Origin: Chloroflexota bacterium | Lineage (GTDB): Bacteria; Chloroflexota; Dormibacteria; Dormibacterales; Dormibacteraceae | Length of the DNA: 64,000 bases | NCBI GenBank assembly: GCA_005880915.1 | Contig: VBIW01000048.1 | Location: 1 to 64,000, forward strand | Reading direction: 5' to 3' | Shown: positions 1 to 64,000 of the stretch, piece by piece | How positions within the stretch are numbered: the stretch's first letter is position 1 | Layout of the letters: the number at the start of each line of letters is the position of its first letter | Translations under genes and position numbers: made by a program | Notes under the pieces: generated by a model | Told to the model about the DNA's origin: nothing | The model's database searches: none | The model's input: only the letters and a program-made list of their open reading frames with translations

Positions 1-1612
1 CGACCTCGATGGTCGAGATGCGATGGCCGGACACGTTCATGACGTCGTCGACCCGACCGAGAAGCCAGAAGTCGCCGTCCTCGTCGACGCGGGCGCCGTC
101 GCCGACGAAATAGGTGTCCTTCCAGCGGCTCCAGTAGGTCTGCTGGTAACGCTCGGGGTCGCCGAAGATACCCCGCAGCATCGCGGGCCACGGCTTGCGC
201 ATGACGAGGTAGCCGCCGCCGCCGGGCGGAACCTCTTCGCCGGCGTTGTTGTACACAGCGGCATCGATGGTCGGAAATGGTTTGGTCGCCGAGCCGGGCT
301 TGAGGGTGGTGATGCCGGGCAGCGGCGTGATCAGGATCATGCCGGTCTCGGTCTGCCACCAGGTGTCGACCACCGGCGTCCTGTTGCCCCCGACGTGCTC
401 GCGGTACCAGACCCACGCCTCGGGGTTGATGGGTTCGCCCACGCTGCCCAGCACGCGAAGCGAGCTGAGGTCGTGCTTTTGGGCATACTCCGGTCCCCAC
501 TTCATGTGCGTGCGGATCGTGGTTGGCGCCGTATAGAGGATGTCGGGCCTGTATCGCTCGACGATCTTCCACCAGCGGTCCTTGTCAGGAAAGTCGGGCG
601 TCCCTTCGTAGATGATCCCGGTCGTCGCATTGGCGAGCGGTCCGAACACGATGTAGCTGTGCCCGGTAACCCACCCGATGTCGGCGGCGCACCAGTAAAC
701 CGATTTCGGCTTGACGTCGAAGATGTAGTGATGCGTGGTCGAAACGCCGACCAGGTAACCGGCCGTCGTGTGGATGATTCCCTTCGGCTTGGCGGTCGTG
801 CCGCTGGTGTACAGAAGGTAGAGCAGGTCTTCTGAATCCATCGGCTCGCACGGGCACTTCTTGGGGTCGTCGTCGACATCCTTCAGAACGTCGTGAGCCC
901 AGACATCTCTTCCCTGCTGCATGTTGATGTCGCCGCCGGTGCGCCGCACCACGAGACAGCGTTTCACCGTGGATGACTGGTCCAGCGCATCGTCGGCGTT
1001 GGCCTTGAGAGGAACCCTGTTGCCTCTGCGCCAACCCTCGTCCTGGGTGATGAGCAGCTCGCACTGCATGTCGTTCATGCGGTCCGACAGCGATTCGCCG
1101 CTGAAGCCGCCGAACACGACGGTGAATGGAGCGCCGATGCGGGTGCACGCAAGCATCGCGACCGGAAGCTCCGGAATCATTCCCATGTATATGCCGACGT
1201 GGGTGCCCTTCTTGACGCCGAGCTTCTTCAGGCCGTTGGCGAAACGCACGACCTCTTTCTGAAGCTGCCCGAACGTGATCTCGCGGCGGTCGTCCTCAGG
1301 CTCGCCTTCCCAGAAGTAGGCGACCTTGTCCTTCAGGCCCGATTCGACGTGCCGGTCAACGCAGTTGTAGCAAACATTGAGCTTGCCGCCGATGAACCAC
1401 TTCGCGTATGGCGGCTTCCACTCATAGAGCTCCCGCCATGGCTCGAAGAACGTGACGCGCTTTGACTCGTCGGACCAGAACTCGTCGAACCCCTTCCCGT
1501 AGATATCCGGCCTGGCGTTGGCCTGGCGGCTGAACTCCGGGCTCGGAGGATAGCGGCGGTCCTCGACCTGCAGCGTCTCGATGGCATGGCCGCCCGAAGT
1601 CTCGTCAGTCAT
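1..1612 (-). CDS. acs: Acetyl-CoA synthetase, C-terminus cut off by window edge
   Basis: AMP-forming acetate-CoA ligase: acetate + ATP + CoA gives acetyl-CoA + AMP + PPi, in the cytoplasm. About 537 codons are visible of the roughly 650 usual for Acs; the last ~110 residues, with the acetylatable lysine, lie beyond base 1. The reading frame is continuous from ATG at 1612, preceded by a GGAGG ribosome site. The adenylate-forming P-loop at residues 268-278 reads YTSGTTAKPKG instead of the usual YTSGSTGKPKG. The DTWWQTETG motif and the YFVGDGA...LLGRVDDVMNVSGHR hinge region are intact. Divergent from the cyclase gene at 1781. Family assignment is secure. Confidence 0.96.
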   Translation of the reverse strand, partial: MTDETSGGHAIETLQVEDRRYPPSPEFSRQANARPDIYGKGFDEFWSDESKRVTFFEPWRELYEWKPPYAKWFIGGKLNVCYNCVDRHVESGLKDKVAYFWEGEPEDDRREITFGQLQKEVVRFANGLKKLGVKKGTHVGIYMGMIPELPVAMLACTRIGAPFTVVFGGFSGESLSDRMNDMQCELLITQDEGWRRGNRVPLKANADDALDQSSTVKRCLVVRRTGGDINMQQGRDVWAHDVLKDVDDDPKKCPCEPMDSEDLLYLLYTSGTTAKPKGIIHTTAGYLVGVSTTHHYIFDVKPKSVYWCAADIGWVTGHSYIVFGPLANATTGIIYEGTPDFPDKDRWWKIVERYRPDILYTAPTTIRTHMKWGPEYAQKHDLSSLRVLGSVGEPINPEAWVWYREHVGGNRTPVVDTWWQTETGMILITPLPGITTLKPGSATKPFPTIDAAVYNNAGEEVPPGGGGYLVMRKPWPAMLRGIFGDPERYQQTYWSRWKDTYFVGDGARVDEDGDFWLLGRVDDVMNVSGHRISTIEV

Positions 1613-1638
1613 CACGCCTCCTCGAATTGAAAGCCCGT

Positions 1639-1721
1639 TCGAACACCGGCTCGAACACCATCCCCAAAAGCAGTATGCATTGCGGCACGTAAACAGCGCT
1701 CTAGACGGCTCGAACCGTCTA
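1639..1721. promoter_or_regulatory. Repeat and palindrome region between acs and the cyclase gene
   Basis: TCGAACACC occurs twice in tandem (1639-1647 and 1651-1659, 12-base period). A palindrome follows at 1702-1721: arms TAGACGG and CCGTCTA around CTCGAA. Both lie in the 168-base divergent gap, so they are candidate operators for acs and/or the cyclase gene. No regulator can be named from sequence. Confidence 0.35.
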
Positions 1722-1780
1722 CCCTTTCCCGCTCAGGAGCGGCCTACGGGGGATTTCGGGCCGGCCTGAGGGAAGGTTCG

Positions 1781-3400
1781 ATGCAGCCAGGCATCGTGGG
1801 TTTGAGGGGTGCGCTCATCGCCGCCTGGGAGGCCGATCTCCGGGCGGTGCGCCAGGACGGCTTCGACATGGGTCGCGGCCGCGAGGCGCTCGTTTTCATG
1901 CAGCGCTTCTACGGCCTCATCTCCGACCTGCGGACGCCGATTCAGCGCGCGTGGGGCCCGGGAGGCCATGTCCATGTGGTTGATTCGCCGGACCTGGGCG
2001 GACCCGGCCCACGGGTCTCGCAGTCGCGGATCCGACTGCGGAACCACGGCGACATGGTGGCTGTCGAGCTGTTCTCCTACATGGACGGCGCGTCACAGCC
2101 GAACCCGGCCGCCGGTCTCGACCGCGAGATCCGTGTGGCCGAGATCGGACCTTTGGCCTTTGTCACGGAGCTGTACCGCACTGCCGTTGACTTCCTCCAG
2201 GTCGCGCTGAACCTCGATCTCCAACTGCGAGGTTCAGCCTGGCTCTACGAGCACGCGGCCGTGAACTATTTCGTGACGACCGGCAAGTGGGCATCGGTCG
2301 GCGAGGCGTACCGGCGCGCGTCGCGCGAGCTCGCGGTGGCGGACAGCTTCGAGAGTGTCGTATCCGCGTTCGAGACGAAAGCTGAAAGCGCCGCCCACGG
2401 CCCCAACGGTGCGAATGGATCCGGCCTTGACAGCGTCGAGATGCAGCTGTCGATCGAAGAGCTCCAAAGATTTCTCGAACCGCAGCCTGACCTGGACAAC
2501 TTCGTCCACCTCATCCAGGTGGCGGTCGCCGCTGACCAGGAAGACCGGCGCGTGCTCAGCTCTGAGATAGGGCAGTCGCTGGGGCTCGATTCGCTGGCAG
2601 TCACGAAGCTGGGCCAGCTGCTCGCCATGGCGCCTGACGTGGCCCGCGACGCAGACTTTGCGCCCGACCTCTCCGAATGGAGCTTCCTTCCCTCCTACAA
2701 CGTCCATTTCTTTCGGCGCGCCCACACCATCGACGACTTCCTGGTGGTTGAAGGCACGCTCGTCCCGCGGGCGGCGGTCGAGGGCACGACCACCACGTCG
2801 CCCGGGACGGCGTTCAAGCTCGAAGAGGGATCCTCGCTGCCGGACGGCATTGTCACGTTCCTGATGACAGACGTTGTGGAATCGACGCCGATGTGGATTC
2901 AGAGCCGTGCGTCGATGTACCAGGCGATGCGGCGTCACGACCAGCTGCTTACGTCAGCGATCGAGGCGAACGGCGGGATCGTGCTCAAGGAGCGGGGCGA
3001 GGGCGATTCGTTCTTTGCCGTATTTCCGCGCGCGACGGATGCCGTGATCGCGGCGGTTGAGGCGCAGGCGGCGGTGCAGTCCGAGGAGTGGCCGGACCGC
3101 CTCTCCTTTTCCGTCCGGATGGCGGTGCTGACAGGTGAGGCGGACGCCGCGGACAGGGATTACCGATCACCCGCCGTGAACAGGTGCGCGAAGCTGCGCA
3201 GGCGTGCAGTGGGCAACCAGATTCTGGTTTCGGAAACCACCTACTCGATCGTCGCCGACATCCTGCGCGAGGACATCCGGCTTGTCTCGGTCGGGAAGAG
3301 GCGGCTCGAGGGACACGACCGGCCAGAGGAGATCTACGTGGTCCAGCAGGCGGAAGTCACGCTCGAAGCAGAGGTCGCCGAAGACGCGGTCCTGGCCTAA
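1781..3400 (+). CDS. Class III adenylate/guanylate cyclase-domain protein
   Basis: 539 residues. The last ~185 form a class III nucleotidyl cyclase domain: VTFLMTDVVEST with a metal aspartate at D364, GEGDSFF with the second aspartate at D409, and the AVNRCAK segment with the transition-state asparagine at N467. The arginine usually four residues after that asparagine is lysine here (K471), so activity may be reduced; signal production is not assured. The first ~350 residues match no domain I recognise; they are soluble-looking with several predicted helices and no membrane segment. ATG at 1781 follows GAGGGAAGG. A purely ATP/GTP-sensing or degenerate role is possible. Confidence 0.85.
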   Translation: MQPGIVGLRGALIAAWEADLRAVRQDGFDMGRGREALVFMQRFYGLISDLRTPIQRAWGPGGHVHVVDSPDLGGPGPRVSQSRIRLRNHGDMVAVELFSYMDGASQPNPAAGLDREIRVAEIGPLAFVTELYRTAVDFLQVALNLDLQLRGSAWLYEHAAVNYFVTTGKWASVGEAYRRASRELAVADSFESVVSAFETKAESAAHGPNGANGSGLDSVEMQLSIEELQRFLEPQPDLDNFVHLIQVAVAADQEDRRVLSSEIGQSLGLDSLAVTKLGQLLAMAPDVARDADFAPDLSEWSFLPSYNVHFFRRAHTIDDFLVVEGTLVPRAAVEGTTTTSPGTAFKLEEGSSLPDGIVTFLMTDVVESTPMWIQSRASMYQAMRRHDQLLTSAIEANGGIVLKERGEGDSFFAVFPRATDAVIAAVEAQAAVQSEEWPDRLSFSVRMAVLTGEADAADRDYRSPAVNRCAKLRRRAVGNQILVSETTYSIVADILREDIRLVSVGKRRLEGHDRPEEIYVVQQAEVTLEAEVAEDAVLA

Positions 3401-3440
3401 GCACACTCGGCCCTGATGGAATAGGTGGAACCCGGAACCG

Positions 3441-3446
3441 TATAAC
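3441..3446 (+). promoter_or_regulatory. -10 box for leaderless start of the DMT transporter
   Basis: TATAAC lies 8 bases before the GTG at 3455, and there is no usable ribosome site. Transcription would begin at or next to the start codon. Confidence 0.45.
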
Positions 3447-3454
3447 CTCTTGGA

Positions 3455-4465
3455 GTGACCGCCACGAAACCTCGCTCGAGATTTCTGGAAGCGGGTTCCG
3501 TGGCGCTGGTCAGTGTCGCGGCCGCCCTCTGGGCGTTTGATGCCTACTTTCGTCCCGGACTCACCAAGCAGCTCAGCTCGGGCCAGATCGTGCTGGTCGA
3601 AGACCTGCTGATCAGCCTGTGTCTCGTACCGGTGCTCCTCGTCAACCTGCCGGCGCTGCGCCGCCTCAGCGGCCGTCGCTGGGTCGCTCTTGCCGCGATC
3701 GCGATCGGGCCGCAAGCAGTCGCCACAGTGTTCTTCACCAAAGCCATCGGTTATTCGTTCGCCAACCCGGCGGCCCCTAACTTCGACGTTCTGCACGAGG
3801 TCTACCTGCTCTACCTTCTGCAGCCCGTTTTTGGGATCGCCTTCGCGCGCATATTCCTGGGTGAGCGGCGCAAGCGCAGCTTCTGGCCACTGGCCGGTAT
3901 CGCCCTCGTCGGCGTCTACCTGATCGTCTTCGCAGACGATCCGACAGCGCCGTGGCAGATCCGCCACCCGGAGCTCATCGCCGGCGTGCTGGTGCTGGGC
4001 GCGGTGATCATGTGGGCGGGCGGAACCGTCCTGGGCCGATACGCGCTCGAAGACGTCAGCTTTCCGGTGACCACGAGCATGCGATTCGTGCTGGCACTGC
4101 CCGTTCTGCTGGTGATCGTGGTCATTGACAAGGGGGGGGCGGCCTTCAGCGGCTACTCGGCCTCGCAGCTGCCCAGCTTCCTTGGCATCGTGCTGGTCCC
4201 GGGACTGCTGGCGATGCTCCTCTACTACCTGGCGCTGTCGAATACGCCCGCCTCGCTCGCCACGGTCGCCGAGCTCGGTTATCCGCTTGCGCTGTTCCTG
4301 ATCTTCTCGCTGCCGGCGCCTGTGGGCCAGGGCGCGCCGTTGCGCCCCATTGAGGTGGTCGGAGCGGTGTTGTTGGTGGCGGGCGTCGTTTCTCTCAACT
4401 TCCTCAAGACGCGCCAGATCGTCGAAGTGCCGCGTGAACGCCTGGCCAGCTCATCTGCTGCCTGA
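3455..4465 (+). CDS. EamA/DMT-family membrane transporter
   Basis: 336 residues with about ten hydrophobic segments in two homologous halves, the EamA (drug/metabolite transporter) architecture. The second-half segment ALSNTPASLATVAELGYPLALFLIFS resembles the conserved EamA helix with acidic and proline residues. Substrate cannot be told; the family exports amino acids, nucleotides or other metabolites. GTG at 3455 is chosen because TATAAC stands just upstream and no better start exists. It is followed closely by the SRPBCC gene at 4478 and may be cotranscribed with it. A run of nine G bases at 4131-4139 is the only low-complexity patch. Confidence 0.85.
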   Translation: MTATKPRSRFLEAGSVALVSVAAALWAFDAYFRPGLTKQLSSGQIVLVEDLLISLCLVPVLLVNLPALRRLSGRRWVALAAIAIGPQAVATVFFTKAIGYSFANPAAPNFDVLHEVYLLYLLQPVFGIAFARIFLGERRKRSFWPLAGIALVGVYLIVFADDPTAPWQIRHPELIAGVLVLGAVIMWAGGTVLGRYALEDVSFPVTTSMRFVLALPVLLVIVVIDKGGAAFSGYSASQLPSFLGIVLVPGLLAMLLYYLALSNTPASLATVAELGYPLALFLIFSLPAPVGQGAPLRPIEVVGAVLLVAGVVSLNFLKTRQIVEVPRERLASSSAA

Positions 4466-4477
4466 AGGGGAAAATCG

Positions 4478-4900
4478 ATGGCTCGCGAATACGGCACCTC
4501 GGTTGAAACCACCGCTTCGCCGGACAAGGTCTGGCGGATCTGGTCGGACATGTCGACGTGGGGCGAATGGAATCCCAATGTATCGACCATGGACTGGAGC
4601 GGGGGATTCGTCTCGGGCTCGACTGGCGTCATGAACACGAGAGCCGGCCAGCATCACAAGATGCGGCTCGTCGACGTCCAGCCGGGTCAAGGCTTCGCTC
4701 TCGAGACGAGCGTCGTGCCTGGCACTAAGTTTCGATTCAACTGCCGGATCGAGCCTGCGGGCGCGAAAACCAAGGTCAGCCAGACGGTCGAGGTCGGTGG
4801 CCCGCTCGGACCGGTCATGGGCGGAATGCTTGGGCCTCAGGTTTCGAAAGAGTTCGGCACTTTGCTCAGCAACCTGGCTCGCAAGGCCGAGACGGCCTAG
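4478..4900 (+). CDS. SRPBCC-family protein
   Basis: 140 residues with the START/Bet v1-like (polyketide cyclase/dehydrase) fold signature: N-terminal SVETTASPDKVWRIWSDMSTWGEWNP, then a beta-rich core and a C-terminal helix VSKEFGTLLSNLARKAE. Such proteins bind hydrophobic ligands in a helix-grip cavity; the ligand is unknown. ATG at 4478 has AAGGGGA upstream, and the gene begins 12 bases after the transporter stop, suggesting cotranscription. Family call is good; function is not assignable. Confidence 0.8.
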   Translation: MAREYGTSVETTASPDKVWRIWSDMSTWGEWNPNVSTMDWSGGFVSGSTGVMNTRAGQHHKMRLVDVQPGQGFALETSVVPGTKFRFNCRIEPAGAKTKVSQTVEVGGPLGPVMGGMLGPQVSKEFGTLLSNLARKAETA

Positions 4901-4928
4901 GCCCGGCACATACATAGAAGGACGCGAT

Positions 4929-5423
4929 TCAGGCCCGGGCCACTCCGTGGAGCCTTGCCTGAAACGCGGCTGAAGCGCGGCGCCAGCTGAACCACATGCC
5001 GGCCAGCATGACGATGAGCCACGCGGCCAGTGCGAAGGCCAGCAGTGTGGGACCGACCTTGCCGTTTCCGACTGCCTGGGTGAGCGGTGCCCAATCGACG
5101 GTCGCCGCGCCGTTGAGCCACGCGATCAGGCCGGTGCCGAACGCTATGAGCCCGAGCGTCCATCGCCTTTCAGAGCGCGACATCTGGCGCATGTCGTAGC
5201 GGCGCTCGCGTGGGGCCACCGGAATCCCGCGCAGTCGGGTCAATAACCCGATCCACACCACCAGCATGGCAAGCCCGATCGCCAGCGCGATCCACGGATA
5301 GGCGGTCTGGTCGATTGGCGAGAGGTCGGCGGAGCCGGCCCATGCCGCCATCGGCAGGGCCCAGATCAGGCTCGACAGCGCGGCGAACCCCGTCCGGCCA
5401 AAACGATCGACAAGTCCTGTCAT
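4929..5423 (-). CDS. Small integral membrane protein, unknown function
   Basis: 164 residues with four likely transmembrane helices (about 10-32, 45-65, 88-108 and 128-148) and basic loops, including a positively charged loop after helix 2 (RERRYDMRQMSRSERR). No family recognised. Its ATG overlaps the stop of the NAD(P)-binding gene upstream (ATGA junction), so it is the last gene of a three-gene minus-strand operon with the dienelactone hydrolase. Confidence 0.75.
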   Translation of the reverse strand: MTGLVDRFGRTGFAALSSLIWALPMAAWAGSADLSPIDQTAYPWIALAIGLAMLVVWIGLLTRLRGIPVAPRERRYDMRQMSRSERRWTLGLIAFGTGLIAWLNGAATVDWAPLTQAVGNGKVGPTLLAFALAAWLIVMLAGMWFSWRRASAAFQARLHGVARA

Positions 5424-6193
5424 GACATTGGGTACCGCTCAGCAAGATACTCGTCGAACCTGGTCTTGCCTTCTTTATGGTCAGGAGACGTGATCAGGCC
5501 ATCCGCGAACTGGCGGCTGAATTTGAACGGAAGGTTCAGATTGACCAGGCGCCGGTTGTCTTTGCGCGCGAGCATCCAGGCCTGGGAGAGGCTCTGCAGC
5601 TCGCGGATCTCCGGGCCGCCAAAGTCGGGCAGTATGCCGGCCGGTTGGCCGAGGACGATGTCGACCACCCTTTGCGCAACTTCTTTCGAGTCGACGGGCT
5701 GGAGCTGCCACGACAGCGGGACCGCGAAGACTGCGGGCAAGCGAGAGAACCCACGAAGGACCACCTCGATGAATTCGTGAAATTGCGTCGCCCGAAGAAT
5801 CGACCAGGGCACGATGTCTCCGCGCACGACGGCCTCGGTCTTCAGCTTGGTCCTGTGGTAGGGGTAGGTGGAGCTGTCGATTCCAACGATCGACACGTAC
5901 ACAACGTGCTTGATCTGCGCCTCGCGGGCCAGGCCGAGCAGGCGGCGTGTCCCGCGCACGTCGACCGACCAGCCCCTGAGCGGCTGGCGCGTCGCCGACG
6001 CCGCGTGAACGATGGCATCCATTCCTGACAGCGCCCTGGCGAGCCCGGCCCCGGTCCTGAGGTCGCCCTTCACAGCATCGACATGACCTCGGGGTTCGCG
6101 GCTCATGATGCGCGCCCGGTGCCCGCCCTGGCGGAGCAGAGTGACCACGTGCCGGCCTAGAGTCCCTGTGCCACCTGTGACCAGCACGTTCAT
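5420..6193 (-). CDS. NAD(P)H-binding atypical SDR (NmrA/complex I NDUFA9-like)
   Basis: 257 residues from ATG at 6193, starting with the Rossmann motif MNVLVTGGTGTLGRHVV, followed by SREPRG, the AIVHAAS strand and YHRTKLKTEAVV, the pattern of atypical short-chain dehydrogenases that bind NAD(P) and may be oxidoreductases or regulators. A longer frame starts at 6250 but would add 19 residues of non-homologous leader over the preceding gene; 6193 sits 5 bases past the hydrolase stop. Middle gene of the 6879-4929 operon. Substrate unknown. Confidence 0.85.
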   Translation of the reverse strand: MNVLVTGGTGTLGRHVVTLLRQGGHRARIMSREPRGHVDAVKGDLRTGAGLARALSGMDAIVHAASATRQPLRGWSVDVRGTRRLLGLAREAQIKHVVYVSIVGIDSSTYPYHRTKLKTEAVVRGDIVPWSILRATQFHEFIEVVLRGFSRLPAVFAVPLSWQLQPVDSKEVAQRVVDIVLGQPAGILPDFGGPEIRELQSLSQAWMLARKDNRRLVNLNLPFKFSRQFADGLITSPDHKEGKTRFDEYLAERYPMS

Positions 6194-6198
6194 GTGCG

Positions 6199-6879
6199 CT
6201 AACTCTTCTTGCCCAGCTGCTCTCCGAAAAACTTCAGCACGCGACTCCACGAATCATCCGCCGCTTCCTTGTCGAATGCACGCCCCGTGTCATTGAAAAA
6301 TGAATGACGGGCGTTGGGATACACCTTGATGTCGTGCGTGATGCGGTTGTGTGTGAGCGTTTCCTCGAGCTTTCGTCCCGCCCTGGCGGTGAAGTCCTTC
6401 TCGGGGTAGGAGCCGACCACCGGGCACAGGCGCCTTGTGACTTCCAGCGGGCGCGGGTTGGTGGCGTAGAAAGGAGCGATCGCCTTGAGCCGTGAGTCGG
6501 TGCATGCCCATGCGACCGCAAAACCGCCGCCCATGCAAAACCCAATCGCACCCATCCGCTGCGCATCAACCTCATCGAGCTTGGCCATGAATGTCAGCGC
6601 GCTCTTCAGGTCGTCGATCCCAGACCGGTTGATGGAGCCGGTCAGCAAGCCGGCCATGTACCGCGCCATGCAGACCGCCCGGATGCGGTCGGAGAAAAGG
6701 TCGACGCCGAGGGCCACGTAACCCGCGTCCGCGAAGCGGCGCGTGATGCCCCTGATGTGGTCGTTGAGGCCAAATGCTTCGTGGATGACGACCACGCCCG
6801 GGTGCGGGCCGGTGCCGTCGGGCAGAGCAAGAAAGCCGCCGCCCCTGATCTCGTTCTTCATGATCTCGCGTGTTTGCAT
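6199..6879 (-). CDS. Dienelactone hydrolase family protein
   Basis: 226 residues, alpha/beta hydrolase of the DLH group. The nucleophile motif is GFCMGG (cysteine in place of serine, as in true dienelactone hydrolases), with HEAFGL carrying the activating glutamate, aspartate near PEKDFTA, and catalytic histidine in NARHSFFN. Members hydrolyse dienelactones in chloroaromatic breakdown or related esters. ATG at 6879 is used; an in-frame ATG at 6861 is an alternative. First gene of the operon that continues with the NAD(P)-binding and membrane genes. The pca genes 4 kb away fit aromatic metabolism but are not linked directly. Confidence 0.88.
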   Translation of the reverse strand: MQTREIMKNEIRGGGFLALPDGTGPHPGVVVIHEAFGLNDHIRGITRRFADAGYVALGVDLFSDRIRAVCMARYMAGLLTGSINRSGIDDLKSALTFMAKLDEVDAQRMGAIGFCMGGGFAVAWACTDSRLKAIAPFYATNPRPLEVTRRLCPVVGSYPEKDFTARAGRKLEETLTHNRITHDIKVYPNARHSFFNDTGRAFDKEAADDSWSRVLKFFGEQLGKKS

Positions 6880-6968
6880 ATGTGATTGAGGCCAGGGGAG
6901 ATCGTAGCGGTGGGCCGAGGGTCCCTGAAGGCGACGGTATCCTTTAGACGGATAGGTCTTGCGGCCAT

Positions 6969-7041
6969 GGGCCCGTGGCGCAGTTGGGAGCGCGTCAGAC
7001 TGGCAGTCTGAAGGTCAGGGGTTCGAATCCCCTCGGGTCCA
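6969..7041 (+). tRNA. tRNA-Ala (anticodon GGC)
   Basis: Full cloverleaf of 73 bases: acceptor GGGCCCG/CGGGTCC, anticodon stem TCAGA/TCTGA with loop CTGGCAG, T stem AGGGG/CCCCT with loop TTCGAAT. The acceptor has the G3-U70 pair that marks alanine tRNAs. CCA is not encoded (ACAA follows). A candidate -10 (TATCCT) is at 6938. Confidence 0.95.
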
Positions 7042-7100
7042 CAAATCACTCGCCGGCACCTGGACCCAACTGGGCTTTCGGTTGCACACTGCCGCCTCTC

Positions 7101-7116
7101 GAAGCGTTATCGCTTC
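7101..7116 (+). promoter_or_regulatory. Hairpin directly before the lytic transglycosylase start
   Basis: GAAGCG-TTAT-CGCTTC is a perfect 6-bp stem with a 4-base loop, ending at the base before the ATG. No ribosome site is visible, so the hairpin may modulate initiation or be a protein-binding palindrome. Confidence 0.35.
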
Positions 7117-7725
7117 ATGAGGGCGGGACTGCCGCTACTCGCGCTCGCGTGCTGGGTCGCGCTGGCGGTCCAGAGTTGCGCTCAAGACGCATCCCTTCAG
7201 GGGCCTGAGGCCCTGCCCCCGACAGGCCTGCAGCCCCAGATCGATGCGGGTTCGACGGAGAGTTGGCCCAGCACAGACCCGAGCAGCGACCCGAACGCGC
7301 CGCAGCTCCAGATGATGATCACCAGGTCCATGCTCTACGCCGCCGCAATGAAGCATCGGGTCAATCCATATCTGGTGATGGGGTTGGCCTGGCATGAGAG
7401 TGGATGGCAGCCATCGGTCGTGTCTCCCGCGGGCGCGGTCGGGATCATGCAGGTGATGCCTGCGACGGCGGCAGGCGACGGTCCCGCGCTGCTCAACCGC
7501 ACCGTCAACCTCTACGACCCGGGCGACAACATCGACATGGGCACCGCGATCCTCAAGAACAACCTGAACCGTTACAACAACGACCTGGCCAAGGCGCTGA
7601 CGGCCTACTACGCGGGAGGCAGTGCGGTCACCGAATGGGCCAACCTGAGGGCTGACTGCCGCCGCTACGTCTGGGCGGTCTACAACGCGGCGATGATGTT
7701 CAAGGAAGGCAAGGGCCCCGCGTAA
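7117..7725 (+). CDS. Lytic transglycosylase lipoprotein (SLT domain)
   Basis: 202 residues. An N-terminal signal (LLALACWVALAVQSC) ends in a lipobox-like VQSC, so the protein is probably anchored to the outer face of the membrane. After a Pro/Ser-rich linker (about 25-65) comes an SLT domain: catalytic glutamate in GLAWHESGW, AVGIMQVMPAT, and the ALTAYYAGGSAV segment. It would cleave peptidoglycan between MurNAc and GlcNAc to give 1,6-anhydro ends. Monocistronic, downstream of tRNA-Ala; it converges with the LacI-type gene with an 8-base gap. Confidence 0.9.
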   Translation: MRAGLPLLALACWVALAVQSCAQDASLQGPEALPPTGLQPQIDAGSTESWPSTDPSSDPNAPQLQMMITRSMLYAAAMKHRVNPYLVMGLAWHESGWQPSVVSPAGAVGIMQVMPATAAGDGPALLNRTVNLYDPGDNIDMGTAILKNNLNRYNNDLAKALTAYYAGGSAVTEWANLRADCRRYVWAVYNAAMMFKEGKGPA

Positions 7726-7732
7726 CGAGCGT

Positions 7733-8764
7733 TCAGCCGGCTGCGGCGAGCGTCGATTGCCGGATTTGAAGTTCCGGGCCCAGGATCATGTGCTGCGGCT
7801 CCTGCTTGCGCGCACCCGACATGTTCACGACCAGGCGTGTCATCTCCCGACCCATGTCCTCGATCGGCTGCCTGACGCTCGAGAGAGGTGGCCGGGTCGC
7901 TGTCGCGAGCGGCGAGTCGTCGAAGCCGATGATGGCCACGTCGTCTGGTACTCGGCGCCCGAGGACCTGCATCGCCCACATCGCGCCCGCCGCCATGGCG
8001 TCGGATGCGGCGAACACCGCATCGATTTCGTGTGACTCGGCGAGCAATCTCGACATCGCGACCTCGCCGCTGTCGCGATCCATCTCGCCGTGGGCGACCA
8101 GGTCGGAACGCAACGCGGAATTCCACATCGCCTCGCGAAAACCCTGCGCCCGGTCAGACGCCGACCGCGAGTGCACCGGCCCGGCGATATGGGCGATTCG
8201 TCGCCTCCCTTGCGCGATCAGGTGCTCGGTGGCGCTCAGTCCGCCGGCGTGGTTGTCGACGTCGACAAAGCTGACATCGGATCGGCCAGGCGGCCTGCCG
8301 CCGTAGATGACCGGGATCCCTCGAGCCTGAAGGCGAGCAGACAGAGTGTCGGAGTCGTGGAAGGTCAGGAGGATCACGGCGTCGACGTGGCCGCCGGCAA
8401 GGTACTGCTCGAGCCGCTGGATGTCAGGCGTGGACTGGGGGGCGAAGAGCACCATCTGGAGCCCGCTCGCCGAAAGCTCTTCGCCGATGCCGCGCAGCAG
8501 GCGCGGGAACAGCGGGTCCAGCAAAAGGCCTGAGCGCGGCTCGGGGATGACAACGCCGACCGACTCGCTTCGGCCGGCGACAAGGCTCTTGGCCGCTCGA
8601 TTGGGAACGTAGCCGAGCTCGACGGCCGCGCGTTCGACGGCGGCGCGCGCTTCCTGGCTGACCGCGGGGTTGTCGCTGAACACGCGGAAGGCGGTCGTTC
8701 GGGACACTCCGGCCAGGCGCGCCACCTGGGCGAGAGTGATCGCCGATCCTGAAACCGCTTCCAT
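7733..8764 (-). CDS. LacI-family transcriptional regulator
   Basis: 343 residues: N-terminal LacI helix-turn-helix (ITLAQVARLAGVSRTTAFRVFSDN, about 9-32), hinge helix PNRAAKSLVAGRS, then a periplasmic-binding-protein-like core (SVGVVIPEP, AIIGFDDSPLATATRPPLSSVRQP). The family senses sugars or related ligands. No sugar-use gene is adjacent; it is divergent from the OsmC selenoprotein candidate. An imperfect GCGAA...TTCGC palindrome (8805-8822) in the shared gap could be its operator. Confidence 0.92.
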   Translation of the reverse strand: MEAVSGSAITLAQVARLAGVSRTTAFRVFSDNPAVSQEARAAVERAAVELGYVPNRAAKSLVAGRSESVGVVIPEPRSGLLLDPLFPRLLRGIGEELSASGLQMVLFAPQSTPDIQRLEQYLAGGHVDAVILLTFHDSDTLSARLQARGIPVIYGGRPPGRSDVSFVDVDNHAGGLSATEHLIAQGRRRIAHIAGPVHSRSASDRAQGFREAMWNSALRSDLVAHGEMDRDSGEVAMSRLLAESHEIDAVFAASDAMAAGAMWAMQVLGRRVPDDVAIIGFDDSPLATATRPPLSSVRQPIEDMGREMTRLVVNMSGARKQEPQHMILGPELQIRQSTLAAAG

Positions 8765-8804
8765 CCGCCGCTGCTAGTAGACCCTTACGAACACCGCAGG
8801 TCAA

Positions 8805-8822
8805 GCGAAACGTCGAGTTCGC
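8805..8822. promoter_or_regulatory. Candidate LacI-type operator
   Basis: GCGAA (8805-8809) and TTCGC (8818-8822) form 5-bp arms around 8 bases; the half-site GCGAAACG resembles LacI-family half sites. It sits in the gap shared with the OsmC gene. The match is weak. Confidence 0.25.
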
Positions 8823-8843
8823 CACTGTCGCGATCGCACCGCC

Positions 8844-8849
8844 TAGTCT
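8844..8849 (+). promoter_or_regulatory. -10 box for leaderless start of the OsmC gene
   Basis: TAGTCT ends 6 bases before ATG 8856, and no ribosome site is present. Confidence 0.4.
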
Positions 8850-8855
8850 TGTCAG

Positions 8856-9329
8856 ATGGCAGATAACCAGGCCGTCTACACCTCAAAGGTAAGGATCGTC
8901 CGCGAGCGCGGGCCCATCCGGCAGGCCTACCTTCCGGCTGAGTCTCAGCCGGTCGTCTTCGGCACCCACGGCCCTGTGCGCGAGCACTATGGGACCGCGG
9001 TCGGCCAGTATCCGGACCACGCCACGACCCTCGACTATGTGGTTGCGGCGGCCGCCGGTTGACTTACCGGCACCCTCGGGGGCGCGCTGGAGGCGCGCGG
9101 GATCGACGCCAGCGAAGGACGCCTCACCTCGGAGGCCGAAGGCGAGATCTACCTGGAGAACAAGGTCCTGGTGATCAAGAAGATCCGCGTGCACTACACG
9201 CTCAGGGGCTGTCCTGAGGACAGGCGCGAAGCCGCCGAGCGATCGCACTCATTTCACGCCTCGCGCTGCCCTGTCGCGAAGAGCATCGAGAAAGCGATCG
9301 AGATCTCAACCGACCTCACTTTCGAGTGA
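8856..9329 (+). CDS. OsmC-family peroxidase with in-frame TGA at the active-site cysteine (probable selenoprotein)
   Basis: Read through the TGA at 9060-9062, the frame gives a complete 157-residue OsmC-like protein: N-terminal beta region, AAAAG-U-LTGTL helix with the TGA as residue 69, central EAEGEIYLENKVLVIKKIRVHYTL, and a second conserved cysteine in ASRCPV (138). In OsmC/Ohr proteins residue 69 would be the peroxidatic cysteine that reduces organic hydroperoxides. A gene finder stopping at the TGA would call only 68 residues. A hairpin 19 bases after the TGA meets bacterial SECIS spacing rules. The downstream frame is clean and family-typical, arguing against decay. Alternative: a nonsense mutation or base error (TGC to TGA). 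C119 is an extra cysteine. Confidence 0.85.
9073..9101 (+). other. SECIS-like hairpin after the OsmC TGA codon
   Basis: GCGCGC (9082-9087) pairs perfectly with GCGCGC (9093-9098) around the loop TGGAG. CCC at 9073-9075 can pair with GGG at 9099-9101, leaving a 5' bulge. The loop starts 25 bases after the TGA and has G at its second position, within the published bacterial SECIS rules (apical loop 16-37 bases from UGA, a G in the first two loop bases). Confidence 0.6.
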
Positions 9330-10295
9330 GGTCCGGTGCGCGCGAGACCAGATGATGGTCCCGATGCGCACGTTGCGAAACACCTCTTCGCTGACCAGGA
9401 AGCCGGCAAAGATGAGGACCAGCCCGAGGAACTCACCCAGGAAGAAAGACCACGTCACCCCGAAGCGGTTGAGGCTGCTCGTGACCGCGGGAATGAACGC
9501 CCCGACGGCGATCAGGATCGTGGCCGGCACCCGTGAGTTGAGCTTGCCGCGGAACAACGCGGTCACGGCAACAGGCAGCGAAGCGAAAAAGTTGACTGCG
9601 ATCGCGAGTACGCCCAGCCGCGCGGCGAGAGCCCGCTTCTTCGGCATGTAGATGTACGCGGAGTAGAGCGCTCCGAAGACGAGGGCAAGTCCACCGCCGG
9701 CGTTGAACGGCACGCTGCTGACTCGCAGGTAGCCGGGGAAGGCGGCTGCGACTGGAACATGCGTCGCGGGATCTACAAAGCTGCCTCCTGAAAGGTGCGC
9801 CGTCATCACCAGAGCGGCCACGACCAGCGTGCCCGCGACGAGGAAAGACATCGCCACGTGCGCCTGAAAGTCGCGCCGGACGGCGGTCGAGGCTGCGACG
9901 GAGGCGGCGGCCACGAGCGCCACGGCGAAAGTGACGTATCCACCCGTCACGGAGCCCGGATACCTCGCGGTCGCCGCCAGCGAGAACAGGCCGCCCAGCA
10001 CGATCGAGGCTGCGACGAAGTATCCGAAGCGCGTCTTCTGGAGCAGGTACAGCGTGCCGGCGCCCAGATATGACGGGACGAGAAAAGCCCCAACCAGGTA
10101 CCAGATCCGGTACAGCGGCTCGCTCCAGCCGAACCTGGAGCCCAGGAACTCGGTCCCCGTGGCGAGGCCATACCAGATGAGCCCAACGCCCCAGACGAGC
10201 TGGAAGGAATGGCGCCGCTGCCACCACTGGTCGAGCACCATCGCGGCGAATGCGAAGCTCAGCAGCGAGGACGCCAGCGGAAGAAAAGACTGCAT
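9306..10295 (-). CDS. Polytopic membrane protein, unknown function
   Basis: 329 residues with about eight to nine hydrophobic helices and few charged loops; no catalytic motif. The start MQSFLPLASSLLSFAFAAMVLDQWWQRR suggests insertion directly by helix 1. The pattern is compatible with a small-molecule-sensing or stress membrane protein but no family is recognised. It overlaps the OsmC gene tail to tail by 24 bases. It is followed upstream on the same strand by pcaC (10305), only 9 bases away, so it could be the last gene of the pca transcript. Confidence 0.7.
   Translation of the reverse strand: MQSFLPLASSLLSFAFAAMVLDQWWQRRHSFQLVWGVGLIWYGLATGTEFLGSRFGWSEPLYRIWYLVGAFLVPSYLGAGTLYLLQKTRFGYFVAASIVLGGLFSLAATARYPGSVTGGYVTFAVALVAAASVAASTAVRRDFQAHVAMSFLVAGTLVVAALVMTAHLSGGSFVDPATHVPVAAAFPGYLRVSSVPFNAGGGLALVFGALYSAYIYMPKKRALAARLGVLAIAVNFFASLPVAVTALFRGKLNSRVPATILIAVGAFIPAVTSSLNRFGVTWSFFLGEFLGLVLIFAGFLVSEEVFRNVRIGTIIWSRAHRTSLESEVG
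9312..9333. terminator. Convergent hairpin with TTCG tetraloop
   Basis: GACCTCACT-TTCG-AGTGAGGTC, a perfect 9-bp stem closed by an unusually stable TTCG loop. It spans the OsmC stop and the last codons of the convergent membrane protein. It lacks a T run, so it may be an RNA 3'-end stabiliser or a factor-assisted terminator rather than a classical one. Confidence 0.5.
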
Positions 10296-10304
10296 CGCCG
10301 GTTC

Positions 10305-10670
10305 CTACCTTAGGACCTCGGCGGCAACGCGAAAGGCGGCGTTGGCTGCGGGGATGCCGCAGTAGATCGCGGTCTGCAGCAGAACCTCTTTCAGCTCATC
10401 GCGGCTGACTCCGTTGTTGAGCGCGCCACGCAGGTGGGCCGCCAGCTCCTGCTCCTTGCCCAATGCGACCAGCAACGCCACGGTCACGCAGCTTCGCGTC
10501 TTCCGGTCGAGTCCTGGACGGCTCCAGACCTCGCCCCACGCGTATCGCGTGAGGAGATCCTGAAAGTCCGCGGTGACCGTCGTGCCGCCGCCCAGCGCGC
10601 GGTCGACGTAGGCGTCGCCCATCACCTCGCGGCGCACCTTCAAGCCGCGTTCGAACTGATCGTCTGACAT
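10305..10670 (-). CDS. pcaC: 4-carboxymuconolactone decarboxylase
   Basis: 121 residues, the usual size for PcaC. It would decarboxylate gamma-carboxymuconolactone to beta-ketoadipate enol-lactone in the protocatechuate branch. The core RPGLDRKTRSCVTVALLVALGKEQELAAHLRGALNNGVSRDEL, with its conserved carboxymuconolactone-decarboxylase helices, is clear. ATG at 10670 is preferred: AGGAGG stands 8 bases before it; the GTG at 10679 lies inside that interval. Third gene after pcaH and pcaG. Peroxidase-like AhpD relatives have a CxxC motif, which is absent here, supporting PcaC. Confidence 0.9.
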   Translation of the reverse strand: MSDDQFERGLKVRREVMGDAYVDRALGGGTTVTADFQDLLTRYAWGEVWSRPGLDRKTRSCVTVALLVALGKEQELAAHLRGALNNGVSRDELKEVLLQTAIYCGIPAANAAFRVAAEVLR

Positions 10671-10693
10671 GGCTCCCACCTCCTGACGTCTGG

Positions 10694-11143
10694 CTAATCG
10701 ATGGCGAAAAAAACGGTTTCGTCCGGTCCCTGCAGGCGCACGTCGAAGCGCAGCGACTCGCCTTCAAGCTGTGCCACCAGGGTATGCCGCCGCTTCGGGT
10801 CGACGGAGGACAGCACCGCGTCTTCTTGGCCCGGGAGGTACATCCGGGTGTTCAGATGCCGGAGCAAGCCCCGCGCGAAGACCGTCACGTTGAAGAAGGC
10901 TTCATCGGGCTTGTGCACGATGAAATGGAACGCGCCTTCGGCGTCGGTTCGGCATCGAGCGAATTGCTCGTTCTCCGAAATCTCGAGCAAAGCGTCCGGC
11001 ATCGGGTCGCCGGCGCCGTCAAGCACCTGACCCTCGATACGAAGCGTGTCGGTCGACCCGCTCGGCACGGCAGTCGCATCATCGGCGAACGGCAGCGCGA
11101 AGCCGAAGAATGGCCCGATGGTCTGCGACGGCGTCGGAGTCAT
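10694..11143 (-). CDS. pcaG: Protocatechuate 3,4-dioxygenase alpha subunit
   Basis: 149 residues from ATG 11143, whose first bases overlap the pcaH stop (ATGA). Starts MTPTPSQTIGPFFGFALPF, typical of PcaG, followed by the intradiol dioxygenase beta-sandwich (GQVLDGAGDPMPDALLEISEN; FNVTVFARGLLRHLNTRMYLPG). As expected for the alpha subunit, the iron-binding tyrosine/histidine set is incomplete here and is supplied by PcaH. The upstream in-frame start at 11209 would overlap pcaH by 70 bases and is not used. Cytoplasmic alpha-beta oligomer. Confidence 0.93.
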   Translation of the reverse strand: MTPTPSQTIGPFFGFALPFADDATAVPSGSTDTLRIEGQVLDGAGDPMPDALLEISENEQFARCRTDAEGAFHFIVHKPDEAFFNVTVFARGLLRHLNTRMYLPGQEDAVLSSVDPKRRHTLVAQLEGESLRFDVRLQGPDETVFFAID

Positions 11144-11829
11144 CCCTGCTCCATCGGCGTCGCGCCACCGCCCCTCAGCACGATGTCCCAGCGATACCCC
11201 AGCGCCCACTCCGGAATCGTCGTGTCGAGGTCGAACCGAGCCATCAGCAGGCTGCGGCCGCGCTCATCGGGGATCGAGTTGAGGATCGGATCGTGCGGGA
11301 TCAGCGGGTCTCCGGCGAAGTACATCTGCGTCACGAGCCGGCTGCCGAGCGAAGGCCCGAACAAGGAGAAGTGGACATGCGCGGGCCGCCACGCGTTCGC
11401 ATGGTTGCGCCACGGGTACGCGCCTGGTTTGACCGTGACGAATCGGTACACACCCTCATCGTCAGTAAGGCAGCGGCCCGCGCCCGTGAAGTTGGGATCG
11501 AGCGGTGCCGGATGATCATCCACGGGGTCGATGTAGCGCCCCGCGGCGTTGGCCTGCCAGACCTCGATGAGGGTATTACGCACCGCCCGGCCACCCGAGT
11601 CGGTGACCCGGCCGGTGATGATGATCCGCTCGCCCAGCGGCGCGCCGGCGTGCTGAGTGGTGAGGTCTGCGTCCTCCTGCCGCACCGGGATGCGCCCGAA
11701 CACCGGTCCGCGGGCTTGGTGAAACCATTCGCGCGGCAATTTCACCAACTGTTGCTGCGGCGCCCGCAGCTCCGTCGCGCGATAGTCCGGAAAGAGATAC
11801 GGCGGTTCGAACTCGAGCTCGCTCGCCAC
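11140..11829 (-). CDS. pcaH: Protocatechuate 3,4-dioxygenase beta subunit
   Basis: 229 residues. Catalytic subunit that opens the ring of protocatechuate with O2 to give 3-carboxy-cis,cis-muconate. Iron ligands are visible: tyrosine in GRYIDPV, tyrosine in GAYPWRN, and two histidines in RPAHVHFS. The N-terminal pattern RELP-like PREWFHQARGPVFG and GRVTDSGGRAVRNTLIEVWQANAAG is characteristic. GTG at 11829, with AAGG immediately upstream. First gene of pcaH-pcaG-pcaC, divergent from the liv-type importer at 11928, which probably brings in the substrate or a precursor. Confidence 0.94.
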   Translation of the reverse strand: MASELEFEPPYLFPDYRATELRAPQQQLVKLPREWFHQARGPVFGRIPVRQEDADLTTQHAGAPLGERIIITGRVTDSGGRAVRNTLIEVWQANAAGRYIDPVDDHPAPLDPNFTGAGRCLTDDEGVYRFVTVKPGAYPWRNHANAWRPAHVHFSLFGPSLGSRLVTQMYFAGDPLIPHDPILNSIPDERGRSLLMARFDLDTTIPEWALGYRWDIVLRGGGATPMEQG

Positions 11830-11853
11830 CCTTGACGGGCATTATGAACTGGC

Positions 11854-11888
11854 GCAAACTCCGATCGTCGGTACACGGAGCAATTTGC
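11854..11888. promoter_or_regulatory. Nested inverted repeat between pcaH and the ABC importer
   Basis: GCAAACTCCG at 11854-11863 faces CGGAG at 11876-11880 and TTTGC at 11884-11888, giving two nested arms. It lies in the 98-base divergent gap and could be the operator of the MarR-type regulator at 16592. Arm spacing is long, so this is tentative. Confidence 0.3.
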
Positions 11889-11927
11889 AAGCTGCCGTCC
11901 TGGCCTGAACAGGGGAGGAGGATTCAG

Positions 11928-13265
11928 GTGTCCAAGAGGAAGCTGCCGTCGAGCGGCATCACGCGGCGCGAGATGCTCAAGGGGACAGGCCTGGTCCTGG
12001 GCGGCCTGGCGATCCCCGGAGTGCTGGAATCCTGCCTCACCTCGACGACGTCGACGCCGTCGGGAACGATAAAGATCGGCTACGTCAGCCCACTCACCGG
12101 CCCAGCGGCCGGCTTTGGCGAGCCGGACTCATACGTCATAGGCCTTGCCAGGGGGGCGCTGAAGAACGGTCTGACGATCGGGGGCACGAACTATTCCGTC
12201 GAGATCATCTCCCGCGATGGTCAGTCCACGCCCTCGGTGGGGTCACAGGTCGCCAGCGACCTCATTTCGGGCCAGAAGGTGGACCTCATGCTCGCGACAT
12301 CCACCCCAGAGACGGTAAACCCGGTGTCAGATGCGTGCGAGGCGGCGGGGGTTCCGTGCATCTCGACCGTCGTGCCGTGGGAGGCCTGGTATCTCGGACG
12401 CGGCGCCAAGCCCGGTCAGCCTTCGCCGTTCAAGTACACATTCCACTACTGCTTCGGCGTCGAGCAGTTCTTCCTCGCCTACACGCACCTGTGGCCGCAG
12501 GTGTCGACCAACAAGAAGGTCGGAGTGATGTACCCGAATGACGCTGACGGCAATGCCATCAGGGGAGCTCTCGCGCCGCTGCTCAAGAGCGCCGGGTACA
12601 CCATCGTCGACCCGGGTCCTTACGAGGACGGCACCAACGACTACACGGCGCAGATCCAGAAGTTCATCAGCGAGGACTGTCAGATCTTCAACACGTTTCC
12701 GATCCCTCCCGACTTCGCCACCTTCTGGCAGCAGGCCAAGTCGCAGGGCTACACGAAGCATGTGAAGATTGGACAGATCGCGAAGACCGGGCTGTTTCCG
12801 TCCCAGGTCTCATCGCTTGGTGCGATAGGCAACGGCCTCGCCTCTGGCGTGTACTGGGCGCCCACATGGCCGTACAAGTCATCCCTCACCGGCGTGACGA
12901 GCAAGCAGCTGGGCGACGGTTATGAGTCGGCGACCGGCAAGCAGTGGAATCAGCAGCTCGGCGCGAGCCTCTCCCTGTTCGACGTCGCGGCCGCGGTCTT
13001 GAAGGCGAGCGGAAACCCGAAGGACAAGTTAAAGGTCGTCTCCGCCATGAGCACGCTCAGCGTGGAGACTCCTGTCGGCAACCTCGACTGGTCGAAGCCG
13101 GCCAAGTTCGCCGGCGTGACGGTCCCCAACATCGTGAGCACGCCGATCATCGGCGGCCAGTGGAAGCAAGGCGTCTCGAAATGGCCTGTCGACTTTGTGA
13201 TCTGCGAGAACTCGGCTGACCCGAACGTGCCCATCGCGTCGACGCTGCAGCCCTATTCCGGATAA
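11928..13265 (+). CDS. Liv-type ABC substrate-binding protein, Tat lipoprotein
   Basis: 445 residues from GTG 11928, preceded by a strong GGGGAGGAGG site; the 32-codon extension from 11832 lacks any start signal. N-terminus ITRREMLKGTGLVLGGLAIPGVLESC has a twin-arginine-like TRREMLK and a lipobox LESC, so it is likely exported folded and lipid-anchored. The rest is a periplasmic-binding type 1 fold (IKIGYVSPLTGPAAGFGEP; DLISGQKVDLMLATSTPETVNPVSDACEAAGVPCIST). The family was named for leucine/isoleucine/valine but includes aromatic-acid binders; next to pcaHG an aromatic ligand is plausible. Confidence 0.9.
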   Translation: MSKRKLPSSGITRREMLKGTGLVLGGLAIPGVLESCLTSTTSTPSGTIKIGYVSPLTGPAAGFGEPDSYVIGLARGALKNGLTIGGTNYSVEIISRDGQSTPSVGSQVASDLISGQKVDLMLATSTPETVNPVSDACEAAGVPCISTVVPWEAWYLGRGAKPGQPSPFKYTFHYCFGVEQFFLAYTHLWPQVSTNKKVGVMYPNDADGNAIRGALAPLLKSAGYTIVDPGPYEDGTNDYTAQIQKFISEDCQIFNTFPIPPDFATFWQQAKSQGYTKHVKIGQIAKTGLFPSQVSSLGAIGNGLASGVYWAPTWPYKSSLTGVTSKQLGDGYESATGKQWNQQLGASLSLFDVAAAVLKASGNPKDKLKVVSAMSTLSVETPVGNLDWSKPAKFAGVTVPNIVSTPIIGGQWKQGVSKWPVDFVICENSADPNVPIASTLQPYSG

Positions 13266-13275
13266 AACAGAGGCT

Positions 13276-14010
13276 ATGGAGGCGAGAACCGAGGCTGTTC
13301 TCGCCGCGGTCGATGTTCGCAAAAGGTTCGGCGCGCTGGCAGTGCTCGACGGTGTCAACCTCGCCCTGAAGAAAGGCGAGGCGGTAGGCATCGTGGGTCC
13401 GAACGGCGCCGGCAAGACCACGCTTCTCAACGTGCTGTCCGGCTCGCTGGCGCCGGACACCGGCAGCATTTTCTTCCAGAGCCACGACGTCACCTCGAAG
13501 GGCGCCGCCGAGCGCTGCAAGCTCGGCATCGCCCGCACCCACCAGGTGCCTCGCCCGTTCGCCGGCATGACGGTTTTCGAAAACCTTCTTGTCGGTGCGA
13601 CGGCCGGCGGTCGTCGCCGCGGCGCGGAGGCGTACGACCTGTGCCTTCACGTCCTCGACCAGACGGCGCTGACGCCGCTCGCCAACCGGCGGGCGGAGGG
13701 CCTCGGCCTCCTCCAGCGCAAGCGCCTGGAGCTGGCCCGTGCGCTGGCGGTCGATCCAGCCGTGCTGCTCCTTGACGAGATCGGCGGAGGTCTCACGGAC
13801 GCCGAGTCCGCGGCGTTGGTGGAAACCGTCTCCGGCCTGCGCGACCGAGGCATCGCCGTGCTCTGGATCGAGCACATCGTCCACCTCCTCATGCAGGTCG
13901 TCGGACGCCTCGTCTGCATGGACGCGGGGCGGATCATCGCGGAAGGGCCGCCCGAGGCCGTGGTTTCTCAGGCGGCGGTCATCGACGCGTACCTCGGCAG
14001 CCAGGCATGA
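13276..14010 (+). CDS. ABC importer ATPase (LivG-like)
   Basis: 244 residues. Walker A GPNGAGKTT, Q-loop region RTHQVPRPFAGMTVFENL, Walker B VLLLDEIGGGLTDAES and H-loop IEH are present. The signature motif is atypical: GLGLLQRKRLELARAL in place of LSxGQ, and Walker B continues GGG instead of PAAG, a pattern I associate with a LivG subfamily rather than with inactivation. Start 11 bases after the binding-protein gene; its stop overlaps the next ATPase gene. It should pair with the LivF-like subunit to drive import through LivH/LivM-type permeases. Confidence 0.9.
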   Translation: MEARTEAVLAAVDVRKRFGALAVLDGVNLALKKGEAVGIVGPNGAGKTTLLNVLSGSLAPDTGSIFFQSHDVTSKGAAERCKLGIARTHQVPRPFAGMTVFENLLVGATAGGRRRGAEAYDLCLHVLDQTALTPLANRRAEGLGLLQRKRLELARALAVDPAVLLLDEIGGGLTDAESAALVETVSGLRDRGIAVLWIEHIVHLLMQVVGRLVCMDAGRIIAEGPPEAVVSQAAVIDAYLGSQA

Positions 14011-14714
14011 CGCTGCTGCGGGTCGCAGGCCTCGACTGCCGGTACGGCCTGCTGCAGGCGGTGCGCGGCGTTTCACTCGAGGTCGCGCAAGGCGAGATCA
14101 TTGCCCTGGTCGGCGCCAACGGAGCCGGCAAGACGACGCTGCTGAGAGCCATCGCGGGAGCTCACGGGCCGCACAGCGGAAGTGTTGTGTTCGATGGTGT
14201 GGACATCACGCGGCTGCCCGCTCATCGGCGCGTCGCGCTCGGAATCGCGCTTGTGCCCGAGGGCAGGCGGCTCTTCCCTGGCTTGACGGTCGAAGAAAAC
14301 CTGCGCGTCGCCTCATCGCGACGGCGCGGCCGGTGGACCGTGGAATCGGTGCTCGAGGTCTTTCCGCTTCTGCGCCCGCGCCGTCGAATGCAGGCCGCCG
14401 GCCTCTCCGGCGGCGAGCAGCAGGCGGTGGCGATTGGCAGGGCGCTCATGAGCAATCCGCGCCTGCTCCTGCTCGACGAGGTCTCGCTCGGCCTTGCGCC
14501 GGTCGTGGTGGACGCCGTCTACAGGTCACTCGCCCGCGTGCTCAGCGAGGGCGCGACGGTGCTGCTCGTCGAGCAGGACCTCACCCGCGCGCTCAAGGTT
14601 GCGAACCGGGTCCTGTGCATGCTTGAAGGAAGGATCGTGCTCGAGGGCGACCCGAAATCGCTCGACCGCGACCAGGTGGTCAGCGCCTATTTCGGATTGA
14701 CGCGCGCCATATGA
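14007..14714 (+). CDS. ABC importer ATPase (LivF-like)
   Basis: 235 residues, typical LivF length. Walker A GANGAGKTT, Q-loop VPEGRRLFPGLTVEENL (diagnostic for LivF), signature GLSGGEQQAVAIGRAL, Walker B LLLLDEVSLGLAP, and H-loop LVEQ. ATG overlaps the end of the previous ATPase (ATGA), and the stop overlaps livH-like ATG. The canonical signature motif here contrasts with the degenerate one in the partner ATPase. Confidence 0.93.
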   Translation: MTLLRVAGLDCRYGLLQAVRGVSLEVAQGEIIALVGANGAGKTTLLRAIAGAHGPHSGSVVFDGVDITRLPAHRRVALGIALVPEGRRLFPGLTVEENLRVASSRRRGRWTVESVLEVFPLLRPRRRMQAAGLSGGEQQAVAIGRALMSNPRLLLLDEVSLGLAPVVVDAVYRSLARVLSEGATVLLVEQDLTRALKVANRVLCMLEGRIVLEGDPKSLDRDQVVSAYFGLTRAI

Positions 14715-15616
14715 CGTTCTTCAACGCGGTCCTGCAAGGAATTTTCCTTGGCGCTTTCTACGCCGTGCTCGCCTGTGGCCTCTCGATCATGTTCGGGGTC
14801 ATGCGGATCATCAACCTGGCGCATGGAGACATCGCCGTGCTGGGGGCGTACATCATCTTTTTCATAGTCGAGCACACCGGCGTCTCCGCCTTCGTTGCGT
14901 TCGTCGTGGCCCTGCCGGTGATGATCCTGTTCGGCTACGTGCTGCAGCTGATCGTACTGGAGCGAAGTCTCAAAGCGGGCATCCTGACTCCGCTGCTGGC
15001 GACATTTGGTCTTTCCATCGTCGTTCAGAACCTGCTCCAGCTCACGTTTTCGCCGGACGTCCATTCGCTGGGCGGCAGCGCCGGCTCGATCACGACCTCC
15101 AGCTGGCAGGTAACGAGCGGCCTGTCCGTGTCGGCGCTCGGCATGGTGATCCTGGTGGTGGCTGTGCTCATCTTCGGCGCCCTCCAGCTGTTCCTGTCCC
15201 GGACTCGAGCAGGTTGGATGATGCGCGCGACCGCGGAGGACGCGGACGCCGCCGAGCTGGTCGGCATCGACAGCCGCGCGGTCTACGCGCGTGCGACCGC
15301 GATCGCAGTGGCGATCGCGGCGCTGGGCGGGCTGTTCCTCGGCATCCGTTCGGTGTTCGGCCCGCTCAGCGGGCCTACGCAGCTGATCTTCGCGTTCGAG
15401 GCGGTCGTGATCGGCGGCATGGGTTCGCTGTGGGGCACGCTCCTCGGAGGTCTCGCGCTTGGAGTGGCACAGACCCTTGGCGCCCAGGTTCATCCCCAGT
15501 TCGCGGTCATGGCCGGCCACCTGCTCTTCCTCGCGGTGTTGATCGTGAGATTTGGCGGCGGGCGATCCGTCTTGCCGGGCGTTCGCCGTGTGCTCTTCTG
15601 GAGGACCTCAGGGTGA
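14711..15616 (+). CDS. ABC importer permease (LivH-like)
   Basis: 301 residues, about eight transmembrane helices. Contains the LivH hallmarks GLSIMFGVMRIINLAHGDIAVLGAY near the start and RATAEDADAAELVGIDSRAVYARATAIAVAIAALGG, which is the cytoplasmic coupling loop, plus FEAVVIGGMGSLWGTLLGGLALG. Forms a heterodimer with the LivM-like permease downstream; the junction is a 4-base GTGA overlap, so translation is coupled. Confidence 0.94.
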   Translation: MTFFNAVLQGIFLGAFYAVLACGLSIMFGVMRIINLAHGDIAVLGAYIIFFIVEHTGVSAFVAFVVALPVMILFGYVLQLIVLERSLKAGILTPLLATFGLSIVVQNLLQLTFSPDVHSLGGSAGSITTSSWQVTSGLSVSALGMVILVVAVLIFGALQLFLSRTRAGWMMRATAEDADAAELVGIDSRAVYARATAIAVAIAALGGLFLGIRSVFGPLSGPTQLIFAFEAVVIGGMGSLWGTLLGGLALGVAQTLGAQVHPQFAVMAGHLLFLAVLIVRFGGGRSVLPGVRRVLFWRTSG

Positions 15617-16611
15617 AGGTCCAGCGGTGGACCCGAACGTCAAGGCTCTTCACTGGCGGCACGATCGTGGTCGCGGTCCTGCTTGCCTGCGTTCCCCTCG
15701 TCTTCGACCCCGACGTGGTGCAGAAGCTCACGACCCTTTTGATCCTGATGCTGCTGGCGGTGATGTGGAACGCCCTGGCCGGATACGGCGGCCTGCTCTC
15801 GGTCGGGCAGCAGGCCTTCATCGGCATCGGTGCGTACGGCACCGTCTTCTTCGCCGACCAGGGCATCTCGCCCTACATCGCGATGTTGCTGGCGACGCTT
15901 CTCGCAGGCGTGATCTCGGTGCCGATCTCGCTCTTTGCCTTGCGGCTGCGCGCCGCCCAGTTTGCGATCGGCATGTGGGTCATCGCTGAGGTCATCTCGA
16001 TCATTGTCCGCCTCGACCAGAACCTGGGCGCCGGGACTGGAATCTCGCTCATCCAGCTGAACCAGTACGAGCCGAACTTCCGGCAGGCATACACCTTCTG
16101 GCTGGCGCTTGCCTTCGCCGTGATCTTCCTCGCTGCACTCTTCCTTCTATTGCGCTCGCCGCTGGGCGCCTCGCTGCAGGCGATCCGCGACGACGAGGAT
16201 GCCGCCCGCTCGCTGGGGGTGCGAGTGGTGGCCCGGAAGCGGCTTTTGTTCGTGCTCGCTGGTCTGGGCTGCGGCGCGGCCGGCGTGCTGATCGTGGCCA
16301 ACACGCTCTTCATCGAGCCGGGCTCGATCTTCAGCGTCCAGTGGTCGGCTTACATGATCTTCATGGTCCTGGTGGGCGGCCTGGGCACCTTCGAAGGTCC
16401 GATCCTGGGCGCGATCTTGCTCTTCGCGATCCAGACGACATTCACCCAGGGCGGCCCGTGGTACCTGGTCGGTCTGGGTGCGACCGCGGCGCTGTTCGCG
16501 CTCGTGCTGCCGCGCGGATTGTGGGGAACGGTCGAGGAGCGGTTGGGGCTGCGTTTGCTGCCGGTGGGCTATCGCGTGGTGGAGACGAAGGGTGAAGAAC
16601 GAGCCGCCTGA
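15613..16611 (+). CDS. ABC importer permease (LivM-like)
   Basis: 332 residues from GTG 15613, overlapping the livH-like stop. Hallmarks: MLLAVMWNALAGYGGLLSVGQQAFIGIGAYG, GASLQAIRDDEDAARSLGVRVVARKRLLFVLAG (coupling loop) and MVLVGGLGTFEGPILGAILL. The longer frame from 15214 runs antisense-free over livH but has no homology, so it was rejected. Completes the five-gene binding protein/ATPase/ATPase/permease/permease unit. Confidence 0.93.
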   Translation: MKVQRWTRTSRLFTGGTIVVAVLLACVPLVFDPDVVQKLTTLLILMLLAVMWNALAGYGGLLSVGQQAFIGIGAYGTVFFADQGISPYIAMLLATLLAGVISVPISLFALRLRAAQFAIGMWVIAEVISIIVRLDQNLGAGTGISLIQLNQYEPNFRQAYTFWLALAFAVIFLAALFLLLRSPLGASLQAIRDDEDAARSLGVRVVARKRLLFVLAGLGCGAAGVLIVANTLFIEPGSIFSVQWSAYMIFMVLVGGLGTFEGPILGAILLFAIQTTFTQGGPWYLVGLGATAALFALVLPRGLWGTVEERLGLRLLPVGYRVVETKGEERAA

Positions 16612-17047
16612 CGAGAACGGCCCAGAGGATCTGATGCAGCACCCCGGCCATCTGCTGCGCCGCGCGGTACAGGTGATGAACCTGCTCTGGGACGTGGAGG
16701 TCTCGCACGCCATCACCTCGCCGCAGTTCGCGGCGCTCAATGCGCTGTACGCAGAGCCCAACCTCGACCAGCGCTCACTGGGCCAGCGCGTCTCGCTCGA
16801 CCGCTCGACGATGGCCGAGGTCGTTTCGCGCCTGAGCACGCGAGGCTTGATCCGCACCCAACGCGACAGCAAGGACGGCCGCCGCAAGACCATCACGTTG
16901 ACCACGCGCGGCCTGCATGCGGTGCAGCACCTGATCCCGCGAACGCACGCGATGACCGACCGCCTCGTCGGTCCGCTGGATGCGAGTCAGCGCGACGAGC
17001 TGCTGCGCCTCTTGACGGCGGTTGTCAAGGCGAACGAGCGACGCTAA
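16592..17047 (+). CDS. MarR-family transcriptional regulator
   Basis: 151 residues from GTG 16592 (20-base overlap with the permease gene). Winged helix: LDQRSLGQRVSLDRSTMAEVVSRLSTRGLIRTQRDSKDGRRKTITLTTRG, with the DxRR wing typical of MarR. MarR proteins of this type often respond to phenolic or aromatic-acid ligands (for example PcaV, HcaR, BadR). As the last gene of the importer operon and near pcaHGC, it is a natural candidate regulator of both units. Dimer in the cytoplasm. Confidence 0.9.
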   Translation: MKNEPPDENGPEDLMQHPGHLLRRAVQVMNLLWDVEVSHAITSPQFAALNALYAEPNLDQRSLGQRVSLDRSTMAEVVSRLSTRGLIRTQRDSKDGRRKTITLTTRGLHAVQHLIPRTHAMTDRLVGPLDASQRDELLRLLTAVVKANERR

Positions 17048-17164
17048 GAGCGCGGCGGAATGTTGCTCATTGCGCCTCGTTGGCTCCACCGGAGCCGAAT
17101 TACTGCGGTGGACACGCACCGTTGGATACAGCGAGGCGAAAAAACTCTGGCAGCGCGACGCCCC

Positions 17165-18439
17165 TCACTCCGTGACGTGGATGATGCGCTTCGACTTGAG
17201 GTCGGAGCGGGGAAGGGTTCCCGCCCCAACGATCCGGCATTCCAGTCGCACGCCGAGCGCCTGCCGCAGGTCTGCCTCCAGCCGTTCGGTCGAGAAGGTC
17301 GCCAAGGCCGGCTCGATGAGCAGCGTCACCTCGTCCATCTGCCGCTCGTGGCGGTGCTCGATGACGAACTCCGCCACCTCTGGATAACGCCGCACGATGT
17401 CCTCCACCTGCGAGGGGTACAGGTTCACCCCGCGCACGGTGAACATGTCGTCGACCCGGCCCTGGATCCCGCCGGCGATCTTCATGAATGGGCTGCCGCA
17501 CGAGCACGGTTCGCGGGAAACGACTACGCGGTCGCCTGTCCGGTAGCGGATCAGCGGCATGCCCCAGCGGCCGAGATTCGTGGCGATCAGCTCGCCATCG
17601 CCGGCAACTTCGAATATGAATTCAGATTCGATCAAATGCACGCCGTCCCGGGCCGAGCAGCTGTGGCCGGTCGGCCCCAGCTCGGTCATGCCCGTGTGGT
17701 CGAAGGAGCTCGCGGAGTAAGCGGCCTCGATAGCGTCTCGCGTCGCCGGGATGCTGGCCCCCGGCTCGCCTGCGTGAATCGTGGTCCGGATGCTGCCCGC
17801 CGAAAGGTTGACTCCGATCTCGCTTGCGACATCGGCGAGCCGCAGCGCGTAGGTCGGCGTTGAAAGCAGCACTGTCGCGCCAAGGTCGAGCATGTTGCGC
17901 ACGCGCTGCTCGCTCGTCATCGCGCCACCGGCGATGCACATCGCGCCCAGCCGCTCCGCGCCGCCGAACGCAGACCAGAAGCCGATGAACGGGCCGAATG
18001 AGAAGGCGAAAAACAGCCTGTCGGCCGCGGTCACTCCGGCGGCGCGATAGACGTTGTCAGCCCAGATTCGGAGCCACCAGTCCCACGACTCCTCCGTGTC
18101 GAGCCAGCGCAGCGGCTGGTCGCCGCTCGACCCTGACGTCTGATGCAGCCTGACGTACTGGCCGAGCGGATGGGTGAGGTTGGAGCCGAACGGGGCGTGG
18201 TCATGCTGGTCAGCGAGGAGCTCGGCCTTGGTGGTTAGAGGCAGGCGCTCGAAGTCATCCCATCCGTGCACGTCATGCAGGCGCTCTCGCCAGAAAGCAT
18301 TGGTTGCAAGGACCCGAGCGACGCCCGCGCGCAGTCGCGCCATCTGCTGCTCGCGCAGCTCATCTGGGCTGGCAGAATTAGTCGCGGACTGCGCGGTCGC
18401 CGATCTCAAGTGCGGAGTCGAGGATCTCGAAGCCTTCAT
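17165..18439 (-). CDS. Phenylacetate-CoA ligase-like adenylate-forming enzyme
   Basis: Up to 424 residues. PaaK-type family: P-loop QTSGSSGDQPLRW, GMTELGPTGHSC, zinc-like CSCG region GDRVVVSREPCSCGSPFMKIAGGIQGRVDDMFTVRGVNLYPSQVE and C-terminal SDLKSKRI. Activates an aryl or alkyl acid to its CoA thioester. The start is uncertain: an ATG at 18439 overlaps the aminotransferase by 62 bases, and the ATG at 18343 would remove the homologous SPDELREQQ segment, so the longer form is given. Cotranscribed after the class III aminotransferase. Substrate unknown; MarR- and Liv-type genes are next door but on the other strand. Confidence 0.88.
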   Translation of the reverse strand: MKASRSSTPHLRSATAQSATNSASPDELREQQMARLRAGVARVLATNAFWRERLHDVHGWDDFERLPLTTKAELLADQHDHAPFGSNLTHPLGQYVRLHQTSGSSGDQPLRWLDTEESWDWWLRIWADNVYRAAGVTAADRLFFAFSFGPFIGFWSAFGGAERLGAMCIAGGAMTSEQRVRNMLDLGATVLLSTPTYALRLADVASEIGVNLSAGSIRTTIHAGEPGASIPATRDAIEAAYSASSFDHTGMTELGPTGHSCSARDGVHLIESEFIFEVAGDGELIATNLGRWGMPLIRYRTGDRVVVSREPCSCGSPFMKIAGGIQGRVDDMFTVRGVNLYPSQVEDIVRRYPEVAEFVIEHRHERQMDEVTLLIEPALATFSTERLEADLRQALGVRLECRIVGAGTLPRSDLKSKRIIHVTE

Positions 18440-19709
18440 CGAGCTCGGCCTCGGTGATGCAGAGCGGCGGGTTGGTCATGACAGTGTTCCAGCGCACGAA
18501 CGTGTGCATTCCCGCCTGGATAAGAGCCTGGGCGATCGCCTTCATCTCGGGCGATGTTCCGTTGAAAGGCGCCAGCGGTTCGAGCGTCTGGCGATCTCGC
18601 ACGAGCTCCAGGCAGCCGAACAACCCGATCGACCGGGTGGCGCCGACGCAGGGATGCAGGTCGCGCAGCTTCTTGTGTTGCCGCGCGAGGACTTCGCCCA
18701 TGCGTTGCGCGTTGCCCACCATGTCATCCTCTTCGTAGGCCTGGATCGCGCCCAGCGCCGCGGCGCAGCCGAGCGGATGGCTGTTGTAAGTCAGGCCGCC
18801 ATAAAACACGTGGTCGTCGAAGTAGGCGGCGACCTTGGGTCGCATCCCCACCGCGCCCAGCGGCACATAGCTGCTCGTGAGGCCCTTCGCCATCGTGATC
18901 ATGTCGGGCACGACGCCCCAGTGGTCGACCGCAAACCAGCGGCCGGTGCGGCCGAAGCCGGTCATGACCTCGTCGCAGATCATCAGGATCCCGTGGCGGT
19001 CGCATATCGCGCGCACGCCCTGGAGGTAGCCGTCCGGCGGGATCAGGATGCCGTTGGTCCCGACGATCGGTTCGAGGATGAATGCGGCGATCGTCGCCGG
19101 GCCTTCCAGCTTGATCGTCTCCTCGAGATCGGCCAGCGACTCCTCAACGGCATCCCAGCCGCGCTGGATGCCGTGATACGGATCCAGGATGTGGACGACG
19201 CCGGCCGGGGGGTTTTCATTCGCCCACCGGCGGGGATCGCCGGTCGCCTGAACGGCGCTACCGGTCGAGCCGTGGTAGGACCGGTAACGGGCCAGGATCT
19301 TGGTCCGGCCGGTCACCGCTCGTGCGATCTTGATCGCGTTCTCGTTCGCGTCGGCGCCGGCAAGGGTGAAGAAGACCTTGTCGATGTCGCCGGGCAGCAG
19401 CTCGGCGAGCTTGGCGCCCAGGCGCGCCCGCGCTTCGTGCGCCATGAACGGGCTGATGTAAGGGAGCTGCTCGGCCTGCCGCTGAATCGCTTCGATGATC
19501 CGGCGGTCTCCGTGCCCCGCGTTGACGCACATGAGCTGGCTGTTGAAGTCGATGAAGCGGCGGCCGTCGGCGGTGTGGAAGTAGACGCCCTTGGCGCTCG
19601 TGACGGGGAGGGGTTTGAGGCCTGCCTGGGCCGACCAGTCATAGAGGGTGTGGCGAAGGCAGAGCTCGGTGATCTCCTCAGCGCTGAGGGCCTTGACGTC
19701 CGTCACCAT
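18378..19709 (-). CDS. Class III pyridoxal-phosphate aminotransferase
   Basis: 443 residues. PLP lysine in MITMAKGLTSSYVPLGAV; D of ICDEVMTGFGRTG binds the pyridine nitrogen; GAxxNENAIKIAR binds phosphate. N-terminal HTLYDWSAQAGLKPLPVTSAKGVYFHTADGRRFIDFNSQLMCVNAGHG resembles taurine/beta-alanine:pyruvate aminotransferases, so an omega-amino substrate is likely. First of a two-gene unit with the PaaK-like ligase, divergent from no gene directly; the RpiR gene at 19913 lies upstream on the same strand. A role in oxidising an amine or omega-amino acid made by the neighbouring glutamylation genes is inferred. Confidence 0.92.
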   Translation of the reverse strand: MVTDVKALSAEEITELCLRHTLYDWSAQAGLKPLPVTSAKGVYFHTADGRRFIDFNSQLMCVNAGHGDRRIIEAIQRQAEQLPYISPFMAHEARARLGAKLAELLPGDIDKVFFTLAGADANENAIKIARAVTGRTKILARYRSYHGSTGSAVQATGDPRRWANENPPAGVVHILDPYHGIQRGWDAVEESLADLEETIKLEGPATIAAFILEPIVGTNGILIPPDGYLQGVRAICDRHGILMICDEVMTGFGRTGRWFAVDHWGVVPDMITMAKGLTSSYVPLGAVGMRPKVAAYFDDHVFYGGLTYNSHPLGCAAALGAIQAYEEDDMVGNAQRMGEVLARQHKKLRDLHPCVGATRSIGLFGCLELVRDRQTLEPLAPFNGTSPEMKAIAQALIQAGMHTFVRWNTVMTNPPLCITEAELDEGFEILDSALEIGDRAVRD

Positions 19710-19912
19710 TAGAGTGTCGCGCCCCCGAGGTCCTTTGCATCTTCGCGGCCTAGGCGGCCGGGCGCCTGCGGCGCTGAAGCCGGCGTCAAGGGGCCCGGCG
19801 CGGCGTCGTCACGCATCTACGATGCGCTCCTAGCCACGCCACCCTTTCCTTGGCTCCGGCCGCCGATGCCGCGAATCTGCTTCGGGCCTCGGGGTCGCGA
19901 CACTCCCTGATC

Positions 19913-20812
19913 CTACCCTCCCGCATCCGCTCCACCCAGCACGTCTCCCGCTCGAAGCCGCTCGAGGTTCTGCATCCGAGCTTCGGCGCGGGGGCCCAGG
20001 CGGTTCAGCACCGCCGCGACCATCGCTTCGACAACCGCCGTCGCGCCGACGAGCGAGTCGAATGGCCCGACCGTCTCCACGCTCGTGACGAGCACCTGCC
20101 TCGCGAAGGCTGACGCCGGGGAAAGCCACTGGTCGGTGAAGAGCACCACGTTGCACCCACGGCTGGCTGCGACCCTCGCGCTCTCGATCGTGTCCGGCTG
20201 GTAGCGCCGGTAGTCGAAGACGACCAGCACGTCCGTCTTGCGCATGTCGATGAGCTGCTGCGCCGGTCCGCTGCGGTCGGAGTCGACAAGCCCGATTCCG
20301 GGGCGCAGCAGGTGGAGCTGGCTGGCGAGATAGCGGGCGAGGTTCGCGCTCACCCGCCCGCCGAGGATCATGACGCGGCGCCGGACGTCGGACAGCACAC
20401 CGACCGCCTCGTTTACATCGCGATGCGAGAGCAGGCCAAGTGTTGCCTGAAGGTTGTGGGCCGACACCTCGAGGGCATCGCTGAGCATCCAGTCGGTGCC
20501 CGTCCGCTGAGGCTCGTCGCGGTAGCGGGCCAGGGGGGAGCTCAGACGGGCCTGGACCTCGATCCGGAGGCTCTCCTGGAACTCGGGGTAACCGCGGAAG
20601 CCAAGCTTGGTGATGAACCGCGTCACGGTGGGTGGGCTCACGCCGGCCCGCTCGGCGAACCTGGCGACGCTCTCCAGACCGGCGATCGGATAGGACGCGA
20701 GCAGAGCGCGGGCGAGCCGGCGCTCGGCCGGGCTAAGGCTGTCCAGGCGCTGGCGCACGACCTCCCCGACCCGAGACTCGCGCTCTGTGACGTTTGTTAC
20801 ATCCTGCCCCAA
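19913..20812 (-). CDS. RpiR-family transcriptional regulator
   Basis: 299 residues: N-terminal RpiR helix-turn-helix (LSPAERRLARALL...SVARFAERAGVSPPTVTRFITKLGFRGYPEFQESL, about 25-85) and a C-terminal SIS sugar-isomerase domain (RRRVMILGGRVSANLARYLASQL; DVLVVFDYRRYQPDTIESARVAASRGCNVVLFTD). TTG start at 20812 has AGGAG 7 bases upstream. Divergent from the permease operon, so probably its regulator. RpiR-type regulators control amine/GABA-like clusters with this same permease/hydrolase/ligase content in other bacteria (from memory). A near-palindrome TGTGAC-GTTT-GTTACA lies in its 5' end at 20786-20801. Confidence 0.9.
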   Translation of the reverse strand: MGQDVTNVTERESRVGEVVRQRLDSLSPAERRLARALLASYPIAGLESVARFAERAGVSPPTVTRFITKLGFRGYPEFQESLRIEVQARLSSPLARYRDEPQRTGTDWMLSDALEVSAHNLQATLGLLSHRDVNEAVGVLSDVRRRVMILGGRVSANLARYLASQLHLLRPGIGLVDSDRSGPAQQLIDMRKTDVLVVFDYRRYQPDTIESARVAASRGCNVVLFTDQWLSPASAFARQVLVTSVETVGPFDSLVGATAVVEAMVAAVLNRLGPRAEARMQNLERLRAGDVLGGADAGG

Positions 20813-20834
20813 TAGCTTGCTCCTGGGTACGTCC

Positions 20835-20883
20835 TTGACAACCTTCCAGTCCCCTGTTAGCTTCGCCCCGAAGCCTCAGGGGA
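20835..20883 (+). promoter_or_regulatory. Promoter with nested palindrome for the permease operon
   Basis: TTGACA (20835-20840), a 17-base spacer and TAGCTT (20858-20863) form a standard promoter. Overlapping it are nested arms TCCCCTG (20850-20856)/CAGGGGA (20877-20883) and GCTTCG (20860-20865)/CGAAGC (20869-20874). The overlap with the -10 suggests a repressor operator, probably for the divergent RpiR protein, or an RNA hairpin if transcription starts earlier. Confidence 0.55.
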
Positions 20884-20906
20884 AGGCTACTAGGGAGGAG
20901 CACCTT

Positions 20907-22502
20907 ATGAGCGTCCAGGCCCAGACTTCTGACACCGAGACACTCCATCGCATGGGCTACGCGCAGGAACTCCTGCGCAGGATGAGCGGCTTCTCGAACT
21001 TCGCTGTCTCGTTCACCATCATCTCGATCCTTTCCGGCTGTCTCACGCTCTACTACTTCGGAATGACCAACGGCGGGCCGGCAGTCATCACCATCGGGTG
21101 GCCGGTCGTGGGCGTCATGGTCATCCTCGTCGGTTTGGCGATGGCAGAGGTGTGCTCCAGCTACCCCACGGCGGGCGGGCTCTATTACTGGGCCGCCAAG
21201 CTCGGAGGAAAGAGCAGCGCCGGGTGGAGCTGGATCACGGGCTGGTTCAACCTCCTCGGCCAGGTGGCGGTCACGGCCGGCATCGACTTCGGGCTCGCCT
21301 TTTTCGTCAACTATTTCTTGAGCCTCTTCATCGGCTCATGGCCGTCGCCGCTCAACGCCAGCACCGCCATCAGCTCGCGGCTGACCATCATCGGTGTCTA
21401 CGCGGTAGTGCTGTTCATACACGGGCTCATCAACACGTTCGGGGTCACGCTCGTGGCGCGACTCAACGACATCTCAGTGTGGTGGCACATCGCCGGCGTG
21501 CTGATTATCGTCGGCGTCCTGTTCCTGTTCTCGAAGTTCCACCAATCACCGTCTTACGTGTTCACCAAGTTCGTGAACCTGACCGGGTTCAGCTTTGCAG
21601 GTGCGTCGATCTTCGTGTTCCTTACCGGGCTCCTCATGGCGCAATACACATTCACTGGATATGACGCGTCGGCGCATATGACAGAGGAGACGCACAACGC
21701 CGCCATATCGGGACCGCGCGGCATCGTCTGGTCCATCGTCATCTCGCTCATCGCAGGATGGATCCTGCTGATCGGCGTGACTCAGGCGATCAACGACGCC
21801 GACTATGCGACCGCTGCAGGGGCGGCGGGCGCCGCGCCTGCGGTGATCTTCATCGACGCCATCGGCAAGAACGGGGCCGCGCTTTTGCTTCTGATCGTCA
21901 TTGGCGCCCAGTTCTACTGCGGCATGTCGTCGGTCACGGCCAATTCGCGCATGATCTACGCCTTCTCGCGCGACGGCGCAATGCCGGGGTCCGAGTTCTG
22001 GCACCGGATCAACAAGCGCACGCGAACTCCAACCAACTCGATCTGGTTCGCCGCGGTGGGCGCCTTCATCCTCGGCCTGCCATACCTCTGGAACCCGACG
22101 GCCTACGCCGCAGTAACGTCGATCGCAGTCATCGGGCTCTACATCGCATATGGCATTCCCATCCTCCTGCGCCGCCTGGCTGGCGACAAGTTCCAGCGAG
22201 GGCCATGGCACCTCGGGCAATGGAGTGGGATCGTGGGATGGGTCGCCGTCGTCTGGATCGCGTTCATCGCGATCCTGTTCGTCCTACCGCAAGCCGCGCC
22301 AGGCAACAACTTCGCCACGTTCAACTACGCACCCATCGCGGTTGCGGTCGTGCTGATCTTTGCCGGCGGCTACTGGTTCCTCTCGGCCAAGAACTGGTTC
22401 AAGGGACCGAAGGTACAGGGCTCTGCTGATGAGCTGGCCAGGATCGAAGCGGAGCTCGAGGTGGTTGGCGCGCCCATGCCTGCGGGAGCACCAAGCAGCT
22501 AG
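20907..22502 (+). CDS. APC-family amino acid/GABA-type permease
   Basis: 531 residues from ATG 20907 with AGGGAGGAG upstream; the frame continues back to 20787 without homology. About twelve transmembrane helices. APC hallmarks: SNFAVSFTIISILSGCLTLYYFGMTNGGPAV in helix 1 and the TGYDASAHMTEET motif typical of the amino acid/choline (BAT1/GABA permease-like) group. Imports an amino acid or amine. First gene of permease-hydrolase-ligase-SDR, with 3-4 base gaps or overlaps. Confidence 0.92.
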   Translation: MSVQAQTSDTETLHRMGYAQELLRRMSGFSNFAVSFTIISILSGCLTLYYFGMTNGGPAVITIGWPVVGVMVILVGLAMAEVCSSYPTAGGLYYWAAKLGGKSSAGWSWITGWFNLLGQVAVTAGIDFGLAFFVNYFLSLFIGSWPSPLNASTAISSRLTIIGVYAVVLFIHGLINTFGVTLVARLNDISVWWHIAGVLIIVGVLFLFSKFHQSPSYVFTKFVNLTGFSFAGASIFVFLTGLLMAQYTFTGYDASAHMTEETHNAAISGPRGIVWSIVISLIAGWILLIGVTQAINDADYATAAGAAGAAPAVIFIDAIGKNGAALLLLIVIGAQFYCGMSSVTANSRMIYAFSRDGAMPGSEFWHRINKRTRTPTNSIWFAAVGAFILGLPYLWNPTAYAAVTSIAVIGLYIAYGIPILLRRLAGDKFQRGPWHLGQWSGIVGWVAVVWIAFIAILFVLPQAAPGNNFATFNYAPIAVAVVLIFAGGYWFLSAKNWFKGPKVQGSADELARIEAELEVVGAPMPAGAPSS

Positions 22503-22505
22503 CGC

Positions 22506-23189
22506 GTGGCCCAGAAACCAAAGATCGCCATCACGGTCAGCCCGCGGAGGGGCGAACCTTACTACCTGCCGTATCGAAGGGCTGTGGAGGCGGCCGGCGC
22601 GGAGCCGGTCGAGCTCCCGCCCGGCACCTCATCGCTGCCCGACGTCGACGGCCTCCTTCTGCCGGGAGGATGGGACGTCGACCCCGCCTTCTATGGCGAG
22701 CAGAAGGACGAGAAGGTCGGGCCCATCGACCGCGAGCTGGACGAGACCGAGCTCCGGCTGTTCCAGCAGGCGCGCGAGCAAGAGATCCCCATCCTCGGCA
22801 TCTGCCGGGGCCAGCAGGTGATCAACGTCGCCCTGGGCGGATCGCTGGTCCAGCACCTCGAGGACCACGACGTGAGGGGCTTCGGGCGCAGCCACCTTGC
22901 GCACACGATCGAGGTCATCGATCCCGGATCTGAGCTCGGCCACGCGGCCGGCGAGCACAAGATCCGCGTCAACAGCTTCCATCACCAGGCGATCCGCCGC
23001 CTGGCGCCAGGTTTGCATGAGACCGCGAAAGGCGAGGACGGCACGGTCGAAGGCGTGGAATCCGACGACGGGCTTATCGTTGCGGTGCAGTGCCACCCCG
23101 AGGAGCTGACGACCGACCTGCCCTGGGCGCGCAGGCTCTTCGAGCGCTTCGTCGCTCGAGCCCGCGGTCGGCACAAAACAACGAGCTAA
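22506..23189 (+). CDS. Class I glutamine amidotransferase-like gamma-glutamyl hydrolase (peptidase C26)
   Basis: 227 residues, PuuD-like. Catalytic nucleophile in LGICRGQQVINVALGG, and His/Glu in AVQCHPEE. The LPGGWDVDPAFYGE element is typical of gamma-glutamyl-gamma-aminobutyrate hydrolases, which release glutamate from a gamma-glutamyl conjugate. GTG at 22506 is 3 bases after the permease stop. With the following glutamine-synthetase-like ligase it forms the make-and-break pair of a gamma-glutamylation route. Confidence 0.9.
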   Translation: MAQKPKIAITVSPRRGEPYYLPYRRAVEAAGAEPVELPPGTSSLPDVDGLLLPGGWDVDPAFYGEQKDEKVGPIDRELDETELRLFQQAREQEIPILGICRGQQVINVALGGSLVQHLEDHDVRGFGRSHLAHTIEVIDPGSELGHAAGEHKIRVNSFHHQAIRRLAPGLHETAKGEDGTVEGVESDDGLIVAVQCHPEELTTDLPWARRLFERFVARARGRHKTTS

Positions 23190-23193
23190 TTCG

Positions 23194-24528
23194 TTGTTGA
23201 CCAAAGAGCACCTGGCCCACCAGGTTGCCGAAGGTGCGATCGACACAGTGGTCGTCGCATTCACCGACATGCAGGGGCGGCTGATGGGCAAGCGGGTCGA
23301 CGCTGAGTATTTCGTCGAGACCTCTTATGAGGGAGAGTCGACGGAAGGTTGCAACTACCTGCTCACGGTTGACATGGAGATGGATCCCGTGCCCGGCTAC
23401 CAGATGGCGAGCTGGGAGACCGGGTATGGCGACTTCGACCTCGTGCCGGACTTCAACACTCTCCGCGCGATCCCCTGGCTCGACTCCACGGCGCTGGTTC
23501 TGTGCGACGTCGCGTGGCATGACAAGAAGCCCGTGCGGCCGTCGCCCCGGCAGGTCCTGCGGGCCCAGATCGAGCGCGCGCGCAAGCTCGGGTTCGAGCC
23601 GATGTTCGGCTCGGAGCTCGAGTTCTACCTGCTCAAAGAGACCTTCGCCGAAGCGCACGCCAAGCACTTCATCGACCTCACGCCCTCGGTGCCGTACATC
23701 CTCGACTACCACGTCCTCGCGACGACCTACGACGAGCCTTTCCTCCGCGCGGTCCGCAAGGGGATGAAGGCCGCGGGCATCCCGGTCGAGAGTTCCAAGG
23801 GCGAAGCCTGGCCGGGGCAGCAGGAGATCAACTTCCGGTTCGCCGACGCGCTGACGATGGCCGACAACCACGTCATCTACAAGAACGGGATCAAGGAGAT
23901 GGCCCACCAGCAGGGCTGCTCGGTGACGTTCATGGCCAAGCCGGACCATCGCTGGATCGGTAGCTCCTGCCATGTGCACTCGAGTCTGTGGAAGGACGAT
24001 CGCAACGTTTTCGACGGCGAGTCGGATGTTTTCAAGCAATACCTTGCCGGCCATATCGCGTACGCGTCGGAGATGGCTATCTTCCTCGCCCCGAACATCA
24101 ACTCCTACAAGCGGTTCGCCGCGGGCAGCTGGGCACCCACGACGTTGGCCTGGGGCCATGACAACCGGACGTGTGGCTTTCGCATCGTCGGCCATGGCCA
24201 GCACCTGCGGACCGAGTCGCGCATCCCGGGTGCGGACGCGAATCCGTACCTTTGTTTCGCGGCTCTGCTCGCCGCGGGTCTGCGTGGAGTCGAGGAGAAG
24301 CTGACGCTGCCGCCCGAGTTCAAGGGCAACGCCTATGAGTCCGACGTCCAGCGATTTCCTCATGCGCTGCGCGACGCGATCACTGCCCTGGACAAAGGCA
24401 AGATGGCCCGCGCGGCGTTCGGCGATGATGTGGTCGACCACTACCTCAACTACGCGCGCACGGAGCAGGCGCTGTTCGACAAGGTCGTCACGACCTACGA
24501 GCGCGAGAGGCTTTTCGAGCGTGGGTAG
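23194..24528 (+). CDS. Glutamine synthetase-family gamma-glutamyl-amine ligase
   Basis: 444 residues. GS beta-grasp and catalytic domain: EPMFGSELEFYL (metal glutamates), GQQEINFRFADALTMADNHVIYK, CHVHSSLWKD (ATP/metal histidine), FAAGSWAPTTLAWGHDNRTCGFRIVG and RTESRIPGADANPYL. Sequence style and clustering match PuuA/IpuC-like enzymes that glutamylate an amine using ATP, not GlnA. It begins at TTG 23194 (a second TTG at 23197 is possible), 4 bases after the hydrolase. No adenylylation tyrosine motif is evident. Confidence 0.88.
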   Translation: MLTKEHLAHQVAEGAIDTVVVAFTDMQGRLMGKRVDAEYFVETSYEGESTEGCNYLLTVDMEMDPVPGYQMASWETGYGDFDLVPDFNTLRAIPWLDSTALVLCDVAWHDKKPVRPSPRQVLRAQIERARKLGFEPMFGSELEFYLLKETFAEAHAKHFIDLTPSVPYILDYHVLATTYDEPFLRAVRKGMKAAGIPVESSKGEAWPGQQEINFRFADALTMADNHVIYKNGIKEMAHQQGCSVTFMAKPDHRWIGSSCHVHSSLWKDDRNVFDGESDVFKQYLAGHIAYASEMAIFLAPNINSYKRFAAGSWAPTTLAWGHDNRTCGFRIVGHGQHLRTESRIPGADANPYLCFAALLAAGLRGVEEKLTLPPEFKGNAYESDVQRFPHALRDAITALDKGKMARAAFGDDVVDHYLNYARTEQALFDKVVTTYERERLFERG

Positions 24529-25288
24529 GCTCGACGGAAAAGTCGCCGTCATCACCGGTGCGGCGGGCGGTATCGGACGCGAGGCCGCGATCCTGTTTTC
24601 GGCCGAGGGCGCCCGGGTCTGTGTGGCTGACGTCGGGCGCGAGGCTGGCGAGAAGACCGCGGCAGAATGCCGTGAAGCCTTCTTCTTCGCCGCCGACGTG
24701 AGCGACCCGAAGAGCGTGCAGGCGATGTACGCCGAAACGGAAAAGCGCTACGGCCGGATCGACGTCCTCTACAACAACGCCGGCATCATGCCGCCCGACG
24801 ACGACTCCATCCTGGTGACGGAGCCCGACGCGTGGGACCGCGTCCAGGCCGTGAACGCAAAAGGAGTCTTCCTGTGCTGCAAGTACGGCATCCCGTACCT
24901 GCTCAAGTCGGGCGGAGGTTCGGTGATCAACGTCGCGTCGTTCGTGGCGCTGGTCGGCGCCGCCACGTCGCAGGTCGCGTACACCGCCAGCAAAGGCGCG
25001 GTGCTCTCCATGAGTCGTGAGCTCGGCGTCCAGTTCGCGCGGCAGGGCGTGCGCGTCAACGCGCTGTGCCCCGGGCCCGTGGAAACGCCGCTCTTGATGC
25101 GCATCTTCAACGAGGATCCCGGCGCCTATCAGCGCCGTCGCGTGCACCTCCCGATGGGCCGGCTGGCGAAAGCGCGTGAGATCGCAAACGCCGCACTGTT
25201 TCTCGCCAGTGACGAGTCGAGCTACGTGAACGGCGCCACGTTCCTTGTCGATGGAGGGCTGACCGCCGCCTACGTGACGCCGGAGTAA
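24521..25288 (+). CDS. Short-chain dehydrogenase/reductase
   Basis: 255 residues from GTG 24521, overlapping the ligase gene by 8 bases. Classical SDR: cofactor motif TGAAGGIG, NNAG, NVAS with catalytic serine, YTASK with catalytic tyrosine/lysine, and C-terminal PGPVETPL...DGGLTAAY. The acidic residue at the end of strand 2 (VCVADVG) favours NAD. It could oxidise the hydroxyl or aldehyde-level product of the amine pathway. The longer frame from 24335 was rejected for lack of homology. Confidence 0.88.
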   Translation: MGRLDGKVAVITGAAGGIGREAAILFSAEGARVCVADVGREAGEKTAAECREAFFFAADVSDPKSVQAMYAETEKRYGRIDVLYNNAGIMPPDDDSILVTEPDAWDRVQAVNAKGVFLCCKYGIPYLLKSGGGSVINVASFVALVGAATSQVAYTASKGAVLSMSRELGVQFARQGVRVNALCPGPVETPLLMRIFNEDPGAYQRRRVHLPMGRLAKAREIANAALFLASDESSYVNGATFLVDGGLTAAYVTPE

Positions 25289-25316
25289 CCCTCCTCCGTA
25301 TCTCTTCCTCGTTCCG

Positions 25317-25772
25317 ATGCGCAAAACATTTCTCTTCGTCGCCATGTTGGCCGCCGCCGCGTGCGGGGGCCCCGCCTCGACCGCCTCGACATCACCCTCC
25401 GCGGCGGCGCCGGCTGCGACTGTGTCGGTGGCGACAAACGCGGCGCTGGGCAAGATCCTCGTCGACGGCAGCGGTCGAACGCTCTACCTCTTCGAGGCTG
25501 ACAAAGGGACGGCCTCAACCTGCTACGGCGCATGCGCCGCGTACTGGCCGCCCCTGCTGACCGGGACCGCCCCCCAAGCCGGCGCCGGGGTCAACCCCTC
25601 GCTGCTCGCGACAACCAGGCGCACCGACGGCACGACCGAGGTCACGTACGGCGGCCACCCCCTTTACTACGTCGTCACCGATCACAATCCCGGGGATGCC
25701 ACCGGACAAGGCGTCAACAACTTCGGCGCCCCCTGGGACGTCGTCGGACCGGACGGCAGCCAGGTCGGCTGA
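25317..25772 (+). CDS. Secreted-repeat lipoprotein (COG4315-like)
   Basis: 151 residues. Signal peptide MRKTFLFVAMLAAAACGG with lipobox AAAC, a Thr/Ser/Ala linker, then two repeats of the form LVDGSGRTLYLFEADKGTASTCYGACAAYWPPLLT and ...TEVTYGGHPLYYVVTDHNPGDATGQGVNNFGAPWDVVGPDG, which is the 'secreted repeat of unknown function' lipoprotein family. A TATCTC box 12 bases before the ATG may be its promoter. Extracellular, membrane-anchored, function unknown. Confidence 0.88.
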   Translation: MRKTFLFVAMLAAAACGGPASTASTSPSAAAPAATVSVATNAALGKILVDGSGRTLYLFEADKGTASTCYGACAAYWPPLLTGTAPQAGAGVNPSLLATTRRTDGTTEVTYGGHPLYYVVTDHNPGDATGQGVNNFGAPWDVVGPDGSQVG

Positions 25773-26430
25773 TCCTCGAAGGGGGATAGTCCGGGACGCC
25801 CTCGGCATCGGCATCGCGAGTGGTGCCTACGCGATCTCGTTCGGCGCAATCTCCAGCGCGGCCGGACTCTCGCTGCTCCAGACGTGCGCGCTTTCGGTGC
25901 TGATGTTCACCGGCGCTTCGCAGTTCGCGCTCGTCGGCGTGATCGGCGGGGGTGGGAGCGTGTGGGCAGGCGCAGCGGCGGCTGCACTTCTCGGCTCGCG
26001 CAACGCGCTCTACGGCTTGCGCCTTTCATCCCTGCTCGGCGTCCGCGGCCCGCGCCGCGTCCTGGCCGCTCACTTCGTGATCGACGAGACGACGGCGATG
26101 GCGATCGCCCGCGACGACCCGAGCTTGAGCAGGTTCGCGTTCTGGGCTACGGGCGTGGCTCTTTTCATCCTCTGGAACCTGGGCACCCTCGTCGGAGCGG
26201 TTGCCGCGCATGCGTTTTCGAATCCAAAGGTGCTCGGCCTCGACGCGGCCCCGCCGGCCGCATTCCTCGCGCTTCTGGCGCCGCGGCTGCGGGCACGCGA
26301 GCCGCTGGCGATCGCCATCGCCGCGGCGGTGGTTGCGATAGCCGTGCTTGGGTTCGTGCCCGCGGGCGTGCCGCTCCTCATCGTCGCCGTGCTCGTTTCA
26401 ATCTATGGCGTGCTGAGGACGCAAAGATGA
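25696..26430 (+). CDS. azlC: AzlC-family branched-chain amino acid exporter subunit
   Basis: Frame of up to 244 residues. AzlC homology starts at VRDALGIGIASGAYAISFGAISSAAGLSLLQTCALSVLMFTGASQFA with five to six helices. The start is unclear: the only standard start is ATG 25696, which overlaps the lipoprotein gene by 77 bases and adds 31 unrelated residues; the homologous N-terminus begins near ATA 25786, right after CGAAGGGGG. A non-standard start there is possible. Its stop overlaps azlD (ATGA). AzlC/AzlD pairs export leucine-like amino acids or analogues. Confidence 0.85.
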   Translation: MPPDKASTTSAPPGTSSDRTAARSADPRRGIVRDALGIGIASGAYAISFGAISSAAGLSLLQTCALSVLMFTGASQFALVGVIGGGGSVWAGAAAAALLGSRNALYGLRLSSLLGVRGPRRVLAAHFVIDETTAMAIARDDPSLSRFAFWATGVALFILWNLGTLVGAVAAHAFSNPKVLGLDAAPPAAFLALLAPRLRAREPLAIAIAAAVVAIAVLGFVPAGVPLLIVAVLVSIYGVLRTQR

Positions 26431-26726
26431 TCTGGGCCGGGGTCCTCGTTGCTTCGGTCTCCTGCTATGCGCTCAAGCTGGCCGGACTATCCCTTCCGCA
26501 GCGCTGGCTTCAGGACCCACGCGTCCAGAGCACCGTGCCGTTGATCCCGATCGCGCTGCTCGCCTCGCTCGTGGCGACACAGACGTTCTCGACCGGGCAC
26601 CACCTGGTCCTTGACGTGCGGGCCGCCGCCCTCGGCGTGGCCGTAATCGCCGTCGTGCTGCGTGCGCCCTTCCTCATCGTGGTCGTGGTCGCAGCGGCCA
26701 CCGCAGCCCTCCTCCGCCTCCTTTAA
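26427..26726 (+). CDS. azlD: AzlD-family branched-chain amino acid exporter subunit
   Basis: 99 residues with four hydrophobic segments, typical of AzlD: MIWAGVLVASVSCYALKLAGLSLPQRWLQDPRVQSTVPLIPIALLASLVATQTF. ATG overlaps the azlC stop. Obligate partner of AzlC in exporting branched-chain amino acids and analogues. Its stop at 26724 coincides with the -10 box of the next gene. Confidence 0.85.
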   Translation: MIWAGVLVASVSCYALKLAGLSLPQRWLQDPRVQSTVPLIPIALLASLVATQTFSTGHHLVLDVRAAALGVAVIAVVLRAPFLIVVVVAAATAALLRLL

Positions 26727-26729
26727 TCT
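26724..26729 (+). promoter_or_regulatory. -10 box before the MFS gene
   Basis: TAATCT overlaps the azlD stop and ends 6 bases before ATC 26736, the same spacing as other leaderless starts in this window. Confidence 0.4.
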
Positions 26730-26735
26730 CGGCGT

Positions 26736-27956
26736 ATCGCGACACCGCTGCGAGCCAACCGGGACTTCCAGCTGCTGTGGGCGGGTCAGGCCATCTCAGT
26801 GGTGGGCTCGCGGACGTCGCAGATCGCCTACCCGCTGCTTGTGCTCGCCATGACCGGTTCGCCCGCGACCGCCGGATTGGTCGGTTTCGTCGGCACGGTG
26901 CCTTACATCCTGTTTCAGCTGCCCGCCGGCGCCGTCATGGACCGCGTGAACCGGCGGAGGTTGATGATCGCCTGCGACATCGTGCGCATGGTCGCACTGG
27001 GCAGCATCCCACTCGCGGCATGGCTGGGCCGGCTCACCATCGTGCAGATCACGATCGTCGCTTTCATCGAGGGCGCCATGTTCGTGTTCTTTCGGCTGGG
27101 CGAGGTGGCGGCGGTCCGGATCGTGGTTCCGCCCGAGCAGCACTCGGCCGCCCTCGCGCAAAACGAAGGGCGGCTCAGGGCGGCCACGCTGCTGGGCAAT
27201 CCGATCGGCGGTTTCCTTTTCGACGCCGGGCGCACGGTGCCGTTTCTGGCAGATGCGGTGACCTACGTCGCATCGCTCGTCACACTCCTGCTGATTCGTG
27301 CGCCGTTCGAGGAGGCGCGCACAGACGCACCCCGGCGTGTGCTGACTGAGATCCAGGAGGGAATCCGGTGGCTGTGGGGCCAGCACTACATCCTGATCAC
27401 GAACCTCGCTGCGTCTGCGACCAACGGCTTGATCCAGATCGTGATCCTGGTCGTCATCGTCGCTGAGCGGCAGCGGGGCGCTTCGGGCACCATCATCGGG
27501 TTGGTCCTGGCGGGGTTCGGCGTCGGCGGCGTGGCCGGCTCTCTATCTGGCGGGTGGCTGGCGAAACGGCTTCGACCGAATACCGTCGTCCTCATCGCGT
27601 TGTGGGTCTGGGCGACATTGACCGCGGCCATCGGCGTGGTGGGCAACCCGATCTTGTTGACGGCCCTGCTGGCGAGCCTGGCGTTCATGGGGGCGGTGTG
27701 GAACATCGCTAATGGCACGATCTACTACCGGCTCATTCCTGATCGGCTGATCGCGAGGGTTTCGAGTGTCGGGTCGCTCACCGCTTTCGGCGCGCTCCCG
27801 CTCGGAGCCCTCGCGGGTGGATTGCTTGTCCAATGGTTCGGCCCGGTCACGGCCGGAGTCATCGCCGGGGCGGGCATGCTGCTGATTGCATTGCTCACCA
27901 CAGCCGCTCCCAGCGTTCGCCGGGGGCCTGCGATGTCGGCCGCGGCCGGTTCATGA
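26736..27956 (+). CDS. Major facilitator superfamily transporter
   Basis: About 406 residues, twelve helices, MFS_3-type exporter. The family's N-terminal LRANRDFQLLWAGQAISVVGS is in frame upstream of the first standard start (GTG 26799), which would remove it and cut into helix 1. The only codons between the in-frame stop at 26724 and this motif that could begin the protein are ATC 26736 and CTG 26748; ATC is 6 bases from the TAATCT box and gives the natural-looking start I-A-T-P-L-R. Non-standard initiation is therefore likely. Stop overlaps the GNAT gene (ATGA). Confidence 0.82.
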   Translation: MATPLRANRDFQLLWAGQAISVVGSRTSQIAYPLLVLAMTGSPATAGLVGFVGTVPYILFQLPAGAVMDRVNRRRLMIACDIVRMVALGSIPLAAWLGRLTIVQITIVAFIEGAMFVFFRLGEVAAVRIVVPPEQHSAALAQNEGRLRAATLLGNPIGGFLFDAGRTVPFLADAVTYVASLVTLLLIRAPFEEARTDAPRRVLTEIQEGIRWLWGQHYILITNLAASATNGLIQIVILVVIVAERQRGASGTIIGLVLAGFGVGGVAGSLSGGWLAKRLRPNTVVLIALWVWATLTAAIGVVGNPILLTALLASLAFMGAVWNIANGTIYYRLIPDRLIARVSSVGSLTAFGALPLGALAGGLLVQWFGPVTAGVIAGAGMLLIALLTTAAPSVRRGPAMSAAAGS

Positions 27957-28387
27957 TCCGCGTCGAGGTTGTCCCCGAGGCGACGCCGGAGCTTCAGTCG
28001 TCCCTGGCGCGGCTCCTGCCGCAGCTCAACCCGAACCTCGAGGTGCCGGACATGGACCGGCTGCGGCGCCTCGTCGCCGACCCCGCGGTCACTCTCCTTC
28101 TGGCGAGAGACGGCGATGAGGTCGTCGGCACGACCACGGTCATCGTCTACACCACTCCGTTCTGGATCAAGGCACGCCTCGACGAAGTCGTGGTCGACGA
28201 TTCCGCCCGCGGCAAGGGGGTCGGCGAGGCGCTGGTCAAGGCGGCGCTGGACGTCGGACGCGAGCGTGGCGCCCAGGTTGCTGAGCTGCAGTCAGGACGC
28301 GGCCCCGCGCGCGAGGCAGCGCACAGGCTCTACCTGAGGCTGGGCTTCAGGATCCGGGACTCCGACGTGATGAGGATCGTGCTTTAA
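27953..28387 (+). CDS. GNAT-family N-acetyltransferase
   Basis: 144 residues from ATG 27953, overlapping the MFS stop. Acetyl-CoA-binding motif A is VVVDDSARGKGVGEALVKAALDVG, preceded by LLLARDGDEVVGTTTVIV and followed by AHRLYLRLGFRIRDSDVMRIVL. Acceptor unknown. Translational coupling with an exporter suggests a resistance or export-linked modification, but the coupling alone proves nothing. Confidence 0.87.
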   Translation: MIRVEVVPEATPELQSSLARLLPQLNPNLEVPDMDRLRRLVADPAVTLLLARDGDEVVGTTTVIVYTTPFWIKARLDEVVVDDSARGKGVGEALVKAALDVGRERGAQVAELQSGRGPAREAAHRLYLRLGFRIRDSDVMRIVL

Positions 28388-28416
28388 GGGTCGCGGCGGC
28401 TGCGAAAACCAGGGCA

Positions 28417-28455
28417 ACCTGATTTTCAGGTATCGAGTTGCGCGGGTTCAGGTAT
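28417..28455 (+). promoter_or_regulatory. Repeat elements upstream of the LuxR-type gene
   Basis: ACCTGA-TTT-TCAGGT forms a palindrome at 28417-28431. TTCAGGTAT occurs at 28425-28433 and again at 28447-28455, a 22-base interval (two helical turns). The arrangement suits a dimeric helix-turn-helix regulator, possibly the product of the gene at 28543 or another. Confidence 0.35.
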
Positions 28456-28542
28456 TCCTCACCTTTTGGCCGCACCCTCCCGATTTCTACTCTGGTCCCA
28501 CCGCTTGCGAACCCGGCCGAGCCAGATTGAGGAGGTGCTGAG

Positions 28543-28791
28543 ATGGAGGCTGCAGAACAGTTTGGAATGGACGCCGAGGCGCTGCCGATCCGACTCCGAA
28601 CGAGCTTTGGTCAGCTCTCGCGGCGAGAGGTGCAAGTGCTCGATCACCTCCGGCTTGGGCTTACGAACCGCCAGATTGCCCAGAGACTGTTCGTCTCCAC
28701 GAACACCGTGAACAAGCACGTGCATCAGGTGCTCAGGAAGCTCAACGTAGACAATCGAGTGCAGGCGGCGATTCATCCACAAGCGTGGTGA
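28543..28791 (+). CDS. Small stand-alone LuxR-type DNA-binding protein
   Basis: 82 residues that are almost all a GerE/LuxR helix-turn-helix: LSRREVQVLDHLRLGLTNRQIAQRLFVSTNTVNKHVHQVLRKLNVDNRVQAAI. No receiver or ligand domain precedes it; the preceding frame has none. ATG at 28543 has GAGGAGGTG upstream. Such short proteins can bind DNA on their own or act with partners. The repeats at 28417-28455 may be its sites. Confidence 0.85.
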   Translation: MEAAEQFGMDAEALPIRLRTSFGQLSRREVQVLDHLRLGLTNRQIAQRLFVSTNTVNKHVHQVLRKLNVDNRVQAAIHPQAW

Positions 28792-28825
28792 GCTGACCTG
28801 ACGGTCCCTCCGCAGTGGCTTGCGA

Positions 28826-28831
28826 TAGATT
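28826..28831 (+). promoter_or_regulatory. -10 box before the alpha/beta hydrolase
   Basis: TAGATT ends 8 bases before ATG 28840; no ribosome site is present. Confidence 0.35.
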
Positions 28832-28839
28832 GATGTCGA

Positions 28840-29640
28840 ATGAGCAAACCGAGCACCTCCATGGTTGCGCGCGTGAACGGCATCGACCTCGCCTACCAGG
28901 ATCTCGGTACGGGCTCCTCCCTCGTGCTGCTGCACGGCGGCTTCGGGTCCGTCGAGATGTTCGGGCCCAACGTCGATCTTCTTGCGGCTCGACATCGCGT
29001 TATCGGAGTGGATCTTCAGTCCCACGGGCGCTCGCCGGCCGCCGATCGACCCATGCGCTTCGAGACCATGGCTGACGACATCGCGGCGCTGATCACGGAG
29101 CTCAAGCTCGAGCGGACCGCGATCATGGGATTTTCGCTAGGCGGTGCGGTCGCATTGCGCACTGCGATCCAGCATCCTGCGCTCGTCTCACGACTCGTCC
29201 TTGTCTCGACCGTCTTCAAGCGAAGCGGTTGGTATCCGGAGATGACCGCGGGCATGGATGCGATGGGTCCCGAGACGGCGGAGCCGTTGAAGCACAGCCC
29301 GATGTACCAAGACTATGTGCAGATCGCGCCGCGTCAGGAGGACTGGCCGGTGCTCGTGACGCAGCTCGCGGCCGCCTTGAAGATCGATTACGACTGGTCA
29401 GGCGACGTCGCCACGCTGCCGATGCCGGTCATGATCGTGATCGGTGATGCGGACGGAGTCCCGCCATCTCACGCGGTCGATTTCTTCGGCCTGCTGGGCG
29501 GGGGGAAGCGTGACGCCAACTGGGACCACTCGGGCATGACCCACCATCGCCTCGCAGTGCTGCCGGGGCTGACGCACTACGACATCAACATGAGCCCGAC
29601 GCTTGCTCAGGCGATCATCCCGTTCCTCGACGGTGCGTAA
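28840..29640 (+). CDS. Alpha/beta hydrolase
   Basis: 266 residues. Oxyanion motif HGGFGSVE, nucleophile elbow GFSLGG, an acidic residue near VIGDADG and histidine in PGLTHYD near the C-terminus complete the triad. The LLHGGFGS...GVDLQSHGRSP pattern is the common esterase/haloperoxidase-like type. ATG 28840 (leaderless) or 28861 may be used. Substrate cannot be assigned. It stands alone between the LuxR gene and a convergent hypothetical gene. Confidence 0.86.
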   Translation: MSKPSTSMVARVNGIDLAYQDLGTGSSLVLLHGGFGSVEMFGPNVDLLAARHRVIGVDLQSHGRSPAADRPMRFETMADDIAALITELKLERTAIMGFSLGGAVALRTAIQHPALVSRLVLVSTVFKRSGWYPEMTAGMDAMGPETAEPLKHSPMYQDYVQIAPRQEDWPVLVTQLAAALKIDYDWSGDVATLPMPVMIVIGDADGVPPSHAVDFFGLLGGGKRDANWDHSGMTHHRLAVLPGLTHYDINMSPTLAQAIIPFLDGA

Positions 29641-29727
29641 GAGCACTCGCCTGCCCGACTGCAATCGGTTGGACGGCTTCAGGTGCTGCCGCGATGTAGG
29701 CGTCGCCATCCGTAATCTGCTGAGTCA

Positions 29728-30447
29728 TCACTCTTCCAACCACAGTTTCTCGCTGCTCAGACCGGCCCGTCTGATCGCCGAGCCGTCCACCTCCACGACG
29801 GCGTCTGGAACACCGCCGGCTGGCCACTTGCACGTGATCGCCAGCGGCCCATCCGGGGGCAGTGGGCAGATCCAGTAATTCATGTCCCAACGTTTTCCGC
29901 CGCCACCTCCGCTACTCGGGCCGATGATGGGCCCGGCAGGCGTGGGCGGGTTCTCGCCCTCATGCCACGCTCTGTACCAATCCAGCACTGGGCTCGACAG
30001 TCCACGGCCGGACATGCTCGTCGCCCGCCCATCAGAGAAACGTATGCCGAGGTCGAGGCTCATCTCGTCGCTCAGCCTCCCAGACGGGCGTCCGCGCACC
30101 GGCAGAGTGCGCATCCACTCCGGCTCCTCCTTTCTCCTGATGCCTACGCCGAGGCTGAACCCAGTGGTGAACGCCACGCAGTCGGTGAGGATGACGACGG
30201 CCTCTGGGCCCGCGGATAGCCTGCGCTGCATGGTCAGCCCGACGCCCAACTCGTCATCAGGCGGCCCCATCCACGGCTGACGCGGGACCGGGCGGGGGGG
30301 CGGAGCCGGCGGCGGGCTGAATCGGTACCACCAGCGTTTCCACCGTGGCGTGCCTGCCGGAATGTAAACAGGCGCATACCCAGTCCAGTGCGGGCGGCCC
30401 GTCAGTACGGACGCCAACCACCACCGCCACCCGGCGATTCGGTTCAT
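29728..30447 (-). CDS. Conserved hypothetical protein, Pro-rich N-terminus
   Basis: 239 residues. N-terminal Trp/Pro/Arg-rich stretch (PAGTPRWKRWWYRFSPPPAPPPRPVPRQPWMGPPDDELG), then a beta-rich domain with TDCVAFTTGFSLGVGIRR and a C-terminal GGGGGKRWDMNYWICPLPPDGPLAITCKWPA segment. I recall similar proteins in Actinobacteria annotated only as hypothetical. No signal peptide or membrane helix. Downstream of pepF with a 9-base gap on the same strand, so perhaps in one transcript. Confidence 0.65.
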   Translation of the reverse strand: MNRIAGWRWWLASVLTGRPHWTGYAPVYIPAGTPRWKRWWYRFSPPPAPPPRPVPRQPWMGPPDDELGVGLTMQRRLSAGPEAVVILTDCVAFTTGFSLGVGIRRKEEPEWMRTLPVRGRPSGRLSDEMSLDLGIRFSDGRATSMSGRGLSSPVLDWYRAWHEGENPPTPAGPIIGPSSGGGGGKRWDMNYWICPLPPDGPLAITCKWPAGGVPDAVVEVDGSAIRRAGLSSEKLWLEE

Positions 30448-30456
30448 CAGCAGAGC

Positions 30457-32280
30457 TCAGGTTCGAGCCTGAGTCAGGGCCTCCAGCCTGTCAACCATCG
30501 AGGACATGGTCGCGAAGGCCGCTTCGACGGGCGCGGGCGAGGTCATGTCGACGCCGGCCATGCGCAGTCCTTCCAGCGGATACATCGACCCAGCGCTCTT
30601 CAGGAACGAGAGGTAGGACTCGACCGCCTGCCGGTCACCGGACGCGACTTGGCCGGCCAGATGGTCCGCCGCTGCGATGCCGGTCGCGTACTGGTACACG
30701 TAGAAGTTGCTGTAGAGGTGGGTGTGGAACTGCGCCCAGGTCGAGCCGATTCTCGCGCGGTCGCGCTCGCTGACGTCGACCTCCGACCCATAGACCTCCT
30801 CCATCAGGTCGGCCATCAGATTGTTCAGGTACTCCGCCGTGATCGCCGCTCCTCGCTCAGCGTGTTGATGGATCTCGAGCTCGAGGCGGGCAAGCGACGG
30901 CATGATGAAGAAGTAGCGATAGAAATTGGACATCGCCTCTTCGATCACCGCGATCTGAAACGCGGGATCGGACTTGGTCGCCAGAAGGTGGCGCCGCGTC
31001 AAGGCCTGGTGCATGTTCGATGCGACCTCGGCCTGGAACAGGCCGTAGTTCGAGTAGATGTAGGGCTGCGAGCGCCACGCCAGGTACGAATGCATCGAGT
31101 GGCCGAGCTCGTGGGCCAGGGTGCTCATCGAGAAGATGTCGTCGTTGTAGCTCATGAAGATGAAGGGCTTGGTGTCCACGGCGCCGCTCGAGAAGGCGCC
31201 CATTCGCTTGCCCTGGTTGGGGTACACGTCGACCCACCGTCCCTGCATCGCGCCTTCGCGTAAGACCTTCACGTACTCGTCACCGAGCGACGCGACGCCC
31301 TCTGCGATCCAGTCCACCGCCTGCTCGTAAGGCACCTTCAGCTCGGTCGCGCCAAGCTGCGCCCGCGTGTCGTACGGCCTCAGGACCTCGAGTCCGAGCG
31401 CCTGGCGGCGGACACGCCAGTAGCGATGCCAGATGCCGACGTTGTCCCGAAACGTCCGCAGCACGTTGTGGAACACCTCCACCGGGATGTGGCCGGGCTC
31501 GAGCGCCGCCTCCAGAGAGGACGTGTACCCGCGGGCGCGCGCGAAGAAGAGGTCGCGCTTGACCCCTCCTGCCAGGCTGGCGGCCATCGCGTGCTGCATT
31601 CGGAGGTGCTCGTCGGCGTAGCTCTCAAATGCGGTCCTTCGCACCTCGCGATCGGCATGCGTCAGGAGCGAAGCGATGGTTCCCTGGGCGACCTCCCGAA
31701 GGTCGCCGTCCGAACCGACGGCGGGAGCGAACTTGAGGTCAGTATTGGCCAGCACGCCGTGCGCGGACAATGCGGTGGCGAGTGGGTCTGAGACCTGCGT
31801 CAGCACCTCCTCCACCTCCGCGCTCCGGATTCGCGTCTGGAGCTTCTCGAGCCTGTCGAAGTAGTGGCCCAGGTGCGATAGCCGCGGCGATGATGCGATC
31901 CACTGGCGCAGCTTCGGCAGTCCGATGGCGAGCATTTCCGGGACGGCGAATGAGGCGGCTGCACCCAGCTTCGCCGCGGTCGTGCGCGTGCGGTCGGCGC
32001 GGGCGGCCGCACGCTGGTCACCGACGTCGACCGAATAGGCCATGGTGCTGTAGACCATCACCCTGGCCATCAGGCGGCGGGCCCGCTCGATGGCGTCGAA
32101 CCAGTCGGCGAGGGAGTCGGGTGAGTCGCCGAGGTGGCCCTTGAACTCCTCGAGGTCGGGAAGCCGCGACACGATGGAGTCGACAGCCTCCTCCCAGGCG
32201 GCTTCGTCGGCGAACACGCTCTCGCTGTCCCAGGTCGAGCGCTTGTCCACCGCGGAGCGCGCGGGCAGCGATCTGGTCAC
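30457..32280 (-). CDS. pepF: Oligoendopeptidase F (M3 metallopeptidase)
   Basis: 607 residues, the normal PepF size. Zinc-binding TLAHELGHSMHS with catalytic glutamate, the downstream zinc glutamate in QAEVASNMHQAL, and N-terminal helical domain ending in YSTMAYSVDVGDQ. Cytoplasmic zinc enzyme that cleaves oligopeptides of roughly 7-17 residues. GTG start at 32280 has TACTAA 6 bases upstream (leaderless-like). Divergent from an alpha/beta hydrolase with only a 14-base gap. Confidence 0.94.
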   Translation of the reverse strand: MTRSLPARSAVDKRSTWDSESVFADEAAWEEAVDSIVSRLPDLEEFKGHLGDSPDSLADWFDAIERARRLMARVMVYSTMAYSVDVGDQRAAARADRTRTTAAKLGAAASFAVPEMLAIGLPKLRQWIASSPRLSHLGHYFDRLEKLQTRIRSAEVEEVLTQVSDPLATALSAHGVLANTDLKFAPAVGSDGDLREVAQGTIASLLTHADREVRRTAFESYADEHLRMQHAMAASLAGGVKRDLFFARARGYTSSLEAALEPGHIPVEVFHNVLRTFRDNVGIWHRYWRVRRQALGLEVLRPYDTRAQLGATELKVPYEQAVDWIAEGVASLGDEYVKVLREGAMQGRWVDVYPNQGKRMGAFSSGAVDTKPFIFMSYNDDIFSMSTLAHELGHSMHSYLAWRSQPYIYSNYGLFQAEVASNMHQALTRRHLLATKSDPAFQIAVIEEAMSNFYRYFFIMPSLARLELEIHQHAERGAAITAEYLNNLMADLMEEVYGSEVDVSERDRARIGSTWAQFHTHLYSNFYVYQYATGIAAADHLAGQVASGDRQAVESYLSFLKSAGSMYPLEGLRMAGVDMTSPAPVEAAFATMSSMVDRLEALTQART

Positions 32281-32294
32281 GGTGGATTAGTAGC

Positions 32295-33134
32295 ATGGGT
32301 TCGATGCCGCGCGCCAGCACCAACGGGATCGAGCTCGAGTATGAAACCTTCGGCGCGCCGGCCAACCCGCGCCTTCTGCTCATCGCGGGGCTTGGCTCCC
32401 AGATGATCAGCTGGAATGACGATTTCTGCGAGCTGCTAGCCGGGCGCGGTTTCCACGTAATCCGTTTTGACAATCGTGACGCGGGTCTGTCCACATGGAT
32501 GGACGCCACCTACACGCTGGACGACATGGCTGCGGACGCGGCCGGGCTGCTCGCCGGGCTCCGCATACCGGCCGCGCACGTGGTTGGCGTTTCGATGGGC
32601 GGGTTCATCGCGCAGCTGCTCGCCCTCAATCACCCGGAGCTGATTCTGACGCTGACCTCGATCATGTCCGGCCCGAACGGCGAGGACGAGATTCCGCCGA
32701 CGCCCGAGGCCCAAGAGGTGCTCCTCGTGAAGGCGCCGAAAACACGCGAGGAGCGGATCGAGCTTGGCTTGTGGGTAAGGCGAAGGCTCATAGGCTCCGC
32801 CGACCCCTTCGATGAGGAGTTCGAGCGTGCCCGCAGCACTGCGGCGGTCGATCGCGCGTATCACCCCGCCGGGTTCATGCGCCAGCTGGGCGCGATCGTC
32901 GCTGCGCCGAGCCGAATCGAGCGGCTCAGGTCGCTTCGCGTGCCGGCCCTGGTGATCCATGGAAAGGACGACACGCTCGTACCAATCGACAACGGCCGCA
33001 TCGTCGCCGCCGCGATACCCGGCGCACGTCTGATCGAGATCGAGGGCATGGGTCACGACCTCCCCAGACGTGTTTGGGGCCAGGTTGCCGACGCCATCGC
33101 GGAGCTCGCCCGAGAGAACAGCCCGGCGCTGTGA
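32295..33134 (+). CDS. Alpha/beta hydrolase
   Basis: 279 residues. GLGSQMISWND oxyanion region, nucleophile GVSMGGF, acidic residue in HGKDDTLVP and histidine in GMGHDLPRRVW complete the hydrolase triad. Similar to small-molecule esterase/lipase-like and RdmC-type hydrolases. ATG 32295 or 32304. Its stop overlaps the ccdA-like gene start (GTGA), so the two are translationally coupled although no functional link is known. Confidence 0.87.
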   Translation: MGSMPRASTNGIELEYETFGAPANPRLLLIAGLGSQMISWNDDFCELLAGRGFHVIRFDNRDAGLSTWMDATYTLDDMAADAAGLLAGLRIPAAHVVGVSMGGFIAQLLALNHPELILTLTSIMSGPNGEDEIPPTPEAQEVLLVKAPKTREERIELGLWVRRRLIGSADPFDEEFERARSTAAVDRAYHPAGFMRQLGAIVAAPSRIERLRSLRVPALVIHGKDDTLVPIDNGRIVAAAIPGARLIEIEGMGHDLPRRVWGQVADAIAELARENSPAL

Positions 33135-33880
33135 GCGGGCTCAATCCGGCGATCGCCTTCCTCGCGGGCCTCGCGTCCTTTGTCTCCCCGTGCGTGCTGC
33201 CGCTGGTTCCCGCCTACCTCGCGTACCTGGGCGCGCGGACAGGAGATGTGTATGCGACCTCCCCTCCGTCCCCTTCGGCGTCACCTCCTCACGAATGGGG
33301 GGGACCTGTCGCGGTCGCCGGCGCCGGCTTTGTGGCCGGCCTGTCCCTCGTCTTCATCCTTTTCTTTTATGTGTTCTCGCTGGCGGTCCAGCCGATCCGG
33401 GGCTACGTACCAATCGTGGCCGGCGTCTTCGTCATCGTGATGGCCTTCCACGTCGCCGGCTTGATTCGCATCCCGTTTCTGTCGACGGAGTACCGCTTCA
33501 TGAAGACGGCTCCGCAAGGCGGAGGGGTGGCGGGAGGTTTTCTGCTCGGGATGGGCTTCGCCAGCGGCTGGACGCCGTGCATCGGCATCACGTTGAGCGC
33601 GGTGCTGAGCTCGGCGGTGATTGCTGGCACGACGCCGCAGGGCTTGAGCCTGATGCTCGCCTACTGCCTCGGGCTCGGCCTGCCCTTCATCGCGCTCGCC
33701 TTCGCGCTGGAAAGCGCGCGTCCGCTCATCCGTTTCGTGAACAACCACCGCCGCGCGATCGATCTCGCCTCGGCGGCGGTCCTGGTGATCATGGGCGTGC
33801 TGCTGCTGACCAACCGGTTGACCTGGCTCTCCGCCGGGCTGACGCAGCTGGTCCCCTCATGGCCTTCGCCGTCACTCTGA
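33131..33880 (+). CDS. ccdA: CcdA/DsbD-type thiol-disulfide transmembrane protein
   Basis: 249 residues from GTG 33131, overlapping the hydrolase stop. About six transmembrane helices. Two conserved redox cysteines in PC motifs: SFVSPCVLPLVPAYLAYLG and SGWTPCIGITLSAVLSSA. Transfers reducing equivalents from cytoplasmic thioredoxin to extracytoplasmic thiol proteins, for example for cytochrome c maturation. No ccm/res genes are adjacent. The frame back to 33074 is not homologous. Confidence 0.9.
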   Translation: MSGLNPAIAFLAGLASFVSPCVLPLVPAYLAYLGARTGDVYATSPPSPSASPPHEWGGPVAVAGAGFVAGLSLVFILFFYVFSLAVQPIRGYVPIVAGVFVIVMAFHVAGLIRIPFLSTEYRFMKTAPQGGGVAGGFLLGMGFASGWTPCIGITLSAVLSSAVIAGTTPQGLSLMLAYCLGLGLPFIALAFALESARPLIRFVNNHRRAIDLASAAVLVIMGVLLLTNRLTWLSAGLTQLVPSWPSPSL

Positions 33881-33918
33881 GACTTCTGGTGAATATTTCC
33901 TGAGTCGCTGAGCTGCGA

Positions 33919-34782
33919 TTACCGGCCGAGCTTGCCCAGCCACTCCTGCTCCGCCTGGTCCAGCTGTTTGGCCAGGGCAGCAGCTTTCTTCTCGTGCCGG
34001 GCGGCGAGCTCGTAGTCCTGCTGCGCCACCGCTGCGCTCAGCTCATTGCGCACCGTCTGGAGCTGAAAGCGCAGCTTGACCACCGCCTCCGGCGGGTCGC
34101 GGAGCTCCTTGGTGAGTCTTTCCACATCGATGCCTCGAGCGTTCAGCACTTTTGCGATGTGGGGGAGCTGGAGCAAACGGAGCAGGTCCGCGGCGTCGGA
34201 GGCTGCGCGCGCCGGGCGCCGCGTGCGCGCCACGTAGCTGGTCGCGCTCATGGGCGGCTGCCATGAACGGAGGAGCCTGCCTGGAGGTTTGCGCTTGCCA
34301 CGTCCTGACGGTGTCGCACCCAGCGCGGCTTCCACGGCGGCGATCACCCGATCGGCACCGGCGCCGAGGTCCTCCAGGACATGGGCCGCAATCCCTTCGC
34401 CTTCAATGACCAGGCCCATCAAGAGGTGGCCGCTGTTCACGTTCTGGGAGCCCATAGTACGCGCCTCGTCGAACGAGATCTCGATCACGTGCTTCACCCG
34501 CGAGGTAGGGATGATCTCCTGGAAAACGACCCGCTCCTTCACGCCGAGCACCGTTTCGATCTTCTTTCGGACCGGTTCGATGTGGATGTCAAGACCCGCT
34601 AGGACTTTGCAGCCGACGCCTTCTTGATTGCGCAGGATCCCGAGCAGCAGGTGCTCGGTCCCGATGTAGGAATGCTGGGAGCGCTCCGCCTCTTCCTGGG
34701 CGAGAGTCAACACCTTCTTGGCTTCCTCGGCAAACCTCTCGAACGGGTACACGGCTGTCTCGCCCAAGTGTGGCGTAGGCAC
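33919..34782 (-). CDS. Orphan Clp N-domain protein with UVR segment
   Basis: 287 residues. Two Clp repeat motifs (FAEEAKKVLTLAQEEAERSQHSYIGTEHLLLGILR and RVKHVIEISFDEARTMGSQNVNSGHLLMGLV) as in ClpC, a linker, then a UVR-like coiled coil (LRFQLQTVRNELSAAVAQQDYELAARHEKKAAALAKQLDQAEQ). Neither AAA+ module follows, so it cannot unfold proteins itself. GTG at 34782 or 34752. It may be an adaptor or inhibitor for ClpC, or hold substrates such as McsB-type targets. Divergent from the lhr gene. Confidence 0.85.
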   Translation of the reverse strand: MPTPHLGETAVYPFERFAEEAKKVLTLAQEEAERSQHSYIGTEHLLLGILRNQEGVGCKVLAGLDIHIEPVRKKIETVLGVKERVVFQEIIPTSRVKHVIEISFDEARTMGSQNVNSGHLLMGLVIEGEGIAAHVLEDLGAGADRVIAAVEAALGATPSGRGKRKPPGRLLRSWQPPMSATSYVARTRRPARAASDAADLLRLLQLPHIAKVLNARGIDVERLTKELRDPPEAVVKLRFQLQTVRNELSAAVAQQDYELAARHEKKAAALAKQLDQAEQEWLGKLGR

Positions 34783-34831
34783 CTGTTAAGAACACTTGTT
34801 TGTAGCGCCCGAAACAGGCAAGATTGACGGC

Positions 34832-37800
34832 GTGGGGCAGGTTCTCGACCTCTTCTCGCCGCCTGTACGCGACTGGTTTCGAGCCTCGTTCGCCGAGCCG
34901 ACCTCCGTCCAGGAGCGGGGCTGGCAGGAGGTCGCGGCCGGCCGGCATGTCCTGATGGCGGCGCCGACGGGGAGCGGCAAGACCCTCGCCGCGTTCCTGT
35001 GGTGCCTCGACCGCCTCGCGTCGGAGCCCATGCCGGCCGAGGCTGAGCGCTGTCGCGTCCTTTATGTGTCGCCGCTCAAGGCGCTCGCGCACGACGTCGA
35101 TCGCAACCTGCGCTCTCCGTTGGTCGGTATCCGCCACCACATGGAGTCGCTAGGGATCACACCGCCCGACATCTCTGTCGCGATCCGCACGGGCGATACC
35201 CCGACCGAAGTCAGGCGGTCCATGGAGCGCCACCCGCCCGACATCCTCATCACCACGCCCGAGTCGCTGTTCCTCATCCTGACCAGTGCCGCGCGCAAGA
35301 TCCTGACCCCGGTCCGCTGGCTGATCGTCGACGAGATCCATTCCGTTGCGTCGACCAAGCGCGGGAGCCACCTGGCGTTGAGCCTCGAGAGGCTGTGCGA
35401 GTTGACCAGGGTTCAACCGCAGCGCATCGGCCTCTCCGCCACGCAGCGCCCGCTGGAGGAGGTCGGCCGTTTTCTCGGCGGCACGGACCGCGAGGTAGCG
35501 ATCGTCGACGCAGGGCGGTTGAAGACGATGGAGGTCACGGTCGAGGTGCCGGTCGAAGACATGACCAGGCTCACCACTGAGGACGAAGATGGCGCGAAAG
35601 GCCAGAACAGCATCTGGCCGGCGATCTATCCGCGACTTCTCCAGCTGATCCGAGAGCACCGCTCGACCATTGTGTTCGTGAACTCGCGCCGCCTCTCCGA
35701 GAGGATTGCAGCTCGCGTCAACGAGCTCGCCGAGGAGGAGCTGGTGCGGGCCCATCATGGATCGATCGCCCGCGAGCAGCGCCTGCTCATCGAGGACGAG
35801 CTGAAGGCCGGGCACCTGCGCGGGCTCATCGCGACTTCGACGCTCGAGCTCGGCATCGACATGGGAGCGGTCGACCTCGTGCTGCAGATCGAGGCGCCCC
35901 CGAGCGTCGCCGCCGGGATCCAGCGCGTGGGCCGTGCGGGCCACTCCGTTGGCGAGACATCGCGTGGGGTCGTCATCCCGAAGTTCCGCGGTGACCTGCT
36001 CGAGTCGGCCGCGGTCGTCGAGGGCATGCTCGAGGGCCGCATCGAATCGACAGTCGTGCCGCGCAAACCGCTCGACGTCCTCGCCCAGCAGGTCGTCGCG
36101 ATGTGCGCGCTCGACGAGTGGGACGTAGACCACCTCGGTCGTGTGGTGCGCCGCGCCTACCCGTACAGCGAGCTCGGCCCGAGAGCCTTCGAGTCCGTGC
36201 TCGACATGCTGAGCGGCCGCTATCCGTCTGACCAGTTCGTCGAGCTTCGGCCCCGCATCGTGTGGGATCGCGTGGCGGGCAAGGTCCGCGGCCGCGCCGG
36301 CGCGCAGCGCCTCGCGGTCACCAATCCCGGAACCATCCCGGACCGAGGGCTGTATTCGGTCAACCTGCTCGAAGACGGCCGGCGGGTCGGCGAGCTCGAC
36401 GAAGAGATGGTGTACGAGACTCGCGTCGGCGAGACGTTCGTGCTCGGTGCGTCGACGTGGAGGATCGCCGAGATCACGCCATCGCAGGTCCACGTCACTC
36501 CGGCGCCCGGCGAGCCGGGGAAGATCGCATTCTGGAAGGCGGACACGCCCAGCCGTCCGGTCGAGCTCGGCGCCGCGCTCGGCAAGATGGTGCGCGAGCT
36601 CCGCGCCCTGGGTCCGGACGCTGCGGCGAAACGGCTGCGCGACCGCGCAGGCTTCGACGACCTCGCGGTCAAGAACCTGCTCGCCTACCTCGACGACCAG
36701 GCCGCTGCGACCGGTGCGGTGCCCGATGACCGCACCGTCGTGGTGGAGCGGTTCCGCGATGAGGTCGGCGACTGGCGCGTGTGTCTGCACACTCCTTTTG
36801 GCGGCAGGGTTCACGCCCCGCTGGCGCTTGCGCTCGAGGCGCACCTGCAGGAAAAGCTCGGCGTCGACGCGCGCGCGCTCTGGACCGATGACGGCATTGC
36901 GATGCACCTCCCAGAAGTCGAGTCGCCGCCTTCGCTGGAGGAGCTGATCCTCGACCCCGAAGAAGTCCAGGTCCTCGTGTCGAGGCAGCTGCCCGCCTCG
37001 GCGCTGTTTGCCGCGCGATTCCGCGAAAACGCCGCGCGCTCGCTCCTCCTGCCCAGGCGGAGGCCTGGCCAGCGCACGCCGCTCTGGCAGCAGCGGATGC
37101 GCAGCGCGAATCTGCTCCAGGTGGCGGGGCAGTATCCCGACTTTCCGATCCTCGCCGAAACGTGGCGGGAGGTGATGAGCGATCACTTCGACATGCCCGC
37201 CCTCACGGCATTCTTGCGCGCGATCCGCTCACGTGAGATCCGGGTCGTCGCTGTGGACACCGAGCGCGCGTCGCCATTCGCATCGTCGCTTCTTTTCGCT
37301 TATGTGGCCGATTTCATGTACGAGGGAGACCAGCCGCTCGCGGAGCGTCGAGCCCAGGCGCTGACACTCGATCGCGACCTGCTGGCCGAGCTGCTGGGCA
37401 GCGAGGACCTGCGCGAGCTGCTCGACCCCCAGGCCATCGCTGCAGTCGAGCTCGAGCTGCAGGGACTGCTTCCCGAGCGTTTCCCCCGTGACATCGACGA
37501 AGCGCACGACCTCCTCGTTCGCCTGGGCGACCTCAGCGAGGAAGAGGCGCTGGCCCGCGGCCTGAGCGAGGAGTGGCTCCGCACGCTGGAAAAAGAGCGT
37601 CGGGCGGTTGTTGTGCGCGTGGCCGGCGAGACGCGCTGGATTGCGGCGGAGGATGCTGGTCGGTACCGCGAGGCGCTCGGGGCAAGCCTGCCGATAGGCC
37701 TTGCCGACATCTTCTTGAGCCCTGGGCCTGACCCGCTTCATTCGCTCCTGCGGCGCTATGCGCGCACCCACGTCCCATTCGTAACCGCGGACCCGGCGAA

Positions 37801-39163
37801 GCGCTGGGCTCTGCCCGGTCCAGCGGTCGAGGGGGCGTTGAAGCGCCTGGCCGCGCGCGGTGATGTCGCAGCAGGCGAGTTTCGCAAAGCGACCGAGGGG
37901 CGCGAGTACTGCCATCCGGAGGTCCTGCGCACGCTGCGCCGGCGGTCGCTCGCAGCACTTCGTCGCGAGGTCGAGTCGGTTCCGCCGGATGCGCTCGCGC
38001 GGTTTCTGCCCGCGTGGCACGGCATCGGCGTTCGTGCCGGCGGCACCGACCGGTTGCTGGAAGTCGTGTTCCAGCTCCAGGGGCTCGCGCTCCCCGCGAC
38101 AGTGATCGAGCGCGACATAATTTCGGCCCGCGTCAGCAACTACGTGCCCAGGCTGCTGGACGAGCTCGTCTCGATGGGAGAGGTGGTTTGGTCAGGCCGT
38201 GGCTCTCTCGGCACCACCGACGGCCGCGTGGCGCTCTATCTTCGCGGCGACGCGGCGCGGCTGATGCCGCCGCCTGTCGATCCTCCTTCATCGGATCTGC
38301 ATGACCGGCTGCGCGCCCATCTGAAGGCCCGCGGCGCCAGCTTCTTTCGTGACGTCTACGGCGCGTGCGGCGGAGGCGACGAGGAAGTGATGCTCGATGC
38401 CCTGTGGGATCTCGTGTGGTCGGGTGAGGTCACCAACGACACGTTCGCCCCGCTCCGCCTGTTGGGTCCGCTGGCGCGCCGGCCTGCGCGCAAACCGCAC
38501 CTACCCAAGCTCACCCAGCCGCGCGCGACGGGTCGCTGGTCGCTGGTGGCTGACCTTCTCGGCGCCGGAGCGAATCCAACCGAGCGTCTGCACTCGGAGG
38601 CCGGTGTGCTCCTCCAGCGTCATGGCGTGCTCACGCGTGAGGCAGTGGTCGGTGAGGGTTGGCCCGGAGGCTTCGCCGGCCTCTACCCGGTGCTGCGCGC
38701 GATGGAGGAGTCGGGGCGAATCCGGCGTGGCTATTTCGTGGAGGGATTGGGCGGGGCGCAGTTTGCTTTGCCGGGGGCCGTGGATCGCCTCCGCTCTCTG
38801 CGCGACTCGGGGGCCGGGGTCATGGCGATGGCGGCCACGGATCCCGCCAACCCATACGGCACCCTCATCGACTGGCCCGAGTCGGGCGGAAGGATGAGCC
38901 GCGCGGCGGGCGCTTACTGCGTGCTGGACGATGGCAGACTCGCCCTCTACCTCGAGCGGGGAGGGCGGTCGCTGCTCACGTCAGGCGAGGTCCAGCTCGC
39001 TCATCTGAAAGCGATGATCGCGATCGCAACGAACGCCGGACGCGTCGAGCTGCAAAAGGTCGACGGTGCATCAGTAATGGATTCGCCCCTGAAAGGCGCG
39101 TTGCGCGAAGCGGGTTTTTCGCCAACCCATCGCAGCCTGATCGCGTACGGCGCCCGGACCTAG
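34832..39163 (+). CDS. lhr: Lhr-type large ATP-dependent helicase
   Basis: 1443 residues from GTG 34832. Helicase core: Walker A APTGSGKTLAAFLWCLDRL, motif II VDEIHSV, SATQRP, motif V/VI TSTLELGIDMGAVDLV and QRVGRAGHSVG, followed by the winged-helix and the long C-terminal domain typical of full Lhr proteins (about 1500 residues). Translocates 3'-5' on DNA and unwinds RNA-DNA and DNA forks; linked to DNA repair. A TTG at 34796 would add 12 residues. CAAGAT 7 bases before the GTG may be a weak leaderless promoter box. Confidence 0.95.
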   Translation: MGQVLDLFSPPVRDWFRASFAEPTSVQERGWQEVAAGRHVLMAAPTGSGKTLAAFLWCLDRLASEPMPAEAERCRVLYVSPLKALAHDVDRNLRSPLVGIRHHMESLGITPPDISVAIRTGDTPTEVRRSMERHPPDILITTPESLFLILTSAARKILTPVRWLIVDEIHSVASTKRGSHLALSLERLCELTRVQPQRIGLSATQRPLEEVGRFLGGTDREVAIVDAGRLKTMEVTVEVPVEDMTRLTTEDEDGAKGQNSIWPAIYPRLLQLIREHRSTIVFVNSRRLSERIAARVNELAEEELVRAHHGSIAREQRLLIEDELKAGHLRGLIATSTLELGIDMGAVDLVLQIEAPPSVAAGIQRVGRAGHSVGETSRGVVIPKFRGDLLESAAVVEGMLEGRIESTVVPRKPLDVLAQQVVAMCALDEWDVDHLGRVVRRAYPYSELGPRAFESVLDMLSGRYPSDQFVELRPRIVWDRVAGKVRGRAGAQRLAVTNPGTIPDRGLYSVNLLEDGRRVGELDEEMVYETRVGETFVLGASTWRIAEITPSQVHVTPAPGEPGKIAFWKADTPSRPVELGAALGKMVRELRALGPDAAAKRLRDRAGFDDLAVKNLLAYLDDQAAATGAVPDDRTVVVERFRDEVGDWRVCLHTPFGGRVHAPLALALEAHLQEKLGVDARALWTDDGIAMHLPEVESPPSLEELILDPEEVQVLVSRQLPASALFAARFRENAARSLLLPRRRPGQRTPLWQQRMRSANLLQVAGQYPDFPILAETWREVMSDHFDMPALTAFLRAIRSREIRVVAVDTERASPFASSLLFAYVADFMYEGDQPLAERRAQALTLDRDLLAELLGSEDLRELLDPQAIAAVELELQGLLPERFPRDIDEAHDLLVRLGDLSEEEALARGLSEEWLRTLEKERRAVVVRVAGETRWIAAEDAGRYREALGASLPIGLADIFLSPGPDPLHSLLRRYARTHVPFVTADPAKRWALPGPAVEGALKRLAARGDVAAGEFRKATEGREYCHPEVLRTLRRRSLAALRREVESVPPDALARFLPAWHGIGVRAGGTDRLLEVVFQLQGLALPATVIERDIISARVSNYVPRLLDELVSMGEVVWSGRGSLGTTDGRVALYLRGDAARLMPPPVDPPSSDLHDRLRAHLKARGASFFRDVYGACGGGDEEVMLDALWDLVWSGEVTNDTFAPLRLLGPLARRPARKPHLPKLTQPRATGRWSLVADLLGAGANPTERLHSEAGVLLQRHGVLTREAVVGEGWPGGFAGLYPVLRAMEESGRIRRGYFVEGLGGAQFALPGAVDRLRSLRDSGAGVMAMAATDPANPYGTLIDWPESGGRMSRAAGAYCVLDDGRLALYLERGGRSLLTSGEVQLAHLKAMIAIATNAGRVELQKVDGASVMDSPLKGALREAGFSPTHRSLIAYGART

Positions 39164-39220
39164 GCCGGGAGCATAATCAGGGCTTCCCCGGCAGCTGGTT
39201 CGTGATGTAGGAGGCACGCC

Positions 39221-39622
39221 ATGCTGAAGATCAAGAGCTCCGCACCCGCCATCCCCGCCCAGGACATCAAACGCGCTCGGCAGTTCTACGAGCAGAAGCT
39301 GGGACTCAAGCCTGCTGAAGAGCAAGGCGACGGCGGCGCCCTGTATCAGACAGGCGAAACCGGCTTTCTTGTATTCCAGAGCACGGGCAAAGCGTCCGGC
39401 GAGCACACGCAGATGGCGTTCGAGGTTGAGGACGTGGTGGGCGCGGTCCGCGACCTGAAGAGCAACGGCGTCAAGCTCGAGGAGTACGACTACCCGACCT
39501 TCAAGACAAAGGACGGCATCGTGGACATGCCGGACGGCACCAAGGGCGCCTGGTTCAAGGACACCGAAGGCAACCTGATCGCGATCAACTCGAGAGTTCC
39601 GAGCGCCGCGCGCCGCAGCTGA
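39221..39622 (+). CDS. Glyoxalase/bleomycin-resistance (VOC) family protein
   Basis: 133 residues with a GGAGG site before ATG. VOC fold: two beta-alpha-beta-beta-beta units (IPAQDIKRARQFYEQKLGLKPAEEQGDGGALYQTGETGFLVFQS; FEVEDVVGAVRDLKSNGVKLEEYDYPTF...GAWFKDTEGNLIAINS). The metal-binding glutamate near the C-terminus is present in the AWFKDTEGN segment region. Reaction unknown. Directly follows lhr. Confidence 0.85.
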   Translation: MLKIKSSAPAIPAQDIKRARQFYEQKLGLKPAEEQGDGGALYQTGETGFLVFQSTGKASGEHTQMAFEVEDVVGAVRDLKSNGVKLEEYDYPTFKTKDGIVDMPDGTKGAWFKDTEGNLIAINSRVPSAARRS

Positions 39623-39679
39623 AACGAAGACCCGCGACCACCGACCCCCGGCTGCCCGTCGCTACGATTACTGCTCTGT

Positions 39680-39756
39680 CGGGGAGTAGCGCAGCCCGGT
39701 AGCGCACTTGACTGGGGGTCAAGTGGTCGCGGGTTCAAATCCCGCCTCCCCGACCA
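39680..39756 (+). tRNA. tRNA-Pro (anticodon GGG)
   Basis: 77 bases with encoded CCA. Acceptor CGGGGAG/CTCCCCG, anticodon stem CTTGA/TCAAG with loop CTGGGGG, T stem GCGGG/CCCGC with loop TTCAAAT. A -10 box TACGAT is at 39663-39668. Confidence 0.95.
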
Positions 39757-39907
39757 GAACTTGGTCGCAACTACCCAACATCCAGGAGCAGCAGATATTG
39801 AGCCCCGATTGTCGCGGAGCGAATCAGAGCGACCGAAACGCGTGTCGGTTGACCTCGAGTCCTGACCAGACTGAAGAGGCGATGCCCGTCGGCCGTTCAC
39901 AAGGCAG

Positions 39908-40396
39908 ATGGCTGAAAATACGACCCTCGTCCTTCGCCCCAGCCGCAGGAAATGGGGACTGCTGGTCCTGGGGGCTGTCGCGCTGGTGGCCGGAGGCACG
40001 AGCATGATCGCGAGCCACGACCCCTTCACGATGGTCGTGGGTTGGGTAGCGGTGATCTTCTTCGGGCTGAGTGGGATCGTCGCGGTGGCTCAGTTGTTCA
40101 TGAACGGCTATCTCAAGCTGACGCCGGAGGGTTTCGCGGTCAGAGGGCTCGGCCGTCAGTACGCGACCGCCTGGTCGGACGTCGTAGGTTTCAGCGCCAT
40201 CCGGCCCGTCAGCACTTACCCGGTCTCGAAAATGATCGTGTACAACTTTGCGCCGGGCTACCCACGGATGCGTGGGGTACGGCGGCTTGGACGACAGATC
40301 TCGGGGTACGAGGCTGGTTTGCCCGACACCTACGGAATGAAAGCCGACGATCTCGCTGCGCTCATGAACGAATGGCGAGCCAGATATGCGGGCTGA
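39908..40396 (+). CDS. Small membrane protein, STM3941-like
   Basis: 162 residues: two N-terminal transmembrane helices (about 17-36 and 40-62) followed by a PH-like beta domain (LKLTPEGFAVRGLGRQYATAWSDVVGFSAI) with C-terminal DTYGMKADDLAALMNEWRARY. The pattern matches a family of small bacterial membrane proteins (STM3941-like) of unknown function. A weak AAGGCAG precedes the ATG. It converges with the M16 gene. Confidence 0.8.
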   Translation: MAENTTLVLRPSRRKWGLLVLGAVALVAGGTSMIASHDPFTMVVGWVAVIFFGLSGIVAVAQLFMNGYLKLTPEGFAVRGLGRQYATAWSDVVGFSAIRPVSTYPVSKMIVYNFAPGYPRMRGVRRLGRQISGYEAGLPDTYGMKADDLAALMNEWRARYAG

Positions 40397-40444
40397 TTCC
40401 GACCAAGGCCCGAATCACACCGACTCTGCGCCGGCCTACCACCG

Positions 40445-42301
40445 CTACCCAGTACTTTCTGTCACACCGAGCCAGACCACCAGCGCTACGAGAACGATCA
40501 CCGCAATCGGAATGAATACGACATAGAAGCCGAGACGCAGAAATACCGAACGTCCCGGCATCCAATGGTCTACTCCCGATTTTCGTTGTGGCGCCGAAAG
40601 CAGCGTGAGTTGGGTAAGAGCAATCGAATTCGCAATCACGGCGGGTATGGTCATCATGCCCAGCAAGGTCCGGCGAAGCGTGAAGTCCTGCCACGCTCGG
40701 CCCGTCGCTCGCCCGCAGTCACGACAGAATCGGGCCTTGAGCGTCTCTTCCCGCCGCCAAACGGTTTTCCGTTTCAGCGTGACTTCGCGCGCGGGCACGG
40801 CTCCGCAAACTTCGCATCCGTCTCGAGGGGGCGCCTCGCCCTCGGCCGCTTGCATAGGCACAAACCGATCCACTGGAACGTGCGCATCGATCAGCCGCTG
40901 AAGCTCATCGATGCGGTTCCACTCACGTGGATCGACTCCGATCCCGAAGCCGTCCAACCCGATCAGATACCGCGTCTCGTTCGAACCTCGCAGCACGGCC
41001 GCCGTGGAGGCGAATCCGACCGAGATGTAACGGCCATCGGGATTCACGAGCATCACTCCCTGATCGGAGCTCACCAACATCGCCCCCGAGGGCACTCCGC
41101 CGGGAACTAAAAGGCGCCTGCGGTGTGAGCGGCCGTGAATGCGGTGTGTCGACCACATCGGATACTCGTTTAGGGATGCAGCGCGAGACTTGTGTCCTAG
41201 AGGCGCAAGCACAATCGCATTTGCCCATGCCTCGCGAATTCCGTGCGCTGCGCTTGCGCGTGTCACTTCGTCTTGCTCTCGCTGCCAGACGTCGTATGGC
41301 TTCCAGGCTCGGCCTGTCAGCTCAGAGAGACATCGCAGATCCAGCTGCATTTCCGTTGCAGCGGAGGGAACCTTAGCGCGTCGAGTGGCCCTCTCATCGG
41401 TGAGCTCGGCGTCAGTCGGTCCGTCCAGATGAAGATCACGAATCACGTCGAGCACTGTCTCGACCACCGAGTCGGCGTCCTCTTCGCTCGCGTCTGAATG
41501 AAGAAGCAGGTGGGCAAGGTCATTGCTCAGTGGGCGATACATACACCCCGGTGCATACGCCACGCCTTGCTGCCACCGCAAACGCTCTTTCAGGCGGCGA
41601 TCGACGATTCTGGCGGCGACCACGAGCTCCGGACCGCGTGGTCCGACCATGGACACGCCAACTCCGTTGGCCATGTGCTCTGTCACGCAGGGCGTGGGTA
41701 GGGCCAGGCTCTCTACCAGAAATTGCGGAACCTTCTTGCCGTCTGCTGGCAAATCGAAGTGCAGCCTGTTGGGTGGCTGGCCGCTGATCCAGGCGGCCAC
41801 GTTGGGTTTGCAGAATCGCTCCGCCGCCCAGCTGCTTACCTGCTCGCCGGCAACCCACCGCAGGCCATGCTGCGGATAATCCACGAGCCCGTAACCGCGC
41901 GCGCCATAGCGAAGACTCATGTGACTTGCCCATGAGCCCCCAGGTTGGGACTGCTGCTCCGACTCCAACACCTTTCTCTCGCTTGTGATGCGGTCAAGAG
42001 GGAGGTTGGCCAGCGCGTTGGTAACGCGCTGTGCGTACTCGACCAGCTGATCCGCGGATCCCTGGGCATGAAAGATGGTCCGCACGTCGTCGACAAAGCC
42101 GTTGTACGAGTAGGTCTGATGCGCGAGCCCGCTCAGCGCGAGATGTTCGACCAGATGCGAGATGCCACGCCAAGACAGCTGCTCGTCCCCGAACCCGACG
42201 CGAAACATGATCGCCAGGCGAAGCGGATCATGGCTCTCTGCCCAGAACACGGGTACGCCGTCGATCACGACGGAGTGGATGTCTGGTTCCGAGATGGCCA
42301 T
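40445..42301 (-). CDS. M16-like metallopeptidase with zinc ribbon and membrane anchor
   Basis: 618 residues. The N-terminal ~380 residues carry the inverted zinc motif HLVEH (about 48-52) and the downstream glutamate in SERKVLESE, so a catalytic M16 half is plausible. Residues about 500-540 hold a zinc ribbon: CEVCGAVP and CRDCGRATG. Two transmembrane helices near 545-615 end the protein. A single polypeptide with only one M16 half plus ribbon plus anchor is unusual. Base composition here is lower in GC than neighbours, hinting at transfer. The ATG overlaps the stop of the upstream gene (TAATG). Confidence 0.75.
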   Translation of the reverse strand: MAISEPDIHSVVIDGVPVFWAESHDPLRLAIMFRVGFGDEQLSWRGISHLVEHLALSGLAHQTYSYNGFVDDVRTIFHAQGSADQLVEYAQRVTNALANLPLDRITSERKVLESEQQSQPGGSWASHMSLRYGARGYGLVDYPQHGLRWVAGEQVSSWAAERFCKPNVAAWISGQPPNRLHFDLPADGKKVPQFLVESLALPTPCVTEHMANGVGVSMVGPRGPELVVAARIVDRRLKERLRWQQGVAYAPGCMYRPLSNDLAHLLLHSDASEEDADSVVETVLDVIRDLHLDGPTDAELTDERATRRAKVPSAATEMQLDLRCLSELTGRAWKPYDVWQREQDEVTRASAAHGIREAWANAIVLAPLGHKSRAASLNEYPMWSTHRIHGRSHRRRLLVPGGVPSGAMLVSSDQGVMLVNPDGRYISVGFASTAAVLRGSNETRYLIGLDGFGIGVDPREWNRIDELQRLIDAHVPVDRFVPMQAAEGEAPPRDGCEVCGAVPAREVTLKRKTVWRREETLKARFCRDCGRATGRAWQDFTLRRTLLGMMTIPAVIANSIALTQLTLLSAPQRKSGVDHWMPGRSVFLRLGFYVVFIPIAVIVLVALVVWLGVTESTG

Positions 42302-42861
42302 TACGTCGCGTCACGCACCGCGGGTTCTATATAACGGCGCACCATCTGTTTCAAGTAGGGCACGTAGATGATGCCCATGACCATTGCTCGCGGATAGCTG
42401 ACGCGGCGGTTGTATGAGTCGGCTACGACCGGAAAGGTGATCTGGCCGGTCCTGGTGCCGTGCGGTGAAGATGCCCAGTCGACCGCCTCGTCGAGGGCGT
42501 CGTCAACTACCGCCACAGCGATCGACGCCGTCCCAGTTTGATTGCCCGGTCGCAAGCCTGGCTTGTGCAGCAGCGCGTAATTGCGCGCCGCATCCAGGAA
42601 CTGGTCGAGGTTCTGTGGCGTGGCGATGAGCTCGTCGAAAACCCTTACGAACAAATAAGTGTGCAGTCGGGTCGCCATCCACGTCCAGCGAAAGGCGGCC
42701 GTCTGACCGACGAACGCGTCGGCTCGCGCCAGGGTGATCGGGTGTGGCGCCATACCGCCCTTTTCGACAGCGGCTCGGATGCGAGCCGCGAGCTCAGCTG
42801 GCGTTAGAGCAACCGGCGGTGCATCCGGCATCCGCGGAGATAACGGCGATCCCCCTGCCAT
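42301..42861 (-). CDS. Hypothetical protein coupled to the M16 gene
   Basis: 186 residues, soluble, no recognised family. N-terminal Pro-rich stretch, helix LTPAELAARIRAAVEKGG, then an aromatic-rich core (FRWTWMATRLHTYLFVRVFDEL) and a C-terminal amphipathic region (AMVMGIIYVPYLKQMVRRYIEP). ATG 42861. Its stop overlaps the M16-protein start, so the two are translationally coupled. Probably a partner or substrate of that protein, by position only. Confidence 0.6.
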   Translation of the reverse strand: MAGGSPLSPRMPDAPPVALTPAELAARIRAAVEKGGMAPHPITLARADAFVGQTAAFRWTWMATRLHTYLFVRVFDELIATPQNLDQFLDAARNYALLHKPGLRPGNQTGTASIAVAVVDDALDEAVDWASSPHGTRTGQITFPVVADSYNRRVSYPRAMVMGIIYVPYLKQMVRRYIEPAVRDAT

Positions 42862-42980
42862 TTACACGATCACCAGAGAACGCTAGCTCCTCCCCAGTCC
42901 GGGGGCTCGAAGCAGCGTCATGAGATCGCGAACCCCTGGATCGAGGAGATTTGGTCTCTCGGGCGAGCCGGTGCCCTCTT

Positions 42981-45575
42981 CTAAGGAAGGATCTCGACGT
43001 ACCCCTCTGTCCCATGCACGCGGATCCGCTGCCCGTCCCGGATCAGCCGGGTCGCATGTTCCACGCCCACGACCGCCGGCAATCCGTACTCCCGCGCGAT
43101 CACCGCGCCATGGGTCATCAGACCTCCTACCTCTGTCACCAGGCCCGCGGTCGCGACGAACAGGGGCGACCAGCTGGGGTCCGTATAGGCGGTGACCAGG
43201 ATGTCGCCCGGTTCGAGATTGGCCTCTGCCATGTCAAGGATGACGCGAGCCCGCCCCTCGATAGTCCCGGCGGAAACCGGCAGGCCTACCAGCGCTCCAG
43301 CCGGCACATCATCGCGTCGGTATGACCCGGCGATGACCTCGCCGTCCGACGTGAAGACCCGCGGCGGCGTGAGCGCTTGATAGGACCTGAACGCGTCCTT
43401 GCGCTGAGCGATGAGCAGTTCATCCACGTGGTTCGTGCGCGCGACGTCATGGAGCTCCGCAAATCTGAGGTAGAAGATGTCTTCCTTCTCGCGAAGCACA
43501 TGGGCCTGCACGAGGCGCTCGGCCTCGTCCAGCAAGGCCTGTTTGTACACGAAGTAGCGGCTGACCATGCCGTACTTTGGATACTCCCGGTACCCGATGA
43601 AGGTGCGGACGCGGTCGATCTTCCGTTTGACGTCGTTGGCTTTCTGCTCTCCCTCCGGCAAGGCCCGCAAGCGCTGCAGCAGCTCCTGTTCCCTTGTCGA
43701 CGCCTCCTGTCGCCCTTGCTCGAAGCGCTGTTCGCCGGCCCCCGGCTCGAAGTTTCTGATATTGCCGAGGAGGACGGGGATGAGCGTGGTGGGCCGTTCG
43801 CTCCAACGCGGCCTGGTGATGTCGATCTCACCGACACAGCGCATGCCGTACTTGTCGAGAAAGCCTCGGATGGCGTCCCGCGTTTCCCGACCGCCCGCCA
43901 GGGTGGGCAGCTCCTCCAGGAAGTCGTCATCGTCGACGCGCTGGAGAAACGCCACCACCTCCCGATGCGGGCGGATCACGTCGGCGACCGCGAGCAGTGC
44001 CAGGCCCATCTCGGACGTGACGTTGTGGGGGACGGACTGCGTGAGCGTGTCGACCGCGTTCTTCTCGCCCAGCCACGTCTCCAGTCGCTCGGTGAGCCAC
44101 CACGTGGCCTCCATCGCCGACATGAACACCGCATGGCTCTGCGGATCGAACAGGATCCGCCGCAGCTCCTGAATGTCGGCCAGGATGAAGTCGAACAGCG
44201 CCGATCCGGACCTGGTCCTGATGTCGCGTTTCAAGGCGGCGATGGATTCCTGGTTGCGTCCGATGAGATCGGTGACGATGGCCGGGTCGGTCTCGATCGA
44301 GGCTTGCGCGCCGCCTCCCGGTGCGCCGCCGGGACTCGCGTCCGGCAGCGATCGGATGAAGTCGCCCCGTTCGAGGATGCTCCGCAGCGCGTCCCCGATC
44401 AGCGGATCGGCTTTCCCGAAGCCCTCCACGAGGCGGGCGCGGCTGGTTGGCGACCCCAGGTCCCGGGCGACGTCGACGAAGAGCCTCCCGCCGGCTTCGT
44501 ACATCGGCCGCGGCGTCGTCATCTGCCAGAAAGAGAGTCCCAGGGGTTTCATCGGGTCGGTCATCATCTGCTGATGTCCGACGGAGATATAGACGTGGTT
44601 CTGCTGGTCGTCGACCGCGGGAATGGGGAACAGCGTGGTGATCGGCCGGCTCTGGACGATCTGGAATTTCCTATCGACCAGGCACCATTCGATGTCCTGC
44701 GGGTAGCCGAAGTGCGCTTCGATCCGCCGGCCTAGCTGCGCCAGTCGTACGACCTGCGCATCCGTCAGCGCCGGCTGTTCCTGCCGCTCGCGGTCGATTG
44801 CCCGTTTCTGGGTGCCTCCGGCCGGCAGTGCCTCGATGGCAAGTTGCTTGGTGGCAACCGCTTTGGCGACGATCCGGCCGGCCCGCACTGTGTAGGTGTC
44901 GGCGTTGACCAGGCCGGAGACCAGTGCCTCGCCCAGGCCGAAGGTTGCCTCCACGGCAGCCACCTTCCGGTTTGACGTGACCGGATCGGCCGTGAACAGG
45001 ACGCCGGCGGCCTGCGGGAAGACCATCTGCTGCACGACCACGGCCATTTGGACGTTGCGGTGGTCGATGCCGTTCCGCTGTCGGTAGGCTACGGCTCGCT
45101 CGGTGAACAACGATGCCCAGCACCGGCTGATGTGCTCGAGTATCGAAGCCGGTCCCATGACGTTCAGATACGTGTCCTGCTGGCCGGCGAAGGAGGCCGT
45201 CGGCAAGTCCTCCGCGGTCGCGCTCGACCGGACCGCGTAGGCGACGCGTTCGCCGATCCGGGCCACTGCGCCGGTGATCGCCGCCGCCACATCGTCGGGG
45301 ATGGAGATCGCTTCGATGGTCCGGCGGATCTCCGCACTGAGCGTGCGGATCGCCTCCCCGTCATCCAGGTTCAAGCGCGGAAGCCGATCGAGCCGATCAT
45401 CGATCGACGCGTCAGCCATGATCCGCCGGAAGGCGTCGGTCGTCACGCAAAATCCATCCGGCACGCGAACGCCTTTTATCCGCGAAAGCTCCCCCAGGTG
45501 CGCGCCCTTGCCGCCAACGAGCGCGACCTGCGACCTGTCGACCTCTTCGAGACCCAGCACGTAGCGCTCGATCAT
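42981..45575 (-). CDS. rph: Rifamycin-inactivating phosphotransferase
   Basis: 864 residues, typical of RPH. Order: ATP-grasp domain (GGKGAHLGELSRI; AVRSSATAEDLPTASFAGQQDTYLNV), the rifamycin-binding middle domain (GHQQMMTDPMKPLGLSFWQ), and the phosphohistidine domain GGLMTHGAVIAREYGLPAVVGV with catalytic H822. It adds phosphate from ATP to a hydroxyl of rifamycins, inactivating them. A PEP synthase would lack the middle domain. The RAE palindrome ~105 bases upstream suggests rifamycin induction. Confidence 0.93.
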   Translation of the reverse strand: MIERYVLGLEEVDRSQVALVGGKGAHLGELSRIKGVRVPDGFCVTTDAFRRIMADASIDDRLDRLPRLNLDDGEAIRTLSAEIRRTIEAISIPDDVAAAITGAVARIGERVAYAVRSSATAEDLPTASFAGQQDTYLNVMGPASILEHISRCWASLFTERAVAYRQRNGIDHRNVQMAVVVQQMVFPQAAGVLFTADPVTSNRKVAAVEATFGLGEALVSGLVNADTYTVRAGRIVAKAVATKQLAIEALPAGGTQKRAIDRERQEQPALTDAQVVRLAQLGRRIEAHFGYPQDIEWCLVDRKFQIVQSRPITTLFPIPAVDDQQNHVYISVGHQQMMTDPMKPLGLSFWQMTTPRPMYEAGGRLFVDVARDLGSPTSRARLVEGFGKADPLIGDALRSILERGDFIRSLPDASPGGAPGGGAQASIETDPAIVTDLIGRNQESIAALKRDIRTRSGSALFDFILADIQELRRILFDPQSHAVFMSAMEATWWLTERLETWLGEKNAVDTLTQSVPHNVTSEMGLALLAVADVIRPHREVVAFLQRVDDDDFLEELPTLAGGRETRDAIRGFLDKYGMRCVGEIDITRPRWSERPTTLIPVLLGNIRNFEPGAGEQRFEQGRQEASTREQELLQRLRALPEGEQKANDVKRKIDRVRTFIGYREYPKYGMVSRYFVYKQALLDEAERLVQAHVLREKEDIFYLRFAELHDVARTNHVDELLIAQRKDAFRSYQALTPPRVFTSDGEVIAGSYRRDDVPAGALVGLPVSAGTIEGRARVILDMAEANLEPGDILVTAYTDPSWSPLFVATAGLVTEVGGLMTHGAVIAREYGLPAVVGVEHATRLIRDGQRIRVHGTEGYVEILP

Positions 45576-45678
45576 CGCGATACATCCGGGGCCGTCGTGC
45601 CCCCGTCAACACACCCGCATTTGACGACTGTAATTTCCACAGGTTCTGGCCTCGGCCGGTGATTCTGCGGCACCACCC

Positions 45679-45697
45679 GGGGCTTGCCGCAAGCCCC
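45679..45697 (-). promoter_or_regulatory. Rifamycin-associated element (RAE)-like palindrome
   Basis: GGGGCTTGC-C-GCAAGCCCC is a perfect 9+1+9 palindrome, 103 bases before rph. On the rph strand it reads with G at the centre, and differs by one base from the actinomycete RAE consensus as I recall it (GGGGCTTGCGGCAAGGCCC). RAEs precede rifamycin-resistance genes and mediate induction. Confidence 0.8.
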
Positions 45698-45892
45698 CCT
45701 GCGTGCTACATAGTGAAAGTGGAGGGGAGTGTGTACTCCCCCGCTAACACGCCAGCCTCGGCCATTCGCATGATCGAGGAGCTGGCGCTCCTTGCTCCCG
45801 GATCGACCCGTTGATGTCGCCTTGATTCTGAGCCGCCATGCCTCCGAGCCGCGTGCCAGACCCCGCAAGCCACCGCGCTCATCCACGGCGCC

Positions 45893-45898
45893 TAAGCT
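45893..45898 (+). promoter_or_regulatory. -10 box before the DksA-type gene
   Basis: TAAGCT ends 6 bases before ATG 45905. The GGAGGT between them would be mostly outside the transcript if it is leaderless, or acts as a tight ribosome site if transcription starts earlier. Confidence 0.35.
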
Positions 45899-45904
45899 GG
45901 AGGT

Positions 45905-46156
45905 ATGAGCCGAGGGTTCAGGAACTCCGACGAAACGCAGGCGCTCGAGGAAAAAGCCACGTCCGAGCAGATCAACGCGATCCTCGAGCGCGATCGCGAG
46001 CAGGCGTCCCACGCCGCGGACGTTCGGGCGCACGGCCACTACGGAGTCTGCGAAGACTGCGGGAAGCCAATCGGCGCCGAGCGGCTCGAGGCGCTGCCGA
46101 CGGCGACCCGATGCGTCCGCTGTCAGGCCGAGTGGGAGCAGACCAACCGCGTCTGA
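45905..46156 (+). CDS. Small DksA/TraR C4-type zinc-finger protein
   Basis: 83 residues. C-terminal C4 zinc finger YGVCEDCGKPIGAERLEALPTATRCVRCQAEWEQ, preceded by a helix EQINAILERDREQA. In longer DksA proteins the coiled coil enters the RNA polymerase secondary channel; here the coil is very short, as in TraR-like proteins. May modulate transcription. Divergent from rph, with which it shares the 329-base gap. Confidence 0.85.
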   Translation: MSRGFRNSDETQALEEKATSEQINAILERDREQASHAADVRAHGHYGVCEDCGKPIGAERLEALPTATRCVRCQAEWEQTNRV

Positions 46157-46237
46157 TCAGCCTTCCAGGATCGACAGGTCGAATCGCCGCAGACGCTCGT
46201 CATCAACTGTGACGAACCAGAGCCCGGCGATGGGAGA

Positions 46238-46567
46238 TCAGGGCGACTTGGATTGGGTCTGCGGGCCGTGCTCCCTCTTCCGGTGCACGTTCAGGAGCAC
46301 CAGGCTCTGGAACCCCTCGCCGCATTTCTCGCAGTGAATGGTGCGGACCACGTCAACGCGGCCGGCGCTGTCGACCTGGCTGGTCGAGTACGTCGTGTCT
46401 CCTTCCAGCTCCGGTCCGAGTATGAGCCCCGACTGCCCGCCCGCCCATCCTGGGTCAGCGCCCTCGATGCCGCCCGGGTTCGCTTCCTCGGGACGGGGCC
46501 TGCCCTCAGGCAGCTCGGGCAGCACCTTGGCCTGCCTGCGACTCGCGCTTGGCGCCTGTCTTTTCAT
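46238..46567 (-). CDS. Small protein with classical C2H2 zinc finger
   Basis: 109 residues from ATG 46567, which has TATAGC 7 bases upstream. The upstream extension to 46597 is not supported. Residues about 78-99 read CEKCGEGFQSLVLLNVHRKREH: C-x2-C-x3-F-x5-L-x2-H-x4-H, the textbook C2H2 pattern with the conserved Phe and Leu. The N-terminal half is disordered and Pro/Gly-rich with LPELPEGRPRPEEANPGG. May bind DNA or protein; no partner visible. It could also be a chance frame, though the finger is exact. Confidence 0.6.
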   Translation of the reverse strand: MKRQAPSASRRQAKVLPELPEGRPRPEEANPGGIEGADPGWAGGQSGLILGPELEGDTTYSTSQVDSAGRVDVVRTIHCEKCGEGFQSLVLLNVHRKREHGPQTQSKSP

Positions 46568-46626
46568 CGCACCAGCTATACGCCGTCCGGGGTGCAATGT
46601 TCAACCCCCCGGCCTGCAGTGCCGGG

Positions 46627-47388
46627 CTACGACACAGCGCGGCCGAACTGACGCGCCCCGATCACCACGGCCACAACTGAGAGCACGACCATGATCACCA
46701 CGCCCTTCGCCACACTTGGATCGCCCAGGTTGTCGTTGAAGATGTGACGCGCGGCATCCACTGCGTAGGACAGCGGATTGATCGCCGCGATGTTGCGGAG
46801 CCACTGAGGCGCGAATCCGAGTGGCAAGAGAACGCCAGACAGCAGAAGGATGGGCAGTGTCGAGGTGAAAATCAGCGGCGCGTACGTGTTCTCGTCGCGC
46901 GCCCACAACGCAACCGCGTAAGCGGTCGAAGCTGTCAAGAGCCCGATGAGACCGATAAGCAAAAGGACCACGATCACGCCGACGGGATGGATGCTCAGCC
47001 CAAACGGCAGCGCAAGAAGGATCAGGATCAGCGACTGCACGACGATCGAGATCACATCACGCAGCGCGCGTCCAAGCAACAAAGCGACGCGGCTCACGGG
47101 CGTCACGCGCAGGCGTTCGATCACGCCCATCCGCAGCTCGGCGATCAGGCTGAACCCGACACCCGCGGCCCCGAACATGCCGAGCTGAACAAGCAGCCCG
47201 GGCACGAACACGTTGTAGGCACCCCCTGGCCCGAAACCCTGCATCTGGGAGATGGGCTTGAGGAGCGGGGCGAACAAGATCAGATAAAGAAGCGGCTGCA
47301 GCACCCCGAGCGCGATCCACACCGGGTTGTGCAGCAGCAGGCTCATGTAGCGGCCGAAGACGAGCCATGTGTCTCGAAGCAGCCTCAT
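46627..47388 (-). CDS. ABC-2 type permease (DrrB-like)
   Basis: 253 residues with six transmembrane helices. Sequence features of the DrrB/ABC-2 family: FGRYMSLLLHNPVWIALGVLQPLLYLILFAPL, PGLLVQLGMFGAAGVGFSLIAELRMGVIERLRVTPVSR and LRNIAAINPLSYAVDAARHIF. Exports drugs or lipids with its ATPase. Its ATG overlaps the ATPase stop by 4 bases. Confidence 0.92.
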   Translation of the reverse strand: MRLLRDTWLVFGRYMSLLLHNPVWIALGVLQPLLYLILFAPLLKPISQMQGFGPGGAYNVFVPGLLVQLGMFGAAGVGFSLIAELRMGVIERLRVTPVSRVALLLGRALRDVISIVVQSLILILLALPFGLSIHPVGVIVVLLLIGLIGLLTASTAYAVALWARDENTYAPLIFTSTLPILLLSGVLLPLGFAPQWLRNIAAINPLSYAVDAARHIFNDNLGDPSVAKGVVIMVVLSVVAVVIGARQFGRAVS

Positions 47389-48356
47389 GCCGCCGCCTCC
47401 CGCAAGGTGCGGCCGGTCTGGCGCAGAAAAACATCGTCGAGGCTCGGCCGGTGCAACTCGACCGTCTGCAGCTGAAGGCCCGCGCCGTCGAGCAGCCGCA
47501 GGATGGCCGGCATGGCGACTTCGCCGCGGTCTACATATAGAAGGACGACGCCGTTCTCCAACTTCGCCTCACGCACGAACGGCCGGTCCTTGAGCAGATC
47601 GAGCGCCGGAAGCTGATCGCCGACCACAGTCAGCGTGACGACGTCGCCGGCCACAGCTCGCTTCAGGTCCTCCGGAGTTCCCTCGGCGACGATCTTTCCG
47701 TAATCGATGATCGCGACCCTGTCGCAAAGCGCGTCCGCCTCGTCGAGGTAGTGCGTCGTCAGGAAGACGGTCGTGCCTCGGTCATGCATCCGCCGCACCT
47801 CGTCCCATACTCGGGCGCGGCTCTGCGGGTCAAGGCCGGTGGTCGGCTCGTCGAGGAAGAGCAATTGCGGGTTGTGGACCAGTCCGAGCCCGATGTCCAG
47901 GCGGCGCTTCTGGCCGCCTGAATATGTGCCGACCTTGCGGTCGGCCGCACCTTCGAGCTCGAGCATCTCGATCAGCTCCGCGGCTCGCTTCTTAGCGGCC
48001 GCGACCGTCAATCCGTAGAGGCGGCCCTGAAAGACGAGCTCGGTGCGTCCGACGACCTCGCGGTCGGCCCCGCCGGCCTGGCCCACATAGCCGATGCGCT
48101 CCCGAATCCTGGCGGGCTCGGTCGCGAGGTCGCACCCAGCGACCCGGGCGGTGCCTCCACTCGGCGGCAGCAGGGTGGCCAGCATGCGCAGAGTCGTTGT
48201 CTTGCCGGCGCCGTTCGGACCGAGAAAGCCGAAGATCTCGCCGCGGCGCACGCTCAGGTCGACGCCGACGACCGCCTCGACCTGGCGCTTGCGAGTCTGG
48301 AAAACGCGGCGCAGGCCGTGCGTTTCGATGATCGTGTCAGGAGCGGCGTTGCCCAT
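47385..48356 (-). CDS. Daunorubicin-resistance-type ABC ATPase (DrrA-like)
   Basis: 323 residues. Walker A GPNGAGKTTTLRM, signature YSGGQKRRLDIGLGL, Walker B LFLDEPTTGLDP, H-loop TTHYLDEAD and the C-terminal DrrA extension (LDLLKDRPFVREAKLENGVVLLYVDRGEVAMPAILRLLDGAGLQLQTVELHRPSLDDVFLRQTGRTL). Pairs with the permease above for export; substrate unknown. Its start overlaps the LysR gene by 20 bases, so the LysR protein may control it. Confidence 0.94.
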   Translation of the reverse strand: MGNAAPDTIIETHGLRRVFQTRKRQVEAVVGVDLSVRRGEIFGFLGPNGAGKTTTLRMLATLLPPSGGTARVAGCDLATEPARIRERIGYVGQAGGADREVVGRTELVFQGRLYGLTVAAAKKRAAELIEMLELEGAADRKVGTYSGGQKRRLDIGLGLVHNPQLLFLDEPTTGLDPQSRARVWDEVRRMHDRGTTVFLTTHYLDEADALCDRVAIIDYGKIVAEGTPEDLKRAVAGDVVTLTVVGDQLPALDLLKDRPFVREAKLENGVVLLYVDRGEVAMPAILRLLDGAGLQLQTVELHRPSLDDVFLRQTGRTLREAAA

Positions 48357-49263
48357 CCGCCGAGATTTTGCCGGATGCCGAGATCTCGCCGCCGGTCAGC
48401 AGCTCCCAGAATGCCTCCTGCGCCGGTCCCCCGCGTGCGTTTCGGCGAACGACGGTGATCGGTCGCCGGATGGGCGTGACGGGAAGCCGCTTGAGAAGGC
48501 CGCTGGCGAGGTCTGATGCGACGGAGCGCTTGGACAGCGCGGCGAACCCGAGTCCCGCGGCAGCCGCGGCCCGCACGTACTCGGGATGGCCGAGATTCAT
48601 GCTCTCCACCTTTTCGTAGGCGTCGCCGAGCATGTCCCTCGCGTACCGCTCGGCGGACCATTGCGGACCTCGGCCCAGGTATAGGTGGCGGACGAAGTCG
48701 TCCGTAGTGACTCTTTTCAGGTGCGCCAGGGGGTGGTCGCGGTGCACCACGAGCACAAGCTCGTCGCGGGCCATCTCGACCGCCATAAGCTCGGGGTCCG
48801 GGGAGCCTTCGATCAGGGCGCAGTCGAGAGTTCCCAGCCTGACCAGGCGGTTGAGTTCGGCCGAAGGTTCGACGACAACGCTGAGCTTGATTCCCGGGTG
48901 GCGCCGGCTGAACTCCGCCAGGTGAGGCGGGAGGTAGTACGCAGCGCAGGTCGGGCTCGCTCCGAGGTGGAGGGATCCCGCTTCGAGGTGGCGCATGGCC
49001 TGGGCGACGTCATGGACGACCTCCACGCCACGCAGCGCGGCGCGGCACGTCTCGGCGAGGGAGCGTCCGCCGGGCGTGAGGCGCACCCGGCGCCCGTCCC
49101 GCTCCAGGAGCTGCAGCCCGACCGCCTTTTCGAAGTGCCGGACCTGCTGCGTCACCGCCGCCTGCGTGAGGAATAGTGAGGCGGCTGCTCTGGAGATGTG
49201 CTCGTGCTCTGCGACCGCCACGAACGAGCGGAGCTGCTCCAGCGTGAACCCTGGCCGGCGCAC
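48337..49263 (-). CDS. LysR-family transcriptional regulator
   Basis: 308 residues. N-terminal LysR helix-turn-helix FTLEQLRSFVAVAEHEHISRAAASLFLTQAAVTQQVRHFEKAVGLQLLERDGRRVRLTPGG and a LysR substrate-binding domain (LHLGASPTCAAYYLPPHLAEFSRRHPGIKLSVVVEPSAEL). GTG 49263 is preceded by TAATAT at exactly 6 bases, a leaderless start. The overlap with the DrrA gene suggests an operon. Ligand unknown. Confidence 0.92.
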   Translation of the reverse strand: MRRPGFTLEQLRSFVAVAEHEHISRAAASLFLTQAAVTQQVRHFEKAVGLQLLERDGRRVRLTPGGRSLAETCRAALRGVEVVHDVAQAMRHLEAGSLHLGASPTCAAYYLPPHLAEFSRRHPGIKLSVVVEPSAELNRLVRLGTLDCALIEGSPDPELMAVEMARDELVLVVHRDHPLAHLKRVTTDDFVRHLYLGRGPQWSAERYARDMLGDAYEKVESMNLGHPEYVRAAAAAGLGFAALSKRSVASDLASGLLKRLPVTPIRRPITVVRRNARGGPAQEAFWELLTGGEISASGKISADGQRRS

Positions 49264-49269
49264 CGCGAC

Positions 49270-49275
49270 ATATTA
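49270..49275 (-). promoter_or_regulatory. -10 box for leaderless LysR gene
   Basis: On the minus strand TAATAT, 6 bases before GTG 49263. Confidence 0.45.
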
Positions 49276-49395
49276 GTCGGGCTTATTAGAGGTATTACAA
49301 ACAATTGAGTCGAAAACCTTAATGAAAGCTGAATTGGCGCGTTAGACGAGTTACTGTTCGGAACGCTCTTCTTAGGAAGAAAGGAGGTAGGTACC

Positions 49396-49554
49396 GTGCG
49401 AAGCAAGTTCGGCCGTGGCCAAAGCGGCCAGGGCATGGTGGAATATGCCTTGATCCTGGTTCTCGTCTCGATCGTAGTCATCGTGATTCTTTTGACCATG
49501 GGCAACCAGATCCAGAACGTCTTTTCCAACGTGGTGGCCGCGCTGGGAGCCTGA
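49396..49554 (+). CDS. flp: Flp-type pilin
   Basis: 52 residues, found by eye. GTG 49396 follows AAGGAGG. Sequence begins MRSKFGRGQSGQGMVEYALILVLVSIVV: a prepilin site after G11, then the Flp signature with glutamate at +5 and tyrosine at +6, and a single hydrophobic helix. C-terminal NQIQNVFSNVVAAL. Subunit of Tad/Flp pili used for attachment. No tad genes (prepilin peptidase, TadA ATPase, RcpA) are nearby, so assembly genes would be elsewhere. Confidence 0.88.
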   Translation: MRSKFGRGQSGQGMVEYALILVLVSIVVIVILLTMGNQIQNVFSNVVAALGA

Positions 49555-49604
49555 GCTCGCAGGCTGGGGTGGGGGTACCGACGCGCCGGCCTCCCACCCG
49601 GGGC

Positions 49605-50078
49605 TCAGCCTGCCGCCGAACTCCGCCGCCTGGCTGAACCGGCTCGCGTGGGCACCCCCGCCGCGGCGACAAGCCTCGTTCGGATGGGTCTGTGCGCCAT
49701 GAGCCTGTTGAACTGCTCCTGGTCGGCCTCAAAGGCCCGGATCGGGGAGAGGGCGATCGTGGTCTCGGGCGACCCGGCCCGGTAAAGCATCGCTGCCAGA
49801 CCGACGAGGTCGCCGGCTGCCGCCACGCGCAGCGGTCGGGCGTCGGCTGAGACGAGGGCCTGGCCCTCCAGGATCAGCCAGAACCTTCCCCCGAGCTTGC
49901 CCTGGACCGTCAGGCGGGTGCCGCGTTCGACCAGGGTCTCTTTGAGCTCAGCCGCGGCAAGCTCCAGGTCCTGTCGGGGCAGTCCCCTGAAGGTCTCGGT
50001 GGCGGCAAGCCGGTCTGCCCGCACACTGATCGGCTGCAGGATCTCGACCACCCGCGTAAGCCAGGTTCCGGACTCCAT
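49605..50078 (-). CDS. Cyclic-nucleotide-binding-fold (CRP-like) protein
   Basis: 157 residues. Resembles the Crp/Fnr sensory beta-roll: FRGLPRQDLELAAAELKETLVERGTRLTVQGKLGGRFWLILEGQALVSADARPLRVAAAGDLVGLAAMLYRAGSPETTIALSPIRAFEADQEQFNRLM. It lacks a DNA-binding winged helix and the full FGE..L phosphate-binding cassette, so cyclic nucleotide binding is uncertain. Divergent from ppk across a gap rich in Pho-box-like repeats. Confidence 0.75.
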   Translation of the reverse strand: MESGTWLTRVVEILQPISVRADRLAATETFRGLPRQDLELAAAELKETLVERGTRLTVQGKLGGRFWLILEGQALVSADARPLRVAAAGDLVGLAAMLYRAGSPETTIALSPIRAFEADQEQFNRLMAHRPIRTRLVAAAGVPTRAGSARRRSSAAG

Positions 50079-50109
50079 CTAGGGCCTCGGTTGCCAGGCT
50101 ATTCGGGGC

Positions 50110-50140
50110 AGGTTAAGGCCGGCAAGGGCTGCAGGTTAAG
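50110..50140 (-). promoter_or_regulatory. Pho-box-like repeats facing the cNMP-fold gene
   Basis: CTTAACCT occurs twice on the minus strand (50133-50140 and 50110-50117), 23 bases apart with a partial third copy between. Matches the CTTAACCT-type 8-mer of cyanobacterial-style Pho boxes. Confidence 0.5.
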
Positions 50141-50185
50141 CCTCAGGGAGTACTCGAGACCGATGCGGCGCTCGCCCCGGAAAGC

Positions 50186-50204
50186 CTTAACCATTGCCTA
50201 ACCA
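50186..50204 (+). promoter_or_regulatory. Tandem Pho-box-like repeat upstream of ppk
   Basis: CTTAACCA (50186-50193), TTG, CCTAACCA (50197-50204): two 8-mers at an 11-base period, 19 bases before the -10 box TAAAGT at 50224. The position replacing the -35 is typical for PhoB/PhoP-activated promoters. Confidence 0.6.
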
Positions 50205-50223
50205 AGGCGTCGTCGGCAGCCGC

Positions 50224-50229
50224 TAAAGT
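50224..50229 (+). promoter_or_regulatory. -10 box before ppk
   Basis: TAAAGT ends 7 bases before the GTG at 50237; no ribosome site is present. Confidence 0.5.
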
Positions 50230-50236
50230 TCGTTCC

Positions 50237-52348
50237 GTGGCGGTCGGAGCCCACCCCGAACCGGAATCGGCGCCTGTCTTCTCGCCAGCCAGCCCCAGGT
50301 ACATCAACCGCGAGCTCTCGCGGCTCGATTTCGACGAACGGGTATTGGCCATGGCGGAGGATCCGAAGCTGCGCCTTTTGGAGCGGGTTCGTTTTCTTGC
50401 CATCTTCAGCCAGAACCTCGACGACTTTTTCCAGGTCCGTGTCGCAGGCCTGAAGGAACAGGTTCTGGCCGCGGTGGCGGTCGCGTCGCCAGACGGCATG
50501 TCGCCGCTCGAGCAGCTGAAGGCGATTCGCGCCCGGGTTGAGGGTTTGGTCGATCGCCAGGTTTCGATCTACAACCGAGACCTGGTGCCCGCGCTGGCGG
50601 AAGCGGGAATCGCGATCGTCCGCTCAGAGGACGTAAGCAAGAGGGAGCTTGGGCAGCTGCACACGGTGTTCCGTGAGCAGATCTTCCCTGTGCTCACACC
50701 ACTCGCGGTCGACCCCGGGCATCCGTTTCCCTACATCTCGCACCTGTCGCTGAACCTCGCTGTGATGGTTCGCGATCCGCAGCGCAAGCAGCAGCGCTTC
50801 GCGCGCGTCAAGGTGCCACCTGTGCTGCCGCGGTTCATCCCGCTCATCGAGGGCGAGCGATACATGCCGCTCGAGGACGTGATCGCGCTTCACCTACCGT
50901 CGCTTTTCCCGGGCATGGAGATCGTCGCCCGCCATCCATTCCGCGTCACGCGCGACGGCGACCTGGATGATGTGGACAGCGATGCAGAAGACCTGCTGGC
51001 CGCCATCCAGACTGAGCTGCGCCGTCGGCGGCGCCACGCGCGCGTGGTCAGGCTCGAGGTCGATCCCGGAATGTCACCCGAGGTGCTGGAGCTGCTGACG
51101 CGTGAGCTCGAGCTTCAGCCGGCGGACGTTTATCAGATCGACGGCCTGCTCGACATGGGAAGTCTCGTGACGCTCACGTCGCTCGACCGACCGGACTTGA
51201 AAGGAGAGACGTGGACGCCTACCACGCAGCCGCGCCTTCGAGGCATTGCGGCCGAGGTGCCCGACCTGTTCGCGGTGTTGCGAGCCGGCGACGTCCTGGC
51301 CCATCACCCATACGACTCGTTCGCCACATCCGTCGAAGCGTTCATCGACCACGCGTCAAGCGATCCCGAAGTGCTCGCCATCAAGCAGACCCTGTACCGC
51401 ACCTCGGGGCCCGCGAGCCCGATCGTGCGCGCGCTGATCCGCGCCGCCGAGCGCGGCAAGCAGGTGGTTGCTTTGGTCGAGATCAAAGCCCGCGGCGACG
51501 AGCAGGCGAACATCGGCTGGGCCCGGGCGCTCGAGGAAGCGAACGTGCACGTCGTCTACGGTCTCCTCGGCCTGAAGACGCACGCCAAGGTGACTCTCGT
51601 CGTGCGCCGGGAAGGCGGGCACATCCAACACTACCTCCACGTCGGCACAGGCAACTACAACCCCAACACCGCTCGCATCTACGAGGACGTGAGCCTTCTT
51701 TCGTCGGACTCCGACCTTGGCGCCGACGTGACCGAGCTTTTCAACCTGCTCACCGGCTACAGCCGGCAGAGCCGCTACCGCAAGCTCCTCGTCGCGCCGA
51801 CAAACCTGCGCCTCGGAATCACGCAGCTCATCGAGCGCGAGGCGGTCGTGGGCGGGCGAATCATCATCAAGGTCAACAACCTGATCGACCAGGAGATCAT
51901 CGATGCACTCTACGCAGCCTCTCAATCAGGCGCGCAGATCGATCTTTTGGTCCGCAGCATGTGCTCGCTGCGTCCTGGTGTGCCGGGCCTCTCGGAACGG
52001 ATTCGCGTCCGCTCGATCGTCGGCCAGTTTCTCGAGCACTCGCGTGTGTTTGCGTTCGGCAACGGCGGCAGGCCCGAGTACTACCTCGGCTCGTCCGACC
52101 TCATGCCGCGCAACCTCGACCGTCGGGTCGAGGCTGTGGTTCCCGTGACCGACTCGAGGCTGCGTCTTCGCCTGCAGCAGATCCTCGATGTTTCGCTCGC
52201 CGACGATGTCCTCGCGTGGGAGCTCGGCCCAGACGGCTCGTGGCACCGGGTGCCCATCGTCCGTGGCCTCAACTCGCACAACCGATTCAAGGAGCTTGCG
52301 CTCGAGAGCGCGCATGGAAATGGGGTCGGTGGCCTAACGCATGCTTGA
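50237..52348 (+). CDS. ppk: Polyphosphate kinase 1
   Basis: 703 residues, usual for PPK1: N-terminal FINRELSRLDFDERVL-type region (YINRELSRLDFDERV), the HTKVTL-like GLKTHAKVTLVVR with the catalytic histidine H449, and HYLHVGTGNYNPNTARIYEDVSL. Transfers the ATP gamma-phosphate to growing polyphosphate. GTG start follows a leaderless box and Pho-box-like repeats, suggesting phosphate control. Its end overlaps the CYTH-CHAD gene by 8 bases. Confidence 0.95.
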   Translation: MAVGAHPEPESAPVFSPASPRYINRELSRLDFDERVLAMAEDPKLRLLERVRFLAIFSQNLDDFFQVRVAGLKEQVLAAVAVASPDGMSPLEQLKAIRARVEGLVDRQVSIYNRDLVPALAEAGIAIVRSEDVSKRELGQLHTVFREQIFPVLTPLAVDPGHPFPYISHLSLNLAVMVRDPQRKQQRFARVKVPPVLPRFIPLIEGERYMPLEDVIALHLPSLFPGMEIVARHPFRVTRDGDLDDVDSDAEDLLAAIQTELRRRRRHARVVRLEVDPGMSPEVLELLTRELELQPADVYQIDGLLDMGSLVTLTSLDRPDLKGETWTPTTQPRLRGIAAEVPDLFAVLRAGDVLAHHPYDSFATSVEAFIDHASSDPEVLAIKQTLYRTSGPASPIVRALIRAAERGKQVVALVEIKARGDEQANIGWARALEEANVHVVYGLLGLKTHAKVTLVVRREGGHIQHYLHVGTGNYNPNTARIYEDVSLLSSDSDLGADVTELFNLLTGYSRQSRYRKLLVAPTNLRLGITQLIEREAVVGGRIIIKVNNLIDQEIIDALYAASQSGAQIDLLVRSMCSLRPGVPGLSERIRVRSIVGQFLEHSRVFAFGNGGRPEYYLGSSDLMPRNLDRRVEAVVPVTDSRLRLRLQQILDVSLADDVLAWELGPDGSWHRVPIVRGLNSHNRFKELALESAHGNGVGGLTHA

Positions 52349-53840
52349 GCGCGAGGTGAAGCTTGGGGCAGGCCCCGCGTTCCACCTCCCCGACCTCGCC
52401 GGCGTGATCGACGGCGTGGCGGTCGGACCCTCCGAGACGGTCCGCATGGAAACCGTCTATTACGACACCCCCGACCTCCGTCTTGCGCGGTGGGGCGTGT
52501 CGTTGCGGCACCGCGCCGGCGAAGGCTGGACGCTCAAGCTCGCTGAGCCGCCGTCGAAGCCAGGCAATCAGACCGCCGTCCTGGAGCGTGATGAGCTGAC
52601 GTTCCAGGGCGGCGCGAAGAAGCCGCCCGAGGCGGCGCTCGAGGTCGTGCGAGCTTACGTCCGCAAGGCCGAGCTCGTGCCCGTGGCGCGGCTGTCCACG
52701 GTCCGCCGCCGCGTGCGCCTGGTCGACGCGAGCGGGACACGCGTCGCCGAGGTGGTGGATGACGAGGTATCCGTCCGCGATGGGCGGCGCGTCGCAGCGC
52801 GGTTCCGCGAGATAGAGGTCGAGGTTCCTGGAGAGGACGGTGTGGACGGGATCATCACGCCCCTTGTGACCCGGTTGCGCAGCGCGGGAGCCGGAGCGCC
52901 CGACCCAACGCCGAAGCACATTCGCGCCCTCGGCCCGCGAGCCATCGAGCCGCCCGAGGTCACGCCGGCTCCGCTGCTGCCCGACGCGCCGGCCAAGGAC
53001 GTCGTCCAGAACGTGCTCGCCGAGTCGGTCGCTGCTTTGCTGCACAACGATCCGCTGGTCAGGACCGGCCGCGACCCAGAAGCGGTCCACCAGGCTCGCG
53101 TGGCGACCCGCAAGATGCGCTCGAACCTGCGGACCTTCGGTCCGCTGCTCGACCCGGAGTGGACCGAGCCTCTTCGGTCCGAGCTGGGCTGGCTCGCGAT
53201 GGGCCTGGGTGCCGTGCGGGACCGTGAGGTGCTCCTGGAGCGGCTGCGCGGACGCGCGGGCTCGCTACCGGCGAGCGACCAGAAGTCCGCGGCGTCCCTG
53301 CTCCAACTGCTCGAAGCGGAGATCGACGGGCTGCGCAAGAAGCTCATCGCCGATCTCGACTCTCAGCGCTACATCGATCTCGTCGAGACGCTTGTGGCGG
53401 CCGCGCACGCTCCCGCCACGCTGCCGGACGCGGATCAGCCGGCCAGGGCGGTGCTCCCTGCGCTGGCCACCACTCCGTGGCGCCGCCTGCGCTCGGCTGT
53501 GCGCCAGCTGCCCGAGACACCGACCGACCCCGAGCTGCATCGCATCCGCATCCTGGCCAAGCGGGCGAGGTACGCGGCCGAAGCGGTGGCGCCAGTCGCC
53601 GGGCCGGGGGCGACCGCTTTTGCCAAAGCGGCGGCCAAGCTGCAGACAGTCCTGGGCGAGCACCAGGACAGTGTCACCGCGCAGGCGTGGCTGCGCGACG
53701 CGAAGGTAACCGGCCGGCGCGCATTCGTCGCGGGCGAGCTCATAGCGCTGGAGCGAATCGCCGCGAACGATGCGCGGTCGAAGTGGCGCAAAGCCTGGGA
53801 CGCGCTCGACCGGAAGCGGCTGCGGGATTGGATGCCGTGA
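52341..53840 (+). CDS. CYTH-CHAD domain protein
   Basis: 499 residues. CYTH domain first (EREVKLGAGPAFHLPDL...VYYDTPDLRLARWGVSLRHRAGEGWTLKL), with the EREVK signature of triphosphate-tunnel enzymes, then a CHAD domain from about 225 (VHQARVATRKMRSNLRTFGPLL; HRIRILAKRARYAAEAVAPVAG; LGEHQDSVTAQAWL) with conserved histidines and basic residues. CHAD binds polyphosphate granules; CYTH may hydrolyse triphosphate or polyphosphate. Coupled to ppk. Confidence 0.92.
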   Translation: MLEREVKLGAGPAFHLPDLAGVIDGVAVGPSETVRMETVYYDTPDLRLARWGVSLRHRAGEGWTLKLAEPPSKPGNQTAVLERDELTFQGGAKKPPEAALEVVRAYVRKAELVPVARLSTVRRRVRLVDASGTRVAEVVDDEVSVRDGRRVAARFREIEVEVPGEDGVDGIITPLVTRLRSAGAGAPDPTPKHIRALGPRAIEPPEVTPAPLLPDAPAKDVVQNVLAESVAALLHNDPLVRTGRDPEAVHQARVATRKMRSNLRTFGPLLDPEWTEPLRSELGWLAMGLGAVRDREVLLERLRGRAGSLPASDQKSAASLLQLLEAEIDGLRKKLIADLDSQRYIDLVETLVAAAHAPATLPDADQPARAVLPALATTPWRRLRSAVRQLPETPTDPELHRIRILAKRARYAAEAVAPVAGPGATAFAKAAAKLQTVLGEHQDSVTAQAWLRDAKVTGRRAFVAGELIALERIAANDARSKWRKAWDALDRKRLRDWMP

Positions 53841-53916
53841 TAAGTGGCAGCCGCGCGGCGCCGTGGATTGCGCGCGTCTTGTGCAAAAGCCTCGACACAG
53901 CTGCGCTTGCGTTGAC

Positions 53917-54378
53917 GTGCGAACCTTCTACGTAGTCCGCCACGCGAAAGCCGGCAGCCGCGGCCACTGGAAGGGCGACGACCGCCAACGGCCGCTGAGC
54001 AAGAAGGGTCTGAAACAAGCCGAGGACCTGGTCAAGATCTTCAAGCCGTTCTCGATTTCGGCAATCTTTTCCTGCCCGTATGTGCGATGCGTGCAGACCG
54101 TGGAACCGCTGGCGCGCGCACACCGTCTCTCGGTCGAGACAGCGGACTCGCTGGCGGAGGGAAATGGGCTTACCGGACTCCACGAGCTCTTCGGGGATCG
54201 AAACCTCGACCATGCGGTTCTCAGCACGCACGGCGACATCGTGTGGGACCTCGTCGAAGACCTCGTCGGCCGGCATGTGATCAAGCCAGGCGAGGGTGGA
54301 TTCGAGAAGGGGTCGACCTGGATCCTGGGCGTCGACGACGCTACCGTCGCCGAGGCGCGCTACATCCCGGCTCCGTGA
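53917..54378 (+). CDS. sixA: SixA-like phosphohistidine phosphatase
   Basis: 153 residues from GTG 53917. Histidine phosphatase motif VVRHAKAG, then RPLSKKGLKQAEDLVKIF, CPYVRCVQTVEPLA and HGDIVWDLVEDLV with the second catalytic histidine. SixA removes phosphate from phosphohistidine, for example on PTS or His-kinase domains. The upstream frame from 53770 is not homologous. It follows ppk and the CYTH-CHAD gene, a recurrent trio linked to polyphosphate in many Actinobacteria and Proteobacteria. Confidence 0.88.
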   Translation: MRTFYVVRHAKAGSRGHWKGDDRQRPLSKKGLKQAEDLVKIFKPFSISAIFSCPYVRCVQTVEPLARAHRLSVETADSLAEGNGLTGLHELFGDRNLDHAVLSTHGDIVWDLVEDLVGRHVIKPGEGGFEKGSTWILGVDDATVAEARYIPAP

Positions 54379-54541
54379 TCGACGCACTCCGCCGAGGGGA
54401 TGGCCGCCGCGGTAAATCTGCAAAAGGCCGCCGGGATGCATGTTTGCCAGGACCATGCGGGCCCAGCTGGTCCGATCACAGCCCCGGGGTACGACCGTGT
54501 GTGCCCGAATGGCGGAATCCCGGAGACACAGGTCGAGCCAT

Positions 54542-54547
54542 TAGCCT
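54542..54547 (+). promoter_or_regulatory. -10 box before hutH
   Basis: TAGCCT ends 6 bases before GTG 54554, with no -35 and no ribosome site visible. Confidence 0.35.
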
Positions 54548-54553
54548 TTTGGC

Positions 54554-56086
54554 GTGACCGTGACGCTGCGCGGCGCGGGGCTGACCGAGGACCAGGTCGT
54601 GGCCGTGGCCCGTCACGGGGAGAAGGTTGCCCTGGCCGCCACGGCGCGCACGAAGATGGAGAAAAGCCGGGCCCAGGTCCAGCGCGCTGCAACCTCTCGC
54701 GAGCCGGTCTATGGCGTGTCGACAGGATTCGGCGCTCTTGCAGGAACTCGAATCGCCCCGCTGCGCCAGCCCGAGCTGCAGCTCGCCCTCATTCGCTCAC
54801 ACGCGGCGGGCGTCGGACCTCCTATGGACGAGGAGGTCGTGCGGGCAACGATGCTTCTGCGCGCTCGAACATTGGCCATGGGGATGTCCGGCGTCCGGCC
54901 CTTGCTCGCCGACGCGCTGATAGCGATGCTCAACGAGGGAATCACGCCCGTCGTCCCGCGCTATGGATCGGTAGGCTGCAGCGGCGACCTCGCCCCGCTC
55001 GCGCATATCGGCCTTGCCCTGGTCGGTGAAGGCGAGGTCCTCGACGGGCGAGGCGCCACGAAGCCCGCGGCGCCTGCGCTCAAGGCCGCGAAGCTCAAGC
55101 CGGTCAAGCTCGAGACCAAGGAAGGCCTTTCGTTGATCAACGGCACGGACGGAATGCTCGGCATGCTCCTGCTGGCCTGCACCGACGCAGAGCTGCTGTT
55201 CAAGACCGCGGACGTCACCGCCGCTATGTCCGCCGAGGCGCTGCTCGGCACCGACCGTACTTTTCAGGCGCAGCTCCAGGAGGTGCGGCCACACGCCGGT
55301 CAGATCGCGAGTGCGCACAATCTGGCGCAGCTGATGAGCGGCTCCCAGATCGTGGGGTCGCACCGTCACTCCCAGCACGCTGTGCAGGATTCGTACTCGG
55401 TTCGATGCAGTCCACAGGTTGCCGGCGCCGCGCGCGACACGCTCGACTTTGTTCGCCGAACGGCGACGGTCGAGCTTGGATCGACGATCGACAACCCGAT
55501 CGTGATGGGGAACGGCGACGTGGAGTCCAATGGCAACTTTCACGGCGAACCGCTGGCGTTCGCCGCTGACTTCCTCGCCATCGCGGCGGCCGAGATCGGG
55601 TCGATCGCCGAGCGGCGCGTCGACCGGCTGCTGGATCCGCACCGCTCGCAAGGCCTCCCGCCGTTTCTTGCCGACGAACCTGGCGTGAACTCCGGCCTGA
55701 TGGTCGCCCAGTACACGGCAGCCGCCCTGGTCGCCGAGAACCGCCGCCTTGCGGGACCGGCGAGCGTCGACTCGGTCCCGACCTCGGGCATGCAGGAGGA
55801 CCACGTTTCGATGGGGTGGGGCGCGACTCTCAAGCTCCGTACGGTGCTCGACAACGTCGCCCACATCCTCGCGGTCGAGCTTTGCGCCGCGGCGCGCGCG
55901 CAGGAGCTCCGCCTGCCGCTCGAACCATCGCCTGCGACCAAGGCTGTGCGTCTTGCGCTCCGCCAGCAGGTCGCCGGTGTCGGACCGGATCGTGTCGTCG
56001 CGCCGGAATTGGCCGCGGCCGAGGCTCTCATCCGGAATGGGGCGATCGTCCAGGCGGCGGAGTCTGTTGTCGGAACCCTCCGGTGA
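54554..56086 (+). CDS. hutH: Histidine ammonia-lyase
   Basis: 510 residues. Removes ammonia from histidine to give urocanate. The self-formed MIO cofactor site reads [14 protein letters not shown], with C142-S143-G144 in place of Ala-Ser-Gly; the serine, which is central, is kept and a Cys variant occurs in some actinobacterial HutH as I recall. NGTDGMLG, [11 protein letters not shown] and [11 protein letters not shown] motifs match. GTG start. First of the hutH-hutU-hutF-hutI operon. Confidence 0.95.
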
Positions 56087-57729
56087 CCAGGAACGTCCGA
56101 GCCCCCAGGGGGCCCGACATCAGCTGCCTCGGCTGGCCCCAGGAGGCGGCGATGCGGATGCTCATGAACAATCTCGATCCCGAGGTTGCGGAGCGCCCTG
56201 AGGACCTCGTCGTGTACGGCGGCACCGGCCGCGCGGCTAGGTCCTGGGAAGCGTACGACGCCATCGTCCGGGAGCTGCGCCAGCTGAAAGGCGACCAGAC
56301 GCTGCTCGTCCAGTCAGGCAAGCCTGTCGGTGTTTTCGACACGCATGAGTGGGCGCCGCGCGTGCTCATCTCGAATGCGATGCTCGTGCCCGAGTGGGCG
56401 ACGTGGGAGGAGTTCCGACGGCTCGAGGCCCTTGGTCTGACCATGTATGGCCAGATGACGGCCGGCTCATGGATCTACATCGGGACGCAGGGGATTCTGC
56501 AGGGCACGTACGAGACCTTTGCCGCGATCGCGCGTAAGCGATTCGGCGGGTCGCTCGCGGGGACGATCACGCTGACGGCGGGTCTCGGCGGAATGGGCGG
56601 CGCGCAGCCGCTGGCGGTCACGCTGAACGGCGGTGTCGCGATCTGCGTCGAGGTCGACGACGAGCGCATCGAGCGGCGGCTGGACCATCGCTACCTGGAT
56701 GTCCGCGCCGACAACCTGGACCACGCGCTCCTGCTCGCCCTGGACGCGAAGCGTTCGAAGCGGGCGCTGTCCATCGGTGTGATGGGCAATGCCTCCGAGG
56801 TGTTTCCGGACCTCGCCGCGCGAGAGTTCGAGGTCGACGTGGTCACCGACCAGACGCCGGCCCATGACCCGCTGAGCTACGTCCCCGCAGGCCTTTCGCC
56901 AGAAAACGCGGCCGAGCTGCGCCTGGACGAACCCGACACGTATGTGAGACGCGCGCGCGAAAGCATGGCACGTCATGTCGACGCGATGGTCGCCTTCCTG
57001 GATCGCGGCGTTGAGGTCTTTGACTACGGGAACAGCCTCCGGGCTGAGGCTCGGCTTGGCGGAAGCACGCGGGCGTTCGACTTTCCGGGGTTCGTCCCGG
57101 CATATATCAGGCCCCTCTTCTGCGAGGGCAAAGGTCCGTTTCGTTGGGTGGCGCTGTCGGGCGATCCCGCGGACATCGCCGCGACCGACCGCGCCATCAT
57201 CGAGGAGTTCGCGGGTGACCCGGCGCTCGTGCGCTGGATCAAAGCCGCACAGGCGCGCGTCAGCTTCCAGGGACTGCCAGCGCGCATCTGCTGGCTCGGC
57301 TACGGCGAGCGGGCTCGGGCCGGCCACCTGTTCAACGAGCTCGTCCGCACCGGTGCCGTGAAGGCGCCGATCGTGATCGGCCGCGATCACCTCGACTCTG
57401 GATCGGTGGCTTCGCCGTATCGCGAGACCGAGTCGATGCTCGACGGCTCGGACGCCATCGCCGACTGGCCGATCCTCAACGCGCTCCTCAACACTTCGAG
57501 CGGCGCGTCGTGGGTCAGCATCCATCATGGCGGAGGAGTCGGCATCGGCCGCTCCATTCACGCGGGGATGGTCGTGGTCGCCGACGGTAGCGATGCGGCC
57601 GCGAAAAAGCTGGAGCGGGTCCTGACGAACGACCCCGGCAGCGGCGTGATGCGACACGCGGACGCGGGCTACGAGCGTGCGATCGAGGTGGCCAACGAGC
57701 GCGGCGTTCGCATTCCCATGCGAGATTGA
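56083..57729 (+). CDS. hutU: Urocanate hydratase
   Basis: 548 residues from GTG 56083, overlapping the hutH stop (GTGA). Adds water to urocanate to form imidazolonepropionate, using tightly bound NAD+. Conserved regions: [90 protein letters not shown] and the [17 protein letters not shown]-type motif ([18 protein letters not shown]). The frame back to 55816 overlaps hutH and is not homologous. Confidence 0.95.
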
Positions 57730-58955
57730 ACGGATCCGGCCGCTGGCACGCCGAGCAGGCGTGGCTCGGCCATCGCGCGGCAAACGTGCTCATCGAGGTC
57801 GAAGGCGGCCGGATCAAGGCCCTCACCGAAGGGGTCCACGCACCGCACGACGCGGTGGCATTGCGCGGTTGGACGATCCCCGGACTCGCCAGCGCCCACA
57901 GCCACGCGTTCCAGCGCCTGCTGCGCGGAGAGGTCGAGTCGGCCGGCGGCGACTTCTGGGAATGGCGAGCAAGGATGTACGCCTTTACCGAGTGGGAACC
58001 CGCCGACTACTTCAATCACGCACGCCACGTTTTTCGCGAGATGCTGGAGGCCGGCATCACCGCGGTCGGCGAGTTCCATTACCTGCACGAACACGGCAAC
58101 GAGCTCGGCATCGCGCTGATCGACGCGGCTCGCGAGGAAGGCATCCGGATCACGCTGATCGACGCGTGCTATTTGCGCGGCGGCCTGGACGGGAGGCCCC
58201 TCGAGCCCGAGCAGCAGGCGTTCTCGGATGGCGATGCAGACAGCTGGGCGCGGCGTGTTGGCGAGCTGAAGGAAGCCGACGGAGTTCGCATCGGCGCCGC
58301 CATCCACAGCGTGCGCGCGGTCGATCCGGAATCGATGCGGATCGTTGCCACCTGGGCGCGAGACCACAAAGCACCGCTGCACATCCATCTCGCGGAGCAG
58401 GCGGCCGAGGTCGAAGAGTGCCTGAGGGTCGAAGGCTGTACGCCTGTGGAGCTGTTGGCGCGCGAGGGGATCCTCGGCGCGGACCTGACCGCGGTGCACG
58501 CCATCCACCTCGCTGGGCGCGACATCTCGCTGTTGGGCGACAACCAGGTCTCGATCTGCGCTTGCCCGACCACCGAGCGCGACCTGGGTGACAGGGTAGG
58601 ACCGCTCACCGCGCTCGCGGATGCTGGTTGTCCGCTGGCCGTCGGCAGCGACTCCAACGCGATGATCGACATGCTCGAGGAGGCGCGCGGTCTCGAGCTG
58701 GACCAGCGCCGCGCCACGGGGCGCCGGGTCCTTCACGAACCAGAAGAGCTCCTGAGCGCGGCCACCGTCAACGGCATGCGGGCACTGGGTTGGAACGCCG
58801 GCGAGCTGCGCGTCGGGATGCTCGCGGATTTCATCACGCTCGAGCAGGCGGGCGCGCAGTGGCGTGAGCTGACTCCCGCGTATCTCATCTATGGGTTCTC
58901 CGCTCACAACGTCATGAACGTCGTCGTCGGCGGTGAAACCGTGGTGCAGGGTTGA
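57726..58955 (+). CDS. hutF: Formimidoylglutamate deiminase
   Basis: 409 residues from TTG 57726, overlapping hutU. Amidohydrolase with metal histidines in [14 protein letters not shown] and HLAEQ, catalytic aspartate in VGSDSN and HAIHL. Converts N-formimino-L-glutamate to N-formylglutamate plus ammonia, the HutF branch, which then needs HutG (not in the window). Typical of Pseudomonas and many Terrabacteria. Confidence 0.92.
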
Positions 58956-60145
58956 GACGGCTGCGCAACATCGGCCGCCTGTTCACGGGGACCCCCGCCG
59001 GGGTGATCGCCGATGCTGCGGTCATCTGCGACGGCGAAGAAATCGCGTGGTGCGGCAAGCACGGCGATGAGCCGCGCGACCTCATGGAGTCTGTCGTGGA
59101 AGAGCACGACTGCATGGGCGGGCTCGTGACTGCGGGCCTCGTCGACGCTCACACCCATCCTGTCTACGCGGGCGACCGCATGGCCGAGGTCGCGATGCGC
59201 TCCGCGGGCGCGTCCTACTCCGACGTCGCGAAGACGGGAGGAGGGATTCGGGCGACGGTCAAGGCGACTCGCGAGGAGCCCATCGCAGACCTGGAGCAAG
59301 ACACCGCGCGCAGGTTGTGGTCGTGGCTCGACGGCGGAGCGACGACGGTCGAAGCCAAGACGGGCTACCACCTGCAGCACGACGGCGAGCTGGAGGCCGT
59401 GCGGTTGCTCGCGCGCCTGGGCGGACGCGTCGACCTGCCGCGCATCGAGGTCACGTTCCTCGCCGCGCACGCCTTGCCACCCGACCGCTGGGCTCGCATG
59501 GGCGCATACGCGAAGCAGGTCGGTGAGTGGTGCGGAGAGGCGTACGTGGCGGGCGCCCGGTTCTGCGACGTGTTTTGCGACCGCGGTTACTTCAGCGTGC
59601 CTCAGTCGCGCAGCATCCTGAAGGCGGGGCTCGCGGCGAAGCTGATCCCGCGCATCCACGCCGATGAGCTCGCCCGGACCGGCGGCGCGCGACTGGCTGC
59701 CGAGCTGCACGCTGTCTCGGCGGACCACCTGCTGCGCGCCAACCGCAGCGACGCGGTCGCCCTGGCGCGCGCAGGCGTCGTGGCGACCCTTGCTCCCGGC
59801 ACCGCGCTTTCCATCGGCAAGCTGCCGCCGGTCAAGGACCTCATCGACGCCGGTGCGGTGATAGCGCTTGGCACCGACCACAACCCGGGTACGAGCGGAA
59901 TCACGAGCATGAGCGTCGTCGTGGCGCTGGCGGTGGCCGTATTCAAGATGTCGGTGGAGAGGGCTTTGACGGCCGCGACCCTGGGCGGGGCGTATTCGCT
60001 CTCACGCTCCGATCGGGGGGTCGTGGCGCCTCATAAACTGGCTGATCTCGTGCTCTGGGAGGCGGAGCACGAGGGGGCGTTTGCCTGGGCCTACGGACTC
60101 AAACCGCGAGTCGTGTGGCTGAGGGGCGCGCAAGTATTTGCCTGA
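58952..60145 (+). CDS. hutI: Imidazolonepropionase
   Basis: 397 residues from TTG 58952, overlapping hutF. Opens the imidazolone ring to formiminoglutamate. Metal-binding VDAHTHPVYAGDR, EAKTGYHL, FLAAHALP (histidine) and GTDHNPGTS (aspartate) motifs are intact. Completes conversion of histidine to formiminoglutamate, which HutF uses next. Confidence 0.95.
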   Translation: MRRLRNIGRLFTGTPAGVIADAAVICDGEEIAWCGKHGDEPRDLMESVVEEHDCMGGLVTAGLVDAHTHPVYAGDRMAEVAMRSAGASYSDVAKTGGGIRATVKATREEPIADLEQDTARRLWSWLDGGATTVEAKTGYHLQHDGELEAVRLLARLGGRVDLPRIEVTFLAAHALPPDRWARMGAYAKQVGEWCGEAYVAGARFCDVFCDRGYFSVPQSRSILKAGLAAKLIPRIHADELARTGGARLAAELHAVSADHLLRANRSDAVALARAGVVATLAPGTALSIGKLPPVKDLIDAGAVIALGTDHNPGTSGITSMSVVVALAVAVFKMSVERALTAATLGGAYSLSRSDRGVVAPHKLADLVLWEAEHEGAFAWAYGLKPRVVWLRGAQVFA

Positions 60146-60152
60146 AAAGATG

Positions 60153-60181
60153 TTGCTAAAAGCGTGCAATCAGCCTATAAG
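60153..60181 (+). promoter_or_regulatory. Sigma70-like promoter for the small membrane protein
   Basis: TTGCTA (60153-60158), a 17-base spacer, TATAAG (60176-60181). This is one of the few standard two-box promoters here, used before a gene with a GGAGG ribosome site. Confidence 0.6.
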
Positions 60182-60249
60182 TTGCACCTGAACGGCCGCC
60201 GCTCAGCGAATCGAATCCACCCGCGGTCGAAAATGGAGGAAGGCAACTA

Positions 60250-60648
60250 GTGGCTAAGTGGAACCCCCTGGCGTTGAAGATTCTCATGTGGGTCGTGGGA
60301 ATCCTGATGGTTGTCAGTTCGGCGGCGAGCTTTATCGGAGTGAGTGTCTTCCACAACGATGAAGGCCTTGCCGGAGCAATAACCGCCCCTGTGGCCGGTA
60401 TCGCGTTCGGCGCCGGCATCATGATCGCGGGCTTCGACCCAGTCGCCAACATCAGCTGGGTGCGTGCGGTCGTCGTCTACGCGATCCTCGAGGTTGTTTA
60501 CAACATCTTCACCCAGATCGCGATCGGAACCTTCGACATCGTCGCGTTCATCATCGGCATCCTCGTCGCGGCGGTCATCCTGGTGCTCTACCCCAACAAG
60601 CCGGCTCTGTGGATGCAGGGCGGGACCACCTCAGGAGCGCGCGCCTGA
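60250..60648 (+). CDS. Small tetraspan membrane protein, unknown function
   Basis: 132 residues with four transmembrane helices (about 10-30, 45-65, 72-92, 100-120). GTG start after GGAGGAAGG. No family recognised. The strong promoter and dedicated terminator suggest a highly expressed single gene. Confidence 0.75.
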   Translation: MAKWNPLALKILMWVVGILMVVSSAASFIGVSVFHNDEGLAGAITAPVAGIAFGAGIMIAGFDPVANISWVRAVVVYAILEVVYNIFTQIAIGTFDIVAFIIGILVAAVILVLYPNKPALWMQGGTTSGARA

Positions 60649-60667
60649 ACAAGCGATAGACCTTTCC

Positions 60668-61435
60668 TTAAGGGGCGGCCAAGCGCCGCCCCTTTTTTTG
60701 TTGGTCTGAGATCACTTCTGTGCAGGCGATGTCGTCATGCACGGATGTGCGCGTGATCCACGACAAAGGCAGCACCACAAGTCTCAGCAGCGATTGCGCA
60801 AGCGTGAGGCGCGATCCGTCGACTGCGACGACGCGCTGCCTCAGCACTAAGCCGCCGAGCGTGCGCCCCCCAATGCTCCAGCACGCCACGTGGTAGGCGG
60901 CGGTGATCGCCAGCGTCCGACGCAGACGGCGCCGCCCGGTCATGCGGGCGAGGGTCAGGCAGAAGGCGACGTCCACCGCGGCGGCGCGCCAGCGATCGGG
61001 CGCGGCAGCCACGCCGCCGGGCGCGGGCTCGCGGCCGCGCAGCCGCAGCAAGTAGAGACGCGTGAACAGCTGGTGGACCTGGAGGTGGGTGAGCACGTAA
61101 ACCGGCCGCGGCAGCCTCGGCCGGTAGCCGGTCAGCGCGGCCTCGACGCGGCCGCTCGCTGCTTTCAGCCGCCAGTGACCACCCGCTGCGCCTGCCAGCA
61201 ACCCGCCTTCGATCGGCCAGTCAACAGCGTCTCGCGTGACCCTGGGCGCGCCAAAGCGCAGGAGTGTCAGCGGCCCCAGCACCAATGCGTTGTCGCGCAT
61301 CCTGATGAGCGTCAGGGTCAGGGAGCTGATCGTCTCTGCATAGGTGTCCCGCAGCCTGGCTCCGCTGAGCTGCCCAGCAAGCGCGACCGAGGCGACGGTC
61401 GAGACTCGACCCGCATTCCAGGTGACCACACGCAT
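60668..61435 (-). CDS. RDD-domain membrane protein
   Basis: 255 residues from ATG 61435. The C-terminal part carries the RDD signature RRTLAITAAYHVACWSIGGRTLGGLVLRQRVVAVDGSRLTLAQSLLRLVVLP with two transmembrane helices. RDD proteins are often linked to transport or stress, function unclear. The upstream frame to 62071 is antisense to the SRPBCC gene and not homologous. Divergent from that SRPBCC gene with a 15-base gap. Confidence 0.78.
   Translation of the reverse strand: MRVVTWNAGRVSTVASVALAGQLSGARLRDTYAETISSLTLTLIRMRDNALVLGPLTLLRFGAPRVTRDAVDWPIEGGLLAGAAGGHWRLKAASGRVEAALTGYRPRLPRPVYVLTHLQVHQLFTRLYLLRLRGREPAPGGVAAAPDRWRAAAVDVAFCLTLARMTGRRRLRRTLAITAAYHVACWSIGGRTLGGLVLRQRVVAVDGSRLTLAQSLLRLVVLPLSWITRTSVHDDIACTEVISDQQKKGRRLAAP
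60670..60699 (+). terminator. Rho-independent terminator
   Basis: AAGGGGCGGC-CAAGC-GCCGCCCCTT stem followed by seven T: a textbook intrinsic terminator for the gene at 60250. It overlaps the end of the convergent RDD gene, whose stop is at 60668. Confidence 0.93.
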
Positions 61436-61450
61436 ATCTTCGTGAGTGTC

Positions 61451-61894
61451 ATGGCCCGGTTGGAGTTCGCGGCGTCGGTCATCGTGAAGACGACGCCCGA
61501 GCGCGCCTTCGACTACTTCGCCGACTACCGCCACGTCGGCCAGGTCCTCGAGGGCGTCAGCCGGTGGACGCCGATCGGCGCCACGACACAGGGCGTGGGC
61601 GCGCGCTACAGCGTGGAAATGGCCGTCCTCGCCTTTCCTCTCCGGAATACGCTCCGGCTCGACCGCTGGCGCCGGCCGTATGAGATCGGTTGGGCCTCCG
61701 AGTCGGGGTTGATCAAGCAGGAAGGCGGATTCACCTTTACTGAGGTGCCAAAGGGCGTGCGGATCGGGCTTCGGATCGCTTATGAGCCGCCGGCATCCGT
61801 GATCGGCGCGGCGGTGGCGCACCGGCTGGACGGCATGGTCCGCCGCCGGTTGGAGCTCGCGCTGGAGCGAATTCGCGAGACTTTGGAGGCTTGA
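61451..61894 (+). CDS. SRPBCC-family protein
   Basis: 147 residues from ATG 61451 (GTG 61442 also possible). START-like: EFAASVIVKTTPERAFDYFADYRHVGQVLEGVSRWTPIG, then beta core and C-terminal helix VAHRLDGMVRRRLELALERIRETLE. Ligand unknown. The frame back to 60890 runs antisense to the RDD gene and is not homologous. Followed by a leaderless-type PNPOx-like gene. Confidence 0.82.
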   Translation: MARLEFAASVIVKTTPERAFDYFADYRHVGQVLEGVSRWTPIGATTQGVGARYSVEMAVLAFPLRNTLRLDRWRRPYEIGWASESGLIKQEGGFTFTEVPKGVRIGLRIAYEPPASVIGAAVAHRLDGMVRRRLELALERIRETLEA

Positions 61895-61924
61895 GGCTCG
61901 GCCGAGAATCTCCGAGCAAGCCTC

Positions 61925-61930
61925 TAAAGT
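61925..61930 (+). promoter_or_regulatory. -10 box before the PNPOx-like gene
   Basis: TAAAGT ends 7 bases before ATG 61938; it is identical in sequence and spacing to the ppk box at 50224. Confidence 0.45.
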
Positions 61931-61937
61931 TGGGCCC

Positions 61938-62822
61938 ATGCGGCTGACCCGCGAAGCGACCGCCATCCTCAGCAAAACCACCATCGGCATGCTCGCCCTG
62001 CGTTCGCGGCGCCTGCCGTTGGTCAACCCGGCCGTGTTCAGCTTCGCGGGCGGATCGCTCTGGATGACCACATCGCGTTATGCAGCCAAGACGATCATGG
62101 CCAAGCGCGACCCGAGGGCGGCCTTCCTGGTCGACAGCGGGGCGGAGGCCGTGCTCCTTCGCGGCGCTCTCGAGGTGTTCGATCCGCTCAACGTGTCGAG
62201 CCAGGTGCGAGCGATGCTCGAGGGACCTGGCTATTTTCTCGGCATGGCGGGTTACGCGCTGCGCAACGCGCCGTTTGTCGCCGGCTACGCGCTTGACCTC
62301 GCCCGGCTGCCACGCGAGTGGATGCCGTACAACCGCGTCGTCCTGCGCTTGAAGTTGAGCGACGCCGACCTGGTCGAGGGCGCGCCGTTTCCCGCGGCGC
62401 AGGCGGCCCGCGTTCCCGCGGTGCCCGCCGAGGTGAGCCGGCGGCTTGCCGGCGTGTCGCGCGGATACGCATGCTGGATCGAGGGGGGCTTGCCATTGAT
62501 CCGGCCCGCGTTCTGGGAGGTTGACCACGGCCGAGTGAGCATCGCGCCGACGAGCGGACGCCCCCGCAGCGGCTCGCCCGGTGCCCTGGTGGTCGAATGG
62601 CACCACCGCTTCCGCCCTTCGTTGATGGTGGGAGCTTGCGTTCGAGGCACGTTCGCACCATCGACCGACGGCGAAGCGATCGCCGAGCGCTACGGCATCG
62701 AGCCGTCCGAGGTTCCTGACGTGATCGACCTGAAGCCCGAACGGGTTACGTCGTGGCGCGGATTCGAGACCATCACGTCGGTGCCTCGAGGTGCGCGCGA
62801 GCTGCGCGCAGCGGAAGGCTGA
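61938..62822 (+). CDS. PNPOx/FMN-binding split-barrel-like protein
   Basis: 294 residues. N-terminal TREATAILSKTTIGMLALRSRRLPLVNPAVFSFAGGSLWMTTSRYAAKTIMAKRDPRAAFLVD matches the pyridoxamine-phosphate-oxidase-like flavin split barrel; the C-terminal part is less familiar. May bind FMN or F420. Stop overlaps the fdhD start (TGATG), so the two are coupled. Confidence 0.7.
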   Translation: MRLTREATAILSKTTIGMLALRSRRLPLVNPAVFSFAGGSLWMTTSRYAAKTIMAKRDPRAAFLVDSGAEAVLLRGALEVFDPLNVSSQVRAMLEGPGYFLGMAGYALRNAPFVAGYALDLARLPREWMPYNRVVLRLKLSDADLVEGAPFPAAQAARVPAVPAEVSRRLAGVSRGYACWIEGGLPLIRPAFWEVDHGRVSIAPTSGRPRSGSPGALVVEWHHRFRPSLMVGACVRGTFAPSTDGEAIAERYGIEPSEVPDVIDLKPERVTSWRGFETITSVPRGARELRAAEG

Positions 62823-63664
62823 TGGCCAGGCCCGCCGCGCCCGGGGTCCGTGTCCGTCGGTGGGATGCTGGCAAATGGAGCGATTCCCCGGACGCGGTCG
62901 TCACCGAGGAACCCCTCCAGCTGATGCTCAACGGCGAGGAGCTATCCGTCGTCATGCGCACGCCCGGTCACGACGTGGAGCTGACCCTCGGCCTGATGTA
63001 CGCAGAGGGCATCGTCCGCACGCTGGAAGACGTCAGGCAGCTGCGCATCAGCGCCGAATCCGGTGAGTCTGAAACCGCGCTGCAAGTCGATGCCTCGATA
63101 GTCGAGTCCAACCAGGTCGACATTCACCTGGCGGGCGCGCCGCGCCGCAAGCCGGAGCGCTCGATGCTGGCCAGCTCCGCCTGTGGTGTGTGCGGCGCAG
63201 TGATGATCGAGGACTTGCGCCGCGACCTCTCGGTGCTGCAGCCCATGCCTGCTGTCGATCCGAAGCTGTTGCCCGGCTTGGTCGAGCAATTGCGCGCGGG
63301 CCAGGGCGTGTTCGAGCGCACCGGCGGGCTGCACGCCGCGGGGCTCTTCACCACCGAGGGCAAGTCGATATGCCTGCGCGAGGACGTCGGCCGGCACAAC
63401 GCCGTCGACAAAGTGGTGGGACGGATGCTCATCGACGGCGGGCTGCCCGCCAGCGACACGATCCTGGTCGTGAGCGGTCGCGCCGGCTACGAGATCGTCC
63501 AGAAATCGATCACCGCAGGCATCGCCGTGCTTGCCGCCGTGGGCGCACCTTCGAGCCTCGCGGTCGCACTGGCGCGCGAGTTCAACCAGACGCTCGTCGG
63601 ATTTCTTCGCGGCGAGCGCTTCAACGTCTACGCCGCGCCTGAGCGCTTGACAAAACTCGGTTGA
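62822..63664 (+). CDS. fdhD: Formate dehydrogenase sulfurtransferase accessory protein
   Basis: 280 residues from ATG 62822. FdhD moves sulfur from a cysteine desulfurase to the Mo/W-bisPGD cofactor of formate dehydrogenases. Seen: EEPLQLMLNGEELSVVMRTPGHDVELTLGLMYAEGIV, the essential CGVCG motif (SSACGVCGAV), RTGGLHAAGLF, REDVGRHNAVDKVVGRML and VSGRAGYEIVQKS. No formate dehydrogenase is in the window. Coupled to the PNPOx-like gene. Confidence 0.94.
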   Translation: MARPAAPGVRVRRWDAGKWSDSPDAVVTEEPLQLMLNGEELSVVMRTPGHDVELTLGLMYAEGIVRTLEDVRQLRISAESGESETALQVDASIVESNQVDIHLAGAPRRKPERSMLASSACGVCGAVMIEDLRRDLSVLQPMPAVDPKLLPGLVEQLRAGQGVFERTGGLHAAGLFTTEGKSICLREDVGRHNAVDKVVGRMLIDGGLPASDTILVVSGRAGYEIVQKSITAGIAVLAAVGAPSSLAVALAREFNQTLVGFLRGERFNVYAAPERLTKLG

Positions 63665-63683
63665 AACCTGGTTGCGCTACCAG

Positions 63684-63689
63684 TAATCT
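63684..63689 (+). promoter_or_regulatory. -10 box before the phosphoesterase lipoprotein
   Basis: TAATCT ends 6 bases before ATG 63696; same box and spacing as the proposed MFS start at 26736. Confidence 0.4.
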
Positions 63690-63695
63690 CGCCGG

Positions 63696-64000
63696 ATGAA
63701 GCGCACCACCTGGTTTGCCCTGGCCGTGATCGGGTGCGTCGCGTGCTCCAGCCAGAATCCGCCACCGAACGCGTCACCAACCTCCACCGCGTCGACGGGC
63801 GTGAGCAAGATCCAGCACATCGTCGTGATCATGCAGGAGAACCGGAGCTTCGACGAATACTTCGGATTGTTTCCGGGGGCCGAGGGCCTTCCCCGGCAGA
63901 ACGGCCAGTTCACCGTCTGCATTCCCGATCCTGACAACGGCGGCTGTGTGCGGCCCTATCACGATGCCACGGACAAGAATGGCGGCGGCCCGCACGGAAG
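63696..64000 (+). CDS. Phosphoesterase/phospholipase C-family lipoprotein, 3' end cut by window
   Basis: 101 residues visible. Signal peptide MKRTTWFALAVIGCVACSS with a lipobox, a Ser/Thr-rich linker, then KIQHIVVIMQENRSFDEYFGLFPGAEGLP, the N-terminal metal-binding motif of the phosphoesterase family (acid phosphatase AcpA/phospholipase C). The rest lies beyond base 64000. Extracytoplasmic phosphoester hydrolase by family. Confidence 0.88.
   Translation, partial: MKRTTWFALAVIGCVACSSQNPPPNASPTSTASTGVSKIQHIVVIMQENRSFDEYFGLFPGAEGLPRQNGQFTVCIPDPDNGGCVRPYHDATDKNGGGPHG

What the first reader, a model, noticed from the sequence alone, without database searches (positions are those of the whole stretch)
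8856..9329. OsmC-family selenoprotein: TGA replaces the peroxidatic cysteine codon
The frame is open on both sides of TGA 9060-9062 and matches OsmC throughout. The TGA falls exactly where the family has its reactive cysteine (AAAAG-U-LTGTL), while the second catalytic cysteine (C138) is kept, as expected for a selenocysteine/cysteine peroxidase. Standard annotation would report a broken 68-residue gene. OsmC-like selenoproteins have, as I recall, been noted in metagenomic surveys but are rare; one in this lineage would be new to most databases.
Basis: partly seen in the sequence, partly recalled or inferred. Interest (0 to 1): 0.9.

Follow-up and report, generated by a model that had tools for sequence, protein, structure and literature searches.

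The report
Overlooked selenium-dependent OsmC redox enzyme
A soil bacterium's OsmC-type redox gene that looks broken by a stop codon very probably encodes an intact selenium-containing enzyme, and relatives with the same feature turn up in many kinds of bacteria.

Summary
Window 8856-9329 is an OsmC-fold gene with one in-frame TGA (9060-9062) at the column where a Cys homologue has TGC. In 33 of 34 copies read from relatives the TGA is at the same codon; the exception has TGG, a broken stem pair and a broken N-terminus. Sequence on both sides is under purifying selection (dN/dS 0.04-0.14). A 7-bp hairpin with loop GGA, 26 nt after UGA, meets the published bacterial SECIS constraints and keeps pairing when letters change. 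The genome has tRNA-Sec(UCA), selA, selB and a Sec-type selD. So it is a selenoprotein gene; no protein evidence exists. Unexpected: this branch is widespread and almost all Sec. 40 of 42 informative Chloroflexota rows and 105 of 107 Gemmatimonadota rows hold a TGA; at least 115 contig stretches carry the TGA-plus-hairpin signature. Its motif (U-L-T-G-T) is not the UxxT of the one catalogued OsmC-like selenoprotein. Likely function: a hydroperoxide- or disulfide-reducing enzyme pairing Sec69 with Cys138; chemistry is inferred.

The parts
8856..9329 (+). OsmC-family selenoprotein gene, 157 residues with Sec69; start codon ATG 8856 is the likeliest but not tested
9060..9062 (+). TGA codon read as selenocysteine (residue 69)
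   Evidence: 33 of 34 relatives' copies have TGA here; TGC in homologue L204
9082..9098 (+). SECIS-like hairpin: stem 9082-9088 with 9092-9098, loop GGA 9089-9091, loop 26 nt after UGA
   Evidence: wobble bases fixed in 33 of 33; 98.0% of 350 cells pair, covariation 0.204 vs 0.129 shuffled; -11.2 kcal/mol for the hairpin alone
9267..9269 (+). codon of Cys138, proposed resolving residue
   Evidence: invariant in A1 and A3; lies just before helix 139-144 in the model

Best explanation
The gene makes a selenoprotein of the Ohr/OsmC fold. UGA 9060-9062 is read by tRNA-Sec(UCA), brought by SelB, which recognises the hairpin at 9082-9098. Shown: conserved TGA, selection on both sides, hairpin, machinery in the genome, predicted OsmC fold. 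Inferred: the decoding itself and the chemistry. Sec69 stands for the attacking cysteine in the central helix and Cys138 is the resolving residue. Most likely cycle: the selenolate reduces a hydroperoxide, the selenenic acid closes a selenenylsulfide with Cys138, and a dithiol reductant (lipoylated protein or thioredoxin) resets it. The branch keeps Sec nearly everywhere and is not the catalogued UxxT type.
For: One TGA at the same column in 33 of 34 copies from 31 genomes, 40 of 42 informative rows among 400 Chloroflexota genomes, 105 of 107 rows among 200 Gemmatimonadota genomes (the other 2 end before the column), 80 of 80 loci read of 115 stretches found by a pattern that required the TGA. 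dN/dS 0.04-0.14 before and 0.05-0.14 after the TGA. Wobble bases of the hairpin fixed in 33 of 33; pairing kept through changes in distant members; published bSECIS constraints met. tRNA-Sec 72.4 bits, anticodon tca; selA, selB adjacent; selD with its own TGA in GAG-U-ACK. Cys form TGC in L204. Two other OsmC-type genes of this genome have plain Cys at the place. AlphaFold2 pLDDT 96.6, Foldseek to Ohr/OsmC structures.
Against: No protein or RNA data. Fold energy of the 39-nt stretch is not beyond codon-preserving shuffles (z from 0.2 to -1.4 in 9 sequences), and a 39-nt stretch of the window folds differently. On A2 only 1 pair has a change on both sides (350 of 500 shuffles reach that) and the number of pair types is reached by 40 of 500. 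G008, 95% complete, has the gene and a tRNA-Sec hit but no selA or selB over the cut-off. The bin is 8.59% contaminated. The substrate is unknown; within the family YhfA is excepted from peroxidase activity (PMC4069020, passages).
Confidence: 0.95

Rival explanations
1. A broken OsmC gene: the TGA is a nonsense mutation or a sequencing error and only 68 residues are made.
For: Standard translation stops at residue 68. Decayed copies exist: G035 (TGG, broken N-terminus), G050 (split by about 2.1 kb, with a TAG), G321:C793 (frameshifted).
Against: Same TGA in 33 of 34 copies and in distant phyla; dN/dS 0.05-0.14 after the TGA.
Confidence: 0.02
2. TGA is read, but as another amino acid (changed code, suppressor, or a tRNA with UCA anticodon that gives Cys).
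For: The organism is uncultured and no peptide is known. UCA tRNAs that give Cys are known in some bacteria (recalled).
Against: tRNA-Sec, selA, selB and a Sec-type selD are present; a SECIS-like hairpin follows the TGA; the same gene ends in TGA.
Confidence: 0.03
3. It is simply a member of the already catalogued UxxT OsmC-like selenoprotein family.
For: Same Pfam family and Sec at the reactive place (PMC1088965, PMC2398784, PMC13188914). I could not see the published sequences or figures.
Against: Here +3 after U is Gly in all rows of A1 and A3, so the motif is not UxxT. A gene with a literal U-V-L-T exists (L240) and is about 15% identical to the window protein. The 2005 survey kept only clusters with at least two Cys homologues (passage); this branch has almost none.
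Confidence: 0.25
4. A selenoprotein, but not a peroxidase: for instance a YhfA-like redox protein that reduces disulfides or handles sulfane sulfur or selenium.
For: Sequence is far from the curated peroxidase models (25.6 bits vs 166 and 17.1 vs 86); COG1765 is YhfA in the 2022 table (passage); no conserved neighbour tells a substrate.
Against: Sec/Cys pair in the Ohr/OsmC layout.
Confidence: 0.35

Closest known systems
OsmC-like selenoprotein of marine metagenomes (PF02566/COG1765, motif UxxT; PMC1088965, PMC2398784, PMC13188914)
   Same: OsmC family with Sec at the reactive position and a bacterial SECIS
   Different: Motif UxxT there, U-L-T-G-T here with Gly at +3 invariant; there Cys homologues are listed beside few Sec forms, here nearly all are Sec. 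Published sequences not seen
Ohr/OsmC organic hydroperoxide reductases (e.g. PDB 6ebg, 1qwi)
   Same: Fold and a pair of reactive residues, one in the central helix, one near the C-terminus
   Different: 10-18% identity over the 50 listed chains; Sec for the first Cys; below NCBIfam cut-offs
TIGR03563 SACOL1771 family peroxiredoxin and TIGR03562 OsmC
   Same: Closest curated models by sequence (E 9.2e-6 and 0.0045)
   Different: 25.6 and 17.1 bits against cut-offs of 166.15 and 85.8: not a member of either

Membership tests
Bacterial selenoprotein | in-frame UGA conserved among homologues and replaced by Cys in others | tested here: met
   33 of 34 TGA; TGC in L204, a single Cys form
Bacterial selenoprotein | bSECIS: loop 3-9 nt, stem 4-16 bp, G in first two loop positions, 16-37 nt from UGA, MFE <= -7.5 | tested here: met
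   loop GGA, 7 bp, 26 nt, -11.2 kcal/mol; energy not beyond shuffles
Bacterial selenoprotein | selA, selB, selD and tRNA-Sec in the genome | tested here: met
Bacterial selenoprotein | Sec present in the protein | not testable with these tools
   needs labelling or mass spectrometry
Ohr/OsmC superfamily (PF02566) | profile score over the curated cut-off and OsmC fold | tested here: met
   47.4 vs 27.5 bits; Foldseek E to 2.6e-8
Ohr/OsmC superfamily (PF02566) | two reactive residues | tested here: met
   position 69 (Sec) and Cys138 invariant in 50 rows of A3
Ohr/OsmC peroxidase | thiol- or lipoyl-dependent hydroperoxide reduction | not testable with these tools
   needs an assay
Catalogued OsmC-like selenoprotein | motif UxxT | tested here: not met
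   Gly at +3 invariant
NCBIfam OsmC/SACOL1771 subfamilies | curated cut-off | tested here: not met

The most novel reading that the evidence does not exclude
A large, nearly Sec-obligate branch of the OsmC superfamily: Sec is kept in Dormibacteria, other Chloroflexota, Gemmatimonadota and, by record titles, Acidimicrobiia, Acidobacteriota and more, often with a second Sec-OsmC paralogue in Gemmatimonadota, and with at least three more distant Sec-bearing OsmC branches (U-T-S-M-T, U-T-I-V-T, U-V-L-T). It has escaped because searches lean on Cys homologues and gene callers cut it at residue 68; its chemistry may need selenium rather than merely profit from it.
Probability: 0.5. Interest if true: 0.75.

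Novelty: new variant of a known kind. Interest (0 to 1): 0.62.

Why it matters
Nearly all selenoenzymes are said to be outnumbered by Cys homologues (PMC13188914, passage). A branch where Sec is the rule makes it possible to ask what selenium does there that sulfur cannot. Standard translation cuts such genes at residue 68, so selenium use in soil bacteria is likely undercounted. The TGA-plus-hairpin signature gives a simple search pattern.

Tried and rejected
Pseudogene or error: rejected on conservation and dN/dS. Changed code: the same gene ends in TGA. Energy of the downstream stretch against codon-preserving shuffles: not significant, told as against. Conserved neighbourhood: the most shared cluster of neighbour ORFs is in 9 of 80 loci, so no operon partner was found. 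PDB by sequence with profile A1: none at E <= 0.001; best at E <= 10 is 2opl_A, E 0.12, whose Cys lines up with the Sec column. Other Sec codons in the window: 19 TGA places with long flanks were listed, 9060 among them; the other 18 were judged by eye only and looked like antisense frames or neighbouring genes. Co-occurrence with selA: by my count, 28 of 31 relatives with this gene have selA over the cut-off (missing in G008, 95% complete, with a tRNA-Sec hit of 69.7 bits; G015, 70%; G028, 59%), but so have 49 of the other 70, so co-occurrence alone is weak. The Rfam tRNA-Sec cut-off is loose: 5 of 14 control genomes pass it, so for the own genome I rely on the score of 72.4 (next best 45.6) and ARAGORN.

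Rows dropped: 3 G050 rows. Before A2: L033 (TGG), L201 (my script misread its frame), L204 (Cys), L218 (frameshifted). A3 holds the window and 49 of 80 loci, chosen below 80% mutual identity. dN/dS used 10 of the 33 copies (nine congeners and G038 of the same family). The tally (195 TGA, 3 TGG, 2 TGC) counts overlapping loci of one gene more than once and is not used as a count. In one search the TGA is the tool's count inside the match; only four of those rows were fetched as loci and scanned at the column.

Full report
What is there. Window 8856-9329 (+) reads as an OsmC-family protein of 157 residues with one internal TGA at 9060-9062 and a terminal TGA at 9327-9329. Pfam OsmC is met over its cut-off. 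The window is bases 1-64000 of contig C223 (75,885 bases) of a 4.13-Mb draft genome in 228 contigs, 96.03% complete and 8.59% contaminated. From the titles of near named contigs (soil 'Chloroflexi bacterium CF_*', Candidatus Dormibacteraeota, Ca. Dormiibacter) I take the organism to be a Dormibacteraeota soil bacterium; this is inference.

Conservation of the TGA. Of 101 genomes searched (the own one and 100 relatives), 32 have a match, in 37 rows. I read 34 of the 37 in frame, from 31 genomes: 33 have exactly one internal TGA, all at the column AAAAG-U-LTGT (one has AATAG, one ASAAG before it, one LVGT after it). The 34th (G035, L033) has TGG, a changed base that breaks a stem pair, and a broken N-terminus. 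The three G050 rows are pieces; two of them form a copy split by about 2.1 kb and ending in a TAG. Among 400 Chloroflexota genomes 38 have matches, 46 rows: 40 with one TGA, one TGC (G429, L204), one TGG (G035), and four pieces that do not reach the column. Among 200 genomes of the phylum of G449 (titled Gemmatimonadota) 65 have matches, 107 rows: 105 with one TGA; the other two are pieces that end before the column. The profiles carry Cys at that column, so Cys forms were not disfavoured. Many Gemmatimonadota genomes have two such genes.

Selection. Against ten relatives (nine congeners, one of the same family) dN/dS is 0.04-0.14 over 60 codons before and 0.05-0.14 over 80 codons after the TGA: the downstream part behaves as translated protein.

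The hairpin. In 33 copies, codons +8 Ala, +9 Leu, +11 Ala and +12 Arg each use one codon only, 33 of 33, while nearby Ala, Leu, Gly and Thr codons vary. These bases form a 7-bp stem around GGA, +20 to +36 after UGA; codon +10 is GAG (25) or GAA (8), and both let U26 pair. In A2 (52 sequences, 50 distinct) 98.0% of 350 cells pair, covariation score 0.204 against 0.129 when shuffled (0 of 500 as high) and 0.000-0.067 when slid; but only one pair changes on both sides (350 of 500 shuffles do as well) and the count of pair types is reached by 40 of 500. In the distant branch U-M-Y/F-G-T (L206-L217) pair 24-32 is C-G or A-U in most, with loop GUC or GGC; three members, L206, L207 and L211, break two or three of the pairs, and L206 and L207 fold with a longer stem shifted by three. 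The hairpin meets the constraints given in PMC13188914 (section 5 read whole): loop 3 nt with G first, 7 bp, 26 nt from UGA, -11.2 kcal/mol. Energy alone is not remarkable. In the Cys form L204 two of the seven pairs are broken, a single case.

Machinery. tRNA-Sec C160:74379-74474, 72.4 bits (gathering 47), anticodon tca; selA C48:17218-18513 and selB C48:18549-20369, side by side, both over the cut-off; selD C220:17862-18773 with its own in-frame TGA in GAG-U-ACK, which fits the catalogued UxxK. DNA identity to relative G012: selA-selB stretch 91.1%, tRNA-Sec stretch 91.6%, window stretches 88.6-90.5%, so gene and machinery come from one lineage. Two other OsmC-type genes of the genome (C1, C211) have ordinary Cys, in LGS-C-TGL and HAA-C-YSM: the TGA is specific to this branch. 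Two more TGA copies in the bin (C57, C214) may be contamination: C214's protein looks like Gemmatimonadetes L087/L089 and C57's like another Dormibacteria family (by eye).

Spread. Titles name Gemmatimonadota, Acidimicrobiia, Chloroflexota (Dormibacteraeota, Caldilineaceae, SAR202, Thermoflexus), Acidobacteriota, Desulfobacterales, Nitrospiraceae, Nitrospinota, Spirochaetaceae, Gammaproteobacteria and Rhizobiales. The titles were not tested; L072, L092, L105, L125 and L127 have nearly one protein under two phylum names, so some labels are wrong.

Structure and mechanism. AlphaFold2 on A3 (50 rows) gives pLDDT 96.6, pTM 0.89; residue 69 lies in helix 58-80 and Cys138 just before helix 139-144. 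Foldseek found 64 PDB chains at E <= 0.001; the 50 listed are Ohr/OsmC-type proteins or entries of unnamed or putative function. In Ohr/OsmC, except the YhfA subfamily, an N-terminal Cys attacks an organic hydroperoxide, forms a disulfide with a C-terminal Cys, and (for Ohr) lipoylated proteins reset it (PMC4069020, passages). I propose the same cycle with a Sec69-Cys138 selenenylsulfide. Shown: sequence, conservation, machinery; predicted: fold; inferred: Sec insertion, chemistry, reductant. Dormibacteria copies have a further near-invariant Cys119, not seen in most of the other loci (by eye).

Against the literature. OsmC-like selenoproteins were listed in 2005 (PMC1088965, passages: 3 sequences, UxxT), 2008 (PMC2398784, passages: 5 sequences, UxxT) and in reviews of 2022 (PMC9312934, passage) and 2026 (PMC13188914: outline, section 5, part 1 of 3 of section 7, passages). 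The 2026 catalogue counts 119 families and subfamilies, separates them by motif, and 'OsmC' and 'PF02566' occur once each, UxxT. Here +3 is Gly throughout A1 and A3. A literal UxxT gene met on the way (Ca. Thermoflexus, L240, U-V-L-T) is about 15% identical. Searches of the held open-licence papers for OsmC with selenoprotein (7 papers), OsmC with selenocysteine (10), selenocysteine with Dormibacter (0), selenoprotein, selenocysteine and Gemmatimonadetes (5) showed no title or abstract start describing this branch; I opened four of the papers that name OsmC, plus PMC12013277 (term search only, no hits) and PMC4069020. I did not see the published OsmC sequences. NCBIfam of June 2026 has no model that the protein meets.

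Verdict. A genuine selenoprotein gene (confidence 0.95 for that; about 0.6 that it reduces hydroperoxides) and, on the evidence, a Sec-dominant OsmC branch not separately catalogued: a new variant of a known kind.

Noticed in passing
L089 (+, just upstream of its Sec-OsmC) and L058 (G000:C214:656-967, minus): A second OsmC gene with TGA at the reactive column (LG-A/P-U-TSMTIALYARRKG) lies next to the LTGT-type gene; the L058 copy also has a TAG. A Cys form is seen in L238 (LGT-C-TAMT)..
   Followed up: partly
L239 (G459:C444) and L240 (G460:C25): Two further distant OsmC-type genes with an in-frame TGA at the reactive place: U-T-I-V-T and U-V-L-T (the published UxxT pattern). Hairpins not tested..
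   Followed up: partly
L033 (G035:C49:15837-16226, minus): A natural decay case: the Sec codon is TGG, one stem pair is broken and the N-terminus is out of frame, in a genome that keeps selA and tRNA-Sec..
   Followed up: partly
L065 (G050:C29:5480-8062, minus): A copy split by about 2.1 kb near the Sec codon, first half ending in a TAG; a beta-propeller-like frame runs the other way in between..
   Followed up: partly
L055 (G000:C220:17862-18773): selD of the own genome is itself a selenoprotein gene (GAG-U-ACK)..
   Followed up: partly
L206, L207, L211: In one sister branch the hairpin appears shifted by three nucleotides with a longer stem (L206 and L207 folded)..
   Followed up: partly
G000:C57 and G000:C214: Small contigs of the bin whose TGA-OsmC proteins look like those of other groups; likely contamination (bin 8.59%)..
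   Followed up: partly
L072, L092, L105, L125, L127: Nearly identical Sec-OsmC proteins in records titled Gammaproteobacteria and Gemmatimonadetes: some record titles or bins are wrong..
   Followed up: no
window 7733-8764 (-) and 9306-10295 (-): Neighbours of the gene: a LacI-type regulator reading frame upstream (divergent) and a membrane-protein-like frame downstream whose 3' end overlaps the gene's end by 24 bases (names by eye)..
   Followed up: no
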